From: Halanaerobium congolense
GTDB lineage: Bacteria > Bacillota > Halanaerobiia > Halanaerobiales > Halanaerobiaceae
Direction of reading: 5' to 3'
Assembly (NCBI RefSeq): GCF_004366375.1
Contig: NZ_SOEF01000012.1
Location: 1 to 64,000, forward strand
Length of the DNA stretch: 64,000 nucleotides
In this document: positions 1 through 64,000 of the stretch, in pieces
How positions within the stretch are numbered: position 1 is the first letter of the stretch
Layout: every line of letters begins with the position of its first letter
Translations under genes and position numbers: made by a program
Notes under the pieces: model-generated
What the model saw: only the letters and a program-made list of their open reading frames with translations
What the model was told of the DNA's origin: nothing
Databases searched by the model: none

Positions 1-65
1 GAAGATTAAAAGGATTTTTAGCTGCTCGAGAAAAACTAATTCAACTATTTGAAGAAAGATATTAA
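1..65 (+). CDS. Possible C-terminal end of a gene entering from the left
   Basis: From base 3 one plus-strand frame reads about 20 residues (RLKGFLAAREKLIQLFEERY) to a TAA at 63-65. The residue mix (charged, helical) looks like the tail of a real protein. It converges with the truncated primase-like gene on the other strand, 1 nt away. No function can be given. This could be chance, as only 63 bases are visible. Confidence 0.3.
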   Translation, partial: RLKGFLAAREKLIQLFEERY

Positions 66-66
66 T

Positions 67-975
67 TTATTTACACAAAATACTTGACGTTACCTCTGAT
101 TTAGGTATATTGTATCCGATCCCATTCATTGCAACACAATGTTTAATATTATAAAAGATATCCTGATCATCTTTGAATAACTTTCTCTTTGCAATTCCAG
201 CCCCTGTAGAAGCTCGACAAAGTATATCTGATTCTTTTTTGTTAATTCTAGATATATTATCAAAGAAAGGGAGCCAATTGTGAGCTAAATTTTGTTCTAA
301 ATCTTTATTCAATGTTATTAACTCAGGGGTAGCTGGATCCACAATTCGTTTAATTATCCGAGATAAATTACTTTTCGCAGTTCCTTTAATCCCTTTTAAA
401 TGTAAAACTGCATGTGGAATGTTGGGAATAAAATCAGTTGCTATATAAATCAATAAAAACATAGCCTCTCGTGATTTTTTATCAATATTCACAAAATCTA
501 ATAGTTTTTTCACGTCTTCTATTGATGATTTTTTTGCGATAGTCTGTTCGTTCATTTGCTGATACCTTTTAAATAAAATCGGAGAATCTTTTTGCTCTAA
601 AATCTCCCATCTTCCAGGCTTTATAATAATCTGTTGCCATTTATCATTACATAAATCATAATAAATAGCACTATCATCTTCTGCTACTCTTAAATGAAGC
701 TTTTCTTTTTTAGCTCGATTTGTCGCAATTGCTGCAAATGTCTCAACTGCTGTTTTCAAAGTATCATCTTTTATTGTTTTATTATAAGTTTCATAATAAT
801 GATATCTTAGCCAATTAAAATTTCTAGAATTAATAGGTCTTAACTCAACAAATTTCCCATTATTAAATTTTATCCATGGTTCTTTAAATTGATCTTTAAG
901 AACCTCCGCCTTTTTTTCTAACATCATATTTACAGCTTTCTCCGTCTGATTGCTTCCAGACATTTTTTTAATCAT
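67..975 (-). CDS. Phage/plasmid primase-helicase-like ATPase, C-terminally truncated
   Basis: 302 residues. Residues 194-202 (GIKGTAKS) look like a Walker A loop after a hydrophobic strand (AVLHL). A Walker B-like WLPFFDN follows at 234-240 and a sensor-like asparagine segment (VAMNG) at 281-285. This order is typical of the helicase part of phage and plasmid primase/helicase proteins that unwind or prime element DNA. In that family the arginine-finger region and a further domain follow. Here the protein stops about 17 residues after the sensor, so it is probably cut by a deletion at the left edge of the element. The start is supported by AAGGTGAG ahead of ATG. It lies downstream of two small element genes on the same strand. 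Probably non-functional; the family call is by motif order only. Confidence 0.7.
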   Translation of the reverse strand: MIKKMSGSNQTEKAVNMMLEKKAEVLKDQFKEPWIKFNNGKFVELRPINSRNFNWLRYHYYETYNKTIKDDTLKTAVETFAAIATNRAKKEKLHLRVAEDDSAIYYDLCNDKWQQIIIKPGRWEILEQKDSPILFKRYQQMNEQTIAKKSSIEDVKKLLDFVNIDKKSREAMFLLIYIATDFIPNIPHAVLHLKGIKGTAKSNLSRIIKRIVDPATPELITLNKDLEQNLAHNWLPFFDNISRINKKESDILCRASTGAGIAKRKLFKDDQDIFYNIKHCVAMNGIGYNIPKSEVTSSILCK

Positions 976-1038
976 CTATCAATCTCACCTTTCATTTTAT
1001 TTTTTATGTTAAAGTAAAATGTACCTTTAATTTCATTT

Positions 1039-1497
1039 TTAATCAGTGTATAATAACCTTTCATATTTCCCATCCCTATTCTCATTTGTATATAAATGCT
1101 TTTTATAAACTGGTGAGTCACTTAAATTTTCTATAATCTGATCATATTCATTTTTGAGTAAATCATAAATTTTTAAAGAACGATAGACATTAATTGCTAG
1201 ATCGCCTAAGTCTTCAAACCCTGGATTTAAAGAATCATTGAAAGCAAGATTGTCTATAGCATATCTACCAATAAAAAGCTTAGTTTTTCCATTTAATTCA
1301 CCCTGATAAACATAATCTAAAAGATATTTTTCATTTAACAGCTTTTCTATAATTTCATTTTCATTAACATAACCAAGCACTTCAACCAGATCTTCTAACA
1401 ACATTGTCACATCATCATATTCACGCAGTTCATTTACATAAAAATCAACGAGTTGTCCCTTATATTCTATTTCTCTGTACTTATTGAATTTTGTCAT
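1039..1497 (-). CDS. Hypothetical element protein, weak BRO-N-like N-terminus
   Basis: 152 residues, acidic, no signal peptide or membrane segment. I do not recognise it firmly. The first 45 residues (EYKGQLVDFYVNEL, then VTMLLEDLVEVLGY) recall the start of phage BRO-N/antirepressor domains, in which a short beta hairpin precedes a helix ending in LGY. The rest does not help. It lies between the PD-(D/E)XK-like gene upstream (19 nt gap) and the primase-like gene downstream, on the same strand, so it is probably part of one transcript of the integrated element. TTTACCTCC-type complement just upstream gives a good ribosome binding site (GGAGG) for the ATG at 1497. Confidence 0.6.
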   Translation of the reverse strand: MTKFNKYREIEYKGQLVDFYVNELREYDDVTMLLEDLVEVLGYVNENEIIEKLLNEKYLLDYVYQGELNGKTKLFIGRYAIDNLAFNDSLNPGFEDLGDLAINVYRSLKIYDLLKNEYDQIIENLSDSPVYKKHLYTNENRDGKYERLLYTD

Positions 1498-1516
1498 CTT
1501 TTACCTCCATTGTATT

Positions 1517-2098
1517 TTATATTGCAATCTTGCTAATAAATAAATCTGTGTAATAAGCCTTAATCAATTCAGCAAAATCATTGAATTTAATCAGCTCTGA
1601 AAACCCATAAAAGGCTGTCTTATTACCCTTCTTTCTGAGTGCTGGACTCAAAATCCCATCATCATCTTGATACTTCAATAATGTTTCTCTAGTGGCTAGA
1701 CCACATATATAAAAGAAATGATCATTAACTTTCAAGTTGATTATTTCCGGGCGTTTTGGTTTCTTATGTATTACAGGTAATTTACCCATCTCAACGGTCT
1801 TAATCCCGATATTTAAATTAAGTTTTGTTAAATCTGCTTTATTGTAAAATTTGGCTGCACCAACAGTCCAATTAACAAATTGCTTATGTATTAATTCTTC
1901 TACAGCTACTTCACCTAAAACTCCTGTCAAAAATCGTTTACTCATTTTATTATTATCTCTAAAATAACTTTCATCATCTTTTTTTGCTCTCACGATATTT
2001 TTTACAAATGAATAAACTTTGTCGACTCGACTATTCGGAATAGATATTTTTGTAAACTCATTTAAATAAGGATTTACACATTTATGAAATTCTTTAAT
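1517..2098 (-). CDS. PD-(D/E)XK-nuclease-like phage protein, probable ATT start
   Basis: The frame is open far upstream of the first conventional start (GTG at 1993, which has no ribosome binding site). An AGGAGG at 2106-2111 stands exactly 7 nt before an in-frame ATT at 2096-2098. Starting there gives 193 residues, and the 35 added residues read as normal protein. The core has GVLGEVAVEELI, then a KADL aspartate, then a NIGIKTVE strand with lysine. That is the E...D...(x)K spacing of the restriction-endonuclease fold. Later segments FFYICGLAT and KTAFYGF are the sort seen in a phage-encoded family of unknown role. A nuclease function is inference from fold motifs. First gene of the truncated-element operon 2098-67. 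The alternative is the 158-residue GTG form. Confidence 0.65.
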   Translation of the reverse strand: MKEFHKCVNPYLNEFTKISIPNSRVDKVYSFVKNIVRAKKDDESYFRDNNKMSKRFLTGVLGEVAVEELIHKQFVNWTVGAAKFYNKADLTKLNLNIGIKTVEMGKLPVIHKKPKRPEIINLKVNDHFFYICGLATRETLLKYQDDDGILSPALRKKGNKTAFYGFSELIKFNDFAELIKAYYTDLFISKIAI

Positions 2099-2105
2099 AA
2101 AAATT

Positions 2106-2111
2106 CCTCCT
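2106..2111 (-). promoter_or_regulatory. Strong ribosome binding site that points to an ATT start
   Basis: AGGAGG on the minus strand, 7 nt from ATT (2096-2098). No ATG, GTG or TTG in this frame lies within reach of it. It is the main reason to extend the downstream gene. Confidence 0.6.
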
Positions 2112-2372
2112 TTCCAAGAATTTAAATTCTAAATATAGCTTATGTCTAATTGATTACTTTTTCTATACTTTGATTATTATTTTTTTATTTTTTCTTATTT
2201 AATAATCTCAAATAATACTCTTAAACCTTGTTATATCAACAACTATTTTTTTAATAAAAAATTAAATTAATTTGCAAAAAAATTATTTTACTCTTAAATT
2301 TTTCTCTAAATCAAGCTTTTATCAGCTATTTTTTTATATTGATGGGATAAAACAAGCTAATAAGTTGGCAAT

Positions 2373-2419
2373 AAAAAAAGACCCACTTTAGCAATTATTA
2401 CAGCTGCTAAAATAGGTCT
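2373..2419 (-). terminator. Rho-independent terminator of the LAGLIDADG gene pair
   Basis: On the minus strand AGACC-TAT-TTTAGCA pairs with TGCTAAA-GTG-GGTCT (2379-2419, one 3-nt internal mismatch), followed by a run of seven T (2373-2379). It lies 76 bp past the stop at 2495. The rest of the 2112-2494 gap is AT-rich with no open frame or other signal that I can support. Confidence 0.75.
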
Positions 2420-2494
2420 AAAAAGAGAGAGCCTTATTCAATTTTTATTAACATTTTCTAATAACTTTTTCAAGAGTTAAGCTAATTTTTTTAT

Positions 2495-3343
2495 TTAATT
2501 CATTGACCAGGTTGTACTTCGCTCTGATAAATCAACAATCTTTTTCTTTTTTAAAAGAGCTAGATTATCAGAAATAGTACTACTATCTTCTCCAATTATC
2601 TCGGCCAATTCTTTTGCTTCAAGGTTATCATCTAGGTATAAATAATAAATTAATACCGCTTGCAGCTCACCTCTTCTTCGATACTCAGAAGTCCTTTCAA
2701 TATTTTTTGAAGGTATTCTATATGGATTTTTCTGTGGAATCTTATTAATGAAATCATCTCTTGACTCTTCTTTTATAGCTAGATACTCTCCGTGTTTATG
2801 TTGAATATAAATATGATGTAGACCTAACTTTTTCAATTCTTTTATGACTGTACTCAAACTACCTCTATTCTTAGTAGTGATCATAAATAAATCTTCACCT
2901 GAAGCTGTTTTATAAGTAAGCCCTGTTATATCAAACCAGCCTGCAATATATTCTCTTGGATAATCTACTTCTATATCATTTTTAGGAAACTCGCCAAAAA
3001 TCTCTTTTAATTTATCTTGAAGGGATTTACTATTATAACTTAACTGGTAACGCTTGCTTTTATTATCCTTTCTAATAACCTCATAAAGCTTCGGCTGTAT
3101 ATTAAAAGCCTTGTCTAAATTATCCTTTAAAATTTGAGCAAAAGGGGCTTCTCCTGGATCAACCTCTGTAACAACAGTTCCTTTTTTGCAAAATATTCCT
3201 TTCCCATGTAGAACACCAACAGCATAATTAAAATACTTCTGATCAATAATCTTACACTCTAACAAATGCATTTTGCCGCCACATTCTCTCGAGCAATATT
3301 TTTGCCCCGGTTTTAGCTTCTTACCACAGATACAGTTAGCCAT
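2495..3343 (-). CDS. Degenerate LAGLIDADG protein with zinc-finger N-terminus and winged helix
   Basis: 282 residues from the ATG at 3343, chosen because GAGGAG lies 7 nt upstream; it begins 1 nt after the stop of the upstream gene. Residues 4-21 carry a CxC...CxxxC zinc-ribbon-like knuckle (CICG, then YCSREC). Two LAGLIDADG-like helices follow: AVGVLHGKG (41-49) and IAGWFDITG (133-141). At the catalytic aspartate position (eighth residue) they have K and T, so cleavage activity is very unlikely. Residues about 220-282 look like a winged-helix HTH (LEAKELAEIIGEDSSTISDNL). Degenerate LAGLIDADG plus HTH is also the layout of the regulator WhiA. I infer a DNA-binding, non-cutting partner or regulator of the intact protein encoded just upstream. 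Function unproven. Confidence 0.75.
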   Translation of the reverse strand: MANCICGKKLKPGQKYCSRECGGKMHLLECKIIDQKYFNYAVGVLHGKGIFCKKGTVVTEVDPGEAPFAQILKDNLDKAFNIQPKLYEVIRKDNKSKRYQLSYNSKSLQDKLKEIFGEFPKNDIEVDYPREYIAGWFDITGLTYKTASGEDLFMITTKNRGSLSTVIKELKKLGLHHIYIQHKHGEYLAIKEESRDDFINKIPQKNPYRIPSKNIERTSEYRRRGELQAVLIYYLYLDDNLEAKELAEIIGEDSSTISDNLALLKKKKIVDLSERSTTWSMN

Positions 3344-3344
3344 T

Positions 3345-4163
3345 TTACCACTCCTCAATTTTTAAATTGCTATTTAAACTCCAGCTATCATTTTTCTTTG
3401 TCTTCGATATCTCACCTTCATTAAATAACTCTGCCAATTTTTGAGTAATCTGACTACCAGAAGTATCTAGTCTTTCTGCTAATTCTTTATTACTTAAATC
3501 AGTTTCTGCCATAATGAGTTCTAAAACTTCTTTTCTAAAATCTCCTCTCGGGCGATAAGCATAAAACTCACCGTGATCCAATGCAGCTTCTACAGCTTGC
3601 TTTTTCTTCGGAAACTTTAGTTTAATTCTATTTGCAAAAACTTCCGTATCAATACTCCAAATTCTCAAATAATCTGTCTCAGTTAATTCTTCCCATCTAT
3701 CATCTTCAAATGTACTCACATTATAGCGTGATATTCCCACCTCTTCTAAAGCAGCTTTAACAAAATCAATATTATGATTAGATTTTTGAGAAAATATACA
3801 CTCTAATCTTTCCTCTTCAAACTTAGCATATCCATCAGTATCCCACACTCCTGCCAGCCACTCTTCAGGATAATTTAATTTCTTTGGGATTGACCACAAA
3901 CCTGTTGTTGAATCTTTATACTGAGAAATTAATCTTGTCAGCTTTTTGGATTTAAAATGCAAGATTTTCATTGTACCATCCTTTTCAGTATGAATCGTAG
4001 GTTTAACATTGAAAGTTTTAGCTCCTAACTCATAAATTGTCCTCAAAAACTCCTGCTCTTCAGCATGGATTGAAATCCGAACCAAATTATGATCTTTTCT
4101 AACATTTCCATCTCCCTGAATCACCCCAACTAAGTACTCAAAATCTCTCTGATTTGTAAACAT
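3345..4163 (-). CDS. LAGLIDADG homing endonuclease with C-terminal winged helix
   Basis: 272 residues. Two LAGLIDADG motifs, LVGVIQGDG (11-19) and LAGVWDTDG (103-111), both keep the catalytic aspartate, as expected of a single-chain enzyme that makes a staggered double-strand cut at a long target. Residues about 205-265 form a winged-helix-like segment (LSNKELAERLDTSGSQITQKL), which is not part of the minimal endonuclease and resembles transcription-factor HTH domains. The ribosome binding site GAGAAGGAGG is near ideal. It is free-standing; no intron or intein boundaries are visible around it. Operon with the degenerate relative downstream (stop and next ATG 1 nt apart). It probably acts on, or once mobilised, the resident element. 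Cleavage is inferred from motifs. Confidence 0.8.
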   Translation of the reverse strand: MFTNQRDFEYLVGVIQGDGNVRKDHNLVRISIHAEEQEFLRTIYELGAKTFNVKPTIHTEKDGTMKILHFKSKKLTRLISQYKDSTTGLWSIPKKLNYPEEWLAGVWDTDGYAKFEEERLECIFSQKSNHNIDFVKAALEEVGISRYNVSTFEDDRWEELTETDYLRIWSIDTEVFANRIKLKFPKKKQAVEAALDHGEFYAYRPRGDFRKEVLELIMAETDLSNKELAERLDTSGSQITQKLAELFNEGEISKTKKNDSWSLNSNLKIEEW

Positions 4164-4453
4164 TTAATTTCCTCCTTCTCAAATATGATTTTTAAAATAA
4201 AAGTTTTAATATTTTGAATATTAATATCAAAAATTTCTTCTCTCACTTTTTCTAAGGGGGTGGGGCTCCGAACGTTTTTCTTTTTAGATTGTTATACTAA
4301 TAGTTGGGGTCACGAATTTTTTAGATTTTTGATTTTCTATATAGCTTTTTCCAGCAGCTTTTTATATTATTGAAAGGATACTACTATAAGAGCTCCACCA
4401 TCCTAACAGAAAGATAAACAAATTGCTCTTTCTATCTTATATACAAATTCAAT

Positions 4454-5401
4454 CTACTTTAATTTAATGTGCTCTTTTCTAGTGTTAACAAACTGGTTAA
4501 TTGGATTAAACTCCTCGAAATTTTCTTTTAAATCTTCACCGTACATATTTACGTACTTTCTTACCATTTCCATATTGCTATGGCCCAGGATTTTCTGGAG
4601 CCTAAAGATATCACCACCGTTCTTAATCCACCTTTTGGCAAAGGTATGGCGGTATAAATGGATAGAAGTCTTATCTACTCCTCGTTTCTGATTATAAGTA
4701 GGAATAGCAGAACTAATCCCTTCAGCAGTTAACTTCTCACCATAAATGGAACAGAAAAGATACTGGTCTTTATCTTGATTTAAAAAGGTCAGATACTCCT
4801 GTAGGATTACTATCAGCGATTTTGCTATGGGAATTATTCGCTGCTTTTTATTCTTTACTTCCCGGAGAACTACATAACCATCATTTAAATCAAGATCACC
4901 AATCTTAATATTTCTAACAGTCCTTGAACGATTTCCTGTAGCTAGAAGCCAGTTTGTTAAAACCCAGTTTCTATATTCTGCAAAACCACAATTTTTAATA
5001 TCAGGTTTTTTAAGTAGTTTTCTTAACTCACCATCTGTATAGGTAATCTTTATTTTTTCTGTCTTTCTGAGTAATGTAATTTTAAACTCCTCTAAATAAC
5101 CCAGATCCATTAAATGATACAAAAAAGCTCTTACTGCTCTTAAATAAGTATTAATTGAACTATTTGTTCTATCGCCTTCTTTAAGAAATAGAATATAATC
5201 AGTCATGACTTCACCATTTATTTCACTAATTAAACCAATATCTTCTTCCAGCAAGAAATTATTAAATCTTTTGAAATTATTATTGTAATACCATAATGTT
5301 TTTTCACTCAAATCCTTTGCCCTACAAAACTTAATAAATTTTTCATAAGCCTCTTCCACCGTCATCCGATCACTGTACTTAATTAGGTTCATTTTAGGCA
5401 T
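4454..5401 (-). CDS. Tyrosine recombinase (integrase, XerC/D-like)
   Basis: 315 residues. The N-terminal SAM-like core-binding domain (about 14-105: VEEAYEKFIKFCRAKDLSEKT) is followed by a catalytic domain with R158 (TGNRSR), a lysine in the beta hairpin (183-186), H248xxR251 (HLYRH), H274 (GHSN) and the nucleophile Y283 (VRKY). All six catalytic positions are present, so the enzyme looks intact. Site-specific integration/excision of the element is the likely role. It lies 133 bp from the 3' side of a broken tRNA-Arg(ACG) on the same strand, the standard place for an integrase beside its attachment site. GGAGG precedes the ATG. A cellular Xer is less likely from this context. Confidence 0.9.
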   Translation of the reverse strand: MPKMNLIKYSDRMTVEEAYEKFIKFCRAKDLSEKTLWYYNNNFKRFNNFLLEEDIGLISEINGEVMTDYILFLKEGDRTNSSINTYLRAVRAFLYHLMDLGYLEEFKITLLRKTEKIKITYTDGELRKLLKKPDIKNCGFAEYRNWVLTNWLLATGNRSRTVRNIKIGDLDLNDGYVVLREVKNKKQRIIPIAKSLIVILQEYLTFLNQDKDQYLFCSIYGEKLTAEGISSAIPTYNQKRGVDKTSIHLYRHTFAKRWIKNGGDIFRLQKILGHSNMEMVRKYVNMYGEDLKENFEEFNPINQFVNTRKEHIKLK

Positions 5402-5407
5402 AAAAAA

Positions 5408-5429
5408 ACCTCCGAATTTAATAAATTCG
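5408..5429 (-). promoter_or_regulatory. Hairpin abutting the integrase ribosome binding site
   Basis: CGAATTT-ATT-AAATTCG (5413-5429) is a 7-bp inverted repeat. The last base of its stem is the first G of the GGAGG (5409-5413) that serves the integrase ATG. It could modulate integrase translation or be a recombinase-binding arm; both are inference. Confidence 0.4.
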
Positions 5430-5533
5430 CAGGACTAATTTGAACTTCTTATTAAGTTGAATGAACCTAAATGATCAGACGGCTTGAAAGCCTGTATTTT
5501 TTGGAAATCCCCGTCATTACGGGCTTTACACGC

Positions 5534-5591
5534 CGAACCCTCAGCCTACTGATCCGTAGTCAATCGCTCTATCCAGTTGAGCTACGGGCGC
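5534..5591 (-). tRNA. tRNA-Arg(ACG), 3' end missing
   Basis: The minus strand from 5591 reads GCGCCCGTAGCTC..., with acceptor 5' strand, a D arm (GCTC/GAGC), an anticodon stem ATTGA/TCAGT around loop CTACGGA (anticodon ACG), a variable loop and the start of the T arm (GAGGGTTCG). After 5534 the sequence no longer matches a tRNA: no T-stem partner for GAGGG and no acceptor 3' strand CGGGCGC. So about 57-58 of 73 coded bases remain. A perfect promoter lies upstream. The likely cause is site-specific recombination within the T loop by the neighbouring integrase, followed by loss of the restoring end. As it stands the gene cannot make a functional tRNA. Confidence 0.75.
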
Positions 5592-5622
5592 ACGCTGAAA
5601 CTTTTCTTAAGCAACAATAAAT

Positions 5623-5651
5623 ATTATAACAGCTACTCTTATTATCGTCAA
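5623..5651 (-). promoter_or_regulatory. Sigma-A-type promoter of the tRNA-Arg gene
   Basis: TTGACG (5646-5651), 17-bp spacer, TATAAT (5623-5628), 31 bp before the first tRNA base. It is intact although the tRNA is not, so transcription now runs toward the integrase gene. Confidence 0.8.
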
Positions 5652-6054
5652 GGAGTTTATGAGAAAAAATTATATTCATTGATCTGACAGCATTTATGAG
5701 CTGTTTAAGTTGGTAAGTAAGCTGTCTTGACGACAATAAAAAAAGACAATTTTTAGAAAATATTTAGAGTTATTTAAGTAAGATTTCCAGTATTAAAATT
5801 TGAAAAGTGTTTGACTTTTTGGGTATTAACACTTTTGATCCTGCAAACCTTCCGTAGTTTCTAGACTACATTATTTGGGTTGAAAAGTCAAGATTTTTTA
5901 TTCTTGTTAGGATGGGGTTTTTGGACTAAAGTTTCCATAATTATAGTTTGATTACCTAATTTTACTTTAAACTGTAGTAATCTGTTAATTATATCACAAT
6001 AATTTGAATATTTCACCTAACTTTATTAAAGTTAGAGCTTTTCTATTTATGAAA
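5652..6054. other. Gene-free stretch between tRNA-Arg and the envelope cluster
   Basis: I see no credible coding frame. There is a perfect 9-bp inverted repeat AAAAGTGTT/AACACTTTT (5803-5811 and 5828-5836) and an interleaved pair TTGACTTTT/AAAAGTCAA (5811-5819 and 5883-5891). These may be degenerate recombination-arm or regulatory sites, or chance in AT-rich DNA. Confidence 0.4.
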
Positions 6055-6084
6055 GAAAAAAAGCCTCCAAATGGAGACTTTTTT
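6055..6084 (-). terminator. Terminator after the 1308-residue envelope protein
   Basis: GTCTCC-ATTT-GGAGGC hairpin (6063-6078, one mismatch) with T runs on both sides, 20 bp beyond the stop at 6104. It could work in both directions. Confidence 0.75.
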
Positions 6085-6103
6085 AAAGCTATTATTTTTG
6101 CAC

Positions 6104-9100
6104 CTATTCTCGCCAAAACCGCCCGCCTAGAGTTTTTAATATCTGCCCTGAACCATTTTCTTTTATCTCAACAATCTCTCTTACAGAAGAACTTTCTTCA
6201 TGACGAATATTTCTATCAAATATCTCACTTACTATTTTTAATTGATAAGTGACACGATACTGATTATTACCCTTTTGTTCTACAATTTCAAGATTTGTAA
6301 TCTGGAAACTTATATTATCAAAAACCCTAAAATTGCGGATAAGTGTTTCTTCCAGATCCCATAATGTAGTGCCATCAGCAGATTCCCAATCATCAGCCAG
6401 CAGACTCAAAACACCATATTCATCTTTGGACTGATATCGATAAGCAAACTCCTTATAAAAAGCATTGATTTTGTTTAATGATTGCTTTGATTTCTCCTCA
6501 TTTTTACTAACTAAATTTTCTGCTTCTTTAATCAATTTTTTCAATTTCTCCAGTAATTCCGGACATCTACTGCCGGGGTCCTCTCCCGGTAAATCTCTGT
6601 GTTCCATTTTTAATTTTTCCAATTCTTCTTCATAAAGCAAAGCATTTTCATAATCCTTTTCTCTAATAAAAAATTCAACTGAATCAATAGCTCCTTCTAT
6701 TCTATATGCCAGCTCATCATAGGGAATTAATCTTTCGCTTTTCTTGCGGTATTCTTCCTGAGCCCTGTGGTTATATTTATAAAAGACATCTCTTAAATCC
6801 TGGGCAAATTGTTTATACCTTACAGCAAGTGTATAATCTGCAAGATATTCCAGGGATTCCTCTTTTATTAAGTACTTAATTTCTTGCATTACTTTTTCGC
6901 CACTTTCATTAATAATAACTCTTCCCCCAACGGAGGCCTCTTTAGCAGCCGGAAAACTTTTCACCTCTGCAGTTAAAGGAAGCAGTTTAGAAATTTTTCT
7001 GATATTATCGATAAATTCTTTTTCTTTTATTAATCTATAATTTTCATCTATTTCTCCTTCAACAATCTCAGCTGCCTCAGCCAATATCTTTTCTGCTTCT
7101 GTAAGATTACTCTCTTTTATTACTTTGAAATTTCCAGCTTGAGCCAGGGCCTCCACAGTATTTCCCTGCAAGATATAGGCAGGATGAACGATTATATCTT
7201 CAGTTGCTCCCTTAATAGGTGGGTGTGATCTATCCGAAATTATTTTTAAATCAAGTATATCATTTAATGTCTTTAATGAATTTTTAGCATAAGTATTATA
7301 AAAACTGTAAACATTATACTCAGTAAATTTCTTCTTGATAAGCTCTATATCAGATTTCAAACCACTTATTTCACTTTCTTTCATCAGGTGTGGATATGGC
7401 TTAGCCGTTAATATCATACCATCAAATTCACTTTTTTGTTTATTCTGAGCATTTTCACCTATATAGGCATTACCCTCGGGAAGATTCAACATAAAATTGG
7501 CTTTAATTAAACCTGAGGATTCAAGGTCCTCAAATAATAGTTCTATTCTGTAGGCAGTATCTCTGACCCACTGAATATGTCGCTGAAAATCATCAGCATA
7601 ATTAACAAAAGCAGCATTGAGTTTAGCAAATACAGGAGATATTTGCTTACTTTCTTCTAACAGACGATTTATTTCTATTCCTAATTCTTTCAGTTCTTTA
7701 ACCGAAAAATCCTTATCCACCAGTTCTTTTATTTCCTCTTCTTCTTTGCCATTGGGAATCTCAATTGTTCTCCATATTTTTTCTACAGACTCTACCTGGC
7801 TCTTAACTTTACGAAGCCTCATTTCCCTCTCCATTAAATCATCAGAAGATATTGAGAGTCCTCTTGAACTTATATAGTTCTCCAGTTGGGAACTGATATC
7901 TACAAAGTGTGAAGAAATATTTATATCAGGAGAATATGAAAAAATCTCCATATAATGCTCTCGGTCACTTTCTAACCAATCAGTAATTGAAAAAGAAAGC
8001 TTATCTTTTAAAGCCACTTCTTTTCTTCTGCCATGTCTATAACTAATTCCTGGCTCAATCAATATGCCTTCTATTTTATCTAATTTACTTTCTATACTGT
8101 CATACTGCTGTTTTCTGAAACTAATTCTTCTAATGACAGCATTATGTCTATCTCTGAATGAGCGGTCGGTTTCTCTTAAATATATCTCTGCCGGTCTGAC
8201 TACAGCTTCATTAACCGCTTCTTTGGCTTGAACTACAAGTCCGCGTGAGAGAACACTTTTTTTATATTCAATTACTCTTTTTGGATTAGGATGATTTATC
8301 AAGTTTCCCCCATCATCTAGAAATAAATCACCGGGGTTTTTATTATATTTGGAATCATATTTACTGATTATTTGAGAAACTTGAGCTTCAGCAATTTCAC
8401 TGATCCTTTTTACAACTTCTCGATCTTCTGTACTGGCTTCAGAAATATTTTCTCCTTTTATGAAACGATTATATAATTTTTGCCGTCTCTCGCAGGCATA
8501 AGAAATTGATTTTAATTCTTCATTGCATTGATTATAATAAGGTCCCCATTCATAATTAATTATCCTATTGAGACCGTCAACATCCACCAGTGTATTTTTA
8601 TGTCCCCAGATTTCCTCCCGATAATGATCTGTACTGCTGGTATTTTTTAATTTACTTAGATACTCACTCTTTAATTGTTCGATATAGCTTTTATTTTTAA
8701 TAAATTCAGGTTTTTCCAGCAGACCAGATATTAATATAGTGAATATTTTGGGTATTTTTTCTACTTTATATTCTGTAGTTGTTTCATAGGCTGCGGCCGG
8801 TTCATTTATCATGGGTGGTAAATTTTCAAAAATTTTAATCCGCAACTCATGCCAGTTGCGTATATGGAGCAAGTAATCATCGGCCAGAGGTTTCATGCCA
8901 GCCCAGCTGATATCCCGGCGTTTAGGAGTCAATTCATTTTCCCATTTTACTGTTTCACTATATAACTCACTGAAAACCGAGCGTTTTTTATCCGTGTTTT
9001 TTATATTGTTAAACTGTTTATTAACAAGGATATAATTTTTTTCGCTTTCCACCAGGATTTCTCTATATGAATCTTCCCTAGCCTGAATTTCCTTTATTTT

Positions 9101-10030
9101 CGCAAAAGCACTGATCATATCACCAATATTAGAACTAAATTCACCAAATTCCTGAGAAAATACTTCGAACTCAGTCATTAATTTATTTAATTCCTTTTCT
9201 TTATACCACCTCTGTGCTTCCAGATTAACATCTTCCATTAACTGTCTGATCCAGTTACGGGCTGTATTTTTATATTTACCAGTAAGGGCAGCCACTTCTT
9301 CATTTTCAGCTGTATCGATTCCGGCTCCAATAGTACGTAAATTGTTGAGCCAGCTGCCCCAGCTTTCTTCCGGCCATTCTTCTCCCAGACGCTGCTCTAC
9401 ATAGGCCCTTACCATTGTTCGTCCAGAAGGGTCAGTGACAATATATTTATTGAAAAAGTAATCCACTGTATCAGAATTTACCGGTATCTGTTTCATCTCT
9501 CCCTCTTCAGCTGAAAAAAGGCGCCGATCCTTATGCATCATGTAGAATAATCTGGCTATCTCTGTTTCAGCCTTTGTGTCTTTTACCATCTGGTGAGATT
9601 GGTAGGTTAACTTCGCCGCCGCCCAGGTAGCATTGACCAGGGGATGATCCACTGTATTTACAGTTGTCTCTAAAGTCTGATAGAGAGCTTCATCATATCT
9701 GCCTGCATCCACAGCCAGAGCAAACTCAGTAATACCATTTATAACGGTCTGAATAGTATCAAATTTTCCCTTGATTTGATTTATCTGGCTTTCGCCAAGA
9801 TTACCAGTAATTAAATTTTCATAACCACCTGCTGCCTCCCACAACCAGTCGTTATATTGGTCCTTTGAAAAATTTTTTATTCCAGCTGCTGCATCCTGAC
9901 TATTAGCTATTTCAGCAACAATATCCAGACCTTCTCCTGCTAAGTCTGACAGAGCTGCAGCAGGCTGAATTAGACTGCAGAAAAGTATAATTAATAATAT
10001 TAAGCTTAAAAATAATTTGTTAAAACTCAT
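6104..10030 (-). CDS. Very large exported coiled-coil protein with C-terminal NTF2-like domain
   Basis: 1308 residues. Residues 1-26 are a clear Sec signal peptide (hydrophobic LFLSLILLIILF, cleavage after AAA), with no later membrane segment, so the mature protein is periplasmic or surface-bound. Most of it is charged and helical, with long E/K-rich stretches likely to form coiled coils. The last ~125 residues (from INAFYKEFAYRY; includes DDWESADGTTLWDLEE and YRVTYQLKIV) look like an NTF2/SnoaL-like fold. The next gene upstream has a similar domain. It is the last of three same-strand genes with a beta-barrel protein at the head, suggesting a scaffold or secretion-related envelope complex. 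No family name is recognised and no enzymatic motif is visible. An inter-gene hairpin (10116-10155) may lower its expression. Confidence 0.8.
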   Translation of the reverse strand: MSFNKLFLSLILLIILFCSLIQPAAALSDLAGEGLDIVAEIANSQDAAAGIKNFSKDQYNDWLWEAAGGYENLITGNLGESQINQIKGKFDTIQTVINGITEFALAVDAGRYDEALYQTLETTVNTVDHPLVNATWAAAKLTYQSHQMVKDTKAETEIARLFYMMHKDRRLFSAEEGEMKQIPVNSDTVDYFFNKYIVTDPSGRTMVRAYVEQRLGEEWPEESWGSWLNNLRTIGAGIDTAENEEVAALTGKYKNTARNWIRQLMEDVNLEAQRWYKEKELNKLMTEFEVFSQEFGEFSSNIGDMISAFAKIKEIQAREDSYREILVESEKNYILVNKQFNNIKNTDKKRSVFSELYSETVKWENELTPKRRDISWAGMKPLADDYLLHIRNWHELRIKIFENLPPMINEPAAAYETTTEYKVEKIPKIFTILISGLLEKPEFIKNKSYIEQLKSEYLSKLKNTSSTDHYREEIWGHKNTLVDVDGLNRIINYEWGPYYNQCNEELKSISYACERRQKLYNRFIKGENISEASTEDREVVKRISEIAEAQVSQIISKYDSKYNKNPGDLFLDDGGNLINHPNPKRVIEYKKSVLSRGLVVQAKEAVNEAVVRPAEIYLRETDRSFRDRHNAVIRRISFRKQQYDSIESKLDKIEGILIEPGISYRHGRRKEVALKDKLSFSITDWLESDREHYMEIFSYSPDINISSHFVDISSQLENYISSRGLSISSDDLMEREMRLRKVKSQVESVEKIWRTIEIPNGKEEEEIKELVDKDFSVKELKELGIEINRLLEESKQISPVFAKLNAAFVNYADDFQRHIQWVRDTAYRIELLFEDLESSGLIKANFMLNLPEGNAYIGENAQNKQKSEFDGMILTAKPYPHLMKESEISGLKSDIELIKKKFTEYNVYSFYNTYAKNSLKTLNDILDLKIISDRSHPPIKGATEDIIVHPAYILQGNTVEALAQAGNFKVIKESNLTEAEKILAEAAEIVEGEIDENYRLIKEKEFIDNIRKISKLLPLTAEVKSFPAAKEASVGGRVIINESGEKVMQEIKYLIKEESLEYLADYTLAVRYKQFAQDLRDVFYKYNHRAQEEYRKKSERLIPYDELAYRIEGAIDSVEFFIREKDYENALLYEEELEKLKMEHRDLPGEDPGSRCPELLEKLKKLIKEAENLVSKNEEKSKQSLNKINAFYKEFAYRYQSKDEYGVLSLLADDWESADGTTLWDLEETLIRNFRVFDNISFQITNLEIVEQKGNNQYRVTYQLKIVSEIFDRNIRHEESSSVREIVEIKENGSGQILKTLGGRFWRE

Positions 10031-10115
10031 TTAAAAAACCTCCTTAGCAACAGGAATCTAATTATTAACAAAATACCTTCTACTATTATTTTCTTAATTT
10101 CAAATAGATAGGGAA

Positions 10116-10155
10116 AGGAGTAAGTGCCTATTAAAAATTAAGCAGCACTACTCCT
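10116..10155 (-). terminator. Hairpin in the gap between two envelope genes (possible attenuator)
   Basis: AGGAGTA-GTGC pairs with GCAC-(T)-TACTCCT (one bulged base, 17-nt loop). The following bases have only a short T stretch, so partial termination or mRNA processing between the 459-residue and 1308-residue genes is more likely than full termination. Confidence 0.5.
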
Positions 10156-10191
10156 CTCCTCTTGATTTATTTAAACACCCTTTTATTCATA

Positions 10192-10225
10192 ATGGAAAAG
10201 TTAAAACTATGGAAAAGTTAAAACT
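10192..10225. repeat. 17-bp perfect tandem duplication across a stop codon
   Basis: ATGGAAAAGTTAAAACT occurs at 10192-10208 and again at 10209-10225. The inner copy contains the stop and last codons of the Ig/NTF2-like gene. It looks like a recent slippage event at the 3' end of the gene. Confidence 0.9.
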
Positions 10226-11597
10226 GCCTGCCTCCATCATCTCGATATTTGTATTTAAATCTAATTCTATAAAATACCTCGCCTATATCTGCATCATACT
10301 CACTATTTACTTCTTCAGCTTCTTCAAAATAAACAACTGCATAATTACCGTCTGGTAAAGAAAGGCCATAACATATATCCCATGTAATACCGTAAGGCAA
10401 ATCCCATTGTTCAACATAACCAGTCTCAGGTAATTCTGTTACGTTATTAATATCTGTTTCATTTAATTCTAATACCCTGACATCGTCATTCAAAAATATT
10501 ATATTTGTTTCAATATAAAAATCACAATATCCGGTAAATCTCTCCAGTATTTGTCCATCAGAAAAACGATATCCTTGATTATACCAGTTGCCATTTCCAT
10601 CATAAAAAACTGAAGCTATACTTTTTTCTCCACTTTCATAAGCAGGCATTTCTGAACCGCCACTGTTATCATCTTCATTGTTCATTTCAGCAGTCTCATT
10701 CACTATTTCATCAATAGATTTCAATTCAATATTCCCCTGATCATCAACTGCAATTACCTGCTCATTTTCAGCTGAATTAATAACCCCGGAGGCTACATTT
10801 GAGGCATCACTGACTCCAAATATCAGAGGATGTCTCATACTATAAAGCACAGGTCCCTGTTCTTCCAAATTAAAGACAAATTCTGTTAAACCGCTATCAG
10901 CTAAAGTACTGCCGTCATTATTTGATATTAGTCTCCGATCATATTGTAGTACTATGGAAATCATACCATCATTATTAATGGCCAGATTTATTAGATTATA
11001 TTCAATCGCGATATCAGCAAAATTACTAAAATCTTTATTTAAAGCCTGTTCTAATATAACATCTCCACCTACGAAATCCCAGCTAACATATTCCATAAAA
11101 CTATTAATATTCTGCATTTCATAGGCAGTAAACATTTCAGCTAATCTTTCTTCAATTACCTGCTGGTAATTAGATTCCGAAACAATTACCTTTTTATAAG
11201 TCTCATCAACTTCATTTGTCCTACCTGCTGTTTCCATAGCTTCTATATATATCTCGTATTCCCGACCAATTTCAGGACTAAAATAATACTGGAATGCACC
11301 ATCATCTGAAAGTTCCGCACTATCCCATGTCTCTTTACCATCTATTGAAACCAGGACACTTCCTATTGTTCCCTTTCTGATAACTGCTCTGCCCTGTATA
11401 TTAATCAATCCATCTTCAAGCAAATCCTGGTAGAGTGTAATCTCCTGGCCGCTTTCATCATAAGAAATTCCATTTATATATAAATAGCTTATATTCACCT
11501 GATCCTGATTTTTGCCAAATAACCACCAGAAAGCCTCTGCCTCCAGTGGGCAAAAAATCATCAACATAATTAATAAGATAATAATGAAATTTTTCAT
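10218..11597 (-). CDS. Exported protein with Ig-like and NTF2-like domains
   Basis: 459 residues. Residues 1-22 are a signal peptide (IIILLIMLMIFC, cleavage after AEA). Residues about 30-145 look like a bacterial Ig-like beta sandwich (SVLVSIDGKETWDSAEL, YEIYIEAMETAGRTNE). Residues about 147-255 form an NTF2-like domain (EERLAEMFTAYEMQNINSFMEY is its first part). The last ~165 residues are beta-rich and unassigned. It starts 14 nt after the beta-barrel gene, with AGGAGGTG before the ATG, so the two are co-transcribed. Acidic throughout, which fits a halophile. Likely a periplasmic or cell-surface partner of the barrel protein; the exact role is unknown. Confidence 0.75.
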   Translation of the reverse strand: MKNFIIILLIMLMIFCPLEAEAFWWLFGKNQDQVNISYLYINGISYDESGQEITLYQDLLEDGLINIQGRAVIRKGTIGSVLVSIDGKETWDSAELSDDGAFQYYFSPEIGREYEIYIEAMETAGRTNEVDETYKKVIVSESNYQQVIEERLAEMFTAYEMQNINSFMEYVSWDFVGGDVILEQALNKDFSNFADIAIEYNLINLAINNDGMISIVLQYDRRLISNNDGSTLADSGLTEFVFNLEEQGPVLYSMRHPLIFGVSDASNVASGVINSAENEQVIAVDDQGNIELKSIDEIVNETAEMNNEDDNSGGSEMPAYESGEKSIASVFYDGNGNWYNQGYRFSDGQILERFTGYCDFYIETNIIFLNDDVRVLELNETDINNVTELPETGYVEQWDLPYGITWDICYGLSLPDGNYAVVYFEEAEEVNSEYDADIGEVFYRIRFKYKYRDDGGRQF

Positions 11598-11611
11598 TTT
11601 TTCACACCTCC

Positions 11612-13198
11612 TTAAAAGTTTATAGTAATTCCACTAGAAATGCTATTTTCTCTGATATCTTTATCAGAATTTTCGCTATAACTCAAGTCATTATACTTTA
11701 ATCTTAAATATATACGTCCCTGATTATATTTTTCTAAAAATAAAGGTCTATAATAAAAACTAAAATTTGCGAATAATTTTCTGATATCTTCCTCTTCTCT
11801 ATTGTCTTCCTTCTCCCCAAATCTAATACTTGAATTAATTCTACTCTCTGGTATATCCAGACCAAGTTCAAAAGATTTTTCAAAACTACTATTACTAATA
11901 TCCTCAGTCTCATTATCATTATTAAAATATCCAAATCTAAGAGTAGGTCTTAGTATATATTTATTTATAGTTTTTCTTGTACTTAAAGAAATATTAGAGG
12001 TTAACTCATCCTCTTTTTTTAAATCATCACCTAGCTCTGATTCTTGATCTGAATAACTCATACTTATTCTCATATCTAGCAGTTTAAATCTATCACGATA
12101 GTTTACAGTATATCTGTTATCCTTTACTAACATATCGTCTGATTCTTTTTTATTCAAATTATATTTAAATGAAGTTGAAGCATAACGCCTATTAAAAATA
12201 TGTCTAATACTAACTCCTAACCCCGGTTTATGATAATAGGTGGTGGAAGATTTTGTTCCATCCAAATTATCATAAAAATAGATATAATCAAAATTATAAT
12301 TAATTCGCTCACTATACCGGTAAAGTAGAGAACCTTTATATTTTACTCTATCTGCCGTAGCCGAACCTAAAAGAGTCTTAAAACCGGGTTCAACACGTTC
12401 ATAATCAATTGACGCTCTACCCTCTTTAGCGTTGGAAAATATTTTAATTTTATGAGCAGTTCCTGAAAAACTACTATTTTCAGATTCTTCAGTATCCCCA
12501 TATGCAGAACTACCTTTTACAGTGAGCCCTTGTATTGGATAATATTCCCAATTAAAGCCATAGATATCATTATCATAGAGAATATCATTATCATTAACAC
12601 CCTTCTCATCATTAGTCTTTAATAGACTTAAACCCCACTTAAACTTCTCATTTTGCCTATTATTATAATTCATCCCCCAACTCTTTCTTGAAACTGCCTG
12701 ATAGTCATCATTAAAAATATTTTCCCATCTCGGATAATCATAACCAAAAACAAATTTAAAGTTCCCATTATTCGGACTATTGTATTTATAAGAAATTCCC
12801 TTCAAAGAACTATTTAACACATATTGATCAAAATATTCAAAAGTATCACCTATGTTAAATACTGATGAATTGTCTTTGCTGCTAATGCTGGCTTTAAGAC
12901 GAGAAATTAATAGATCTTGCTCTTCACTGATTCTATCTTCCTGTGTATTGAGCCCCATATTGAATAGAAAATTATATTTATCCATCTCATTTCTATTAGT
13001 ATAATTAAAATTCCCATTATACTTAAAACCATCATTAAGAATACTATTATTAGCCCCAGGTCCTGAAACATCATTACTAATTAACTCTACTTCACTTAAT
13101 ACTATAGAGTCCGCCTTAACATTAACTGCCGCTATAAAGACATATATTAATATGAAACATAAAACATATAACTTGAAAATACTTGTTTTTTTAAACAA
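11612..13198 (-). CDS. Predicted outer-membrane beta-barrel protein
   Basis: 528 residues. Signal peptide at 1-29 (LYVLCFILIYVFIAAV, cleavage after VKA). The mature part is rich in alternating polar/aromatic strands (NFDYIYFYDN, FKWGLSLL, IYLRLKYNDLSY), with many Y/N/S and few hydrophobic helices. It ends in SSGITINF, a C-terminal phenylalanine preceded by alternating hydrophobics, which is the usual beta-signal read by BamA. Head of the three-gene envelope cluster. Barrel strand count and substrate cannot be read by eye; similarity to a named porin family was not recognised. It supports a diderm host. Confidence 0.75.
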   Translation of the reverse strand: MFKKTSIFKLYVLCFILIYVFIAAVNVKADSIVLSEVELISNDVSGPGANNSILNDGFKYNGNFNYTNRNEMDKYNFLFNMGLNTQEDRISEEQDLLISRLKASISSKDNSSVFNIGDTFEYFDQYVLNSSLKGISYKYNSPNNGNFKFVFGYDYPRWENIFNDDYQAVSRKSWGMNYNNRQNEKFKWGLSLLKTNDEKGVNDNDILYDNDIYGFNWEYYPIQGLTVKGSSAYGDTEESENSSFSGTAHKIKIFSNAKEGRASIDYERVEPGFKTLLGSATADRVKYKGSLLYRYSERINYNFDYIYFYDNLDGTKSSTTYYHKPGLGVSIRHIFNRRYASTSFKYNLNKKESDDMLVKDNRYTVNYRDRFKLLDMRISMSYSDQESELGDDLKKEDELTSNISLSTRKTINKYILRPTLRFGYFNNDNETEDISNSSFEKSFELGLDIPESRINSSIRFGEKEDNREEEDIRKLFANFSFYYRPLFLEKYNQGRIYLRLKYNDLSYSENSDKDIRENSISSGITINF

Positions 13199-13330
13199 TA
13201 AAATCTAACCTCCTTTTTATTTGGGTATATTCTCGGCTAAATAATCCTTTATATTTCATGGGCTCAAAGGCCCTAATTTTATCTATATCTAAAATCAATT
13301 CTTTAAATTATATAAGCTTCCCCCATTAAA

Positions 13331-13510
13331 TTAGACACAAAGTTTAGGCAATTTCCTGTCGTTTTCATAATCTTCTAAACTTTTATAATTTAACGCCGAA
13401 TACATTCTGATTCTGTTGTGGTAAACAGTTATATATTTAAAAATTCCTGTCTTGCCTGGCTTCCTATAGCGGCCGCTATGCTGCCATTGTATTTTAGCTA
13501 TTTTTAGTTT
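13331..13510 (-). pseudogene. IS3-family transposase OrfB, C-terminal remnant
   Basis: The minus strand encodes IFKYITVYHNRIRMYSALNY, then KSLEDYE, and stops at 13331. This is the typical end of IS3-family DDE transposases (integrase core C-terminus with YNRxRxHSAL). Past the stop, TGTCTAATTTAATGGGGG resembles an IS3 terminal inverted repeat. Stops interrupt the frame upstream of about 13510. Dead fragment. Confidence 0.75.
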
Positions 13511-13862
13511 TAGTTTATCGTTTTTAAGTTATCTTTGACTGGGTTTTCTATCCAGACAGTCATAGAAAGTAGACTGGAAACCTTCTAATACCTGGTATAT
13601 TTTCGTCACGGGAACACGGGAAATCGCTCTCTGTGTCACTGGATAAAATCATAGATTACCATAATTATATTACTATTAATATAAAAAATAAATTACCCAA
13701 ATGGGTAATTTATCATAATCATAAGCAAATTTTATAAAAATAAAACTTACAATATCAATATTTTACTCTATATAAGTAAAGCTGAATATAATGTTTCTAA
13801 GCCCGTCGAAGAGATTCCCAAAAGTTTTTTGTAGTAATTTAAATTATGCCAGTTAACTTGAC
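13511..13862. other. IS debris and palindrome, no gene
   Basis: Between the two transposase remnants there is no open frame worth reporting. It holds a perfect 11-bp inverted repeat ATAAATTACCC-AAAT-GGGTAATTTAT (13688-13713), which could be a terminator, though the T tract is weak, or the arm of a small element. Confidence 0.5.
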
Positions 13863-14048
13863 ATGATCGTTTTCTTCCTTCAAAATGATAATATCTCTGA
13901 GCTCTGCCGTAAACATGGTATTTATGAGAGTCAGTTTTATCAGTGGAAAAAAAGACTTATTGGTTCTGCAGGCAAAGTTTTTAGAAACAAAAAGAAAAAA
14001 GATCCTGAAAAAGAGAAACCTAAAGATGAAGTTGAAAGATGTAGATGA
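13863..14048 (+). pseudogene. IS3-family OrfA (HTH) remnant
   Basis: 61 residues; ISELCRKHGIYESQFYQWKK is the helix-turn-helix of IS3 OrfA proteins (HTH_Tnp_1). There is no proper start context, and the frame ends soon after a lysine-rich stretch without an OrfB to follow. It points the opposite way to the OrfB remnant at 13331, so the two are either from different insertions or rearranged. Confidence 0.65.
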
Positions 14049-14185
14049 TAAAATAGATTTTACAGAAAACGCTCAATAAGATTTTACGGATATTACTAGA
14101 TAATGTAAAAACACAGATTTTGTGATGGTAAATATATTAAATTAATCCTGTACAGTGAAAACTATAGTGATTTAATCTACACTCA

Positions 14186-14380
14186 TCAGATTCCATCTTC
14201 CAGTTTAAAATTTAAATCCATTCTTTCTGTATTTGTTTCTACTTCTGCAAACTCAGTTTCCAGATAGGAGACAATTCCAGACATCTCGACCTTTAAAAAA
14301 TCAGCAAATAACTTATCTATATCGTGCATTACGGAAAACGTAAGTAGTATATAATACCTGTTCGGAAGATCAGTTAGCAT
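14186..14380 (-). CDS. Small ORF overlapping the end of the diguanylate cyclase gene
   Basis: 64 residues, starting inside the last codons of the GGDEF gene (7-nt overlap) and ending at 14186. Acidic C-terminus (EVETNTERMDLNFKLEDGI). I do not recognise it. The overlap would fit translational coupling, but the sequence reads like the tail of a larger protein that was joined here by a deletion. Low certainty that it is a functional gene. Confidence 0.35.
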   Translation of the reverse strand: MLTDLPNRYYILLTFSVMHDIDKLFADFLKVEMSGIVSYLETEFAEVETNTERMDLNFKLEDGI

Positions 14381-15993
14381 CTACCTGTAAACTTCTGCTC
14401 ATACATCTTTTCATCAGCCTTATTGTAACATTTTTTAATATTTTTAGCACTGGGATTATGGTTATTACAATCTGTTGTTTCAAAACCCAGTGCAACACTC
14501 AAAGGTTCAGGCAATTCTTCTTTTTCATTAACTTCTTCTATCCTATCCAAAATTCTTTCAGTTACCTCCTCAGCTGCATTATAATTAGTGTCAGGCAGAA
14601 TCACTACAAATTCATCTCCACCTATTCGGGCAACAATATCCTCTGTTCTTAAACTACTTTTTATAGCTTCCGCTGTTAGTTCAATATATCTATCGCCCAT
14701 GCTGTGACCATAATTATCATTGATATCCTTCAGCCTGTTTATATCTCCAACAATAATACTAATTGGATATTTTCTAGAATTACTCAAGCGCTTAAGTTCT
14801 TCATTAAAGTATCTCCTGTTATAAAGACCTGTTAGTTCATCATGATTGGAAAGGTATTCAATTTCTGCTGCCGCCCTTTTCTCTCGGTCTATATCAATAT
14901 GAACTCCTACAATCCGAATGGCATTTCCAGCTTCATCTCTTTCAGTCACTTTTCCAATATCTCTAATCCACTTCCAGCTGCCTGACTTAGTTTTTAATCG
15001 ATGCTCATTATAATATTTTTCAGTTTTACCTTCTAGATGATCTTCTAAATCTTTTAAAGCCTGTTCCTTATCATCAGGATGAACTAAATTAAGCCAGGTA
15101 TTAAGGTTATTCTCCAGCTCAGAAAGTTCATATCCCAGCATCTGGGCCCAGTTTTCATTAAAATGAATGTATTCTTCTGCTGCATTCCAGTCCCAAATTC
15201 CGATAGTAGCACCAGAAACAGCCAATTCAAGTCTCTCCTTAACTTCCTTTAATTCCTTTTCTCTTTCTTTACTCTCAGTAATATCATCAACCACAGCATA
15301 TATTAGTCTGTCATGTTCTTTATTATCTACAGAAAAAATATGAACATTGCAGTATTTGATTTTATTATCAACTTTAAATCTTACTTCATTTTCCCAATCT
15401 TCTTTTGCCAAAATTTCATTGATTTCTTTTTCTATATTGTTTGATTCTTCATATAAATCAACAACATTCAAAACAAGCTTATTTTTAATATCACTTTTTG
15501 AAATCTCAAATATTTCTTCAAATTTATTATTGGCATCCAATATCCTAAATTCTGAGTTCAGTAAAATGATTCCTTCCAATGAGTTAGTAAAGAAATTCTC
15601 AAAAATTATATTCTGATTTTTTAACTCCTGCTTTTGCTGTATGCGGTGAGAAATATCTATAATCTCAAAAAGCATTTTTTCTTCATCTAATTGTGAATAA
15701 CGGAAATTAAAATATTTATAATCACCAGCAGCAGTTGTAATTTTATATGTTCGATCCTGAATATTATTTTCTAGATCATACTCAAAATATCTTTTTGCTT
15801 TCTCTCTAGATTTCGGATCTGGATAAGCTTTTTTGTACCAGTCTTTCATTGTTTTAATTTCAGCTTCTGTATATCCAGTCATCTCTCTAATAGTCTGGTT
15901 AGTAAATAAAAACTGGCCCTGTTGGTCAGCAATTACAACTCCAATTGATAATTTATTTATTAAATTCTTCATTAATTGATCATCTCTTTCCAT
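14374..15993 (-). CDS. Multi-PAS diguanylate cyclase (GGDEF)
   Basis: 539 residues, no membrane segment, cytosolic. Three PAS domains in order: about 10-115 (LSIGVVIADQQGQFLFTNQ), 125-240 (FTNSLEGIILLNSEFRILDA) and 250-375 (ATIGIWDWNAAEEYIHFNEN, ending in a PAC-type WIRDIGKVTERDEAGN). Then a GGDEF domain from HDELTGLYNRR to the C-terminus with the active-site signature ARIGGDEF intact, so it should make cyclic di-GMP from two GTP. No RxxD inhibitory site is evident just before GGDEF. No EAL domain. It ends abruptly at QKFTGRC after ADEKMYE, normal to slightly short for the family. Monocistronic or coupled to the small ORF downstream. The sensed signal is unknown. Confidence 0.92.
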   Translation of the reverse strand: MERDDQLMKNLINKLSIGVVIADQQGQFLFTNQTIREMTGYTEAEIKTMKDWYKKAYPDPKSREKAKRYFEYDLENNIQDRTYKITTAAGDYKYFNFRYSQLDEEKMLFEIIDISHRIQQKQELKNQNIIFENFFTNSLEGIILLNSEFRILDANNKFEEIFEISKSDIKNKLVLNVVDLYEESNNIEKEINEILAKEDWENEVRFKVDNKIKYCNVHIFSVDNKEHDRLIYAVVDDITESKEREKELKEVKERLELAVSGATIGIWDWNAAEEYIHFNENWAQMLGYELSELENNLNTWLNLVHPDDKEQALKDLEDHLEGKTEKYYNEHRLKTKSGSWKWIRDIGKVTERDEAGNAIRIVGVHIDIDREKRAAAEIEYLSNHDELTGLYNRRYFNEELKRLSNSRKYPISIIVGDINRLKDINDNYGHSMGDRYIELTAEAIKSSLRTEDIVARIGGDEFVVILPDTNYNAAEEVTERILDRIEEVNEKEELPEPLSVALGFETTDCNNHNPSAKNIKKCYNKADEKMYEQKFTGRC

Positions 15994-16194
15994 AGTTTTC
16001 TCATCTCAGACATCATTTTAGTAATAATACTTATATTATTGATTCTACATTAACTTTTAAAACCCTGTATTTATTTCTTTAAATTGAGCTTATTTAAGAT
16101 AAATTCCAGATGGTCTATTATTAAAATAATAATAAAGGATTATTTTAATAAATCTTGAATTAATATATATAATATTTTTTGAGGAGGAAAACAA

Positions 16195-19100
16195 ATGGTG
16201 AAACAGAAAAACAGTGATTATTTATTTTTTAGAACAGTGTTTTTAACCTTTTTATTTTTAATTTTGATTACAAGCAGTAGTTTAGCAGAAGAGAATCCAG
16301 ACCCTTATATGGTCCAAATGAAATTTATTGATTCTATTGAAACAGAGGGGGATTATGATTTAATCAAAGAGTATTTAGAGATGGGAGCAGATCCAAATTC
16401 GATGGTCGCTTATCGAGGAGATGCCTTAAGTTTTGCAGCAAGATATAAGCGGGATAAAGAGATTATTCAGCTTCTTTTAGATTATGGAGCAGAGGTAGAA
16501 AGTGCTAATCTGGTAGAATTTATACTTTATGGGGCAGAAATTGAGGTGCTTGAATTATTAGTCGAGTCGGTGCCTAATCTTAACGATAAAGTTTTAGTTG
16601 ATAAAATAACAGATCCAATGGTAAATTTTAATCAGAATTTTATTAATGAGCGTAAAAGTTCTAATCAAGACTTCAAGGCTGAAGCAGCAGAAAAGTTACT
16701 GGGAGAAGATTACTTATATCCACTGCTTACTGCTGCTCTAGCAAATAGAAAAGATGTAGTGGAACTACTTTTGGATAATGGAGCAGATATTTCTATTACA
16801 GATTCTAAGGGACGAAATGCCTACCAAATAGCACAGGAAAATGAAGTTAGTCCTCTGCTGCTGGCAGAATTATATAAGGCTAAAAGTAAATGGGAAGAAG
16901 AAACTGGAGAGACTTTAGCTGCTGATACTGGTAATTCTGATAAAAATGGACAATCTAACAGCAGTGCTAAAAATAAAACTAAAAAAATTGCAGTTACTAC
17001 AAAAATTAGAGAAGAGAGAAAAAAAGAAGAGAATAAAATTATCGAAATTGTAACTAAAGAAGATATAGAAAAATTATATGATCTGGAAAATAATAAGTAT
17101 ATAGATATAAGACGGGGTGGTTTTGATGGTGCTCTGTTCAGTCAAAATGGGGAAACTCTTGTTTTGATTGAAAATTATGATCGAGGAAAATCAAATGGGA
17201 AGGCAAGAGATTATCATAAATTTAGTTTTTATCAGCTTGAAAATGGTGTTTATAAAGCAAAAGATAGCTATGATTTTAATACTTTTGTAGATACAATGGG
17301 CTTTACTTATCGACCTAATGACGATCTAGCACTATCACCTGATGGAAGTCTAATTGCATTACGTAAAGGAAATAAAATTGAAATATATAAAACAGCTAAT
17401 TTAAAATTATATTCTACCATAACTCTACCTAACATTTATACAGGCAGAGATTATAGTGCCAGATATTTTGCTATCAGTCCGGATAATAATTATTTTTCAA
17501 TTTTAGTTAATAATCGATACGGAACTTATATTGATCAGTGGTCAATAAACACTAAAAAAAGAATCACAGAATTAGAAAAAATTAATCTGATTCAAAATAA
17601 TTCTGAAGGTGACTTTTCTTATGGAAGAATAAAATATTCTCCTAATGGAAGATATTTTATAATTAAGGGGAGATTAATAGATTTTCCTAAGGATGCTAGT
17701 GTGGTAACTTTAGTAAATACTCAAACTCTAGAAGTGATTAATGATTTTGGTGCAGCACAAAAAGCTTTTACTTTAGCAGATAATGATTATGATTTATATT
17801 TTGATGGCTTGAGCAGTTATGCTTTCTTTCACAGCAATGAACAAGGCAAGCTTTATGATCTAAAAAATAATCAGTTAAAAGATATAGAGTTTGATGAATT
17901 TAAAAGTTTCTGGTCTATGAACAATTTGGTTGGAGGAGCAATCCATCAGAACTTTCTGGTTGGACTTTATGAGGATGATAAATTCTATGAGTTTATAATT
18001 GATGAAATAGATAATGTAGATCAACCGGTAAAAGGTATTTTAAGACAGGAAATCAATTTGGGAAATATTTATGGAATAAGCTATTTAAAACAAACTGATG
18101 AGTGGGTCATACTTTCCAAAAAAGGCCTGCATTATGTTGAAGCGACAAATAAAGAAGATTATGAAGCTGAGCAAAAAGCCGCCGCTGCAGAAAAAGCCCA
18201 GGCAGAAAATAGAGCCGAAAGATTAGAGGAAATGATCACTGCCAGACAGAAAAAAAGAGAAAAAGCAGAGGCTCTATATCAAGAAGGATTTGAACTGATG
18301 AATATTGGTTTTGTTGAACAGGGATATAATAAATATTTAGAAGCGATTAAAACAGATCCAATTTCTGCAAAAAATATTCCAAAAACTAACCAGCTGTATA
18401 ATCTTTTGGGGACTATTGAAGTTTATCAGCTGGCAGATATTTTCCGGACTCAACAGGAAGAAATTTCGAATATGGAAAAACAGACCAAATTAGGTTTTAT
18501 TCCTGTTTTAGAAAATAATCAATGGATAATAAAAGCAGTTTTTGCTGAAACTCCAGCTGCTGAAGCTGAAATGGAAGTTGGTGATCATATTCTCTTGTTT
18601 GATGGTGAATATTTAGATAATAATGATGATTTATTCTGGTATCTACAGGATAAATCACCTGGTGATCAGATTGGACTGACTTTTATCAGTGTAGATGCAG
18701 GTGGAGATTATAAAGAAGATACTTACTTTAAAACTGCTGCAGGATTTGAATATAATATTGCTGCACCCAGCCTTTCTACCAGATTATTTGATTATGGACT
18801 GCTTGCAATCAGAAGTGGACATATTAATCTGGCTCAAAAGAGTATCCAGAAATTAAAAGATTTGCCAGAAAAATATCCTGCTGATTATAATAAAAGTACT
18901 GAAAAGTTCAACAATGATGCAGTTATTCTTTTAGAAACATTGATAAAAGCTCTAAATAACAGCAGTGATGCTTATAATTATCTCCTGGAAGGTCTAGACG
19001 GAGCAAAACTGCACCAAAATTTCCAGGGATACTTTAAATTCCCGGTAACTGCAGAATTATTAGCACCACTATTTGTCGACCGAGCTAAACTTGCTTACTT

Positions 19101-19221
19101 TACTGGAGCTGCAGAGGAAGAATTAGCAGAAGTTAAAAAATGGGAAAAAGTTAAACTGAGTTTTGTTGATTTAAATGGTAATTTTATTCAGGGAGAGGCA
19201 GCAGATCCTTATTTAGAATAA
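16195..19221 (+). CDS. Exported ankyrin-repeat, beta-propeller and PDZ protein
   Basis: 1008 residues. GAGGAGG before ATG. Signal peptide at about 1-31 (TVFLTFLFLILITSSSLAE). Ankyrin repeats at about 40-230 (LIKEYLEMGADPNS, EIIQLLLDYGAEVE, DVVELLLDNGADISITDSKG). Then a linker, a propeller-like region at about 290-650 with repeated blades (LALSPDGSLIALRKGNKIEIY, YFAISPDNNYFSIL, IKYSPNGRYFIIKG), an alanine/glutamate-rich helix, TPR-like helices near 690-740, and a PDZ-like domain at about 760-850 (LGFIPVLENNQWIIKAVF, EAEMEVGDHILLFDGEYL). No catalytic motif. Probably a periplasmic protein-interaction hub. This combination is unusual. Monocistronic, with a hairpin 38 bp after the stop. Confidence 0.85.
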   Translation: MVKQKNSDYLFFRTVFLTFLFLILITSSSLAEENPDPYMVQMKFIDSIETEGDYDLIKEYLEMGADPNSMVAYRGDALSFAARYKRDKEIIQLLLDYGAEVESANLVEFILYGAEIEVLELLVESVPNLNDKVLVDKITDPMVNFNQNFINERKSSNQDFKAEAAEKLLGEDYLYPLLTAALANRKDVVELLLDNGADISITDSKGRNAYQIAQENEVSPLLLAELYKAKSKWEEETGETLAADTGNSDKNGQSNSSAKNKTKKIAVTTKIREERKKEENKIIEIVTKEDIEKLYDLENNKYIDIRRGGFDGALFSQNGETLVLIENYDRGKSNGKARDYHKFSFYQLENGVYKAKDSYDFNTFVDTMGFTYRPNDDLALSPDGSLIALRKGNKIEIYKTANLKLYSTITLPNIYTGRDYSARYFAISPDNNYFSILVNNRYGTYIDQWSINTKKRITELEKINLIQNNSEGDFSYGRIKYSPNGRYFIIKGRLIDFPKDASVVTLVNTQTLEVINDFGAAQKAFTLADNDYDLYFDGLSSYAFFHSNEQGKLYDLKNNQLKDIEFDEFKSFWSMNNLVGGAIHQNFLVGLYEDDKFYEFIIDEIDNVDQPVKGILRQEINLGNIYGISYLKQTDEWVILSKKGLHYVEATNKEDYEAEQKAAAAEKAQAENRAERLEEMITARQKKREKAEALYQEGFELMNIGFVEQGYNKYLEAIKTDPISAKNIPKTNQLYNLLGTIEVYQLADIFRTQQEEISNMEKQTKLGFIPVLENNQWIIKAVFAETPAAEAEMEVGDHILLFDGEYLDNNDDLFWYLQDKSPGDQIGLTFISVDAGGDYKEDTYFKTAAGFEYNIAAPSLSTRLFDYGLLAIRSGHINLAQKSIQKLKDLPEKYPADYNKSTEKFNNDAVILLETLIKALNNSSDAYNYLLEGLDGAKLHQNFQGYFKFPVTAELLAPLFVDRAKLAYFTGAAEEELAEVKKWEKVKLSFVDLNGNFIQGEAADPYLE

Positions 19222-19258
19222 CTGCAGATATCTAGCTTATTTTAACAGCTCAAAAAAT

Positions 19259-19284
19259 AGAGCAGGTCTTTAAAGACCTGCTCT
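19259..19284. terminator. Perfect 26-bp palindrome between convergent genes
   Basis: AGAGCAGGTCTTT/AAAGACCTGCTCT with almost no loop, placed between two convergent genes (stops at 19221 and 19305). T tracts are weak, but the position fits a bidirectional terminator. Confidence 0.6.
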
Positions 19285-19304
19285 TAAGTAATTTATAATA
19301 AAAA

Positions 19305-19649
19305 TTACCAGTATACCCGCTCATAGATATTTCCACTTATATTTAATTCTGTCCAGTTACTGTTAAAAACATATTTTCCAGTTGCTGTTTTAGCAGAAGA
19401 TGTATAAAAAGTAACAATGTTATAACCATTATCTTTTGTCAAACTTTTTATTTCATAAGCTAAGTAGGGATCATATTGATCACCATTTTTTGAATAACGT
19501 CCAATTAAGTTTGTATTAAAGTTAACTGATATTAATTGAGCCTTATCATACCTTAAAAAGTACATATCCCCTTCAGCTGCTACTGCTGCACTACTAAATA
19601 TACTCAGAGTAACAAAAAATAAAATTAAAATTAATAGATACTTTTTCAT
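19305..19649 (-). CDS. Small exported protein of unknown function
   Basis: 114 residues from the ATG at 19649, preferred to a GTG 9 bases upstream because AAGGG then has normal spacing. Signal peptide MKKYLLILILFFVTLSIF... with cleavage near VAA. The mature ~90 residues are beta-rich (YFLRYDKAQLISVNFN, YNIVTFYTSS) and contain no cysteine. No family recognised. Alone, convergent with the ankyrin/PDZ gene. Confidence 0.65.
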   Translation of the reverse strand: MKKYLLILILFFVTLSIFSSAAVAAEGDMYFLRYDKAQLISVNFNTNLIGRYSKNGDQYDPYLAYEIKSLTKDNGYNIVTFYTSSAKTATGKYVFNSNWTELNISGNIYERVYW

Positions 19650-19960
19650 CAAAATCACCCTTCTTTTAAATTAATATAATTAAAAAACTCCCGAAAGCCT
19701 TAAAAGCAGCCGCCTTATAAATTATTCTTTTCTTCCTGTTTTATTTTTATAATAATTTAATTCTACATAACTTAATTAATTCCTTTATTTTCATTATTTT
19801 TTTAAAGCTTTTTTATGGTTTAAAGAATGATAAAAAATTAATTTTTAAAATAAAAAGCCTTCCTCCATTTTTTATTTAATATTTGACAAAATCTATCGGT
19901 ATTTATATACTCAATTATGCAAATTAACATAAATTATTTATATAAAGGGAGTTTTTTTTA

Positions 19961-20782
19961 ATGATGAAAGTAAACAGAGATAGATGTATCGGTTGTGGTG
20001 AATGCATAAAAGATTGTTTTGTTGACGATATTATGTTGATAAATGGGAAAGCTAAAATAAAGAATGAAGCTTGTTTTAAATGTTGTCATTGTATTGCTGT
20101 CTGTCCTGTAGATGCAGTATCGACTGATGAATATGATCTAGATGATGTTAAAGAATATAATGAAGATGAATTTTCAATTTCAACAGACAACCTTTTGAAT
20201 TTTATCAAATTCAGAAGAAGCATTAGGCAATTTAAAGATAAAAAAGTAGAAAAAAATAAAATACTTAAAATTATAGAAGCAGCACGCTTTACTCCTACCG
20301 CCGGCAACCAGCAGGATCTTTCCTTTACAGTTGTTGATAAAAATATTAATAAATTCAAGGAACTAATCCTAGAAAAATTAAATGAAAAAGGAAAATATAT
20401 ACTTAATAATTTAAATTCAGAAACAATAAAGGTTAAGAGGTATGCGGAAATGTGGCTTGAAATGTACCAGGATTTCAAAAATCAAACTAAAACCAGTGAC
20501 CGCTTATTTTTTAATGCTCCAACAGTTATTTTAGTATCTGCTAAATCAAATATAAACGCTGGTTTAGCTTCTGCAAATATGGAGTTATTAGCCAATACCC
20601 TTGAACTAGGTGTATTATTCAGTGGATTTACTCTAAGAGCTGCTAAAGATGACAAAAAGATTAGGAACTTCCTTAAAATTGAAGCTGAGAAAGAACTAGT
20701 TACTGTATTAATTATTGGGTATCCTGATGTTAAATATTTTAGAACAGTTCCCAGAAAAAAAGCTGATATCAGCTGGAAATAA
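19961..20782 (+). CDS. Nitroreductase-family protein with N-terminal 2[4Fe-4S] ferredoxin domain
   Basis: 273 residues. Residues 9-19 (CIGCGECIKDC) and 38-48 (CFKCCHCIAVC) bind two [4Fe-4S] clusters. From about 80 on is a nitroreductase fold (FRRSIRQFKDKKV and ARFTPTAGNQQ are the usual FMN-binding segments; NMELLANTLELGVLFSGF near the end). The ferredoxin module should pass electrons to FMN, for reduction of an unknown quinone, nitro or other substrate in the cytosol. Common in strict anaerobes. Monocistronic, with a strong terminator after it. Confidence 0.88.
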   Translation: MMKVNRDRCIGCGECIKDCFVDDIMLINGKAKIKNEACFKCCHCIAVCPVDAVSTDEYDLDDVKEYNEDEFSISTDNLLNFIKFRRSIRQFKDKKVEKNKILKIIEAARFTPTAGNQQDLSFTVVDKNINKFKELILEKLNEKGKYILNNLNSETIKVKRYAEMWLEMYQDFKNQTKTSDRLFFNAPTVILVSAKSNINAGLASANMELLANTLELGVLFSGFTLRAAKDDKKIRNFLKIEAEKELVTVLIIGYPDVKYFRTVPRKKADISWK

Positions 20783-20799
20783 GTATCTATAATTATTTT

Positions 20800-20825
20800 A
20801 AGGGACAGCAGCTCTGCTGTCCCTT
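20800..20825. terminator. Terminator between nitroreductase and cardiolipin synthase genes
   Basis: AAGGGACAGCAG-CT-CTGCTGTCCCTT, a 12-bp stem, between convergent stops at 20782 and 20847. Confidence 0.75.
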
Positions 20826-20846
20826 AATTATATTAAAACTATAAAA

Positions 20847-22268
20847 TTACAAAATTGGAGAAAGCAATCTGGAAACAGATTCCCTTAATTTCATTGTCCA
20901 ACCTCTATTTTTAAATTCTTCTCTAGTTATCTCAGAAGAAAATTTTAAGTCTTCTTCAAATAAATTATCATGCCAGCGTGCCTTTTCTTTATCATAAATA
21001 AAGGCATTAATTTCAAAGTTTAATTTAAAACTCCGGACATCCATATTTGTGGTACCTATAGAAAGCACTCTGCTGTCAATACAAATTGTTTTACTGTGCA
21101 GAAAGCCTCTGGTATAACGATAACAGCGGGCCCCAGCTTCCAGGAGCTGCCCTACAAAAGAATTGTTAGCTGCATATACAAAAGGATGGTCTCCCCGGTC
21201 AGGAATCATTATTTTTACATCAACCCCGGAACTTGTTGCGATCTTTAAAGCCTCCAGCATTGATTGATCTGGAATAAAATAAGGGGTTTGAATATAAATT
21301 GACTTCTCAGCCTCATAAATCATCTTCAAAAACATCGCCTTGATTTCTGCCTCCCTAGAATCAGGACCACTACTTACAATCTGAACTGCAGATCTTCCTT
21401 TAACTTTATTTTTTGGAAAGTACTTTTCCTCTTTTAAAAGATCATTACCTGAAGCAAATTTCCAATCAAGTAAAAAACGGTACTGCTGACTATTAACACT
21501 TTCTCCCTGGATTTTAAGATGTGTATCCCGCCAATCTCCAAAGTGATCAGAACAACCTAGATACTCATCACCAATATTAATACCTCCAAGATAACCAATT
21601 TTGCCATCAATAATCACATTTTTACGATGATTTCTGTAATTTATGTCCAGTACAAACGGAGCGAAAGAAACGACTTCAACCCCAGCGTCCTCTAAATTGA
21701 AAATCGAATAACGGGAGAGCTCTCTACAGCCCATTTTATCATAGAGAAGCCTCACTTCTATCCCTGCTTCTGCTTTCTCTGATAGAATTCTTATAAATTT
21801 ATTACCCAGTTCATCATCATTTATAATGTAATAATTAGCATGAATAAATTTCTCTGCATCTCTTAAATCCTGAAAAAGATCTTTGAATTTTTCCTGACCG
21901 CTGCTGTAAATTTTTAAATCATTATATCCAATTTCTGCTGGAATTTCATTTTTAAATCCTATCCGCATTATACTCTGTTCTAAATGACCAAAATTAAGTT
22001 TTTGATCTTCTAGTGGACAATTGCCATCTTTTATTCTATTATTTAGCTCATCTTCCTGCTGTTTTTTTTGATAAAGCTTTCTTTTTTTTGGTGTAAGACC
22101 AAAAAAAAGATAAAGTATAAAACCTAAAACTGGAATTAAAGTTAAAATCAGAAGCCAGGCCCAGGTAGCGGTAGGATCTTTTCTTTCAAAAAAAATCAAT
22201 AGAATAATAAAAATAATATTTAAAATTATTATTGCTGTAGGTAAAAATGATAGAAAATTCATAAGCAC
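20847..22268 (-). CDS. cls: Cardiolipin synthase
   Basis: 473 residues, the usual bacterial ClsA length. Two N-terminal membrane helices (IIILNIIFIILLIFF; WAWLLILTLIPVLGFILYLFFG), then two phospholipase-D HKD motifs: NHRKNVIIDG and LHSKTICIDSRVLSIGTTNMD. Both are complete, so it should condense phosphatidylglycerol into cardiolipin at the inner membrane. It is upstream of nothing obvious on its strand, and separated by 81 bp from the lnt gene. Cardiolipin-rich membranes suit salt stress, which fits the presumed halophilic host (inference). Confidence 0.93.
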   Translation of the reverse strand: MLMNFLSFLPTAIIILNIIFIILLIFFERKDPTATWAWLLILTLIPVLGFILYLFFGLTPKKRKLYQKKQQEDELNNRIKDGNCPLEDQKLNFGHLEQSIMRIGFKNEIPAEIGYNDLKIYSSGQEKFKDLFQDLRDAEKFIHANYYIINDDELGNKFIRILSEKAEAGIEVRLLYDKMGCRELSRYSIFNLEDAGVEVVSFAPFVLDINYRNHRKNVIIDGKIGYLGGINIGDEYLGCSDHFGDWRDTHLKIQGESVNSQQYRFLLDWKFASGNDLLKEEKYFPKNKVKGRSAVQIVSSGPDSREAEIKAMFLKMIYEAEKSIYIQTPYFIPDQSMLEALKIATSSGVDVKIMIPDRGDHPFVYAANNSFVGQLLEAGARCYRYTRGFLHSKTICIDSRVLSIGTTNMDVRSFKLNFEINAFIYDKEKARWHDNLFEEDLKFSSEITREEFKNRGWTMKLRESVSRLLSPIL

Positions 22269-22349
22269 TCCTAATATTTTGGTTATTTATTATAATATTT
22301 TTATAGCTCGGCTGATTATTTTTGTGTTTTTGATTCTTTGAACGTTGTC

Positions 22350-23801
22350 TTAATTGATTATATCAGAAAAGAATGGCTTTTTAAAAGCTTTTCTAGAAGC
22401 TTGATTTAAATTTAATAAATGATAATTTTGACCTGAGATCGTCTTTTCATAATTTCCCAAAGGATAAATTATTCCATTATGTGAATAATTTCCTGTTTTA
22501 ACGACTACAGTTCTATTCTCAACTGCCCGCAAAACTGCTGCCTGCCACATTAAATTCTTCAACAGTCGGCTCTCTTTAAACCAGGCTTCATTAGTTTGAT
22601 TTACTATAAAATCTACATTTTTGGAGCCATCTTTGACATAATCTGGATATAATATTTCAGAACAGATTACAGTTTTCCATTTAAAATTCTTATATTTAAA
22701 AATATGCTGCTGCTGACCGGCATTAAGTGAAGAAAAATTATAAGGAATATATTTATTCAGAGTATCCTCAAAAGGAAATCTTTCTCCAAAATAGAGGAGT
22801 AAATTCTTATCGTAACGAGAAATGATTTTTCCGGCAGGTGAAATTAAAAATGAACTATTAAAGCGACCACTAATTGAATCTCTGCCTGCTAACGATCCAA
22901 TTTGAACTGGTTTTTTAAATTCTGCTGCTATTTTATTCAAAAATTTTTCTCTATACTTTTGATTAGCATGGAAATCAAAGGTTATATTTGTTTCAGGAGC
23001 AATTATTAATTCTGCTCCCACCAAATTTGAAGCAGCATCTAAGGTTAGATTAAGATTTTGTTCAAGCTGGCTTAAATTCCATTTTCTATTTTGATCAATT
23101 CTACTTGTAATAATTCCTATTTTAAAATTTTGATCAGCTAAAAATTGACCTGTATTTTCAGAAACTATTTCTGCTCTATAATTAGCAAAAATAAAAATAA
23201 ACAAAAATATTAAAACTATAACAAAAGCATTTTTGGCTTGCCTATAAAAAATGAGTTTAAAAATCAAGGCATTTACTAAAACCATAATAAAAGTTAAAAT
23301 CCAAATTCCACCAATTTCAGCCAACTGAATAAAAGATAAAAATTCAACTTGTGTATAAGCGAGATTTGCAAGGGGAAAGAAATAAAATAAGTAATAGCGA
23401 ACAACTTCCATTACAGTCCAAACAATTGCGAATAAAAATGGATTAAATTGATTACCTGCAAATAATTTTTGCTGAAAATAAAAATAAATCATAAAGAACA
23501 CTGCATAAACAAAGGCAAGTAATGAAAATAATAAGATTAAAATAAATATTATTAAAAAAAATGAAGCCTCTGTATAGATCTCGATTGAATGATAAAGAAA
23601 ATTTGAAGAAAAGATTAAAATCCAAAAGCCGAGATTCCAGCCGGCTAAAAAAGCTCGCTTATAATTTAGCTCATTCTTGTTTAAGATAAAAATAAAATAT
23701 AAGAAAGGAAAAAAACCAATCCAGCTCAAAAAATATAAATCAGGATAATAATTGGCTGCTGTTAACAGCGCTGCTGATAAAATTGTTAAAATAACTAACA
23801 T
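22350..23801 (-). CDS. lnt: Apolipoprotein N-acyltransferase
   Basis: 483 residues. The N-terminal ~210 residues hold about seven hydrophobic helices, then a carbon-nitrogen hydrolase domain with the catalytic triad visible: E in APETN, K in YDKNLLL, C in VICSEILYP. This adds the third acyl chain to outer-membrane-destined lipoproteins at the periplasmic face. Together with the barrel protein it argues for a two-membrane cell. The start ATG is 2 nt after the stop of the MgtC-like gene, implying one transcript. The amide-linked acyl chain is needed for Lol sorting in Gram-negatives; whether that holds here is inference. Confidence 0.9.
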   Translation of the reverse strand: MLVILTILSAALLTAANYYPDLYFLSWIGFFPFLYFIFILNKNELNYKRAFLAGWNLGFWILIFSSNFLYHSIEIYTEASFFLIIFILILLFSLLAFVYAVFFMIYFYFQQKLFAGNQFNPFLFAIVWTVMEVVRYYLFYFFPLANLAYTQVEFLSFIQLAEIGGIWILTFIMVLVNALIFKLIFYRQAKNAFVIVLIFLFIFIFANYRAEIVSENTGQFLADQNFKIGIITSRIDQNRKWNLSQLEQNLNLTLDAASNLVGAELIIAPETNITFDFHANQKYREKFLNKIAAEFKKPVQIGSLAGRDSISGRFNSSFLISPAGKIISRYDKNLLLYFGERFPFEDTLNKYIPYNFSSLNAGQQQHIFKYKNFKWKTVICSEILYPDYVKDGSKNVDFIVNQTNEAWFKESRLLKNLMWQAAVLRAVENRTVVVKTGNYSHNGIIYPLGNYEKTISGQNYHLLNLNQASRKAFKKPFFSDIIN

Positions 23802-23803
23802 TG

Positions 23804-24232
23804 CTAAACTCGTTTCTTTAAAAAAGGAGCTACCTGTAAGCTAATCAAAATAATCAAAGCTGCAGCAATTGATAAATCGTATAAACCATATCCTACCGCC
23901 AGACCTAATCCCGCTACTCCCCAGAGGCTGGCCGCAGTTGTCAAACCTTCAACCTTATCTTCCTGTTTAATAATTGTACCTGCACCTAGAAAACCAATTC
24001 CACTTACAACCTGAGCAGCCAGGCGAGCAGGGTCACCTTCAACTCCACTGCTTCCAATTCCAGTTTTAGCGACTTCCACTGACAAAATCATAATCACACA
24101 CGAAATAACAGCAACAATAACATTTGTTCTAATACCTGCCGCTTTATTCTGCTTTTCTCTATCATAACCAATTAATGCTGCCAGAAAAGCCGTTAATACA
24201 AGTCTAAAAATTCCTGTCCAATTCAAAATCAA
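23804..24232 (-). CDS. MgtC/SapB-family membrane protein
   Basis: 142 residues from TTG at 24232, chosen because GGAGGTGAGG lies 5 nt upstream; an ATG at 24262 gives ten more residues but has no ribosome binding site. Family signatures: ALIGYDRE, GIRTNVIVAV, then PARLAAQVVSGIGFLGAGTI and GLTTAASLW. Four to five membrane helices. MgtC-type proteins are linked to Mg2+ limitation, F-ATPase inhibition and acid tolerance; this short form lacks the C-terminal cytosolic domain of Salmonella MgtC. First gene of a two-gene unit with lnt. Confidence 0.88.
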   Translation of the reverse strand: MILNWTGIFRLVLTAFLAALIGYDREKQNKAAGIRTNVIVAVISCVIMILSVEVAKTGIGSSGVEGDPARLAAQVVSGIGFLGAGTIIKQEDKVEGLTTAASLWGVAGLGLAVGYGLYDLSIAAALIILISLQVAPFLKKRV

Positions 24233-24382
24233 CTGCCTCACCTCCACAATATTTCTATACATATAATATTCTTCGTAATCAATACCAATCCTTTAATAAT
24301 TCCATTATAATTAGATTAATTTTAGTAAAACTCATTACAAATTGTTCGATTATTTAATTTAATTGTAACGCCCCCTAAAAGT

Positions 24383-24399
24383 ATTGGACAGACACCAAT
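24383..24399. repeat. Short palindrome downstream of the RAYT gene
   Basis: ATTGG-ACAGACA-CCAAT, 41 bp past the RAYT stop. It could be one end mark of the REP-type unit; no second copy was noticed. Confidence 0.35.
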
Positions 24400-24439
24400 T
24401 AAACATCTTATATTTTAAATAAGAAAGACTTTATAAAAA

Positions 24440-24985
24440 TTATTTGAAGTCTTGAACAAATCGCATTATAAATTTATTGTATAAACTTCTTTCACCACCA
24501 AAATAGTCCAGAATTTCTTTTTCTTCAACTAAATCACTTTTTTCTTCTCCTAAATAGGTCCTATAACTGCTCCAACGATAATCTTTGGGGGTTAAGGCCA
24601 GCTTATCTTTAACCGGATTAAGGTGGATATAGCGATTTACAATTAAGTTGTAGTAATTATTTTCTATTATTTTGGAAACATAACGCCCCTGAAAAACGTG
24701 ACCTACTGTGCTGTATCGCTCATTAAAATATCTTGCATAACGCCAGTTGATTCCTTTCATGATTTTCCAGATCTCAACATCAAAAGTTCTTACCTGAAGG
24801 TGAGTATGGTTCGGCATTAAACAGTAACTAATAATTGTAAAGGGTTGTTTTCTATTCATTTCTTTTAGAATATCTAAAAAGATTTGATAATCAACTTTAT
24901 CTAAAAAAATATTTTTCTTTTTATTCCCCCGGCTTATTATGTGATATTTTGCCCCGGGATACCAGATTCTCTTTTTACGAACCAT
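24440..24985 (-). CDS. REP-associated tyrosine transposase (Y1/HUH, RAYT)
   Basis: 181 residues. The HUH metal-binding motif is in CLMPNHTHLQV, and the catalytic tyrosine is probably in NRYIHLNP, a segment shared by the IS200-like RAYT family; WSSYRTYLG near the end is also typical. Full length. Such single-copy enzymes cut single-stranded REP palindromes and are thought to spread them. No IS200 left/right ends of a normal transposon were seen. A REP-like palindrome lies 128 bp upstream of the start (25113-25139), with an inverted copy at 48410. Confidence 0.88.
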   Translation of the reverse strand: MVRKKRIWYPGAKYHIISRGNKKKNIFLDKVDYQIFLDILKEMNRKQPFTIISYCLMPNHTHLQVRTFDVEIWKIMKGINWRYARYFNERYSTVGHVFQGRYVSKIIENNYYNLIVNRYIHLNPVKDKLALTPKDYRWSSYRTYLGEEKSDLVEEKEILDYFGGERSLYNKFIMRFVQDFK

Positions 24986-25112
24986 TTAATACACCCTCCA
25001 TTTTTTTAGTTCATTTTAATTTTATTATATACTTTTATTTGTATAATTTCAATATTTTTACAATAAAAATAAAATTTAAATCATTTTATTTTTCGACACA
25101 AAAAGACATAAT

Positions 25113-25139
25113 CCGGGTGGTACACGGCACCTGTACGTT
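25113..25139 (+). repeat. REP-like palindromic repeat, copy 1
   Basis: The 27 bases starting CCGGGTGGTACACGGCACC match, as an exact reverse complement, 48410-48436. Inside, GTACA-CGGCACC-TGTAC forms a hairpin. Weaker similarity extends another ~18 bases (GACAC and AAAAAGACA in both copies). Sited 5' of the RAYT gene. Confidence 0.8.
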
Positions 25140-25147
25140 TAAAAGCA

Positions 25148-25177
25148 AAAAGACCAGCGGCGTCCCGCTGGTCTTTT
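25148..25177. terminator. Terminator of the nifJ gene
   Basis: GACCAGCGG-CGTC-CCGCTGGTC with A and T runs at either end, 45 bp after the nifJ stop. It could also stop transcription from the left. Confidence 0.9.
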
Positions 25178-25222
25178 ATCCTTGCTCTTTATATTTATTT
25201 TTAAGCTATTTTTTCTTTAGAA

Positions 25223-28200
25223 TTACTCTTCATCTTCAGGAGCATAAGCTTCTTCCAGTCTCTTGTAGGACTGATAGCGCTCTTTTGCATCCTGTTCTGA
25301 TCTTTCAAAGAGTTCCTCAGCAAGATCAGGGAATGTCTTCTGTAGGGAGGAGAAACGTACCTCGCTAAGAATGAAGTCTCTGAAGCTTTCTGTAGGCTCT
25401 TTGGAATCCATGCTAAATGGATTCTTTCCTTGCTCTTTGAGTTCTGGGTTGAAGCGGAATAAGTGCCAGTATCCTGCCTTAACAGCATCTTTCTCCTGGC
25501 TAACACTACAGCCCATACCTTTTTTCAGACCATGTGAAATACAGGGAGCGTAAGCAATTACAATGGAAGGTCCATCATATGCTTCAGCTTCTGCGATAGC
25601 TTTAATAGCCTGGTTCATATTAGCTCCCATAGAAATCTGAGCTACATAAACATAACCATAAGTCATAGCCATCTGGCCTAAGTCTTTCTTCTTGATCTTC
25701 TTACCTGAAGCAGCAAACTTAGCAGCTGCAGCAGTTGGAGTAGCTTTAGAGGACTGTCCACCGGTGTTGGAGTATACCTCTGTATCAAAGATTAATACAT
25801 TTACATCATCACCAGAAGCGATAACATGGTCTAAGCCACCATAACCGATATCATAAGCCCAGCCGTCTCCACCGAAGATCCACTGAGATTTCTTAGTAAT
25901 GAACTCTTTGCGGTCCACGATCTCAGCAATTACTTCGTTTTCGCTGTACTTAGCGAGTAAAGGCATCATTTTCTTCTTGATTTCTTTAGTTTTCTCGCCG
26001 TCATTATAGTTATCTAACATTTCCTGCATTAGTTCTGTTAATTCAGCATCTAAGTCAAGCTCAATTGCTTCTTCCATCAGGTCAGCAATCTTAGCTCTAA
26101 TCTGCTGATTAGCTAAGAACATACCGTAACCATACTCAGCGTTATCCTCGAATAAGGAGTTAGCCCAGGCTGGTCCGTGTCCTTCTGGGTTAGTAGAGTA
26201 AACAGATACAGGAGCAGATCCACCCCAGATTGAAGAACAACCTGTAGCGTTAGCAATTAACATTCTGTCTCCAAATAACTGAGTTACAAGCTTAGCATAA
26301 GCTGTTTCTCCACAACCGGCACAGGCACCGTGGAACTCAAGTAGTGGTTCCTGGAACTGACTACCTTTGATATTAACAGGATCCATTAAGTCATCCTTAA
26401 TAGAAATTTCGTCAATAGCATAATCCCAGTTGTCTGCTTCTTTGGCTGCCATTTCTGCAAATGAAGTCATTTCTAATGCATCAACAGGACAGACATCAGC
26501 ACAAACTCCACAACCTGTACAATCATAAGGACTTACCTGAATCTTATACTGTAAGCCTTCTAACTGCTTACCGCGAGCATCCAGAGTTTCAAATCCTTCT
26601 GGAGCATTTGCAGCTTCTTCTTCATCCAGTAAGAAAGGTCTAATTACAGCATGTGGACAGGCTAATGAACACTGGTTACACTGAATACACTTGTCGCTTA
26701 ACCAGTTAGGTACATTAACTGCGATTCCACGTTTTTCGTATTTAGATAGTCCTGGAGGGAAGTGTCCATCTTCACGGCCGACAAATGTACTAACAGGTAA
26801 CTGATCACCTTTTTGAGCATTAACAACTCTCAGTACATCTTTAACAAATGCTGGCACGTCTTCTTCCTCTTCCTTTTCTGCAGCTTCTGCGCTGGACCAT
26901 TCAGCAGGTACATCAATCTTAACTAAAGCGTCCATAGCTTTGTCTACAGCTTTATAATTCATTTCAACAATCTTATCACCTTTATGGCCGTAAGATTTCT
27001 GAATAGCTTCTTTTAAGTATTCAATTGCTTCATCAACAGGAATGATATCTGCTACTTCAAAGAAGGCAGTCTGCATAACCATGTTGATTCGCTGACCTAA
27101 GCCAACTTCCTGAGCAATATCTACAGCATTAATTGTATAGAAGTTAATATCATGATCAGCTATATACTTCTTCATTTTTGCTGGAATATTCTTAGCTAAT
27201 TGATCTTTGGACCAGGTACAGTTTAGCACAAAGCTTCCACCATCGTGTAAGTCCTGTACCATATCAAATTTATCTACATATGATTCGTTGTGACAGGCCA
27301 CATAATCAGCTTCGTCAATTAAATAAGTTGATTTAATTGGCTGGTCTCCAAATCGCAAGTGGGATACTGTAACACCACCTGATTTTTTAGAGTCATAAGA
27401 GAAATATGCCTGAGCATACTTATCTGTATTATCACCAATAATCTTAATTGCATTCTTGTTAGCTCCAACAGTACCGTCAGAACCAAGACCCCAAAACTTG
27501 CAGCGAACTGTACCTTCTGGAGAAGTATTAATATGTTCTTTTGGTTCAAGGCTAGTATGTGTAACATCATCATTAATAGCAAGTGTAAAGCCATTTTTAG
27601 GTTTATCCTCTTTAAGGTTATCAAATACAGCCTTAAAGTGAGTAGGTGTTGTATCTTTTGAACTTAAACCATAACGTCCACCAACAATTACAGGACGTTT
27701 TTCATGATCGTAAAATAAAGATCTTACATCTTCATAAAGTGGTTCTCCTAATGCACCAGGTTCTTTAGTTCTATCTAATACAGCAATCTTCTCAGCAGTT
27801 TCTGGAAGAGCCTTCATGAAATATTTTTCAGAGAAAGGACGATATAGCCTAACTTTAATCAGACCAACTTTTTCTCCCTGGTCAACTAAGTATTTAACTG
27901 TTTCTTCAATAGTATCAGTTGCAGAACCCATAGCAACAATAATATATTTAGCATCTTCTGCACCTACATAGTTAAATGGATGATACTCTCTACCTGTCAG
28001 TTCAGAGATTTCCTGCATATAATCTTCTACAATATCAGGTATTGGTTCGTAGAAACTATTACAAGCTTCACGTGCCTGGAAGAAAATATCAGGGTTTTGA
28101 GCTGTTCCAATAGTTTTAGGACGCTCAGGATTTAATGCTCTATGTCTAAATTCGCTAACTTTACCATAGTCAACCAATTCTGCTAGATCATCATAATCTA

Positions 28201-28756
28201 AAACTTCTATTTTTTGGTACTCATGAGATGTTCTAAATCCATCAAAGAAATGTACAAAAGGAATGCTTGATTTAATTGATGCAAGATGTGCAACACCAGC
28301 TAAATCCATAACTTCCTGCACACTACCGGAAGCTAACATAGCTGTACCAGTCTGACGAGTAGCCATCACATCAGAGTGATCACCAAAAATTGATAGAGCA
28401 TGTGTAGCAACAGTACGTGCACTAACATGAAAAACGCCAGGTAATTGTTCACCAGCAATTTTGTACATATTAGGCAGCATTAATAATAATCCCTGAGAAG
28501 CTGTGAAAGTAGTTGTTAAAGCTCCTGCCGCTAGGGACCCATGTACTGCACCAGATGCCCCTCCCTCAGACTGCATTTCAGTTAATTTCACTTCTTGGTC
28601 AAAAATATTTTTACGACCATTTGCACTCCATGAGTCAACTAATTCAGCCATTGGAGATGAAGGAGTAATAGGATAGATTGCTGCTACATCTGTAAAAGCA
28701 TATGCTACATGAGCTGCAGCAGTGTTTCCATCCATCGTTTTCATTTGTTTTGCCAT
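25223..28756 (-). CDS. nifJ: Pyruvate:ferredoxin (flavodoxin) oxidoreductase
   Basis: 1177 residues, the standard length of the one-chain enzyme. It converts pyruvate and CoA to acetyl-CoA, CO2 and reduced ferredoxin in the cytosol, the core step of pyruvate fermentation and hydrogen production in this group. Seen in order: domain I (AYAFTDVAAIYPITPSSPMA), domain II, the gamma-type region (GDNTDKYAQAYFSYDSKKSG), two [4Fe-4S] clusters (CIQCNQCSLACP and CTGCGVCADVCP), then the TPP domain (CAGCGETAY; GGDGWAYDIGYGGLDH; NTGGQSSKATPT). All expected cysteines are present. Monocistronic with a consensus promoter and its own terminator, suggesting strong constitutive expression. Confidence 0.97.
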   Translation of the reverse strand: MAKQMKTMDGNTAAAHVAYAFTDVAAIYPITPSSPMAELVDSWSANGRKNIFDQEVKLTEMQSEGGASGAVHGSLAAGALTTTFTASQGLLLMLPNMYKIAGEQLPGVFHVSARTVATHALSIFGDHSDVMATRQTGTAMLASGSVQEVMDLAGVAHLASIKSSIPFVHFFDGFRTSHEYQKIEVLDYDDLAELVDYGKVSEFRHRALNPERPKTIGTAQNPDIFFQAREACNSFYEPIPDIVEDYMQEISELTGREYHPFNYVGAEDAKYIIVAMGSATDTIEETVKYLVDQGEKVGLIKVRLYRPFSEKYFMKALPETAEKIAVLDRTKEPGALGEPLYEDVRSLFYDHEKRPVIVGGRYGLSSKDTTPTHFKAVFDNLKEDKPKNGFTLAINDDVTHTSLEPKEHINTSPEGTVRCKFWGLGSDGTVGANKNAIKIIGDNTDKYAQAYFSYDSKKSGGVTVSHLRFGDQPIKSTYLIDEADYVACHNESYVDKFDMVQDLHDGGSFVLNCTWSKDQLAKNIPAKMKKYIADHDINFYTINAVDIAQEVGLGQRINMVMQTAFFEVADIIPVDEAIEYLKEAIQKSYGHKGDKIVEMNYKAVDKAMDALVKIDVPAEWSSAEAAEKEEEEDVPAFVKDVLRVVNAQKGDQLPVSTFVGREDGHFPPGLSKYEKRGIAVNVPNWLSDKCIQCNQCSLACPHAVIRPFLLDEEEAANAPEGFETLDARGKQLEGLQYKIQVSPYDCTGCGVCADVCPVDALEMTSFAEMAAKEADNWDYAIDEISIKDDLMDPVNIKGSQFQEPLLEFHGACAGCGETAYAKLVTQLFGDRMLIANATGCSSIWGGSAPVSVYSTNPEGHGPAWANSLFEDNAEYGYGMFLANQQIRAKIADLMEEAIELDLDAELTELMQEMLDNYNDGEKTKEIKKKMMPLLAKYSENEVIAEIVDRKEFITKKSQWIFGGDGWAYDIGYGGLDHVIASGDDVNVLIFDTEVYSNTGGQSSKATPTAAAAKFAASGKKIKKKDLGQMAMTYGYVYVAQISMGANMNQAIKAIAEAEAYDGPSIVIAYAPCISHGLKKGMGCSVSQEKDAVKAGYWHLFRFNPELKEQGKNPFSMDSKEPTESFRDFILSEVRFSSLQKTFPDLAEELFERSEQDAKERYQSYKRLEEAYAPEDEE

Positions 28757-28808
28757 TATAACTTTCCCTCCTATTATAAGTTAAATTTATATTGATATTT
28801 CCTCTTTA

Positions 28809-28837
28809 AGTATAATACTTTACAATTCTACTGTCAA
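28809..28837 (-). promoter_or_regulatory. nifJ promoter
   Basis: TTGACA (28832-28837), 17-bp spacer, TATACT (28809-28814), 53 bp before the nifJ ATG. The -35 element is perfect. Confidence 0.8.
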
Positions 28838-29067
28838 ATTTTTCAACATCTTTTATTGGCTTTAATCTGTATTCTAAATTATTAGAATTATTTAAATTAG
28901 TTTATTCTTGATATTCGCGTGTTGTTTAATAGTTTCATGCTTTTTTACCCATAATTAAGATAACTTGATTCTTCTTTTTTTTTATTAGCTGTCCAAGTTT
29001 CAGGCAGGAATAAAATAGACAGATGCAGAATTATATAATATCACAATAAAATGGGGAGGGGATTAAA

Positions 29068-30411
29068 TTGAAGAAAACTATTTTGTTATTGGTGGTATTT
29101 TTGCTGATTTTACCAACAGCTGCTTCTGCAGACAGGGGATCAATACCATATATTCCAGAAGTCAGAATTTTTGAACCAAGTCAGGATGCTCTAATTGCCT
29201 GGAATGGTGAAGAGGAAATTCTAATTTTATCTACAGAATTATATGCTTCAGAAGCAACTAAAATTTTACAGGTTTTGCCTCTACCAGCTGAACCTGAGGT
29301 TAAAAAGTCAAGCCGCGATGTTCTAAGGAGAGCCAATGAATTTGTTATTCAGAAATTTTTTGATAATTTACGGCAGCCAGTTTTTAGAAGCGAAATATCA
29401 AAAACTCCTGCTGCTGAAATTAAAGAAGAGGTAGTTATCGGATCACATGATATCCTTGTAGTTAAAGTTTTAAATCAAGATTACTTTGTTAGCTGGGTCA
29501 ATAATCATCTAGAAGAAAAAGGGGAAAAGACTCCTCAAATTTCGGACAGTCTAAAGAGTACAATCAATAACTATATTAATCGCGGTTATAACTATTTTGT
29601 TTTTGATACAATTGAGGTCAGTCCTGATCCAGAAATAAATGAGGCAATCTCTTATAAATTTAAAACTGATGAACTCTATTATCCTTTAGAAATAACCAAA
29701 TCAGATCATGGCGTCAGTGAGATCAGCTTGCTTGTTTTGACAAATCAGAACCTAATTAACTATGGTGGAATTGCCAAAAATAGAGTTAATGAAAAAAATC
29801 CTACTGTTGAATTAAATCTCTTTGATGTTGAATACATTTCATCAGATATTCATGATCTATTCATCAAAAAAAATGACGATCTGTTAACATATAGTTCCAC
29901 CATTCAACTTTTAAACTGGTCAATAAAAGATGATTTAGCAAACTTTAATTCTGATCTGCTGGTTGACAGCAAATTAGAAGGGCTGCTTAAAAATGAGGTT
30001 ATTTATCAAGGCACAACTTTTATAGATTCCCAGGCTGAAGCTAATTATCCTTATCCAAGTGAAAAAGAAATGGAATCTATCTCAGGTGTAGTAGAAATGA
30101 GAATGGGAAGTAGAATGCACCCCTGGTTAGCTCCTTCAATTAATGGTAAAGCATTATTTAATGCCCACACAAATAGAATAGTTAATAACTTTGATGCTGA
30201 AGGAGAAAAGATTACAGTTAAAGGTTACAGCAGTAAAGATGGGCAAATTACAATGAGAGATCCCATAGACAAAATGCCAGTACTAATAAATATTAGTGAT
30301 GTTTTTTATGTAACAGAAATAGTTGGCTGGACTCCATATACTGGTATTGCAATCAGCAGTGATGGTAAATTAAATAATGAAAGAAGCCGTTTTTGGTTAA
30401 AAAATAAATAA
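29068..30411 (+). CDS. Exported DUF2330-family protein
   Basis: 447 residues from a TTG start preceded by GGGGAGGGGA. Signal peptide at 1-21 (ILLLVVFLLILPTAASA). The mature start (IPEVRIFEPSQDALIAWNGE, then EILILST and LQVLPLPAEPEV) matches the opening of DUF2330 proteins, which are exported and of unknown role. There is no C-terminal membrane anchor. Flanked by nifJ (divergent) and ugd (convergent), so transcribed alone, ended by a strong terminator. The function cannot be given. Confidence 0.8.
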   Translation: MKKTILLLVVFLLILPTAASADRGSIPYIPEVRIFEPSQDALIAWNGEEEILILSTELYASEATKILQVLPLPAEPEVKKSSRDVLRRANEFVIQKFFDNLRQPVFRSEISKTPAAEIKEEVVIGSHDILVVKVLNQDYFVSWVNNHLEEKGEKTPQISDSLKSTINNYINRGYNYFVFDTIEVSPDPEINEAISYKFKTDELYYPLEITKSDHGVSEISLLVLTNQNLINYGGIAKNRVNEKNPTVELNLFDVEYISSDIHDLFIKKNDDLLTYSSTIQLLNWSIKDDLANFNSDLLVDSKLEGLLKNEVIYQGTTFIDSQAEANYPYPSEKEMESISGVVEMRMGSRMHPWLAPSINGKALFNAHTNRIVNNFDAEGEKITVKGYSSKDGQITMRDPIDKMPVLINISDVFYVTEIVGWTPYTGIAISSDGKLNNERSRFWLKNK

Positions 30412-30455
30412 AGTTTAACAAGCTCTAAAATTTAGCTATGGAGTTGAATTTTAAA

Positions 30456-30489
30456 AAGCATCTTCCTTTTTGCAAAAAGGAAGATGCTT
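30456..30489. terminator. Bidirectional terminator
   Basis: AAGCATCTTCCTTTTT/AAAAAGGAAGATGCTT with a 2-base GC loop, between convergent stops at 30411 and 30502. Confidence 0.9.
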
Positions 30490-30501
30490 GCTCATTTTAA
30501 A

Positions 30502-31668
30502 CTAATTATTGTTGAATAAATCTCTAGTATAAACTTTTTCTTTTACATCTTCTAGCTCTGCAGCCATCCTATTTGCCACAATAATTTCTGATTCTGTTTT
30601 AAATTCATCCAAATCTTTAATCACTTTTGATCTATAAAATTCATTTTCTTCGAGGGTTGGTTCGTAAATAACTACCTCAATTCCCTTAGCTTTAATTCTC
30701 TTCATCACACCTTGGACAGAAGATTGTCTGAAGTTATCAGAGTTTTTCTTCATTGTTAAGCGATAAACCCCAACCTTTTTCGGCTGCTGTTTAATAATCA
30801 TTTCAGCGATATGATCTTTTCTAGTTCTATTGGCATCTACAATAGCCTGCATAATATTGTTTGGCACATCTTGATAATTAGCAAGCAGCTGTTTAGTGTC
30901 TTTTGGCAGACAATAACCTCCATAACCAAAAGAAGGATTATTATAATGATCACCAATTCTTGGATCTAAACCAACACCTTCTATAATTTGTCGGCTATCT
31001 AAATCTCTGACCTCGGCATAAGTGTCAAGCTCATTAAAAAAAGCCACCCGCATTGCCAGATAAGTGTTGGCGAATAATTTAATTGCCTCAGCTTCTGTTG
31101 AATCTGTATATAAAACAGGTATATCTTCTTTTTCTGCACCTTCAATCAAAAGGTTAGCAAATTCTTCTGCTCTACCAGACTGTTCTCCTACAATAATACG
31201 GGAAGGGTATAGATTATCATAAAGCGCTTTACCCTCTCTTAAGAATTCTGGTGAAAAAATAATATTCTCTGTATCAAATTTTTCCCTCAACTCTTCCGTA
31301 TAACCTACCGGCACCGTAGATTTGATAATCATTACTGCATTTTCGTTAAAAGAAAGCACATTTGCTACAACAGCCTCAACTGTCCTTGTATTAAAATAAT
31401 TTTGATCTGGATCATAATTAGTAGGTGTTGCAATCACAACATAATCTGCTTCTCTATAAGCTTTTAATGAATCAGTTGTTGCTTTTAAATCAAGTTCTTT
31501 ATTGGTCAAATAATCTTCAAGTTCAGCATCAACAATTGGAGATTCTCTACGATTAATCATCTCCACTTTTTCTTCTACTACATCTACTGCAGTTACTTCA
31601 TGGTTTTGAGCAAGTAAAACTGCATTTGAAAGACCAACATAACCAGCGCCTGCAACCGTGATTTTCAT
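30502..31668 (-). CDS. ugd: UDP-glucose 6-dehydrogenase
   Basis: 388 residues from the ATG at 31668. The frame is open 65 codons further up, but that part is not protein-like and GGGAGA lies before this ATG. The start [15 protein letters not shown] is the NAD-binding Rossmann loop. Further marks are [28 protein letters not shown], and the catalytic cysteine in [11 protein letters not shown]. Length and wording resemble the short Ugd of enterobacteria rather than the ~440-residue Bacillus TuaD type. It makes UDP-glucuronate for surface polysaccharide. The Wzz-like gene lies 1.6 kb away on the same strand, with gcs between on the other strand. Confidence 0.93.
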
Positions 31669-31910
31669 TTTATCATTCTCCCTGTATATAAATTTTATTG
31701 ATGAATAATTTCCCAATCTAATTTTATTATAAATATCCTTGATATTCAAACAAAAAACTCGACATATTTTGCTATTTAAAGCCCAAACTGATAAAATTTC
31801 ATTACAAAAGCAGGAAATAGCTGATTTATTTATAATATAATAATATATAAGTAATTTTATCAACTTTAATCTAATTTAAAACATCTAAATTATCTTAGAA
31901 AGGACAGATT

Positions 31911-33173
31911 ATGAATTATAAAAGCCAGATTAATACATATGTAAATTATTTTGAAAATGCTGAAAGCAAAAAAGAATGTCATAAAATTGGAGTAGAGTTT
32001 GAACATTTAATTTTAAATGCTGATTTAACAGCTCTTTCTTATTTTGAAAAGATGGGTATAGAAGAATTACTGGAAGAATTAGCAAAAAATAATGCCTGGG
32101 AAGAAATTTATGAAGGAGAACACTTAGTTGGACTAAATAGTGAGCATAAGGCTGTTACCCTTGAACCAGGTGGACAGCTAGAGTTAAGCATTATCCCCTT
32201 TTCTGACTTAAAGCAAATAGAAAAAATTTACCTTGATTTTATCGATGAGCTTAAATCTATTTTAAACAAATGGGATAAAAAAATAGCTGTTTTAGGATAT
32301 CAGCCAGCAAGTAAAATTAAGGATATTCCTTTATTACCGAAAAAACGCTATGATTTTATGTATAAATATTTTAAAGATAAGGGCAAATATGCTCATAATA
32401 TGATGAAAGGGACTGCTTCAGTCCAGATGAGCATTGATTATATCAATGAAAAAGATTATATTAAAAAAATGAGGGTTGGCTACTTTTTGTCTCCTTTAAT
32501 TTATTACCTTTTTGATAACACACCTTTTTTTGAAGGTGAAAAAGCAGCTAATGCCAGTATTAGAGAAGATATCTGGACTAAATGTGACCAGCAGCGTTCT
32601 GGAACTATCAATGGAATTTTCAATAAAGAGTTTGGCTACAGTGATTATGCAGCATATCTATTGAATACAGAACCAATTATCAGAAAAAAAGACAATGAAT
32701 TGATTTATACCGGAAATAAAACGCTAAAAAATGTCATGGAAAATGATAATCCAGAAGAAATAGATCATTTTCTTTCAATGGTTTTTCCGGATGTTCGAAC
32801 AAAAAAATATATTGAAATCAGAGCTGCTGATGCTCTCCCTTATCCCTATAACTTCTCTTTTGTGGCTTTATTAAAGAATATTTTTTATAACCAGGAAAAT
32901 TTAGATTATTTATATCAGCTTTCTTTAAACTACAATCAGGAAGATTTCTTAAATTTTAATAACAAAATGATTAATGATAAAAAAAATAATCAAAGAAGCA
33001 AGCTGATAGCAGAAATCTTAAAAAGAGCAAAAAATAATGCGTCAAAATCTGAATTAAAGTATTTAAATAAATTTGAAAAAACTTATTTAAAATATGGACC
33101 GCTTAAATTTAAAACCCTAGCTAATTTAGAAAAGGGGAAAGAAAAAGCACTGGAATGGTGTTTCTTAAACTAA
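31911..33173 (+). CDS. Glutamate-cysteine ligase family protein
   Basis: 420 residues. Early HKIGVEFEHLIL is the ATP/Mg-binding start of the GCS2 family (proteobacterial/plant-type GshA and EgtA). VTLEPGGQLELS and MKGTASVQMSIDY are the matching core motifs, and EIRAADALPYPY is near the end. It should join glutamate and cysteine to gamma-glutamylcysteine with ATP, in the cytosol. No glutathione synthetase or bifunctional GshF is in the window, so the product could be gamma-glutamylcysteine itself or another gamma-glutamyl amine. The window also has cysK and cysE. Monocistronic between two divergent polysaccharide genes. Confidence 0.82.
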   Translation: MNYKSQINTYVNYFENAESKKECHKIGVEFEHLILNADLTALSYFEKMGIEELLEELAKNNAWEEIYEGEHLVGLNSEHKAVTLEPGGQLELSIIPFSDLKQIEKIYLDFIDELKSILNKWDKKIAVLGYQPASKIKDIPLLPKKRYDFMYKYFKDKGKYAHNMMKGTASVQMSIDYINEKDYIKKMRVGYFLSPLIYYLFDNTPFFEGEKAANASIREDIWTKCDQQRSGTINGIFNKEFGYSDYAAYLLNTEPIIRKKDNELIYTGNKTLKNVMENDNPEEIDHFLSMVFPDVRTKKYIEIRAADALPYPYNFSFVALLKNIFYNQENLDYLYQLSLNYNQEDFLNFNNKMINDKKNNQRSKLIAEILKRAKNNASKSELKYLNKFEKTYLKYGPLKFKTLANLEKGKEKALEWCFLN

Positions 33174-33181
33174 AAATAAAA

Positions 33182-33226
33182 CCCAGAGGATTTCACTTTG
33201 ATAGTTGAAACCTTCTGGGATTTTTT
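33182..33226. terminator. Terminator between gcs-like gene and wzz-like gene
   Basis: CCCAGAGGATTTCA pairs with TGAAACCTTCTGGG (one bulge), then six T. Between convergent stops at 33173 and 33239. Confidence 0.8.
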
Positions 33227-33238
33227 ATTGATATTTAA

Positions 33239-34480
33239 TTATTCTTCTTTCATAAATTCTTTAAAGAAAACTATAAAGACAGCCAACATTAATCCAAGCA
33301 CTGCCGCAATAGCAACATTTAGTTTTGTGTTGGGACTGACTGGATCTTCAGGTAGATTAGGTGTTGATAATACTATAAAATTAAATTCTCTTTCAGCTAA
33401 AGCTTGATCTAGTGATCTTATTTTTTCATTAGAAATATTATATGATTTTTCACTATTCGTTAATTCATCTTGAATTATTGTTTTTTCTTTAGATAAAACA
33501 GAAATTTTCTTCTGTAGTTCTGAAATTTCTTGATTTAATTTTTCTCGATCTTCAATATAATTTTCTAAATTATTCTCTTTTGATGTAATCCTGGTTGATA
33601 AATTAATCTCACGATTAATTAAATTTTCAAATTCAGGATTCAAAAATTCTTCTTCTGTATTTAGTAAATTAATTAAACTCGTTTGAGAATTAACAGCCTG
33701 AAGTTTCTGTAAAAATTCATCGCTTATCAAATTTTTACGAACTAAATATCTTTCAGTATTTTCCAGTCTTGAAGTTATATATTCAAGTTCTTTTTTTTCT
33801 GCTTCTAAAACATTTTTTAAATCCATAATATTTAAATTTAATTTTATAACTTTACTTTCTTTATTATCTAAATTTTTTCTTAAAAAATTTAGATTATTTT
33901 CACTTCTAAAATTAGTTAATTTTTCTAATGCAGTTTGATATTTTTTATAATCAGCATTAGCCTTATTTTCAATGTTTTTATAATAAGAATTGTTCTCATT
34001 AACTAAAAACTCTTCTATTCTATTAATAAAAATATTAATCCATTGTTTTAGAATTGACTGAGTTTTTTCGGGATCGTTAAAATTAAATTTAAAATTTATT
34101 TGGTCAGTATTTTCGCTCATACTATAATTTAGTCGATCTAATAATCCTTGTATTTTAATTTCATTATCTTTACTTCTCTCCTGGTTGACTATGTCTAGTA
34201 TCTCTTTCATTACCATATCACCAGTTAAAACAGCTATATAATCTTCATTAGAAACAACATTACCATTTAATAATTGAAAATTAGGAGCTATAATATTGGC
34301 CTCACTTTCATACTGAGGTGAAAGCACAAATGAAGATATAACAAAAGCAGCAATTACTGCTAAAACAACTATTGCTCCAATAAAGAGTTTATTATTCCAC
34401 AATAATATTATATATTCTCGTAAATCTATCTCATATTCATCGTAATACTCCGGCCCATTATTCCCAAACTCTTGACTCAT
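33239..34480 (-). CDS. Wzz/chain-length-determinant-like polysaccharide co-polymerase
   Basis: 413 residues from the ATG at 34480 (GGAGGG 7 nt upstream). N-terminal membrane helix (LFIGAIVVLAVIAAFVISSFV) at about 35-55 and C-terminal helix (LNVAIAAVLGLMLAVFIVFF) with a preceding proline-rich segment (LPEDPVSPN). Between them is a periplasmic region dominated by long coiled coil. No tyrosine-kinase domain. These proteins set the chain length of O-antigen or exopolysaccharide in the inner membrane. No glycosyltransferase or Wzx/Wzy is close, so the pathway must lie elsewhere. Confidence 0.85.
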   Translation of the reverse strand: MSQEFGNNGPEYYDEYEIDLREYIILLWNNKLFIGAIVVLAVIAAFVISSFVLSPQYESEANIIAPNFQLLNGNVVSNEDYIAVLTGDMVMKEILDIVNQERSKDNEIKIQGLLDRLNYSMSENTDQINFKFNFNDPEKTQSILKQWINIFINRIEEFLVNENNSYYKNIENKANADYKKYQTALEKLTNFRSENNLNFLRKNLDNKESKVIKLNLNIMDLKNVLEAEKKELEYITSRLENTERYLVRKNLISDEFLQKLQAVNSQTSLINLLNTEEEFLNPEFENLINREINLSTRITSKENNLENYIEDREKLNQEISELQKKISVLSKEKTIIQDELTNSEKSYNISNEKIRSLDQALAEREFNFIVLSTPNLPEDPVSPNTKLNVAIAAVLGLMLAVFIVFFKEFMKEE

Positions 34481-34572
34481 CAACTATCCCTCCAAAATAT
34501 ATAAACAATTTAACATAATTTATTCTAACTTATTATAAATACAAATTCAAGATTAAATTCCAAATTTTATCT

Positions 34573-35205
34573 CTAATTAACAATTAATTTTTGCAGATAA
34601 TTTAAATCCATCTCAAAAATTTCTCCAGCAGATGGCCAGAGTATTAATCTTTGTTGAGAAAAGTTAGCTTTAACCTCTGAAGCATTTTTTCTGTTAATCA
34701 GATATAAGTCTTCATTTTTAAGATATTCAATGCTGACTATATTACTATACCTTATATTTAGTGGACTTCCCAGTGATGTTTTGATACTAACACTGTCCTC
34801 TACAGTATTGGCAAAGAAAAAATCACCATTTGTAGCTGTTATATTAACCCCTCTATTATTTTTAAAACTACTTGTATTTGAAAAGCTAACCACCTCAATT
34901 TCAGCAGGACTAAAAGTTCTCTCTCCTGAATCAGATGCTATAGTTATATTGTTCAACAACTCACCAGTAAAACGGTTGTTTTCAGATAATCTAAACACAA
35001 AGCCTCCATTTTTATTCTTTATGCTTTTAAGAAAACGGCTCTGGACTTTAATTTCAGCATAAGGAGTTCTAATCTCAACGTTATTATTTTCAATAGTTCC
35101 TCTTAAAGACTGTCCATTCTGCAAGTTAAGTTGATCTGCAGAGACAGACATTGTAAACACTAATATAAAAAGCAGAGTTAATATTAAAAAATTATTATTT
35201 CTCAT
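34573..35205 (-). CDS. Exported beta-rich protein of unknown function
   Basis: 210 residues from the ATG at 35205 (AAGGGGGA upstream). Signal peptide to about residue 24 (FLILTLLFILVFTMSVSA). The rest is made of short strands with recurring patterns such as LNLQNGQSLRGTIENN, FRLSENNRFTGELLNN and NITATNGDFFFANT, which suggests an OmpA-unrelated repetitive beta fold. No family recognised. Same strand and 92 bp upstream of the wzz-like gene, so possibly co-transcribed with it; a role in polysaccharide export is only a guess from position. Confidence 0.65.
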   Translation of the reverse strand: MRNNNFLILTLLFILVFTMSVSADQLNLQNGQSLRGTIENNNVEIRTPYAEIKVQSRFLKSIKNKNGGFVFRLSENNRFTGELLNNITIASDSGERTFSPAEIEVVSFSNTSSFKNNRGVNITATNGDFFFANTVEDSVSIKTSLGSPLNIRYSNIVSIEYLKNEDLYLINRKNASEVKANFSQQRLILWPSAGEIFEMDLNYLQKLIVN

Positions 35206-35250
35206 TTTATAATCCCCCTTAAACAAAAAATCCCATTGATTTTGAATTAA

Positions 35251-35592
35251 TTATTCCTCGAACATACTGTGTAGAATACTAGAAACAAAACTAACAATTA
35301 TTGAAGCCAGTAAAGCAGAAAAAAATCCATTTACCATAAACCCCGGAACAAGTACTGAAGTTAAAGATATCATAATTGCATTAATCACCAGCAAAAAAAG
35401 TCCAAAGGTTAAAATAGTAAAAGGTATAGTCAAAATTGTAAAAATAGGTCTAATAAAACCATTAACAAAACCTAAAACAACTGCTGCAAAAAAACCTGTC
35501 CAGATACCTGCTACAGTTATTCCCGGTAATAGATAAGCAGCTACCAATAGAGCAACCATTGTTGAAAATACTTTAGCAAAAAAGTAAGTCAT
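35251..35592 (-). CDS. Four-helix membrane protein of the phage-holin-4_2 (PF04020) family
   Basis: 113 residues with four hydrophobic helices (VALLVAAYLLPGITVAG, GFFAAVVLGFVNGFI, FGLFLLVINAIMISL, FFSALLASIIVSFVSSIL). The GFVNGFIRPIFTILTIPFTI segment is the family signature (RPxxxxLTLP-like). Despite its name it is a common chromosomal membrane protein, not evidence of prophage. It lies 45 bp upstream of the exported beta-rich gene on the same strand. Confidence 0.85.
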   Translation of the reverse strand: MTYFFAKVFSTMVALLVAAYLLPGITVAGIWTGFFAAVVLGFVNGFIRPIFTILTIPFTILTFGLFLLVINAIMISLTSVLVPGFMVNGFFSALLASIIVSFVSSILHSMFEE

Positions 35593-35765
35593 TAAAATTC
35601 CCCCCTTATCTCATACTATAAATTATAAATTTCATTACTTTCTTATTTTATTTAATTCTACAGTAATTATATTATACCTTTTTATTTCTAATAATGAAAG
35701 ATTTCCTTTAAAAATTTAGTTTTACAGCTAAAAAATATAATTTATATTCTTTTTTCTAAATATAG

Positions 35766-35794
35766 TTGACAGTTTTAAAATACTATATTATAAT
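35766..35794 (+). promoter_or_regulatory. cysK promoter
   Basis: TTGACA (35766-35771), 17-bp spacer, TATAAT (35789-35794), 57 bp before the ATG; both elements match consensus exactly. No T-box or SAM riboswitch is seen in the short leader. Confidence 0.85.
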
Positions 35795-35851
35795 ATAATT
35801 CAAAGTAAAGTAATCAACTTTAAAATCGTTTGAAATTTAGGAGGAATTTTA

Positions 35852-36763
35852 ATGATTTTTAATAATGTAACTGAATTAATTGGTAATACTCCTTTAGTTA
35901 GGTTAAACAGTTTAGTTTCTGATACAGATGCTGAAGTTGTTTTAAAACTGGAAAGTTTTAATCCTGGAGGCAGTATCAAAGATAGAATAGCTTTTAATAT
36001 GATTTCTGAAGCTGAAAAATCTGGTGAAATTGAACCAGGTGGTGTTTTAGTTGAACCAACCAGCGGTAATACAGGAATTGGAATTGCAATGGTAGGTGCA
36101 GCTAAAGGTTATAAAGTAATCTTGACAATGCCAGAATCAATGAGTGAAGAAAGAAAAAAAATGCTGAAAGCATATGGTGCAGAATTAGTCTTGACACCTG
36201 CCTCAGAAGGTATGAAGGGTGCAATTTCAAAAGCAAAAGAAATTTCAGCTGAGAGAAACGGCTTCATTCCGTCTCAATTTGATAATCCAGCAAATCCAGA
36301 TATTCACCGAAAAACTACTGCTGAAGAAATAATTACTGAAACTCATGGTAAAATTGATTATTTTGTAGCAGGTGTTGGTACCGGTGGAACTATCACTGGA
36401 ACTGGAGAAAAATTAAAAGAAATCATTAATAATCTTAAAGTAGTAGCAGTTGAGCCAGAAAATTCAGCTGTTATTTCTGGAGAAGAAGCTGGACCACATA
36501 AGATTCAGGGAATTGGTGCTGGTTTTATCCCTGGGGTCTTGAATACTGACGTTATTGACCGAGTAGAAAAAGTCAAAAATGAAGAAGCTTTTCAAACAAC
36601 AAAAGATTTAGCTGTTAAAGAAGGTATCTTTGCCGGTATTTCCACTGGGGCTGCAGTTGCCGCTGCACTTAGATTAGCTAAAGAGCTTGATCAAGAACAG
36701 AGAATAGTAGTCATTGCCCCAGATACAGGTGAGCGCTACCTATCTACTGGTGTTTTTGCCTAA
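35852..36763 (+). CDS. cysK: Cysteine synthase A (O-acetylserine sulfhydrylase)
   Basis: 303 residues. The PLP lysine is in PGGSIKDR; PTSGNTGIGIA is the substrate loop and GVGTGGTITGTGE holds the phosphate-binding glycines. It makes cysteine from O-acetylserine and sulfide in the cytosol. cysE, whose product feeds it, lies 2.8 kb away on the other strand, and a glutamate-cysteine ligase lies 2.7 kb upstream. AGGAGGAATT precedes the ATG. The protein ends GERYLSTGVFA, the usual CysK tail. Confidence 0.96.
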   Translation: MIFNNVTELIGNTPLVRLNSLVSDTDAEVVLKLESFNPGGSIKDRIAFNMISEAEKSGEIEPGGVLVEPTSGNTGIGIAMVGAAKGYKVILTMPESMSEERKKMLKAYGAELVLTPASEGMKGAISKAKEISAERNGFIPSQFDNPANPDIHRKTTAEEIITETHGKIDYFVAGVGTGGTITGTGEKLKEIINNLKVVAVEPENSAVISGEEAGPHKIQGIGAGFIPGVLNTDVIDRVEKVKNEEAFQTTKDLAVKEGIFAGISTGAAVAAALRLAKELDQEQRIVVIAPDTGERYLSTGVFA

Positions 36764-36864
36764 ACATGCCTCTTTTTGGTATACAGGCAATTTTATTTGA
36801 TTTTTATATTTTTAATAAAAGTTTTCCATGATAATTTGATATAGAATAATTTCCCCTGTGAAAG

Positions 36865-36891
36865 GCCCGGAGGACCCCCAACCTACCGGGC
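36865..36891 (+). repeat. GC-rich hairpin downstream of cysK
   Basis: GCCCGG...CCGGGC with a 14-nt loop (AGGACCCCC...). It is much richer in G+C than its surroundings. No T tract follows, so it is not an ordinary terminator. Confidence 0.55.
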
Positions 36892-36905
36892 TATTCCTAT
36901 GTTTA

Positions 36906-36957
36906 GTTATGTTCATTTATGTTCACCTACCAGTATGTAAACATAAATGAACATAAC
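36906..36957. repeat. 18-bp perfect inverted repeat upstream of the DUF362 gene
   Basis: GTTATGTTCATTTATGTT (36906-36923) and its exact complement (36940-36957) around a 16-nt loop. Each arm contains two ATGTTCA-like units. It could be an operator, an element end or a recoding of old palindromic DNA. Position: 75 bp before the ATG at 37032. Confidence 0.75.
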
Positions 36958-37031
36958 TTGTTATTATAAAAAAAATAACATATAATTAAAATACATTTTA
37001 AAATATTTTAGCAAAAAAAGGGGAGATTATT

Positions 37032-38135
37032 ATGACAGCTAAAGTTTTTAGAGCAGATATGAAGGCTTCATCGGATAGTGAAAGTCTTGTTAAAAAGTTA
37101 GGAAAATTATTCTATAAAGCAGGTTTTCAGGAATTAATTGCTGAAGATGATTTTGTGGCAATCAAGCAGCACTTTGGAGAACCAGGAAATACAGCTTTCA
37201 TTCGACCCGTATTTACCAGAGAAATTGTTAAAATAGCAAAAAAATTAAAAGGGAAACCTTTTTTAACTGATGCCAACACTCTGTATACAGGAGAGCGTTC
37301 TAACTCCGTCGATCATTTGAATGCAGCTATAGCAAATGGTTTTTCATATGCTACTGTCCAGGCACCAATTATTATTGCCGATGGACTGAAAGGTAAAGGA
37401 TCAACTGAAGTTGAAGTTAATCTAAAACATTTTGACAAAGTTCGAATTGCTTCAGAAATTCTGGAAGCTGATGTCTTAATTAGTCTGGCTCATTTTAAAG
37501 GACATGAGCTGTCAGGCTTTGGTGGAACATTTAAAAATATTGGTATGGGACTCGGCAGCAGAGCCGGGAAACAGATGATGCATTCAGCAGTATTACCAGA
37601 GATAACTGAATCAGAATGTATTAAATGCATGCAGTGTGTTAAACATTGTCCGGAAGATTGTATAACTATTAATAAAAATAAAAGTTATATCAACCATGAA
37701 ATTTGTATTGGCTGTGGAGAATGTGTTGTAACCTGTCCAACAGATGCAATTTCTGTTGAGTGGGAATCTACCAGTGAAGGGATGGGAGAACGTCAGGTTG
37801 AATTTACATATGGAATTGTTAAAGATAGAAAAAATATATATATCAATTTCATTACCAATGTTTCCCCTGACTGTGACTGTGCTGGCTGGAGTGATCGACC
37901 AATAGTAAATGATATTGGTATTTTGGCTTCTAAAGATCCGGTAGCTTTAGAACAAGCTTCTCTAGATTTAGTTAATCAGGCTGAAGCAAAAGGTATGCTT
38001 GCAGGTAAAGACTTAAAACCTGGAGACAATAAGTTTAAAGCTGTACATCCCAGTACTGATGGTGGAGTTAAACAAATAGAATATGCTGCTGAAATTGGAA
38101 TGGGCAGCCGAGAATACGAATTAATCGATTTATAG
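37032..38135 (+). CDS. DUF362-family protein with 2[4Fe-4S] ferredoxin domain
   Basis: 367 residues. DUF362 core: AIKQHFGEPGNTAFIRP, FLTDANTLYTGERSN and LISLAHFKGHELSGFGGTFKN. Ferredoxin motifs CIKCMQCVKHCP (about 199-210) and CIGCGECVVTCP (about 228-239) are complete. DCDCAGW in the C-terminal part adds further cysteines. These proteins are common in anaerobes; their reaction is not established and they are assumed to be cytosolic redox proteins. GGGGAG before the ATG. Monocistronic; the palindrome upstream may regulate it. Confidence 0.88.
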   Translation: MTAKVFRADMKASSDSESLVKKLGKLFYKAGFQELIAEDDFVAIKQHFGEPGNTAFIRPVFTREIVKIAKKLKGKPFLTDANTLYTGERSNSVDHLNAAIANGFSYATVQAPIIIADGLKGKGSTEVEVNLKHFDKVRIASEILEADVLISLAHFKGHELSGFGGTFKNIGMGLGSRAGKQMMHSAVLPEITESECIKCMQCVKHCPEDCITINKNKSYINHEICIGCGECVVTCPTDAISVEWESTSEGMGERQVEFTYGIVKDRKNIYINFITNVSPDCDCAGWSDRPIVNDIGILASKDPVALEQASLDLVNQAEAKGMLAGKDLKPGDNKFKAVHPSTDGGVKQIEYAAEIGMGSREYELIDL

Positions 38136-38165
38136 AATTATGAAAACTGAAAAATTGAACAAATT

Positions 38166-38195
38166 AAAGGCTCAGCATTTTTGCTGAGCCTTTTT
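38166..38195. terminator. Bidirectional terminator
   Basis: AAAGGCTCAGCA-TTTT-TGCTGAGCCTTT with five T following; between convergent stops at 38135 and 38225. Confidence 0.92.
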
Positions 38196-38224
38196 AAATC
38201 AATATTACTTTACCTTAATTTAGT

Positions 38225-39343
38225 CTACTGCATAACATCACTTTCACCTAATTTATAGTCCACAATCTTTAATTTATTTTTTACATCAATCCCATATTTA
38301 CAAGCCTTAAAATCAGCAGCTCTTTTCAATAAATCAGCAGCTTTAATCTCTAATTTTTTATATCTTTCTCCTGCTATTTCTTTGTTACCAAACCAGAATC
38401 GGAGACGATCTCTCAAAGCATAATCAGCAGGATTTCTAGGCCTACCATCATACATCTGACGGTCATAATAGCCCTCAATTTTGAATAGATTCTTTATATT
38501 TTCCCCATATTTTTCAGAGACAGTGCAGTTATCACATTGACGGCAGATATAATCTCCTAATTCTTCTGCATTAGAAAAAAGCTGCTCTTTTTCTTCATCT
38601 GACATTGGTTTATATTCTTCGATCAGTTTTAAATCCATTTTCAACATTTCCTGATTATTCATTCCTGTAACAACAGCATCTATCGGCAGAGATAAAACAT
38701 AGCGAAAAGCTGCTTCTACATTTTTCCAAAGAAATCCATCAGCCAGAGGCTTCATGCAAAGTGTACCAATATTTTTTTCCTTAACTAAAGGCAGAAGTTC
38801 ATCTTCTAGCTTTGGAAAATTAAACTTATCAAAATAATTGAAATGAGTCATCATCACCTCAAACTCGCCTGTTTTTAATGCTTCAATTAATACATCAGGC
38901 TGTCCATGAGCAGTAATTCCGATATGATTTACCTTTCCCATTTCCTTTGCTTTTTTAGCTGCTTCTAATGAGCCTCCCGGCTTTAATATTTCTTTTAAAT
39001 CGGCTTGATTTCGGACTCCATGCATAAAAATTATATCAAGGTGGTCAGTCTGCAAGTTTTTTAGACTTCGGTCAATCTCTGCCATTGCTCCTTCGGCATC
39101 TCTAACACCAGTTTTACTTGCCAGAACAACCTGATCTCTTCTATCTTTTACTATTTGGCCAATCTTTTTTTCAGATTCCCCATCACCATAAGAAGCAGCA
39201 GTTTCTAAATAATTTCCACCCTGATTGAGATATTTATTCAATAATTGTGCCGCCTTATCAGCTGGAATTTCTATTAAATGAAATCCTCCAAAACCAATCA
39301 AACTGACTTCTAATCCAGTTTTTCCGAGTACTCTTTTTTTCAT
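38225..39343 (-). CDS. Aldo/keto reductase family protein
   Basis: 372 residues. The TIM-barrel start RVLGKTGLEVSLIGFGG, catalytic-type Y in ETAASYGDGESEKKIG, DHLDIIFMHGV and the NADPH-side segments (VTGMNNQEML) fit the Tas/YghZ-like AKR group. After the barrel, CRQCDNC (about 265-271) is a short cysteine cluster that in related ferredoxin-type AKRs is part of a 4Fe-4S motif; here only three cysteines in a CxxCxxC are seen, so cluster binding is uncertain. About 75 further residues follow. The cytosolic carbonyl substrate is unknown. Confidence 0.88.
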   Translation of the reverse strand: MKKRVLGKTGLEVSLIGFGGFHLIEIPADKAAQLLNKYLNQGGNYLETAASYGDGESEKKIGQIVKDRRDQVVLASKTGVRDAEGAMAEIDRSLKNLQTDHLDIIFMHGVRNQADLKEILKPGGSLEAAKKAKEMGKVNHIGITAHGQPDVLIEALKTGEFEVMMTHFNYFDKFNFPKLEDELLPLVKEKNIGTLCMKPLADGFLWKNVEAAFRYVLSLPIDAVVTGMNNQEMLKMDLKLIEEYKPMSDEEKEQLFSNAEELGDYICRQCDNCTVSEKYGENIKNLFKIEGYYDRQMYDGRPRNPADYALRDRLRFWFGNKEIAGERYKKLEIKAADLLKRAADFKACKYGIDVKNKLKIVDYKLGESDVMQ

Positions 39344-39443
39344 AGTCGATTCCTCTCATTCTATTATTTAAACTTATAAACTGCTTTCCACATAGAAACT
39401 GTCTAACTAAAGATTCACCAGAACTTAAGAGAACCTAAGCTGC

Positions 39444-39507
39444 AGTCTGCCTCCCCATCTTTCTTTGACTCTCCTCGGGGCAAGCCCTCGAGGTTTGCAG
39501 GCAGACT
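39444..39507. repeat. Nested GC-rich hairpin in the cysE-AKR gap
   Basis: The outer stem is AGTCTGCC/GGCAGACT (39444-39451, 39500-39507). The inner stem is CCTCG-GGGC-AA-GCCC-(T)-CGAGG (39473-39493). On the plus strand TTTT follows the outer arm. The 260-bp gap has no gene. It could be a structured RNA, a dispersed repeat or a terminator read from the left. Confidence 0.6.
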
Positions 39508-39604
39508 TTTACTCTATCAAATCAAGAAAAAAATGACAGCTCTTCTCTTCTGAAAAAGCCGCCATTAATTTATAATAAATCAAATAAAATTTTTAGTCTA
39601 ACTT

Positions 39605-40261
39605 TTAACCTGCATCTTCAAACGAATCTTTAGTTAAAATTTCTTTTTTTAATTTTAAAAACTCGGTTTCCAATTCACTTAATTTATCTTTAATTGGGTC
39701 AGGTAAATCAGCATGTTCAAGGTCCCGTTCTGGATGGACTCGGCGTCCATCACGGCTGACAACTCGGCCCGGAATTCCAACTACTGTAGAATTTTCTTCA
39801 ACATCTTTTAAAACTACAGATCCTGCTCCAATTTTAGCATCATCACCAATGGTTATTGAACCTAAAACTTTAGCTCCGGCTCCAACAACTACATTATTGC
39901 CAATAGTCGGATGTCTTTTTCCTCTTTCTTTACCAGTTCCACCTAAGGTTACTCCTTGGTAAAGTGTTACATTATCTCCCACTTCAGTAGTCTCACCAAT
40001 TACAACTCCCATACCGTGATCGATGAAAAAACCACAGCCAATTTCTGCTCCTGGATGAATTTCAATTCCAGTCAAAAAGCGGGCCAGCTGTGAAATCAAG
40101 CGAGGAATCGTATGCAGACCTCTTTTATATAACCAGTGAGAAAAACGATGAAACAAGAGTGCATGCAGACCTGAATAGCTTAAAATTACCTCAAATAAAT
40201 TATTAGCAGCTGGATCTCTATCAAATATTGCGTTAATATCACATTTAAGTGTTTTAAACAT
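39605..40261 (-). CDS. cysE: Serine O-acetyltransferase
   Basis: 218 residues, the short (EpsC-type) form. The N-terminal helical part is followed by left-handed beta-helix hexapeptide repeats ([53 protein letters not shown], then [17 protein letters not shown]). The catalytic histidine is in [10 protein letters not shown]. It makes O-acetylserine from serine and acetyl-CoA for CysK. The usual C-terminal tail is present. Monocistronic as far as I can see. No leader regulator (T-box) is visible upstream. Confidence 0.95.
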
Positions 40262-40393
40262 TTATTTACCCCCTAAAATCACACCAAAGTCATTTACAGT
40301 TAATGCTGACCTAAAAGCAAAGTTATTTACTCAAGTTAATTATATAAAGTCCAGCTGTTAAATGCAAATTTATTTATTCATTTTGCTTCTCTT

Positions 40394-41686
40394 TTATTCA
40401 ACTGAAGCTTGAGGAACATTAGAAATTGTAAAACCAATGTCTGTTCTATAATGCATGTCTTTAAATTCTACCTCATTAATATAATCATAGACAGTATCAA
40501 TAACACTCAAAATGCCTTCACCAACCACTGTCATTCCAAGTACCCTACCGCTGTTGGTAATGTACTTACCATCCTCAAGTTTAGTTCCAGAATGAAATAC
40601 AATTAAGTCATCATGCTGTTTTAGATTTTCAAGACCTTTAATTTCATAACCTGTTTTATAAGTTAAAGGATAACCAGCTGAAGCAAGAACAACACAAACT
40701 GCATCATTATCATAAATCTCAATCTCTTTTTTATACTTTAGTTTAACATCATTAGTTCTCTGCATCAGTTCAAGTAAGTCCTCAGCCAGCAGGGGCATAA
40801 TCACCTGAGTTTCAGGATCGCCAAAACGGGCATTATAGTCAATTACTTTAGGACCACTTTCGGTTAAAATTATCCCAACATGCATTACACCTCTGTAATC
40901 TATTCCTTCACTATTTAAGGCATGCAGAGTTGGTCTTAAAATTTCTCTACAGATCTGATCCATCATTTGTTGGTCAACATAAGGTGAAGGTGAATAAGAT
41001 CCCATTCCACCGGTATTTGGGCCTTCTTCTCCTTCAAAAACAGCCTTATGCTCTTTTGTACTGGTAACTGGTAATATTGTCTGGCCATCAGTTAGAGCAA
41101 AAATTGAAATATCTTCTCCCTCAATAAAATTTTCAACTACAATTCTATCTCCCGCATCCCCAAAGGTCTTATCTTCCATAATTCTGGCCACTGCGTCCTG
41201 GGAATCTTGATAATTGGAAGCAACTATGACACCTTTGCCCCCAGCCAGACCATTAGCTTTCACTACAAGTGGATAATCTGCATTTTTTAAATAATTAAGT
41301 GCTGTATCTGGATCAGTAAAAACCTCATACTCACCTGTAGGTATATTATATTTATTTAAAATTTCTTTCGCAAAAGCTCTGCTTCCTTCCAGCAGTGCTG
41401 CCTGTTTTTTAGGACCAAAGATCGGTATTTTTCTTTCGACAAAGTAATCAACAATTCCTGCTACAAGTGCTTCTTCAGGGCCAACCACAGTCATTCCGAT
41501 TTCATTTTCCTGAGCAAATTTCGCTAAATTTTCTATGTCATTTGAATCTATATCTACTCTTTCTGCAATTTCAAACATCCCATCATTACCTGGTGCTGCA
41601 TAAATTTTATCTACATGATCGCTCTGATAAAGTTTCCAGGCTAAGGCATGCTCTCTGCCTCCATTCCCTACTATTAATACTTTCAT
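40394..41686 (-). CDS. purD: Phosphoribosylamine-glycine ligase
   Basis: 430 residues from the ATG at 41686 (CGAGGAGGATC upstream; the 21 codons before it overlap purA and are not protein-like). KVLIVGNGGREHALAWKL start, ATP-grasp core GLAGGKGVIVA, EGPNTGGMGSYSPSP and DYNARFGDPETQ are all classical. It joins glycine to phosphoribosylamine in de novo purine synthesis. Last gene of purB-purA-purD; 25 bp after the purA stop. Confidence 0.97.
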   Translation of the reverse strand: MKVLIVGNGGREHALAWKLYQSDHVDKIYAAPGNDGMFEIAERVDIDSNDIENLAKFAQENEIGMTVVGPEEALVAGIVDYFVERKIPIFGPKKQAALLEGSRAFAKEILNKYNIPTGEYEVFTDPDTALNYLKNADYPLVVKANGLAGGKGVIVASNYQDSQDAVARIMEDKTFGDAGDRIVVENFIEGEDISIFALTDGQTILPVTSTKEHKAVFEGEEGPNTGGMGSYSPSPYVDQQMMDQICREILRPTLHALNSEGIDYRGVMHVGIILTESGPKVIDYNARFGDPETQVIMPLLAEDLLELMQRTNDVKLKYKKEIEIYDNDAVCVVLASAGYPLTYKTGYEIKGLENLKQHDDLIVFHSGTKLEDGKYITNSGRVLGMTVVGEGILSVIDTVYDYINEVEFKDMHYRTDIGFTISNVPQASVE

Positions 41687-41711
41687 AACCGATCCTCCTC
41701 GTATAATATAT

Positions 41712-43016
<1,305 letters not shown>

Positions 43017-43064
43017 CTATAGTTTAACAAAGATTTTAGTAAAGTGCATCTTTTCTTATTTATC

Positions 43065-44363
43065 TTATTCTGAAAGCCCGTTTCTTTTAAAAATTTGATC
43101 AATATTTTTTAAGTAAGCCTGCCAGTCAAAAATTCTTTCCATTTCTTCTTCACTTAAATATTTACTTATTTCTTGATCAGCAGTCACTAATTTTCTGTAA
43201 TCTGTCTTTTTTTCCCAGGCAGTCATTGCATTTCTCTGGGCCAGCTCATAGGCTTCTTCCCGACGAAGACCCTTTTCGACCAAAGCCAGCATTAAACGCT
43301 GCGAAAAAGTTAGACCTAATGTTTTTTCTAAATTTAATTTCATATTATCTTCATTAACTACCAGTTCCTCAATAACTCCTTGGAACTTAACAAGCATATA
43401 ATCTAACAAAATTGCACTATCAGGCAAAATTACCCTCTCAACTGATGAATGAGTCAAATCTCTTTCGTGCCAGAGGCTTATATTTTCTAGAGCCGGAACT
43501 ACATTCCCTCGAACAACCCGGGCCAGCCCGCTTAAACGCTCACAAACAATCGGGTTTTTCTTGTGCGGCATTGCCGAAGATCCCTTTTGACCTTTGCGAA
43601 AGCCTTCTTCCACCTCTAAAATATCAGTCCGCTGCAGATTCCTTATTTCTGTAGCAAATTTTTCGATTGAGGCAGCTGCCAGAGCAATTCTTTCGATAAA
43701 ATCAGCATGACGGTCTCTCTGTAAAATTTGTGAGCTAACCAAGGCATTTTTTAAACCCAAAATTTCGCAGACTCTTTTTTCCACTTCTGGATTAATAGTT
43801 GCAAAAGTTCCTACTGCTCCTGATATTTGACCAACAGCAACTACCTCCTGCAGCTGTTTGAATCGTGTTATCTGTCTTCCGATTTCTTGATACCAATTTA
43901 AAAGTTTGAGACCCCAGGTAATCGGCTCCGCGTGTACTCCATGAGTTCTACCAACCATTATTGTATCTTTGTCAGCTAAAGCTTTTTCAGCTAAAATTTG
44001 ATGTAAATCTTCTAAATCTTCTAAAATTATTTTACAGGCCTGCTTCATCTGCATAGAACGAGCTGTATCTTTAATATCAGAAGAAGTAACTCCCTCATGA
44101 ATGAAACGTGATTCTTCGCCTAAATTCTCTGAAATCCCCTCAATAAAGGCAATCATATCATGTCGAGTTTTCGCTTCGATTTCTTTTATTCTTTTGAGAT
44201 CAACTTCAGCTTCCTGCTCAATTTTTTCGGCTGCTTCGATTGGTATTTCACCCAATTCAGCTCTAGCTTTTAAAATAGCTAGTTCGATTTCAAGCCAGAT
44301 CTCATATTTCTGCTCCTCACTCCATACTTTTTCCATTTCTGCGCGGCTGTATCTTGAAAGCAT
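43065..44363 (-). CDS. purB: Adenylosuccinate lyase
   Basis: 432 residues. Family signature SSAMPHKKNP with the catalytic serine loop (KGQKGSSAMPHKKN), TRHDMIAF, HEGVTSSDIKDTA and GRTHGVHAEPITW. It removes fumarate from adenylosuccinate and from SAICAR. Head of the purB-purA-purD unit (82 bp before purA), with a good promoter and a hairpin in its leader. Confidence 0.97.
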   Translation of the reverse strand: MLSRYSRAEMEKVWSEEQKYEIWLEIELAILKARAELGEIPIEAAEKIEQEAEVDLKRIKEIEAKTRHDMIAFIEGISENLGEESRFIHEGVTSSDIKDTARSMQMKQACKIILEDLEDLHQILAEKALADKDTIMVGRTHGVHAEPITWGLKLLNWYQEIGRQITRFKQLQEVVAVGQISGAVGTFATINPEVEKRVCEILGLKNALVSSQILQRDRHADFIERIALAAASIEKFATEIRNLQRTDILEVEEGFRKGQKGSSAMPHKKNPIVCERLSGLARVVRGNVVPALENISLWHERDLTHSSVERVILPDSAILLDYMLVKFQGVIEELVVNEDNMKLNLEKTLGLTFSQRLMLALVEKGLRREEAYELAQRNAMTAWEKKTDYRKLVTADQEISKYLSEEEMERIFDWQAYLKNIDQIFKRNGLSE

Positions 44364-44424
44364 ATAAATAATCTTCCTTTCTTTTCCCCATATTTAAATT
44401 ATATTTCTTCTAAAATAAATATTA

Positions 44425-44457
44425 GGCTTATTTCAGCGTTTTTAATGCTGATAAGCC
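44425..44457 (-). promoter_or_regulatory. Hairpin in the purB leader
   Basis: GGCTTA-TCAGC / GCTGA-TAAGCC, an 11-bp stem with a 2-nt bulge and a 9-nt loop, between the promoter and the gene. No purine-riboswitch core sequence and no T tract were found, so its role is open. Confidence 0.45.
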
Positions 44458-44489
44458 ATAAATTCAGCTATTCTCTTTTTTTCAGTTTA

Positions 44490-44518
44490 ATATTAGCAGA
44501 TGCAGTTGGTGCTGTCAA
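44490..44518 (-). promoter_or_regulatory. Promoter of the purB-purA-purD unit
   Basis: TTGACA (44513-44518), 17-bp spacer, TAATAT (44490-44495), 127 bp before the purB start. Confidence 0.7.
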
Positions 44519-44669
44519 GATACGAGGCCAGTTGGAGTTGAATTTTAAGGCAATAACACATATAATTATTAACTGCAGCTGATAAATTTATAGATTCTTC
44601 TTAAAAAATCTTTCAAATCTGATATAATAAAAACAGATGTTAAATTTCTGAAGGGTTAATGGTGATATA

Positions 44670-45788
44670 ATGGAACATAATTATTATAAAAAAAGTATTG
44701 ATTTAAGTGAAAATGAAAGCAGACAGCTTTTAACTTTAGGTGACAGCTTAATTGAAAAAGGTTTTTTGCGACAGTTTTCTGGTGATGAAACTAAGGTTTT
44801 ACTCTATCTTCTAACACACCTTAAACAGGGTAATGAGATAGAGATTGAACTTCCACTAGCTGCTGGTGCTCTGGGGCTTAAAATTGAAAATTTGCGGAAG
44901 CTAATTTCTAATCTGACTAATCTGGGAGTTATAAACCGCAGGACAGCTGAAGGAGAAAACTTTTTTAATTCTTATTTAAACTTAGATGCTATCATTAAGA
45001 AAAAAGAAAAAGCTCGAGTAAAAAACGATTCTTCTACAACCGGTTCTGAAATCAGACAGCAGTTAATTAACAGCAATTCAGCTTCTGAAAACGAGATTGC
45101 TGCTGCTTTAATTTCTTTTTTACCACCTGCCAACAGAAATATTCATCGGCGGGAAGAAATAAAGAGCTGGCTTAATGATTTTGAAAATCAAATGTTAAAA
45201 GAACTAGTGCGGAGAGTTGATAAATGGCTCAAACGCCAGGGCGGTAGTGACCACCTGCAGGGTGCTTATGCTTATTTAAAGGCAATTATTGATAACTGGT
45301 ATCAGGAAGAAATTACAAGTTATGAAAAATTGCAGCAGCAGGATAAACTGCACCGAGAAACTAAAGAGCTGGCCCGAGCTTATGGAATTAGATCATTTTC
45401 CTCTAACACTGCTCAGCTTAAAACTTTTCAAAGTTGGTTAACCGGAGAGCAGGCTTTAAGCAAAGAACTGGCACTGGCTGCTATTAGAGAAGCTGTACAC
45501 CGCAAAAGAGATGGTCAGCCATCTTTAAAATATGTTGAAGATAATTTTATTAACCCAATTAAAGAACTTGGGATCAGCAATCTAGCTGATTTTAGACGTT
45601 GGCTGCAGAAAGAAATGGACGGCAAAGCAGCTGAAGCTGATACTCGTGATCAAAGTGATTCTAAAAGTGAAAATGAAAATAAAAAGAAAAATAAATCAGG
45701 AAAATCTAAAATGAATAAAGCAGATGAAGATAATGATAGTTATAAATGGAAAGATTTTTTCATTGATTTCGATAAATATAAGGAGTAA
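44670..45788 (+). CDS. DnaD/DnaB-like primosome protein
   Basis: 372 residues. The N-terminal ~110 residues look like a winged helix (FSGDETKVLLYLLTHLKQGNE, then ALGLKIENLRKLISNLTNLG), as in Firmicute DnaD. Residues 125-300 have a helical DnaD-like domain region (KELALAAIREAVHRKRDGQPSLKYVEDNF; ILxxW-like ending). The C-terminus is a charged, lysine-rich tail. It helps remodel DNA and load DnaB at oriC and at restart forks. Start of the operon dnaD-dnaI-dnaB (gap 28 bp). Family call fairly sure, exact orthology not. Confidence 0.8.
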   Translation: MEHNYYKKSIDLSENESRQLLTLGDSLIEKGFLRQFSGDETKVLLYLLTHLKQGNEIEIELPLAAGALGLKIENLRKLISNLTNLGVINRRTAEGENFFNSYLNLDAIIKKKEKARVKNDSSTTGSEIRQQLINSNSASENEIAAALISFLPPANRNIHRREEIKSWLNDFENQMLKELVRRVDKWLKRQGGSDHLQGAYAYLKAIIDNWYQEEITSYEKLQQQDKLHRETKELARAYGIRSFSSNTAQLKTFQSWLTGEQALSKELALAAIREAVHRKRDGQPSLKYVEDNFINPIKELGISNLADFRRWLQKEMDGKAAEADTRDQSDSKSENENKKKNKSGKSKMNKADEDNDSYKWKDFFIDFDKYKE

Positions 45789-45816
45789 CGTTCACCATTT
45801 GGAAAGGGGATAAATT

Positions 45817-46839
45817 ATGCCATTACAATTTAATTCAAATAAGTCTCAGGGTAAGGCCCGAGAGAAATATATGGAAGCTGAAAAAAGAATAAAAAAAATT
45901 CATAACCAATATCCTGATGTTGAGCAGGCATATAGTTATTTGAACTCCCTCAAAAGAGAATATAAAATGCTAAAAGTCAGCTTATTCAACCGAGAAAAAG
46001 ATAATGAAAATACTGCGGAAGAATTAAAAAAAGAAATTAAACAGCTGGAAGACCATTACCATGAACTTTTAAAAAATCATAATATTCCGCTGGATTATAA
46101 AGAACCAACCTGGGATTGCGAAAAATGTCATGACACAGGCAGAATTTATAGAAATAATCAGTATTTGGTCTGCAGCTGTGCCAAAAATGATTTGAGAAAA
46201 CGCAAACAAAAAAATGGTAATCTTCCTCAGCATCTGCACAGCGCGACCTTTGCTAATGCCAATCTTAACTACTATGAAGCTGATTTGGTAACTGGAAGTG
46301 GTATGAACTACCGTGAAAATGCTCAAAAAATTTATAGTCTGGCTTCATCTTTTGTCCAAAAATACAATTCAGATGCAATTAGCCAGGGCTTAATTATCGA
46401 AGGCCCAATTGGAAGTGGAAAATCATATCTTTTAGGCTGTATTGCTAATGCTCTAATTGATCGAGGGATTCATTTTCGCTATATAGTCTATTCAGATTTA
46501 TTACAGCAAATTAGAAGTACTTATAACCAGGACAGTCCTGAAGCTGATGAAAAACAAATTCTAAATACTGTTCAGCAAATACCAGTGCTTTTAATTGATG
46601 ATCTTGGGACTGAAAAGGCTACGGAATTTGCCTCTTCTACTCTGTATCAAATAATCGATCACCGCTATCGCGAAGAAAAACCAATTATTTTATCAACTAA
46701 TTATTCAATCAAAAATTTAAAAAATCGTTTTCCGGTTATGGGAGAGCGCATTTTTCAGCGCCTTTTAGAAATGAATAAGTATTTAGAACTTGCCGGTAAC
46801 GTCAGAGTTAAAAAAATTGAAGAACGACAGGAGGCCTAA
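45817..46839 (+). CDS. dnaI: DnaC/DnaI-type helicase loader ATPase
   Basis: 340 residues. The N-terminal coiled region (YPDVEQAYSYLNSLKREYKM) is followed by a zinc-binding knuckle CEKCHDTG...CSC (about 106-126), then AAA+ Walker A GPIGSGKS (about 190-197), Walker B VLLIDDLGTE and the arginine-finger region near ERIFQRLLEM. It loads the replicative helicase in an ATP-dependent way. It ends 2 nt before dnaB, so the two are co-expressed. GGAAAGGGG precedes the ATG. Confidence 0.9.
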   Translation: MPLQFNSNKSQGKAREKYMEAEKRIKKIHNQYPDVEQAYSYLNSLKREYKMLKVSLFNREKDNENTAEELKKEIKQLEDHYHELLKNHNIPLDYKEPTWDCEKCHDTGRIYRNNQYLVCSCAKNDLRKRKQKNGNLPQHLHSATFANANLNYYEADLVTGSGMNYRENAQKIYSLASSFVQKYNSDAISQGLIIEGPIGSGKSYLLGCIANALIDRGIHFRYIVYSDLLQQIRSTYNQDSPEADEKQILNTVQQIPVLLIDDLGTEKATEFASSTLYQIIDHRYREEKPIILSTNYSIKNLKNRFPVMGERIFQRLLEMNKYLELAGNVRVKKIEERQEA

Positions 46840-46841
46840 TT

Positions 46842-48224
46842 ATGTCAGCAGAACTAAACAATGTTAAAAAAGATGATCGATATAATAAAAATGAATACCA
46901 GCTTTTGGGCATCCTGCTGCAGTATCCTGATAAAATTGATGAAGTAGCCGATTTACTAGAGGTTAAACACTTTTTAGATCCACAGGCTCAAATAATTTTT
47001 GATCTGCTGCTTAAACAATACCAACAGGATAATCAAATATCACGAACAAAACTGTTAATTGACCTTCAGAATCAAAACTATGTAGATCAGGCAGAGGAAA
47101 TTATAGAAAGGCTTACTTCAGGGTTTAATACTATAGATGAACTTGATCCTACCATTGATTTAATTAAAAAGGATTACCAGCGCTCGCTTTTACAAAGAGC
47201 ATCAAATAAACTGCAGGAATTAACCCAGGCCAATAATTTAACAATTGACGATTATCAGGCTAGAGCTCAAGAAATAATTTTCCAGGCAACAAATGAAAGC
47301 AGTGATTTAGAAAAGCATATTTATAATATGGAAGAAGTTTTAATGGAATCTTTTTCCAACTATATGGACCGCAAACATAAAAAAGCTGATGTTGGACTGC
47401 GGAGTGGCTTTATCTCTCTGGACAATCTGATTGGCGGCTTTAAAAGAGGCCACCTGAATGTTATTGCTGCTTCAACTTCAATGGGAAAAACAGCCTTTGC
47501 AATTAATATTGCTAAAAATGTTTTAAAAAGAAAGGCTAAAGTTGCTATGATTTCGCTTGAGATGGATGCAGCTGAGGTTGTAGACAGAATGGTTATCCAG
47601 GAATCACAGGTTAATGCCTGGAAGTATACCCAGGGAGAAACAAATGATGAAGAGGATCAGCGGATTTCCAAGGCTTTAGATAACCTACATGAACTGCCCT
47701 TAATGATTTCTGATGAACGCGGCCTTAATACAGCTCAAATAAGAGCTCGCCTCAGGAAATTTAAGGCCCAAATGGATGGCCTTGATTTAGCAATTGTCGA
47801 CTATCTGCAGATGATTCAGCTGCCGGAAGAACATGCACAAAACACTTCGCGTGCAGTTGGTCAAATTGTACTGCAGCTTAGAAATTTAGCTTCTGAGCTT
47901 AATATTCCAGTAATCTTAATTTCTCAGATTTCACGTAGTTTTACCAGCAGAACAGATAAAAGACCAGTTTTATCTGATTTGAGAGACTCCGGTAATATCG
48001 AGGAGGTAGCAGATGGTGTTATCTTCCTTTACCGTCATGCCCACACTTCTGCTAAAGCAAGAGAAGAGGCTGAAGCTGAAGGTACAGAAAGTGATACAAA
48101 TATTATAATTGCTAAACAGCGTACAGGTCAAACTGGATCAATTACACTTTTTTTCGAAGAAGAATTTATTCGTTTTGTTGACCCTGAAAATCTATCACTG
48201 GAAGGAACGATTCCACATGGCTAA
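46842..48224 (+). CDS. dnaB: Replicative DNA helicase DnaB
   Basis: 460 residues. N-terminal primase-interacting domain (QLLGILLQYPDKIDEVADLL), linker, then the RecA-like helicase domain with Walker A (AASTSMGKTAFA), Walker B (LAIVDYLQMIQ) and the late DLRDSGNIEEVADGVIFLYR and AKQRTGQTG motifs. No intein. Hexameric fork helicase. AGGAGG spans the end of dnaI. A small gene overlaps its 3' end. Usually followed by purA in Firmicutes, but not here. Confidence 0.96.
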   Translation: MSAELNNVKKDDRYNKNEYQLLGILLQYPDKIDEVADLLEVKHFLDPQAQIIFDLLLKQYQQDNQISRTKLLIDLQNQNYVDQAEEIIERLTSGFNTIDELDPTIDLIKKDYQRSLLQRASNKLQELTQANNLTIDDYQARAQEIIFQATNESSDLEKHIYNMEEVLMESFSNYMDRKHKKADVGLRSGFISLDNLIGGFKRGHLNVIAASTSMGKTAFAINIAKNVLKRKAKVAMISLEMDAAEVVDRMVIQESQVNAWKYTQGETNDEEDQRISKALDNLHELPLMISDERGLNTAQIRARLRKFKAQMDGLDLAIVDYLQMIQLPEEHAQNTSRAVGQIVLQLRNLASELNIPVILISQISRSFTSRTDKRPVLSDLRDSGNIEEVADGVIFLYRHAHTSAKAREEAEAEGTESDTNIIIAKQRTGQTGSITLFFEEEFIRFVDPENLSLEGTIPHG

Positions 48225-48411
48225 TCTTGATAGTTTAGATTTAAAGCTGGTGCTCTCCTTTGCTAATGCTTACCGCCGGCTCAATGAAAAAGGTGAGATC
48301 AGTGATCAACAGTTAAAAAAGGTTATGACTTTAGTCGAAAATTATCAGAATTATGCTCCAGATGAATTTAAAGGGCGTCTGCAGGAAATTTTCCCAGAAA
48401 GTGATTTTTAA
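48217..48411 (+). CDS. Small helical protein coupled to dnaB
   Basis: 64 residues from the ATG at 48217, overlapping the dnaB end by 8 nt with GGAAGG upstream. The frame extends further up inside dnaB, but that part is a shadow. Sequence LDLKLVLSFANAYRRLNEKG, then QLKKVMTLVENY, acidic, soluble. Not recognised. Its stop codon lies in the first bases of the REP-like repeat copy 2. The overlap suggests translational coupling with dnaB. Confidence 0.7.
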   Translation: MANLDSLDLKLVLSFANAYRRLNEKGEISDQQLKKVMTLVENYQNYAPDEFKGRLQEIFPESDF

Positions 48412-48436
48412 CGTACAGGTGCCGTGTACCACCCGG
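48410..48436 (-). repeat. REP-like palindromic repeat, copy 2
   Basis: Exact reverse complement of 25113-25139 (27 of 27 bases), with the same internal GTACA/TGTAC hairpin. It marks the join between the dnaB operon and the accessory block. Confidence 0.85.
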
Positions 48437-48471
48437 GTTTTGTCGTTTTTTGTCAAATAGGAGGCTCTTTT

Positions 48472-48915
48472 ATGAAAAAAGAAAAAATTGATAAAATCAA
48501 AGAAATTCTAAACGATTATGATCTGCAGCTGCTTATCTTATTTGGGTCTTACGAAGAAGAAAATTTTACTAAAAATAGTGATATCGACCTGGCTGTAAAA
48601 GTCAGTCACTGTAAAAACCTTAAAGAGAATCAGGTTCAGATTTTAAATCAACTTTCTGTATTATTTGAACACCATCCTGTTGATCTGGTCTTATTAAATC
48701 ACGCTGATCCCCTAATTAAATTTAAAGTTGCTTTAGAGGGTAAACTGCTTTATCAAAATGAAAAAGGCCTCTTTGAGAAATTTCAGGTGAGAGCAGCAGC
48801 TGAACATAATGATGCCCAAAAATTTTATCAGCTTGACCAAAACTTTATTGAAAATTTTTTAGAAAGGAGCCCGACTAATGACCGATCCTCTCATCGTGCG
48901 CCGAAAATTAAATAA
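48472..48915 (+). CDS. mntA: MNT-type nucleotidyltransferase (antitoxin-like), pair 1
   Basis: 147 residues from the ATG at 48472 (AGGAGG upstream). LLILFGSYEEENFTKNSDID contains the GSxxx...DxD active site of minimal nucleotidyltransferases; a third acidic residue is in VDLVLLN. In MntA-HepT modules this enzyme AMPylates the HEPN toxin and silences it. The gene overlaps the HEPN gene by 38 nt, the usual coupling. The C-terminal ~30 residues are helical and acidic. Confidence 0.88.
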   Translation: MKKEKIDKIKEILNDYDLQLLILFGSYEEENFTKNSDIDLAVKVSHCKNLKENQVQILNQLSVLFEHHPVDLVLLNHADPLIKFKVALEGKLLYQNEKGLFEKFQVRAAAEHNDAQKFYQLDQNFIENFLERSPTNDRSSHRAPKIK

Positions 48916-49315
48916 GATGATCGAATATCTGGGACAGCTGAAAGAAGTCAATCAATATACAATGGAAAATTATCTTGATAACTTTTTTGTTAAACGGACT
49001 GCAGAAAGATTAATCCAACTAATAGTTGAAAATGCCACAGATATAAATGGACATCTGATAATTAGCTCAGGCCATAAACCTCCTGTGGATTATTACACTT
49101 CTTTTATTAAATTAAGTGATTGTCAGATAGTAGATCAAAAATTTGCTGAAGAGATCGCACCTTCTGCTGGATTGAGAAACAGACTTGTCCATGAATATGA
49201 AGAAATTGATGATCAAATAGTCTATCAAAGTATTCAAAAAACTATTGAGAGTTACAATAAATATATTAGAAAAATTGAAAAACACCTCAAAAACATAGAA
49301 AACTCCAGCCGCTAA
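48878..49315 (+). CDS. hepT: HEPN-domain protein (HepT toxin-like, DUF86), pair 1
   Basis: 145 residues, all helical. The HEPN RNase motif Rx4H is in GLRNRLVHEY (about 103-112). It is expected to cut RNA when not modified by its partner. It overlaps the MNT gene and ends before a strong terminator. There is no membrane segment. It differs clearly in sequence from the second HEPN at 49659. Confidence 0.88.
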   Translation: MTDPLIVRRKLNKMIEYLGQLKEVNQYTMENYLDNFFVKRTAERLIQLIVENATDINGHLIISSGHKPPVDYYTSFIKLSDCQIVDQKFAEEIAPSAGLRNRLVHEYEEIDDQIVYQSIQKTIESYNKYIRKIEKHLKNIENSSR

Positions 49316-49330
49316 GCTGGAGTTTTTTTT
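49301..49330 (+). terminator. Terminator after the first MNT/HEPN pair
   Basis: AACTCCAGC-CGCTAA-GCTGGAGTT and a run of eight T. It overlaps the last codons of the HEPN gene and lies just before the end of the convergent pspC gene. Confidence 0.92.
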
Positions 49331-49334
49331 GCTG

Positions 49335-49640
49335 CTAAATATCATAATATTTAGGATCATCATCACTACCATTTTTGCTCTGGTCAGTTTTGCTATCTTC
49401 TTTGCTCTGATCTTCATAAACAGGCTCTGAGCTGACATCATAATCAACATCTATATGTGCTGGCCTTTCGGGAATGATGGCCCAGGCTACAACATAAGCT
49501 AAAAGTCCAGCTCCCCAAATAAAAATTAAAATAACTGCACCCAAACGAACCAAAGTAGGATCAAAACTAAAATATTCAGCTATTCCACCACAGACACCAC
49601 CAACTTTTCTATTTTCGCGTGAGCGGTATAGTTTTTTCAT
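49335..49640 (-). CDS. PspC-domain membrane protein
   Basis: 101 residues. RENRKVGGVCGGIAEYFSFD and PTLVRLGAVILIFIWGAG form the PspC domain with one to two membrane helices (AVILIFIWGAGLLAYVVAWAII). A hydrophilic, acidic tail (DYDVSSEPVYEDQSKEDS) follows. PspC-type proteins report on inner-membrane or envelope stress. No other psp genes are nearby. It lies between the two toxin-antitoxin pairs and shares a strand with the second; it is 18 bp after the HEPN stop at 49659, so it may be its operon partner. Confidence 0.9.
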   Translation of the reverse strand: MKKLYRSRENRKVGGVCGGIAEYFSFDPTLVRLGAVILIFIWGAGLLAYVVAWAIIPERPAHIDVDYDVSSEPVYEDQSKEDSKTDQSKNGSDDDPKYYDI

Positions 49641-49658
49641 AAAATTTCACCTCTTTAT

Positions 49659-50075
49659 TTAAATTAATTTTAAATATGATTTCAAAATTCCTCTTATGTC
49701 TTTTAAATTATTTTTTAATAAATTAAAAATCACATCTCGATCTAAATCCATATAGTCATGAACTAAAATATTTCTAAAGGCAATTATTTTAATAAATAAT
49801 TTTTTTTCTTCTTCAGTTAAATAGCCATTTTCTGCCAAAATTAATGCAATATCTTTATACACATTAACCCTACCTAAATTATTATCTGATATTATATGAT
49901 TTCCTATATCAATTAAAGCTTCAATTGACAAGTGTAAAAACCTCTCAGCACTTCCATATAATAATGGCTTACTATTAAAGTCATCAAATTCTACACCTTC
50001 AATAATTTCTTCCAGCTGACTGAGGTATTCATTACATTTTTGAGATCTTTCGAGTATTATCTCTTTTTTAACCAT
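49659..50075 (-). CDS. hepT: HEPN-domain protein (HepT-like), pair 2
   Basis: 138 residues, helical. Rx4H is in IAFRNILVHDYMDLD (about 101-115). LLYGSAERFLHLSIEALIDIGNHIISD is the typical first half of the DUF86 family. It overlaps the upstream MNT gene by 8 nt. Predicted RNase toxin neutralised by its partner. Confidence 0.9.
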   Translation of the reverse strand: MVKKEIILERSQKCNEYLSQLEEIIEGVEFDDFNSKPLLYGSAERFLHLSIEALIDIGNHIISDNNLGRVNVYKDIALILAENGYLTEEEKKLFIKIIAFRNILVHDYMDLDRDVIFNLLKNNLKDIRGILKSYLKLI

Positions 50076-50475
50076 GTAAAAGTCTCTCCTTAAATTTTTG
50101 TTGATTTTTCTTCAAATAATATTCAAAATCAAGATATTTTCTAATTGTTAAAGATTGATATGAAGCAGCATCAAATTTATTTTTTTTATAAATTAAACAA
50201 TTTTCTTTTACAACTTCATATTTCAAAAGAGCAGAGGCTTGATTTAAAATAACTAAATCAATATTATCTAAACCATTTTTTGTTAAATCTTCATATAGTT
50301 TTACTTTTATTTCTCCGAAACTTCCTGTATAATTATCTTCAATAAGTAGTGCAATATCTATATCACTATTTTCCTTAGAGCCATTTCTAGCCTGGGAGCC
50401 AAAAAGATAAACAGCCTCAATAATATTATAGCCCTTTATTATTTTTATTATTTTGTCAATTACCTGCTGTTTCAT
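50068..50475 (-). CDS. mntA: MNT-type nucleotidyltransferase (antitoxin-like), pair 2
   Basis: 135 residues from the ATG at 50475 (AGGAG upstream; a TTG three codons earlier is less likely). YLFGSQARNGSKENSDIDIAL holds GSxARG-like and DxD residues, with a later D in IDLVILN. It keeps the SQARNGS loop that is altered in pair 1 (SYEEENFT), so the two pairs are diverged relatives rather than a recent duplication. Confidence 0.9.
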   Translation of the reverse strand: MKQQVIDKIIKIIKGYNIIEAVYLFGSQARNGSKENSDIDIALLIEDNYTGSFGEIKVKLYEDLTKNGLDNIDLVILNQASALLKYEVVKENCLIYKKNKFDAASYQSLTIRKYLDFEYYLKKNQQKFKERLLHG

Positions 50476-50544
50476 TATTATCAACTCCTATCTAATTTAA
50501 TTATAAAACAAATCACAAGAAATTAACAGAGGGGGAAATATATT

Positions 50545-50985
50545 TTGTCAAAAACATTTAGATTAATTTCGCTTTTTTCAACCGTTGAACTCGTTTTACA
50601 CGGAATTTGGGAATATACCGCCTGTGGTTTCCTTTATTCAATGGAAGGCCAGGGGTTTATTGAACATCAATTACTAATGATTCAAGCAACAATTGGTGAT
50701 GTTTTTATTGCACTCGGACTCTTTTTGATGCTCGCTTTTGTTAATCACTCATTCAGTTGGTTTTTGAAAAATTGGGAACGAAAAGATTATATAATTTCAA
50801 CTTTATATTCGGCCTTAGCAGCTTTTTATTTTGAAGCCCATGCCCTACAACTTGGTCGCTGGAAATATCAGGATACTATGCCGCTTGTTTATGGAACTTC
50901 AATTGCTTTAGTTCCTGTTATTCAGCTGGCTTTACTGCTGCCACTTGGTTTTATTATAACTAAAAAAATATATCAGATAACTTAA
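50545..50985 (+). CDS. Small integral membrane protein of unknown function
   Basis: 146 residues from TTG at 50545 (AGAGGGGGA upstream). Four hydrophobic helices (FRLISLFSTVELVLHGIWEY, IGDVFIALGLFLMLAFV, IISTLYSALAAFYFEAHAL, ALVPVIQLALLLPLGFII). Conserved-looking polar positions include H19, E23, H97 and GRWKYQD. Not recognised. Divergent from the second MNT gene, 60 bp apart. Confidence 0.65.
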   Translation: MSKTFRLISLFSTVELVLHGIWEYTACGFLYSMEGQGFIEHQLLMIQATIGDVFIALGLFLMLAFVNHSFSWFLKNWERKDYIISTLYSALAAFYFEAHALQLGRWKYQDTMPLVYGTSIALVPVIQLALLLPLGFIITKKIYQIT

Positions 50986-50987
50986 AG

Positions 50988-51128
50988 TCATTTCGAGAGC
51001 TTTACTCTCCTTCCTTCAGTTAATTCTCGGCTGAGATTGGTCAATTGGAACTCTTTTTTTGCTTCGACTCTCCAGGCCTTCATTCTGACCAGCTCTTCTT
51101 CAGTGCTGACTGAAAAATCTGTGAGCAT
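50988..51128 (-). CDS. Possible 46-residue ORF or gene remnant
   Basis: The minus-strand frame ATG (51128) to TGA (50988) encodes a charged helical peptide (EELVRMKAWRVEAKKEF, LSRELTEGRRVKLSK) with protein-like composition in a gap where the other frames are broken. No ribosome binding site is seen, so it may be the end of a lost gene. It ends 2 nt from the convergent membrane gene. Confidence 0.35.
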   Translation of the reverse strand: MLTDFSVSTEEELVRMKAWRVEAKKEFQLTNLSRELTEGRRVKLSK

Positions 51129-51181
51129 AAAAGCTGTAAATCAAAAGGAGCTTTTATTAAAAATTTATCTTAATATACTAA

Positions 51182-52162
51182 TTAATTATAGTAAGCCGCT
51201 ATAATTTTATCCATTACAGCTGTAGTTCTGGCAGCAGTCTTTCCGGTAGAAGGTGATTTCCCTTCGCCTAATAAACTTGCTACTACTTTTGTTAAAAGAG
51301 GCTGCTGAACATGTTCTGGATAAGCAAATTCAATCTCCTGCCTACCACCTTCATTTTCAATAATAATTGCTTCTTCACTAAAAGAAGAAAACAGAAGTCT
51401 ACCTTTACTTCCTATAATTTCATTCTGGTCCAACTCATGATAAGCATTAAAAGTCCAGCTTCCAATTCCCTGTATTCCATTTTCAAAACTAAAGCTCATT
51501 ACAACATTATCTTCAGCAGGATAAAAATCTCCCTGATTAACTGCAAAACCAGATGCTGATTCAATTGGGCCAAAATAGTAATCAAATAAATCAAGTGTAT
51601 GTGATGCTAAATCTAAAAACTTCCCCCCACCTGCAATTTCTGGAATTACCCGCCACGGCAAATCATTTTCATTTTTTTCATCTTCTCTAACTGGTTGAGT
51701 CAATCTGATATTTATTGTTCTAACTTCACCAACTGCACCGGAATCTATTAACTCTTTAATTTTCAGAAATCTAGGCATAGCTCTTCGATAATATGCAACA
51801 TGCAGCTGGACTCCATTTTCCTCACAAACTCTAATCATTTCTTGAGCCTCTTTGTGATTTCTAGCCATTGGTTTTTCAACATATACCGGCAGACCGGCCT
51901 CAGCTGCCATAATTGTATATTTTTTATGTGTTGACGGCGGAGTAGCTATGTAAACTGCATTTACTTCAGGATCATTTATTAATTCCGCTGCCTGATCATA
52001 CCAACGTGGAACATTATGCCTCTCAGCATAATCTTTTGCTAGTTCTCCAGTACGCCTCATAACTGCCACCAGTGAAGAATCCTCAATTTTTTGCAGAGCT
52101 GGACCACTTTTCTTTTCAGTTACATCCCCACAGCCAATAATACCCCAACAAATTTTGTCCAT
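51182..52162 (-). CDS. Gfo/Idh/MocA-family oxidoreductase
   Basis: 326 residues. Rossmann start CWGIIGCGDVTEKKSG, NAVYIATPPSTHKKY, and the catalytic-lysine motif VEKPMARN; later GGGKFLDLASHTLDLFDY with the substrate-site DxxxH-like region. NAD(P)-dependent oxidation or reduction of a sugar or sugar derivative in the cytosol. The locus also has a universal stress gene and uronate genes, so a uronate or polyol substrate is a reasonable guess, but nothing in the sequence fixes it. Confidence 0.9.
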   Translation of the reverse strand: MDKICWGIIGCGDVTEKKSGPALQKIEDSSLVAVMRRTGELAKDYAERHNVPRWYDQAAELINDPEVNAVYIATPPSTHKKYTIMAAEAGLPVYVEKPMARNHKEAQEMIRVCEENGVQLHVAYYRRAMPRFLKIKELIDSGAVGEVRTINIRLTQPVREDEKNENDLPWRVIPEIAGGGKFLDLASHTLDLFDYYFGPIESASGFAVNQGDFYPAEDNVVMSFSFENGIQGIGSWTFNAYHELDQNEIIGSKGRLLFSSFSEEAIIIENEGGRQEIEFAYPEHVQQPLLTKVVASLLGEGKSPSTGKTAARTTAVMDKIIAAYYN

Positions 52163-52221
52163 TTTTACTCCTCCTATCGTGTTATAAATAATTTTTTAAT
52201 TTACCCCTAATTTCTTTTAAA

Positions 52222-52245
52222 AAAGCTCCCTTTTAAGGGAGCTTT
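52222..52245 (-). terminator. Terminator of the UspA gene
   Basis: AAAGCTCCCTT/AAGGGAGCTTT with a 2-base TT loop and T run on the minus strand, 36 bp after the stop at 52281. Confidence 0.85.
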
Positions 52246-52280
52246 AATAAAATCTTTAATTATCTTTACTCTAAAAATAA

Positions 52281-52742
52281 TTATTTTACAACCATAACTG
52301 TTCTTCTAGAGTGTCTAACAATCTTATCACTAATACTTCCAAGCAAAAATCTTTCAACTTTTCCATGGCCCTTGTCTGCAACAATAATTAAATCAAAATC
52401 ATTTTCCTCTGCATATTCACAAACTTCATCTGCAGGATCACCATGAAGTAATACTTTTTCGGGTTCTATACCTTTTCTTTTAAAAAATTCTGCATCCTGA
52501 TCAAGTATTTTCTGTCTTTTTTCTTTAATCGTATCTTCCTGCTGTTTCATAATATTTTCTAGAGTTTCAGCAGATAGATAAGAGGCCACTTCATTAAACT
52601 GGTTGACTGGAATTTGAGCAGCCTCTTTGTAAACATGAATTAATGTTACCTCAGCCTCTAAACTTTCAGCAAGCTCTGCACCTTTTTGTGCAGCCTTTTG
52701 TGCACTTTTAGAACCATCTACGGCTACCAGAATTTTTTTCAT
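52281..52742 (-). CDS. Universal stress protein (UspA family)
   Basis: 153 residues. ILVAVDGSKSAQKAAQKG start; HGDPADEVCEYA and the ATP-binding GxxGx9GS pattern in KGHGKVERFLLGSISDKIVR, so it belongs to the ATP-binding class. Cytosolic. Transcribed with or after lacI on the same strand (65 bp), ended by a terminator. Stress role inferred from family. Confidence 0.93.
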   Translation of the reverse strand: MKKILVAVDGSKSAQKAAQKGAELAESLEAEVTLIHVYKEAAQIPVNQFNEVASYLSAETLENIMKQQEDTIKEKRQKILDQDAEFFKRKGIEPEKVLLHGDPADEVCEYAEENDFDLIIVADKGHGKVERFLLGSISDKIVRHSRRTVMVVK

Positions 52743-52807
52743 AATATCGACCTCCCTGTAAATATATAGTTCTCTATTGCTTAAAAAAATCCTTTTTTTG
52801 GGGGGGT

Positions 52808-53827
52808 TTAATTAACCTGGGCAGTGCTTTCTCTTATTATCAATTCAACATCTAAATTTTTATTTTGAGCCTTGACAACATCATTTTCATCTTTATTTAA
52901 ATTTTCTAAAAGAATTTCTGCTGAAAGTTTACCTACATCAGCAATAGAACGATTGATAGTTGTTAAGGCCGGGCTGGAGTATTCAGCAAAATTAACATTG
53001 TCAAAACCAACCACACCAGCTTCTTCTGGCACTTTAATTCTTCTTCTTTTCAATTCTTTTAAAACTCCAAAAGCTGAAGCATCATTAGCGGCAAAAATTC
53101 CGATTTTTTTATTTTTATAATTATTTTTTTCTAAAAAAGATGCCATCTTTTTAGCTGATTCTTCTTCAACAAAAGAAGAAGAAAGCATTACATAGTTTTG
53201 ACCATTAATTAAATGTTCCTGCATACAATCCTTAAAACCTCTTGATCTATCAGCGGCTGTAACTGTAAAGCCAGGCCCTTTTAGATGAATAAAATATTCA
53301 TAACCACATTCAATTAAATGTTCAGCTGCCTGGTAACCACCTTTATAATCATTAATCCGAATTATATCAATTTTATCTGATTTAATTTCTCTATCTAAAA
53401 CAATTATTGGTATATCTTTTTCAGCCAGTTGATTAATATATTTTTCACTTAAAGAAGTTGAGGCTAAAATAAAGCCATCTACCTGTCTTTGAATCAAGTG
53501 TCTGATGTATTCTTTTTCTCTTTTAGCCTCCCATTCTGTATTTCCAATAACAGCATAATAACCAGCTGTTCTCAGTTCTTTTTCTATACTTTTCACAAGA
53601 TATGAATAATATAAATTAGCTACATCCGCTATTAAAACTCCAATTGACTTGCTTTTTTTAGTTACTAGTCCCTGAGCCAGCCCATTTGGTATATAATCAA
53701 GTTCATCAACAGCTCTTAAGACTGCTTCTTCCTTTTCACGTGAAACATTTGCATTTTGATTAATTACTCTTGATACTGTAGATATTGATACATTTGCTCT
53801 TGCTGCTACATCATTTATTGAAACCAC
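52808..53827 (-). CDS. LacI-family transcriptional regulator of the uronate locus
   Basis: 339 residues from GTG (GAGGTG upstream). The N-terminal LacI HTH is SINDVAARANVSISTVSRVI, hinge helix near PNGLAQGLV, then a periplasmic-binding-like domain (SIGVLIADVANLYYS; IVLDREIKS; AADRSRGFKD; GVVGFDNVNFAEYSSPALTT). Binds a sugar or sugar acid. A 16-bp operator-like site lies just upstream of it, 14 of 16 identical to one before uxuA, which points to control of both (and itself). Directly after its stop is a T7G7 tract (52793-52806). Confidence 0.93.
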   Translation of the reverse strand: MVSINDVAARANVSISTVSRVINQNANVSREKEEAVLRAVDELDYIPNGLAQGLVTKKSKSIGVLIADVANLYYSYLVKSIEKELRTAGYYAVIGNTEWEAKREKEYIRHLIQRQVDGFILASTSLSEKYINQLAEKDIPIIVLDREIKSDKIDIIRINDYKGGYQAAEHLIECGYEYFIHLKGPGFTVTAADRSRGFKDCMQEHLINGQNYVMLSSSFVEEESAKKMASFLEKNNYKNKKIGIFAANDASAFGVLKELKRRRIKVPEEAGVVGFDNVNFAEYSSPALTTINRSIADVGKLSAEILLENLNKDENDVVKAQNKNLDVELIIRESTAQVN

Positions 53828-53859
53828 TGTTCTTCACCTCAATCTAATTATATTTGTTT

Positions 53860-53875
53860 TGGAAAGTGTTTTCAA
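53860..53875. promoter_or_regulatory. LacI/CcpA-type operator before lacI
   Basis: TGGAAAGTGTTTTCAA; 14 of 16 bases match the site before uxuA (58163-58178). It lies 33 bp upstream of the regulator start, in the gap after the AEC transporter. Suggests autoregulation or carbon catabolite control. Confidence 0.6.
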
Positions 53876-53876
53876 A

Positions 53877-54803
53877 TTATACAGTTAACCAAATAAATAT
53901 TGGTAAAGTAAATCCCATAAAAACTATGGTGGCAAAAATTGCTGCAGAAGCAAAATCACTTTTATGACCATACTTTTCCATTATAACAGAAGAGCTAGCA
54001 AAAACTGGCATTGCCGCTAGAATAGTCATTACCCCCCGCAATAAAGCCTGAATGGGAAATAACGACAAAGAAAAATAAACTATTCCTGGAAAAACTAAAA
54101 GCCGCAATACTGAAAGCAGATAAATTTTTTTGTTGCCCATCACTTCAGAAATTGTACTTTTAGCAAGCTGTAGCCCAATAAAAATCATAGCCAGGGGAAC
54201 AGTTATCCCTCCAATACTTTCCGTAATATTAGAAATAGCACCTGGTAAACTAATGCCGCTAAAAACTACTGTTAAACCTAATAAAAGCCCGATAATCGGT
54301 GGAGAAAATATATTAGCAAAAAAGTTGCTTTCTGAATTTTGGCTGCTGTCTTTCAAAATCCAAATTCCAACAGTCCATAAGATAAGCTGCATTCCAAAAT
54401 CATACAAGATCGCTAAGATCAAGCCTTGAGGCCCAAAAAGTGCATAACAAATAGGTGCCCCAACAAAAATATTATTACTAAAAACTGTAACAAAGGTAAA
54501 TTCTTCTTTTTCTTTTTTAGAATAACCAAATAAATTACTAATCAAAAAAATAATTGCGATTGAAATAACCGTTATTATTAGGGCTGAAACAGGAACAATT
54601 AGGTACTGTTTCAACATATTTAAATCAAAATCTTTAATAATATTTGTGAAGATTAAAGCGGGAAAGGCAATATCTATTGTCAGCTCAGCAATTCCTTTTT
54701 CTGCTGCCTGTTTAATTTTCCCAGATTTATTTAAATAAAATCCAAGGGCAATTAAAACCCCCATTAATAGTAGTTGTTCTAAAACTGGATAAAGATCTGT
54801 CAT
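53877..54803 (-). CDS. AEC-family (auxin-efflux-carrier-like) transporter
   Basis: 308 residues, about ten hydrophobic helices, with the family's two halves: LLMGVLIALGFYLNKSGKI, ELTIDIAFPALIFTNIIKDF, GAPICYALFGPQGLI and the late LPIFIW tail. Secondary transporters of this family carry small organic acids (malate, malonate). Position in a uronate catabolic locus suggests uptake of a sugar acid or export of an organic acid. Same strand as lacI, 49 bp before it. Confidence 0.88.
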   Translation of the reverse strand: MTDLYPVLEQLLLMGVLIALGFYLNKSGKIKQAAEKGIAELTIDIAFPALIFTNIIKDFDLNMLKQYLIVPVSALIITVISIAIIFLISNLFGYSKKEKEEFTFVTVFSNNIFVGAPICYALFGPQGLILAILYDFGMQLILWTVGIWILKDSSQNSESNFFANIFSPPIIGLLLGLTVVFSGISLPGAISNITESIGGITVPLAMIFIGLQLAKSTISEVMGNKKIYLLSVLRLLVFPGIVYFSLSLFPIQALLRGVMTILAAMPVFASSSVIMEKYGHKSDFASAAIFATIVFMGFTLPIFIWLTV

Positions 54804-54863
54804 TAATCAAACTCCTCCATTTTTGATAAAATTAAAAAAGACTGCTTTTAAGAGTTCTACTAA

Positions 54864-55190
54864 CTATTTTTCTAATGATGTCAGTTCCAGCATTTTCTGG
54901 GTTGGATATAACTCTAGATCAATTAGTTTAAGCAGTTCTGCTGTTTGTTCAATTATTTTTTGGTTATCTATTGATTTAAAAAATAAAAATTTTTTTAAGG
55001 GTTCTCTACCAAAAAATATATTTTCAGCTACTGTCATTTCTGGAAAAACTGTCGACTTATTTTCCTCTTCTCCCTGTTTGTTGAATTTAAAAATCCCAAG
55101 TGGATCTTTTTTGGGATTAACAGCAGAATACTTATTAATAAAATAAATAGTTTCTCTGCCAGCTTCTTGAAATTCTTTTCGGTTAAGCAA
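54864..55190 (-). pseudogene. Remnant of a sugar ABC-transporter ATPase
   Basis: 108 residues. FPEMTVAENIFFGREP, then AELLKLIDLELYPTQKMLELT are the Q-loop-following segment and pre-signature region of RbsA/MglA-type ATPases. There is no Walker A, no LSGGQ signature and no Walker B; the first 45 residues are unlike the family. It is probably what is left of an uptake system once present beside the uxu genes, now replaced functionally by the AEC transporter (inference). Confidence 0.7.
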
Positions 55191-55310
55191 TTTATCATTT
55201 AAAAATATGTTTATTCACCTTATACACCTCTTATTAACTAAAATTATCAGTTAAAGTTAAATATAGCATATCAGAAATTAAATCTTAAGGCAAAGCAAAA
55301 AATCAGAAAA

Positions 55311-55334
55311 AGCCTGACCAAATATGACCAGGCT
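55311..55334 (-). terminator. Terminator of uxuB
   Basis: AGCCTG...CAGGCT with a 12-nt loop and T run on the minus strand, 27 bp after the stop at 55361. Confidence 0.7.
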
Positions 55335-55360
55335 CTCCTATTTTATTCAATTAAAAAGAT

Positions 55361-56980
55361 TTAAAGAAGATATTTGTTCAAAGTAGCTCTAACTGCTCCC
55401 TCTTCTGCTATCATCTCTTTAAAGTATTTTTCTATTTTTTCTCCCAGACCTACTTCATATAAGTCTAATCCCATTAAATTCTCATTACTTAGGATAGACT
55501 TCAGCTTATCTCCTACAGTTTCTGGATTGCCGATCTCAATTCCCTCTAACTGCGGTGTTAGCTCATCCAGCATCGGGTCTGAGCTTAAAGGCATTTCATT
55601 ACCTTGATCATCTACTGCGAGAAGATATCGTAACCAGCCTGCAATTGCCAGGGGTACTACAACCAAATCTGCTGGATCTAAGTCTTCAGCATTTCGGTAA
55701 GATTTAATTGTTTCTCCAAAGCGAATTGCCACCTTTTGTGAAGTATCTTTAGCTATTCTTTGAGGTGTATCTGGAATATAGGGGTTAACTAATCTTTCGT
55801 TAACTACCTCATCAATAAAATCTTTTGGATCAAGTACTCCCGGATCTACAACAACCGGCAGACCTTCTTTGTAACCTATCTGCTCAACTAAGGCTCTAAT
55901 TTCTTGATCTTCCATCTCTTCTGCAATTGATGTGTGGCCTAAGAGACAGCCGTAAACTGCCATTGCTGTATGCAGTGGATTGAGGCAGGTCGTTACTTTC
56001 ATAGTTTCTACCTGATTAACTGTATCTCTGTCTGTATAGATTGCTCCTGCTTTATCTAGAGGAATTTTGCCATTGGGAAAGCTGTCTTCTATTACTAAAT
56101 ATTCCGGTGCTTCTGAATTTACAAAAGCCGCAATCTCTGTGTTTTTATTAGTTTTTACAATCTCTGTGTTTTTAAAACCGATCTCTTTTAGTTTCTGCTG
56201 CACATCTGCTGCAGGTCCTGGTGTTATTTTATCGATCATTGACCAGGGAAATCCAACTTTGGATTGATCATTTAAATATCCCAGAAAACCTTCTTCAACC
56301 AGATCGTTTTCTAGCCATTTTTCTGCCATAGTTATTACAGCATCTTTCAGTTTCTGGCCGTTATGAGAACAGTTATCCATGCTGGCAAAAGCAAAAGGAT
56401 AAGCACCTGCTTTAAAGCGCTCATAAGCTAAGGCAGTTACTTTAGCCATTAAATGGTTCAACTCTCCTTCAGGTCCAGCTTTAAAATCTTCAAGAACAAA
56501 GGGGAAAAATTCGCCCTCCATATTATCCAGGCTGTAACCTTTTTCGGTTACAGTAAAGCTGGCCATTTTCAGGCTGGGTTTTCTAAAAATTTCTTTCAGC
56601 TCTGCCCAGTCTTTTTCAAAGCTGGAATCAGCCTTTAGTCCTTCTGTAATACTGGCCAGCAGAGTTTTTTCTAACTTGCCATCAGCAAACATCTTAACCA
56701 CCAGACTTAAGTTATCAGCTGGCTTGTAGACCTTATCTATAATCTCATAATCAAAGCCTTCAGCAGCTATAATTCCTGTTTCAATCTCACCCTCATTTAA
56801 CAGTTCCTGCTGCAGGCGGGCAATAAAAGCTCTGAAGATATTGCCAGCACCAAAATGTACCCATTCAGGGTTTTCCTTTGTGTTATCAACTAAGTTTTGA
56901 TAATCAAACTGAGGTGGGGTTATTCCAGCTTCTTCCCACTGAGCTTGATCTTTTAATTCTTCTTTTTTAAGTTTTAACAT
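55361..56980 (-). CDS. uxuB: D-mannonate oxidoreductase (fructuronate reductase)
   Basis: 539 residues, normal for the polyol/mannitol dehydrogenase family. VHFGAGNIFRAFIARLQQ is the NAD-binding start; MASFTVTEKGYSL and the KxxxxN...H pattern in TCLNPLHTAMAVYGCLLGH mark the active site. It interconverts D-fructuronate and D-mannonate; next to uxuA this identity is well supported over mannitol dehydrogenase. 108 bp after uxuA, with a terminator-like hairpin between, so expression may be lower than that of uxuA. Confidence 0.9.
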   Translation of the reverse strand: MLKLKKEELKDQAQWEEAGITPPQFDYQNLVDNTKENPEWVHFGAGNIFRAFIARLQQELLNEGEIETGIIAAEGFDYEIIDKVYKPADNLSLVVKMFADGKLEKTLLASITEGLKADSSFEKDWAELKEIFRKPSLKMASFTVTEKGYSLDNMEGEFFPFVLEDFKAGPEGELNHLMAKVTALAYERFKAGAYPFAFASMDNCSHNGQKLKDAVITMAEKWLENDLVEEGFLGYLNDQSKVGFPWSMIDKITPGPAADVQQKLKEIGFKNTEIVKTNKNTEIAAFVNSEAPEYLVIEDSFPNGKIPLDKAGAIYTDRDTVNQVETMKVTTCLNPLHTAMAVYGCLLGHTSIAEEMEDQEIRALVEQIGYKEGLPVVVDPGVLDPKDFIDEVVNERLVNPYIPDTPQRIAKDTSQKVAIRFGETIKSYRNAEDLDPADLVVVPLAIAGWLRYLLAVDDQGNEMPLSSDPMLDELTPQLEGIEIGNPETVGDKLKSILSNENLMGLDLYEVGLGEKIEKYFKEMIAEEGAVRATLNKYLL

Positions 56981-57038
56981 GGTAAAACTCCTTTCATTTA
57001 AATTCTAAAATTAACTCAAAATATTAAAATCTTAAAAA

Positions 57039-57080
57039 AAGAACCCTCTTTTAATTCAAACAGGCTAAAAGAGGATTCTT
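57039..57080 (-). terminator. Hairpin between uxuA and uxuB
   Basis: AAGAATCCTCTTTTA pairs with TAAAAGAGGGTTCTT (one mismatch), then a T run on the minus strand. It may reduce read-through into uxuB. Confidence 0.75.
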
Positions 57081-57088
57081 ATTTTATC

Positions 57089-58129
57089 TTATTTACTGCT
57101 TTTTTTTATTGCTTCCCAAAGACCATTCAAATAAGTTGCTCCTAAAGCACGATCATATAAACCATAGCCTGGTTTACCTGTTTCTCCCCAGATCATACGG
57201 CCGTGGTCTGGACGCAGTGGTCCCTCAAAACCTACATCATAGTAGGCTTTCATAATTTCGTAAATATCAAGTGAACCTTTTTCACTTAAATGAGCTGATT
57301 CTTCAAAGCTCTCTTCTCCTGTGATTTTAACATTTCTTACATGAGCAAAATGAATTCTGTCTCCAAATTCTCTGATAATATCGGGTATGTCATTATCAGG
57401 ATTAACTCCCAGGGAACCAGAACAAAGATCAAGTCCATTTGCTGGAGAATCAACAAGATTTAGGAGTCGGCGCAGATTTTCTTTGCCAACTACAACTCGC
57501 GGCAGACCAAAAATAGACCATGGTGGATCATCAGGATGGATTGCCATTTTGATATTTTCTTCTTCTGCTACTGGAATAATTTCTTTTAAGAAATACTCTA
57601 AATTATCCCAGAGATCTTCCTCATCAATTTCTTGATAAGCTGTCATTAAATCATTTAATTCATCTTTTGTATAACTTGTATCCCAGCCAGGAAGATCAAG
57701 TTCCCCACTTAAAGGATCCATTTTATCTACTTCTTCTTTTTTGTAAATTAAGGCTTCTGAACCGTCATCCAACTTGTGATCAAGTTCTGAGCGAGTCCAG
57801 TCAAAGACGGGCATAAAGTTATAGGTTACTACTTCAATTCCCGCTTTAGCTAAATTTCTTAAAGTTTCTTTGTAGTTTTCAATATAGCGGTCCCGGGGCT
57901 CAACACCCATTTTAATTGCTTCAGGTACCGGCACACTTTCGATAGCTGTGATTTCAAGTCCAGCTGCCTCAACCTTATCATTTAATTCCTTAATTTTCTT
58001 ATAAGGCCAGGCTTCTCCTGCTGGAATATCATAAATTGCTGTCACAATTCCTACCATACCAGGAATCTGCCGAATTTTTTCTAATGTTACAGGATCATCA
58101 TCTCCATACCAGCGAAAAGATAGTTTCAT
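57089..58129 (-). CDS. uxuA: Mannonate dehydratase
   Basis: 346 residues. [71 protein letters not shown] and [11 protein letters not shown] (metal-binding H, C, D/H residues) are all family marks. Removes water from D-mannonate to give 2-keto-3-deoxygluconate in glucuronate breakdown. First gene of the uxu unit, with a clear operator upstream. Confidence 0.95.
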
Positions 58130-58162
58130 AAGATCACTCCTTTTATGTGATTATTTAGTAAT

Positions 58163-58178
58163 TTGAAAGCGTTTTCAA
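58163..58178. promoter_or_regulatory. LacI/CcpA-type operator before uxuA
   Basis: TTGAAAGCGTTTTCAA, arms TTGAAA/TTTCAA around GCGT, an excellent match to the cre/LacI-family consensus (TGNAANCGNWNNCW). It lies 33 bp upstream of the uxuA start, close to a TATAGT -10-like box, so binding would block transcription. Confidence 0.75.
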
Positions 58179-58335
58179 GAACTATAAAAATTATTTGTTA
58201 ATCTCATCTTATTGTATTTTTTTCGTGATGTAAAGAAAAATTCCTTCTTTTTTCTAAAAGAAAACAAAAAATTGTAGATTCAACAAAAAAGTACATAACT
58301 AGCCGCTTTAAAATCTATCTCTACAACTATTATTA

Positions 58336-58365
58336 AGCCTCAGTTAGATAAATCCAACTGAGGCT
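58336..58365 (-). terminator. Terminator of rplI
   Basis: AGCCTCAGTT/AACTGAGGCT with a 10-nt loop, 7 bp after the rplI stop. It separates the ribosomal block from the uxu locus. Confidence 0.8.
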
Positions 58366-58371
58366 CTTAAT

Positions 58372-58815
58372 TTACTTTTCTTTCACATTAATTTTTAATG
58401 ATGCTGTTATATCATCATAGATTTTAACTTCTACAGTATGCATTCCCAAAGACTTTATTGAATCATCAAGGTCTATTTTTCTTTTATCTATATCATAACC
58501 TTTTTTAGAAGCCGCCTCAGCAATATCTTTTGTATTCACTGAACCAAATAGTCTACCGTTATCTCCAGCTTTAACCTTCACTACAAACTTTTCAGACTCT
58601 AATTTAGACTTAAGCTGGTTCGCATCTTCTCTTTTTTCTGATTCTAAACGGTTTTTCTTGGCTTCTTTTTCTTTTAATTCTTTAATCTTTTGTTGAGTAG
58701 CTTCAACTGCTAAACCACGCGGCATTAAATAATTGCGTGCATAACCATCAGCTGCATCAACAACATCACCTTTAGAACCTAACTTTTTAACATCTTCTGT
58801 TAATACTACCTTCAT
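58372..58815 (-). CDS. rplI: Ribosomal protein L9
   Basis: 147 residues. KVVLTEDVKKLGSKGDVVDA, DGYARNYLMPRGLA (the RNA-binding N-domain), then the long connecting helix (KEKEAKKNRLESEKREDANQ) and the C-domain with VKAGDNGRLFGSVNTKDIAEA. Large-subunit stalk-base protein. Last gene of rpsF-ssb-rpsR-yybS-rplI. Confidence 0.97.
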   Translation of the reverse strand: MKVVLTEDVKKLGSKGDVVDAADGYARNYLMPRGLAVEATQQKIKELKEKEAKKNRLESEKREDANQLKSKLESEKFVVKVKAGDNGRLFGSVNTKDIAEAASKKGYDIDKRKIDLDDSIKSLGMHTVEVKIYDDITASLKINVKEK

Positions 58816-58834
58816 AATAACTTCCTCCTTATTT

Positions 58835-59719
58835 TTAACCAGGTTGATTACTCTGTTTTCTAAAATTAAACCACATATCTAATAGCCCTAATAAAATTAA
58901 GATTATTGGAATTGGTGGGAAAACAAAAATTAAAAATATCAGAAAAGACTTTATTAAAATTGAACTATTTTTCTTTGATAAAAAATACATTAATACTGCA
59001 AAGCCCTGCAAAAACGCCAGGAAAAACATAAAAATATTTATGTTAATAAAAACTGGATTTGAAGTTAACAAAAGAGAAACAACAATTAAAATAGATACAA
59101 CCCAGCGCGGTAAATACCAGCGACTTACAGGTTTATATAATTCAATATTTAAACCCCTTCTCCTTAAATACCAGGCAGAGACATAATAATTTAAAATACC
59201 GGTTATAGTTGCTGAAATAACTAATAAAGAAGGGAAAATCATCCTAATTAAATTAAATTGAGTAGATATTATCTGCTCTACAGACTGCTGATCTAATTCT
59301 CCACTCAAATTTTGAAGTGCCTGCTGCAGCAATGTTTGATAATTAAGATTCAACATTCCAGAGGCGACATAAAAAATTAAAAGTTGTGAAATTGCTACGG
59401 CTATTACAGAAATAATTAATGTTTTGAATGGAGATAAACCTTCTTTAATTACATTACCAATAACAAAACCTACTAGTCCGAAACCAATTATGGTCATTAA
59501 CCCCATTACAGTTCCAAATAATAATCCATTTATTAAAGCAGCTATTATAATTACCTCAATTACGCCACTGCTCTTCTTTTTTTGAACAAGATATACTATT
59601 GGCACCGGCCAGAGTATCATAACTGCCATTGATAAAAATGGAATAAAGTAATTAACTGCAGTTAACAAAATTATATAAGCCAGAGTTCTAATACTATCTT
59701 TATATCTTCTAATATCCAT
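58835..59719 (-). CDS. yybS: YybS-family (DUF2232) membrane protein
   Basis: 294 residues, seven to eight hydrophobic helices, with MAVMILWPVPIVYLVQKK at the start, GFVIGNVIKEGLSP and the late FPPIPIILILLGLLDMWFNFRK. The YybS/DUF2232 group is usually found between rpsR and rplI in Firmicutes, exactly as here. Function not established; the structure suggests an energy-coupling-factor S-like membrane protein in some annotations, which I cannot test. Confidence 0.85.
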   Translation of the reverse strand: MDIRRYKDSIRTLAYIILLTAVNYFIPFLSMAVMILWPVPIVYLVQKKKSSGVIEVIIIAALINGLLFGTVMGLMTIIGFGLVGFVIGNVIKEGLSPFKTLIISVIAVAISQLLIFYVASGMLNLNYQTLLQQALQNLSGELDQQSVEQIISTQFNLIRMIFPSLLVISATITGILNYYVSAWYLRRRGLNIELYKPVSRWYLPRWVVSILIVVSLLLTSNPVFININIFMFFLAFLQGFAVLMYFLSKKNSSILIKSFLIFLIFVFPPIPIILILLGLLDMWFNFRKQSNQPG

Positions 59720-59767
59720 CTAATTTACCACCTCATCTGCCGGCAAAATTAACAGTATTATGAAAGA

Positions 59768-59798
59768 AAGGAGGCGCCATCATAGATTTTGCCTCCTT
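59768..59798 (-). terminator. Hairpin between rpsR and yybS
   Basis: AAGGAGGC/GCCTCCTT with a 15-nt loop, 10 bp after rpsR. No strong T tract follows, so partial termination or mRNA protection is likely, giving less yybS-rplI than rpsF-ssb-rpsR. Confidence 0.6.
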
Positions 59799-59807
59799 AA
59801 TTAATAC

Positions 59808-60023
59808 TTATTCTTTTACATATGGCAGTAGAGCAACTGATCTAGCTCTTTTTACTGCTTGTGTAATTAATTTTTGATGTTTGGAACAGTTACCTGTTAC
59901 ACGACGCGGCATAATTTTACCACGATCTGTTAAATATCTATTTAAAGTTCTTAAGTCTTTATAATCAATTTTTTTATCTTCGTTTGCACAAAAATGGCAT
60001 GACTTATTTCTACCTCTAGGCAT
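59808..60023 (-). CDS. rpsR: Ribosomal protein S18
   Basis: 71 residues. [43 protein letters not shown] and AIKRAR-like [14 protein letters not shown] are all typical; the C...C...C residues suggest a zinc-binding form. Small-subunit protein; binds S6. 17 bp after ssb. Confidence 0.97.
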
Positions 60024-60040
60024 TAAAATTTACCTCCTTT

Positions 60041-60520
60041 TTAAAATGGTACATCAAAATCATCAGCATCAAAATTATCATCAAATTGCGCATCAAAATC
60101 ATCCTGCTCCTGCTTCTTGTTCTGCTGAGCAGATTTATTATTTTTCTGCTGATTATCATTTTTATTTTGGTCCTGATTATTACTACGGCTGCTGTTATTG
60201 CCGAAATCCAAAAAACGAACATTATCAGCGTTAACTTCAGGATTTATATAAGTTCTATTGTTATTTTCACTTTTTCTAATCTGCAGTGATCCATCGACTC
60301 CAACCAGTCTACCCTTCCCGAGATGACGGGCACAATTTTCCGCCAGACCCCGCCAGGTTACGATATTGATGAAATCAACATCTCTATCACCATTACGGTT
60401 AGTATAGTTTCTTTCTACCGCCAGTGTAAAATTACAAACTGGAGTTCCATTACTGGTATAGCGAAGTTCAGGATCTCGTGTCAGGCGGCCGATTAAAACA
60501 ATTCTGTTTAACAAGAGCAT
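60041..60520 (-). CDS. ssb: Single-stranded DNA-binding protein
   Basis: 159 residues. OB fold NRIVLIGRLTRDPELRYTSNG, VCNFTLAVER, DFINIVTWRGLAENCARHLGKG; a Q/N-rich linker; acidic tip DDFDVPF, the site that binds partner proteins. Placed between rpsF and rpsR as in most Firmicutes, so it is the primary replication SSB. Confidence 0.97.
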   Translation of the reverse strand: MLLLNRIVLIGRLTRDPELRYTSNGTPVCNFTLAVERNYTNRNGDRDVDFINIVTWRGLAENCARHLGKGRLVGVDGSLQIRKSENNNRTYINPEVNADNVRFLDFGNNSSRSNNQDQNKNDNQQKNNKSAQQNKKQEQDDFDAQFDDNFDADDFDVPF

Positions 60521-60538
60521 TCACCACCTAAATTTATA

Positions 60539-60838
60539 TTATGCATCATTTCTAACTACTAAATAACGAATTACACCATCCATAATCTTAAAGATTCTTT
60601 CCAATTCATTAACTACTGTAGTCTTAGCATTAAATTCTAAGATTGTATAATCACCTGAACGATAATCTTTAATTTCATAAGCTAACTGCTTCTTACCCCA
60701 AGCATCAACCTCAGTTACTTCTCCTTCATGTTCAGAGATAGCATCTTTAACACGCTGAAGAATAGTCTGCTTTTCTTCATCTTCAAGATCAGGTTTAAGT
60801 ACAAAAGTTGTTTCATAATCTCTTTTTCTAATTTCCAT
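60539..60838 (-). CDS. rpsF: Ribosomal protein S6
   Basis: 99 residues. YETTFVLKPDLEDEEKQTIL, EVTEVDAWGKKQLAYEIKD and YLVVRND are typical. Head of the operon. GGAGGTGAATGT before the ATG. The leader contains an S6:S18-type hairpin, giving a likely feedback loop. Confidence 0.97.
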   Translation of the reverse strand: MEIRKRDYETTFVLKPDLEDEEKQTILQRVKDAISEHEGEVTEVDAWGKKQLAYEIKDYRSGDYTILEFNAKTTVVNELERIFKIMDGVIRYLVVRNDA

Positions 60839-60855
60839 TTACATTCACCTCCTCC

Positions 60856-60892
60856 ACACGGACTAATGGCCCTGCTGCTAGCAGAGCATGGA
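60856..60892 (-). ncRNA. Probable S6:S18-binding mRNA leader
   Basis: On the minus strand CTCTGCT-AGC-AGCAGGG is a 7-bp hairpin; an outer CCA/TGG helix encloses it, and the 3' side between them carries an unpaired segment with CCG (GTCCG). That is the layout of the known S6:S18 autoregulatory motif, placed just before the rpsF ribosome binding site as expected. Confidence 0.55.
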
Positions 60893-60908
60893 TTTTTAAT
60901 CAATCTAA

Positions 60909-60937
60909 ATTATAACAGCTATTCAGTTAAATTTCAA
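60909..60937 (-). promoter_or_regulatory. Promoter of the rpsF operon
   Basis: TTGAAA (60932-60937), 17-bp spacer, TATAAT (60909-60914), just upstream of the leader hairpin. Confidence 0.75.
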
Positions 60938-61007
60938 GTTTTATTTTACACTATGTTTACAGTTTCCTCTTAAAAGAAGCAGCTCCCCCATATTTTTAGA
61001 TATCCTA

Positions 61008-61508
61008 TTAAAATTTTACTCCAACAAAATTTAAAGTTATAGCAATTATCCAGGCAGCTAAAATATCAGAAGGATAATGGACTCCAACCATTATTCTTGA
61101 AATAGAGGTTAAAACTGATAAAAAAATCATAAAAACTCCTAGTTTTAAATTAATATTTAAGACAGTCAGAGCAATGATCATTGAACTTCCGGAATGGGTG
61201 CTGGGAAAAGATTGGTCTTCCCGCTGTTTAACTAAACTCTTTAGTTTATACTCAGCAAAAGGACGACTTCGATTATATATCAAAGGAATTATTTTGACTA
61301 TTAGATAAACCGCTGCCGGAATTAAAATAAAATTTTTAAGTCTGGGATCGTTTTTATAAATAAGCCAAGCACCAACTGTAAAATAAATAAATGAAAAAAC
61401 CTTAGAAGAAAATTTTGTAATAAAAACTACCTGCTTTGAAATCAGACCATGGCTGACAGTAAAATTATACAGTGCAAAATATATTTTTTTATCAATGTTT
61501 TTTATCAT
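61008..61508 (-). CDS. PAP2-family membrane phosphatase
   Basis: 166 residues. The three PAP2 motifs are visible: NRSRPF (K/R-rich part reduced), PSTHSGS, and SRIMVGVHYPSDI. Five to six membrane helices. It probably removes a phosphate from a lipid such as undecaprenyl pyrophosphate or phosphatidylglycerol phosphate at the outer face of the inner membrane; the substrate is not fixed by sequence. It separates ychF from rpsF. Confidence 0.88.
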   Translation of the reverse strand: MIKNIDKKIYFALYNFTVSHGLISKQVVFITKFSSKVFSFIYFTVGAWLIYKNDPRLKNFILIPAAVYLIVKIIPLIYNRSRPFAEYKLKSLVKQREDQSFPSTHSGSSMIIALTVLNINLKLGVFMIFLSVLTSISRIMVGVHYPSDILAAWIIAITLNFVGVKF

Positions 61509-61651
61509 AACAATTGCCTCTTAACTTCCCCACGCCTTTAGAAAAATTAATATCTAAATCCTTATATCAACTAGATTATTTGAGTTCTAATTTGCACTCC
61601 AATCAAAATAGGCTGAAATATATACAAAGAGATTATCCGCACTTTATTTTA

Positions 61652-61767
61652 TGAATTCAATCGAAGTAGATTTTTAGGAATGAAAAAGCGTTAAAAATTT
61701 TCTTCATACAACCATACTACACTGATGCATTAGAAAATTTAGCTTTTGAAGCTTTATATAAGATAGA
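61652..61767 (+). repeat. Degenerate copy of the adjacent MITE-like element
   Basis: From GAATTCAATCGAAGTA the sequence follows 61788-61898 with many changes (shared ATACAACCA, ACTCCACTGA-like and CATTAGAAAA segments). Its right-hand inverted arm is missing. It lies in tandem directly before the complete element. Confidence 0.65.
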
Positions 61768-61934
61768 TTATCAATAGTATAATTTGTGAATTCAATCGGA
61801 GTAACTTTTTTGGAAATTAAATGCGTAAAGATTTTTCAAAATACAACCAAACTCCACTGACACATTAGAAAAATCAGCATTTAATTTATCAAAAAAGTGT
61901 CAACGGAGATTGTAACAAATTATACTATTGATAA
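61768..61934. mobile_element. MITE-like 167-bp element folding as one long hairpin
   Basis: Perfect 20-bp terminal inverted repeats TTATCAATAGTATAATTTGT (61768-61787 and 61915-61934). The arms continue inward (CTTTTTTG with complement; AAATTAAATGC/GCATTTAATTT; ATTTTTC/GAAAAAT), so nearly the whole element pairs with itself. It has no coding frame. Its right end is 2 nt from the ychF stop codon (61937), so it may also end that transcript. Confidence 0.8.
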
Positions 61935-61936
61935 GA

Positions 61937-63028
61937 TCAGACATTAAATCTGAAATGACAGACATCTCCATCCTGCATTATATAATCTTTACCTTCAAGC
62001 CTTAATAATCCTTCTTCTCTGGCCTGAGCCATCGAACCTACTCGTTTTAAATCCTCAAAACTAACAATTTCTGCTCTGATAAATCCTTTTTCCATATCAC
62101 TGTGGATTCTGCCTGCTGCCTGAGGAGCGGTTGATCCGCTTTCAACAGTCCAGGCTCTACATTCTTTTTCACCAGCTGTTAAAAAAGTAAGTAAATTTAA
62201 TAGCTCATAACCAGCTTTAATTACACGATCTAAACCGGAATCATTAAGCCCTAACTCTTCCAAAAACATTTCTTTTTCTTCTTCATCTAATTCAGCTATA
62301 TCAGCTTCAATTTTAGCACTTATTTCTACAACTTTTGCTCCATCTTTTTCGGCATGGATTTTCACATCTTTTACTAATTTATTCTGATTTGTATTAATAT
62401 CATCTTCATTTACATTGGCTAAATAAATTATAGGTTTAGCACTTAAAAGCTGCAGTTCTTTAACTAGACGGTTACCAGTCTCATCAAGATCTAATTGGCG
62501 AATATTTTTGCCTTCCTCTAAAGCATTTGCAATTTTTTCTAATGCAGCAACTTCTTTTAAATAAACTTTATCACCACTTTTAGCCTGTTTTTTTGCTTTT
62601 TCTAATCTTTTTTCAACCTGAGCCAGATCAGACATCATTAATTCTGTATTAATAATATCAATATCACGATCCGGAGATATTTTTCCGTCAACATGAGTTA
62701 TATTTTCATCATCAAAGCATCTTACAACCTGAGCAATTGCATCTACTTCCCTAATATGTGCTAAAAATTTATTTCCAAGTCCTTCTCCACGGCTTGCACC
62801 TTCAACTAAACCAGCAATATCTACAAATTCGATAACTGTAGGCGTTTTTTTCTCTGGTTGATATTTTTCAGCTAACCAATCTAACCTTTCATCAGGGACT
62901 GGTACAACCCCGATATTAGGATCAATAGTACAAAATGGATAGTTTGCTGCATCAGCTCCAGCTTCTGTTAATGCATTAAAAAGAGTTGATTTTCCTACAT
63001 TTGGTAATCCGACAATTCCAATTTTCAT
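61937..63028 (-). CDS. ychF: YchF/OLA1-type P-loop NTPase
   Basis: 363 residues. G1 KIGIVGLPNVGKSTLFNALT, FCTIDPNIGVVPVPD, G3 DIAGLVEGASRGEGLGN, and the altered G4 (LANVNED in place of NKxD) that makes this family prefer ATP. C-terminal TGS domain (LLTFLTAGEKECRAWT; MEKGFIRAEIVSFEDL; ends CHFRFNV). Binds ribosomes and acts in stress and translation control. Conserved neighbour of rpsF in Firmicutes. The full C-terminus is kept despite the element beside it. Confidence 0.96.
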   Translation of the reverse strand: MKIGIVGLPNVGKSTLFNALTEAGADAANYPFCTIDPNIGVVPVPDERLDWLAEKYQPEKKTPTVIEFVDIAGLVEGASRGEGLGNKFLAHIREVDAIAQVVRCFDDENITHVDGKISPDRDIDIINTELMMSDLAQVEKRLEKAKKQAKSGDKVYLKEVAALEKIANALEEGKNIRQLDLDETGNRLVKELQLLSAKPIIYLANVNEDDINTNQNKLVKDVKIHAEKDGAKVVEISAKIEADIAELDEEEKEMFLEELGLNDSGLDRVIKAGYELLNLLTFLTAGEKECRAWTVESGSTAPQAAGRIHSDMEKGFIRAEIVSFEDLKRVGSMAQAREEGLLRLEGKDYIMQDGDVCHFRFNV

Positions 63029-63052
63029 TAAAGAATCTTCCTTCCTAAAAAA

Positions 63053-63232
63053 TTAAAGTTTTTTCTTAACACTTTTTTCAAATTTATTTCTTGGCAGCAT
63101 TATTATTCTTTCACAGGTCTCACATTTTGCTTTAAAATCCATGCCTACTCTTAAAATTTCCCAAGTTTTACCCCCACAAGGGTGAGTCTTTTTGAATTCC
63201 ACTCTATCTCCTACTGAATAATCTCCCGGCAC
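63053..63232 (-). CDS. DUF951-family small protein
   Basis: 59 residues from GTG at 63230-63232, with AGGAGG 7 nt upstream. VPGDYSVGDRVEFKKTHPCG, then WEILRVGMDFKAKCETCER and IIMLPRNKFEK are the family's conserved parts; HPCGG and CETC suggest a zinc site with three cysteines and a histidine. In Bacillus the homologue (yyzM) also lies by ychF. Function unknown; probably cytosolic nucleic-acid or ribosome related. 24 bp before ychF, so the same transcript. Confidence 0.88.
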   Translation of the reverse strand: MPGDYSVGDRVEFKKTHPCGGKTWEILRVGMDFKAKCETCERIIMLPRNKFEKSVKKKL

Positions 63233-63280
63233 TTTAAGACCTCCTTTTTATTAATTAAAATCAATTTTAAAATGCTAAAT

Positions 63281-63832
63281 TTATGTTAAAATAAAATAAA
63301 GAACTGTAATTAAAACTACTGCTAAAAAAACAACAAATAAACAACCTCGGTTTTTATAAAATGGCTTGTCTTCACTTAGCTTATAACTAAAGCTGCCTTT
63401 TTTTCTGGCTTTTTTTAGGTATTTTACAGATTCAGAATAATTTCCTTCTTCTCGATAAATAACACCAAGATTATTATAAGCCGGGCCATAATCTTCATTG
63501 ACCTTTATTGCTTTTTTATATAATTTTTTTGCTTTTTCTAAATCTCCCTTTTCTCTAGCAATACTTCCTAAATTAGTTATTGCTGGAGCGTAATCAGGAT
63601 CCTGATTTAATATTTTATTCAGTAATTTCTCTGCCTGATTAAAATCCTTTTGATAAATATGAATTACTGCCATTTTATTTAAAGCAGGAAAAAAATTAGA
63701 TTTTTTCTGCAAAAATTTTTTTAGTCTTTTTGACGCCTTTTTTATCTCCCCACGTTCTAATAAATCAACACATTTTTTATATTCTTCTGCATTTTCTTCA
63801 GTCAGCTGCTTCTTATAATAAGATTCTTCCAT
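63281..63832 (-). CDS. Tail-anchored TPR protein
   Basis: 183 residues. Three to four tetratricopeptide repeats (about 15-150: NKMAVIHIYQKDFNQAEKLL, AITNLGSIAREKGDLEKAKK, AYNNLGVIYREEGNYSESVK) and a single C-terminal membrane helix (CLFVVFLAVVLITVLYFIL) ending two residues before the stop. The repeats therefore face the cytosol. A protein-binding adaptor; the partner is unknown. 49 bp upstream of the DUF951 gene on the same strand. Confidence 0.85.
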   Translation of the reverse strand: MEESYYKKQLTEENAEEYKKCVDLLERGEIKKASKRLKKFLQKKSNFFPALNKMAVIHIYQKDFNQAEKLLNKILNQDPDYAPAITNLGSIAREKGDLEKAKKLYKKAIKVNEDYGPAYNNLGVIYREEGNYSESVKYLKKARKKGSFSYKLSEDKPFYKNRGCLFVVFLAVVLITVLYFILT

Positions 63833-63889
63833 ATTTTCACCTACTTTTTGTTAACTTCAATTTTATATTATATCACAAAAGAACCTAAT

Positions 63890-63924
63890 ACTGCAAAAAT
63901 GGCCCTAATAGGGCCATTTACAGT
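63890..63924. terminator. Hairpin upstream of the TPR gene
   Basis: AAATGGCCC-TAATA-GGGCCATTT with an extra ACTG/CAGT helix outside it. It may end a transcript arriving from the right, or lie in the TPR gene leader. Confidence 0.6.
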
Positions 63925-63944
63925 ATTTTACCATAAATTAACAA

Positions 63945-63976
63945 AGAGGGTCTTTTGTAATTTATCAAAACCCTCT
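63945..63976 (-). terminator. Terminator of the gene entering from the right
   Basis: AGAGGGTTTTG/CAAAAGACCCTCT with one bulge and an 8-nt loop, starting 5 nt after a minus-strand stop codon at 63982. Confidence 0.65.
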
Positions 63977-63981
63977 GGGTT

Positions 63982-64000
63982 TTAAATCTTACCAGTGTAG
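63982..64000 (-). CDS. Possible C-terminus of a gene entering from the right
   Basis: Minus-strand codons read YTGKI then TAA, directly followed by a terminator hairpin. Only six codons are visible; no product can be named. Confidence 0.25.

Follow-up and report, generated by a model that had tools for sequence, protein, structure and literature searches.

The stretch of Halanaerobium congolense DNA analysed here (64,000 nucleotides, referred to below as the window) contains two adjacent genes encoding proteins of the LAGLIDADG type, one intact in both of its motifs and one catalytically dead. The same genome has a second copy of this pair on contig C46 (locus L011), in which the intact gene lies at positions 6775-5957 and the dead gene at positions 5955-5086. 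The features of the window locus are as follows.

67..975, minus strand: AAA/D5-like ATPase of the carrier element, homologous to L011:8270-9751 (tblastx 36-52%)
2495..3343, minus strand: catalytically dead paralogue, 282 aa, starting at ATG 3343 and related to the intact family by hhalign
2498..2683, minus strand: winged helix of the dead protein, about aa 221-282 (weak MarR_2, HTH_Crp_2 and ArsR-type matches)
2921..2947, minus strand: degenerate motif 2 of the dead protein, IAGWFDITG (IAGWFDTRG on C46)
3197..3223, minus strand: degenerate motif 1 of the dead protein, AVGVLHGKG (VLQANAS on C46)
3281..3334, minus strand: zinc-knuckle-like CxC...CxxxC (C4, C6, C17 and C21) at the N-terminus of the dead protein
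3345..4163, minus strand, stop codon included: intact two-motif LAGLIDADG protein with a C-terminal winged helix, 272 aa
3351..3356, minus strand: GAGGAG, the ribosome-binding site for the dead gene, lying within the final EE codons of the intact gene
3372..3548, minus strand: winged helix at about aa 206-264 of the intact protein (aa 207-265 match HTH_24, MarR and Sta1)
3831..3857, minus strand: LAGVWDTDG, second motif of the intact protein, by translation
4107..4133, minus strand: LVGVIQGDG, first motif of the intact protein, by translation
4255..4330, minus strand: conserved leader block of about 76 bp, upstream of the pair
4454..5401, minus strand: tyrosine integrase of the pair-carrying element (Phage_integrase, 99.2 bits)
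5534..5591, minus strand: 5' part of a tRNA-Arg(ACG), broken in the T loop beside the integrase, from sequence

A sequence-only reading of the locus had proposed that the upstream protein keeps the catalytic aspartate in both motifs (QGDG and DTDG). Translation bore this out, and both acids are also retained in the C46 intact protein and are thus invariant across the two copies. In Pfam searches the intact protein scored over the cut-off for LAGLIDADG_3 (43.2 bits in two stretches, cut-off 22.5), for Hom_end (23.6) and for HTH_24 (22.6, cut-off 21.9), and it matched phrog_11023, 'homing endonuclease with LAGLIDADG motif', in PHROGs (E 5e-6 to 6e-5); the PADLOC matches for the pair were generic homing-endonuclease and HTH only. 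AlphaFold2 models of both proteins, made from two-sequence alignments, were of low confidence (mean pLDDT 52 and 40), and Foldseek matches obtained from them count as weak support. In the low-confidence model of the intact protein the N-terminal lobe (residues 1-99) aligned with 7qsu (Z 8.9, rmsd 3.1, 93 residues aligned), with I-DmoI (Z 8.4) and with TliVMA-type endonucleases; pLDDT was about 70-80 across aa 21-80, the second lobe was low-confidence, and the winged helix was modelled, also at low confidence, with aa 209-248 in helices and aa 254-263 in strands. The retained acids, together with the family membership, suggest that the upstream gene encodes a monomeric LAGLIDADG nuclease of the free-standing kind. 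Like the known LAGLIDADG endonucleases (the I-DmoI-like monomeric enzymes and those of inteins and introns) it has two motifs in one chain with both acids present. Unlike them, it has a winged helix and an apparently co-translated dead paralogue with a zinc knuckle, and the pair lies outside any intron or intein. Rfam at the gathering threshold gave no family in the 64-kb window, and an intron-encoded endonuclease or maturase was ruled out by the lack of any group I or II intron in that search; the Pfam results for the pair contained no Hint or intein domain, and no intein remnant was found.

For the downstream gene the ORF list gives a TTG at 3358, which is a mechanical start only; the true start was taken as ATG 3343, from which the protein opens with MANCICGKKLKPGQKYCSREC. 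Translation agreed with the earlier statement that K and T replace the catalytic D at the two positions (HGKG and DITG). In each motif it is the second acidic residue that is catalytic; the D in DITG is a structural residue, kept in both dead copies, and motif 1 retains its packing Gly and small residues. On C46 the replacements are different (N and R), so that the catalytic acid is absent from both motifs in both copies, which places the dead protein outside the LAGLIDADG homing endonucleases as defined by that acid. Its Pfam scores were just under the cut-off for LAGLIDADG_3 (20.9 against 22.5) and sub-threshold for MarR_2 (19.8), and it had no match in PHROGs; the C46 homologue clears the LAGLIDADG_3 cut-off at 25.3. 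When the intact and dead families were compared by hhalign, they aligned with 98.8% probability (E 1.4e-16) over 243 columns (aa 33-284), which run from the first LAGLIDADG helix, by way of a YRxRGx linker, to where the winged helix ends. Over its full length, then, the dead protein is paralogous to the intact one, as the proposal of a duplicated gene had supposed, and the claim that both proteins end in a winged helix holds in the same alignment as well as in the Pfam HTH matches. The CxC...CxxxC knuckle was likewise confirmed, and in both elements it is restricted to the dead partner. Structure prediction of each chain, which had been put forward as a check, went part of the way: one lobe of each protein aligns with LAGLIDADG structures (for the dead protein residues 32-120, Z 9.0, in a low-confidence model), and the dead winged helix aligned with Lrp, Zalpha and other winged helices at Z about 8-9, again in a low-confidence model.

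The two genes are separated by exactly 1 nt (TAA-A-ATG). Since the gap is so short and the GAGGAG lies within the end of the intact gene, translation of the dead gene is probably coupled to that of the intact gene. The 1-nt junction recurs on C46, where the context of the ribosome-binding site (GAGGAGTGGTAANATGGCTAA) is identical, and the earlier suggestion that the two proteins are made together is in keeping with this.

The arrangement had been compared with that of WhiA (DUF199). The part of the comparison that stands is the layout, a LAGLIDADG scaffold with a C-terminal DNA-binding helix-turn-helix, catalysis being lost in the dead partner; WhiA identity was ruled out. Neither protein matched LAGLIDADG_WhiA or HTH_WhiA in Pfam at E <= 1, and a match to WhiA_N was weak (19.1 bits, under the 23.4 cut-off). 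The genome has a true WhiA at L003:1120-2043, which matches all WhiA domains and directly follows a gene that, from its sequence, we take to be yvcK-like; by hhalign the probabilities of relationship to this protein were 2.9% for the intact and 0.4% for the dead protein. As the WhiA-specific domains are absent and the genome's own WhiA is elsewhere, the pair is not WhiA, from which it also differs in being on a mobile element, away from the chromosomal yvcK-whiA locus, and in the partnership with an intact nuclease-type protein. A related idea is that both proteins are WhiA-like transcription regulators that bind an operator, perhaps the upstream leader. Both do have winged helices, a leader is found upstream of the pair at both loci, the top Foldseek match of both low-confidence models was WhiA (3hyi), and dead LAGLIDADG domains can serve as regulators, WhiA being an example (cited in PMC3984707 and PMC7282813). 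This idea has to contend, however, with the invariance of both catalytic acids in the upstream protein, as well as with the Pfam and hhalign results and the presence of the separate WhiA, and we consider it unlikely.

In the window the pair sits between the tyrosine integrase and other genes of an integrative element, including the ATPase, whose L011 homologue resembles plasmid ATP-binding proteins. The window ATPase has 302 aa compared with 493 aa for that homologue, with an early stop near the contig edge, and the window element may be partly decayed. The broken tRNA-Arg(ACG) is probably the attachment end of the element, judging from its position and sequence; ARAGORN called no tRNA at window positions 5534-5591, and the element seems to break its target tRNA and not to restore it. 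An intact tRNA-Arg(ACG) is present on contig C22 and another on C37 near a related integrase. The ORF at 1517-2090 of the window (minus strand), listed from GTG 1993, appears to run upstream to an ATT codon that stands behind a good Shine-Dalgarno sequence (GGAAAGGAGG), and a rare ATT start is possible there. The element on contig C46 is of the same type: it encodes RecT, RadC and ArdC and includes a weak Cas4-like match, and an integrase fragment is found where the contig ends; the tyrosine integrases of the two elements are related. A related element is also found at a tRNA-Ser in a congener, G017.

Between the window and C46 the intact proteins are 68% and the dead proteins 65% identical. 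All four knuckle cysteines of the dead protein are retained on C46, and the knuckle region is the most conserved part of this protein (aa 1-30, 87% identity, compared with 64% for each of the lobes and 58% for the winged helix). Comparison of the two copies by NG86 with bootstrapping gave dN/dS values of 0.12 (0.06-0.19) for the intact gene and 0.23 (95% interval 0.15-0.34) for the dead gene, values which are rough because dS is high, and both genes are thus under purifying selection. Neutral drift of the dead frame was simulated at the observed divergence of about 29% at the nucleotide level; about 13 stop codons were expected, and none of 5000 simulations gave a stop-free outcome. These results bear on the idea that the dead copy is a duplicate in decay and heading for loss, which would account for the absence of both catalytic residues and for the lower conservation of the winged helix. 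The frame is nevertheless open in both copies at a divergence where many stops would have accumulated, the upper bound of dN/dS is 0.34, and the knuckle, the junction and the ribosome-binding site are preserved, so that decay is highly improbable. The concern raised in the sequence-only reading, that the second protein might be a random pseudogene, is contradicted by the same open frames and dN/dS, which rule out a pseudogene; since both genes are kept under selection in a second element, the dead copy is to be regarded, on sequence grounds, as functional and not as debris.

A conserved leader adjoins the pair at every occurrence and is upstream of it in both loci. In two related elements the leader is about 105 bp long and stands before small zinc-ribbon ORFs; the leader positions are 4255-4330 in the window, L011:4966-5070 and 7174-7275, and L057:10545-10649. 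The window block is 72-73% identical to the downstream leader of C46 (leader2) and to the single leader of G017, and in comparisons with these two none of 300 dinucleotide shuffles scored as high. The leaders of C46 and G017 contain a hairpin that resembles a terminator (z -1.5 to -2.0); the window leader has lost it (z +0.6), a conserved RNA structure is unsupported there, and the leader as a conserved RNA was dropped for the window copy.

The order of genes in the C46 and G017 elements permitted one comparison of a filled with an empty site. In G017, whose genome has no LAGLIDADG pair, the order is gene X, leader, a small zinc-ribbon ORF (ZnR) and ArdC, and on C46 it is gene X, leader1, ZnR1, intact, dead, leader2, ZnR2 and ArdC. 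The flanks are closely similar between the two (gene X 94.1%, the region upstream of it 92.2%, ArdC 94.7% and RecT 96.5%), as is leader2 (97.6%), whereas leader1 (77.9%) and ZnR1 (68.0%) are diverged. It follows that a block of about 2.2 kb, consisting of leader1, ZnR1 and the pair (L011 5077 to about 7281), was inserted on C46 with nothing lost, a clean insertion relative to the empty relative. One edge is exactly at the boundary between the gene X stop and the leader, and the native leader2 resumes 10 nt past the stop of the dead gene; the insert therefore came with a diverged copy of the segment next to it, and the native copy was displaced downstream. In the window the pair follows a different gene, again with an upstream leader, and no displaced leader scored above shuffles downstream of the dead gene.

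This insertion can be read in two ways. If the upstream protein is a homing endonuclease, it may have caused the insertion itself, and some properties of its target follow from the C46 arrangement: a target wholly within the leader is unlikely because the native leader2 is unharmed beside the nuclease gene, and any target must span the junction of gene X and the leader, since leader2 is intact and the insertion destroys that junction. The homing reading is drawn from a single filled/empty comparison, which passive recombination between leader and ZnR repeats explains equally well; against homing, too, are the lack of a displaced downstream leader at the window copy and of relatives in other genomes or mobile-element collections, which would be odd for a successful homing element. 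The alternative is that the pair is a cargo cassette moved by homologous recombination between the leader and zinc-ribbon repeats and that the nuclease plays no part. C46 and G017 have a modular array of genes for proteins of about 235 aa interspersed with zinc-ribbon ORFs of 45-54 aa around the repeated leader, the same element has genes for RecT-type recombinases, and the edges of the insert match the leader repeat. (The array genes are at L057:10655-11383, 11774-12472 and 12561-13268 and at L011:7280-8008, and match no Pfam family over its cut-off.) Passive movement leaves unexplained, however, why two intact catalytic acids should be under strong selection and why an endonuclease-type gene should be the cargo, and the pair recurs in the window after a different gene, yet with the upstream leader. 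On balance we think the cargo explanation possible but would not expect it to be correct.

The closest known kinds are the free-standing LAGLIDADG endonucleases and, for the layout, the WHO elements of yeast and the related HO endonuclease, in which a free-standing LAGLIDADG nuclease, derived from an intein and fused to a zinc finger, lies beside its target and the insertion introduces a diverged version of the segment next to the target, displacing the native one (PMC7282813). The C46 pair is similar in having a diverged segment on one side and the displaced native copy on the other, and the involvement of a zinc module and the clusters of related nuclease genes are further likenesses. The pair differs from the WHO elements in being bacterial, in having the zinc module on a separate dead partner and not on the nuclease, and in that this partner is under selection and is not a pseudogene; in addition the window copy has no displaced segment, and the mobility of the pair is putative.

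The check proposed earlier, a search for other genomes with the two-gene unit, has so far found none, the second copy being in the same genome, so that both known copies, in two elements, belong to a single genome. At the sensitivity of the searches, in which pattern-based scans detect close relatives only, there were no relatives in the order sample, among 59 genomes of the class or 398 sampled from the phylum, in phages or plasmids (tblastn), or in collections of viral contigs and genome contigs. The lone weak match in the phylum (G213) covered the winged helix only and had an internal stop. In a survey of PF14528 across 299 phylum genomes the matches listed were mostly in long frames, probably inteins, or in frames of WhiA length, the classes being assigned by length with three non-long frames opened, and among these listed matches there was no further two-protein unit. 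One standalone LAGLIDADG protein of 190 aa was seen in another phylum genome (L058:2780-3352, from G230:C23), with a small ORF on one side and a RelE-like toxin-type ORF on the other. In the literature searched, which was covered in part, we found no description of a co-translated pair of intact and dead LAGLIDADG proteins.

Taken as a whole, the observations are best accommodated by a two-protein module of the homing-endonuclease type carried on integrative elements, in which a live nuclease is made together with a dead DNA-binding sister, a reading that we adopt tentatively and to which we give nearly an even chance of being right. The live protein would cut copies of related elements that do not have the pair, and repair would copy the module in beside the leader sequence that travels with it. 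The coupling, the paralogy and the selection suggest that the dead protein acts as a partner of the live one. Having lost its catalytic acids and kept a DNA-binding scaffold and winged helix, it would most likely bind the same DNA site as the live protein or an overlapping one, possibly in a complex with it, and could either be a partner that lends specificity or act as a brake that limits self-cutting and expression. A scaffold of this sort acting as a brake would have a precedent in the I-TevI-type endonucleases, which also repress their own gene; I-TevI is, however, a single bifunctional protein of the GIY-YIG family, and the present pair would split the two roles between paralogues.

A different use of the same components would be a restriction- or antitoxin-like system, with the live copy directed against related elements or phages that enter the cell and the dead copy protecting the sites of the resident element. 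The co-translation, common origin and shared DNA-binding architecture would allow the dead copy to occupy the same site, and the fact that the residues at the catalytic positions differ between the two dead copies would fit simple occlusion. The dead protein, however, matched no defence family in PADLOC beyond generic HTH. Homing endonucleases, moreover, usually have no need of an immunity partner because their insertion destroys the site, and we regard this system as rather improbable. A more specific form of the homing-type module, in which the live one of the two co-translated LAGLIDADG-winged-helix paralogues does the cutting, the dead zinc-knuckle partner controls the site by giving specificity or immunity, and the whole spreads with the leader among related bacterial integrative elements, is in our estimation conceivable, though doubtful.

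To our knowledge, WhiA and other domesticated LAGLIDADG proteins that have lost catalysis are known as end products only. A live nuclease-type gene together with a selected dead sister in one mobile-element operon would represent an intermediate stage, and if this is correct the transition from homing endonuclease to DNA-binding regulator becomes testable, as does the question of whether bacterial mobile elements steer or restrain a nuclease by means of a dead sister protein.
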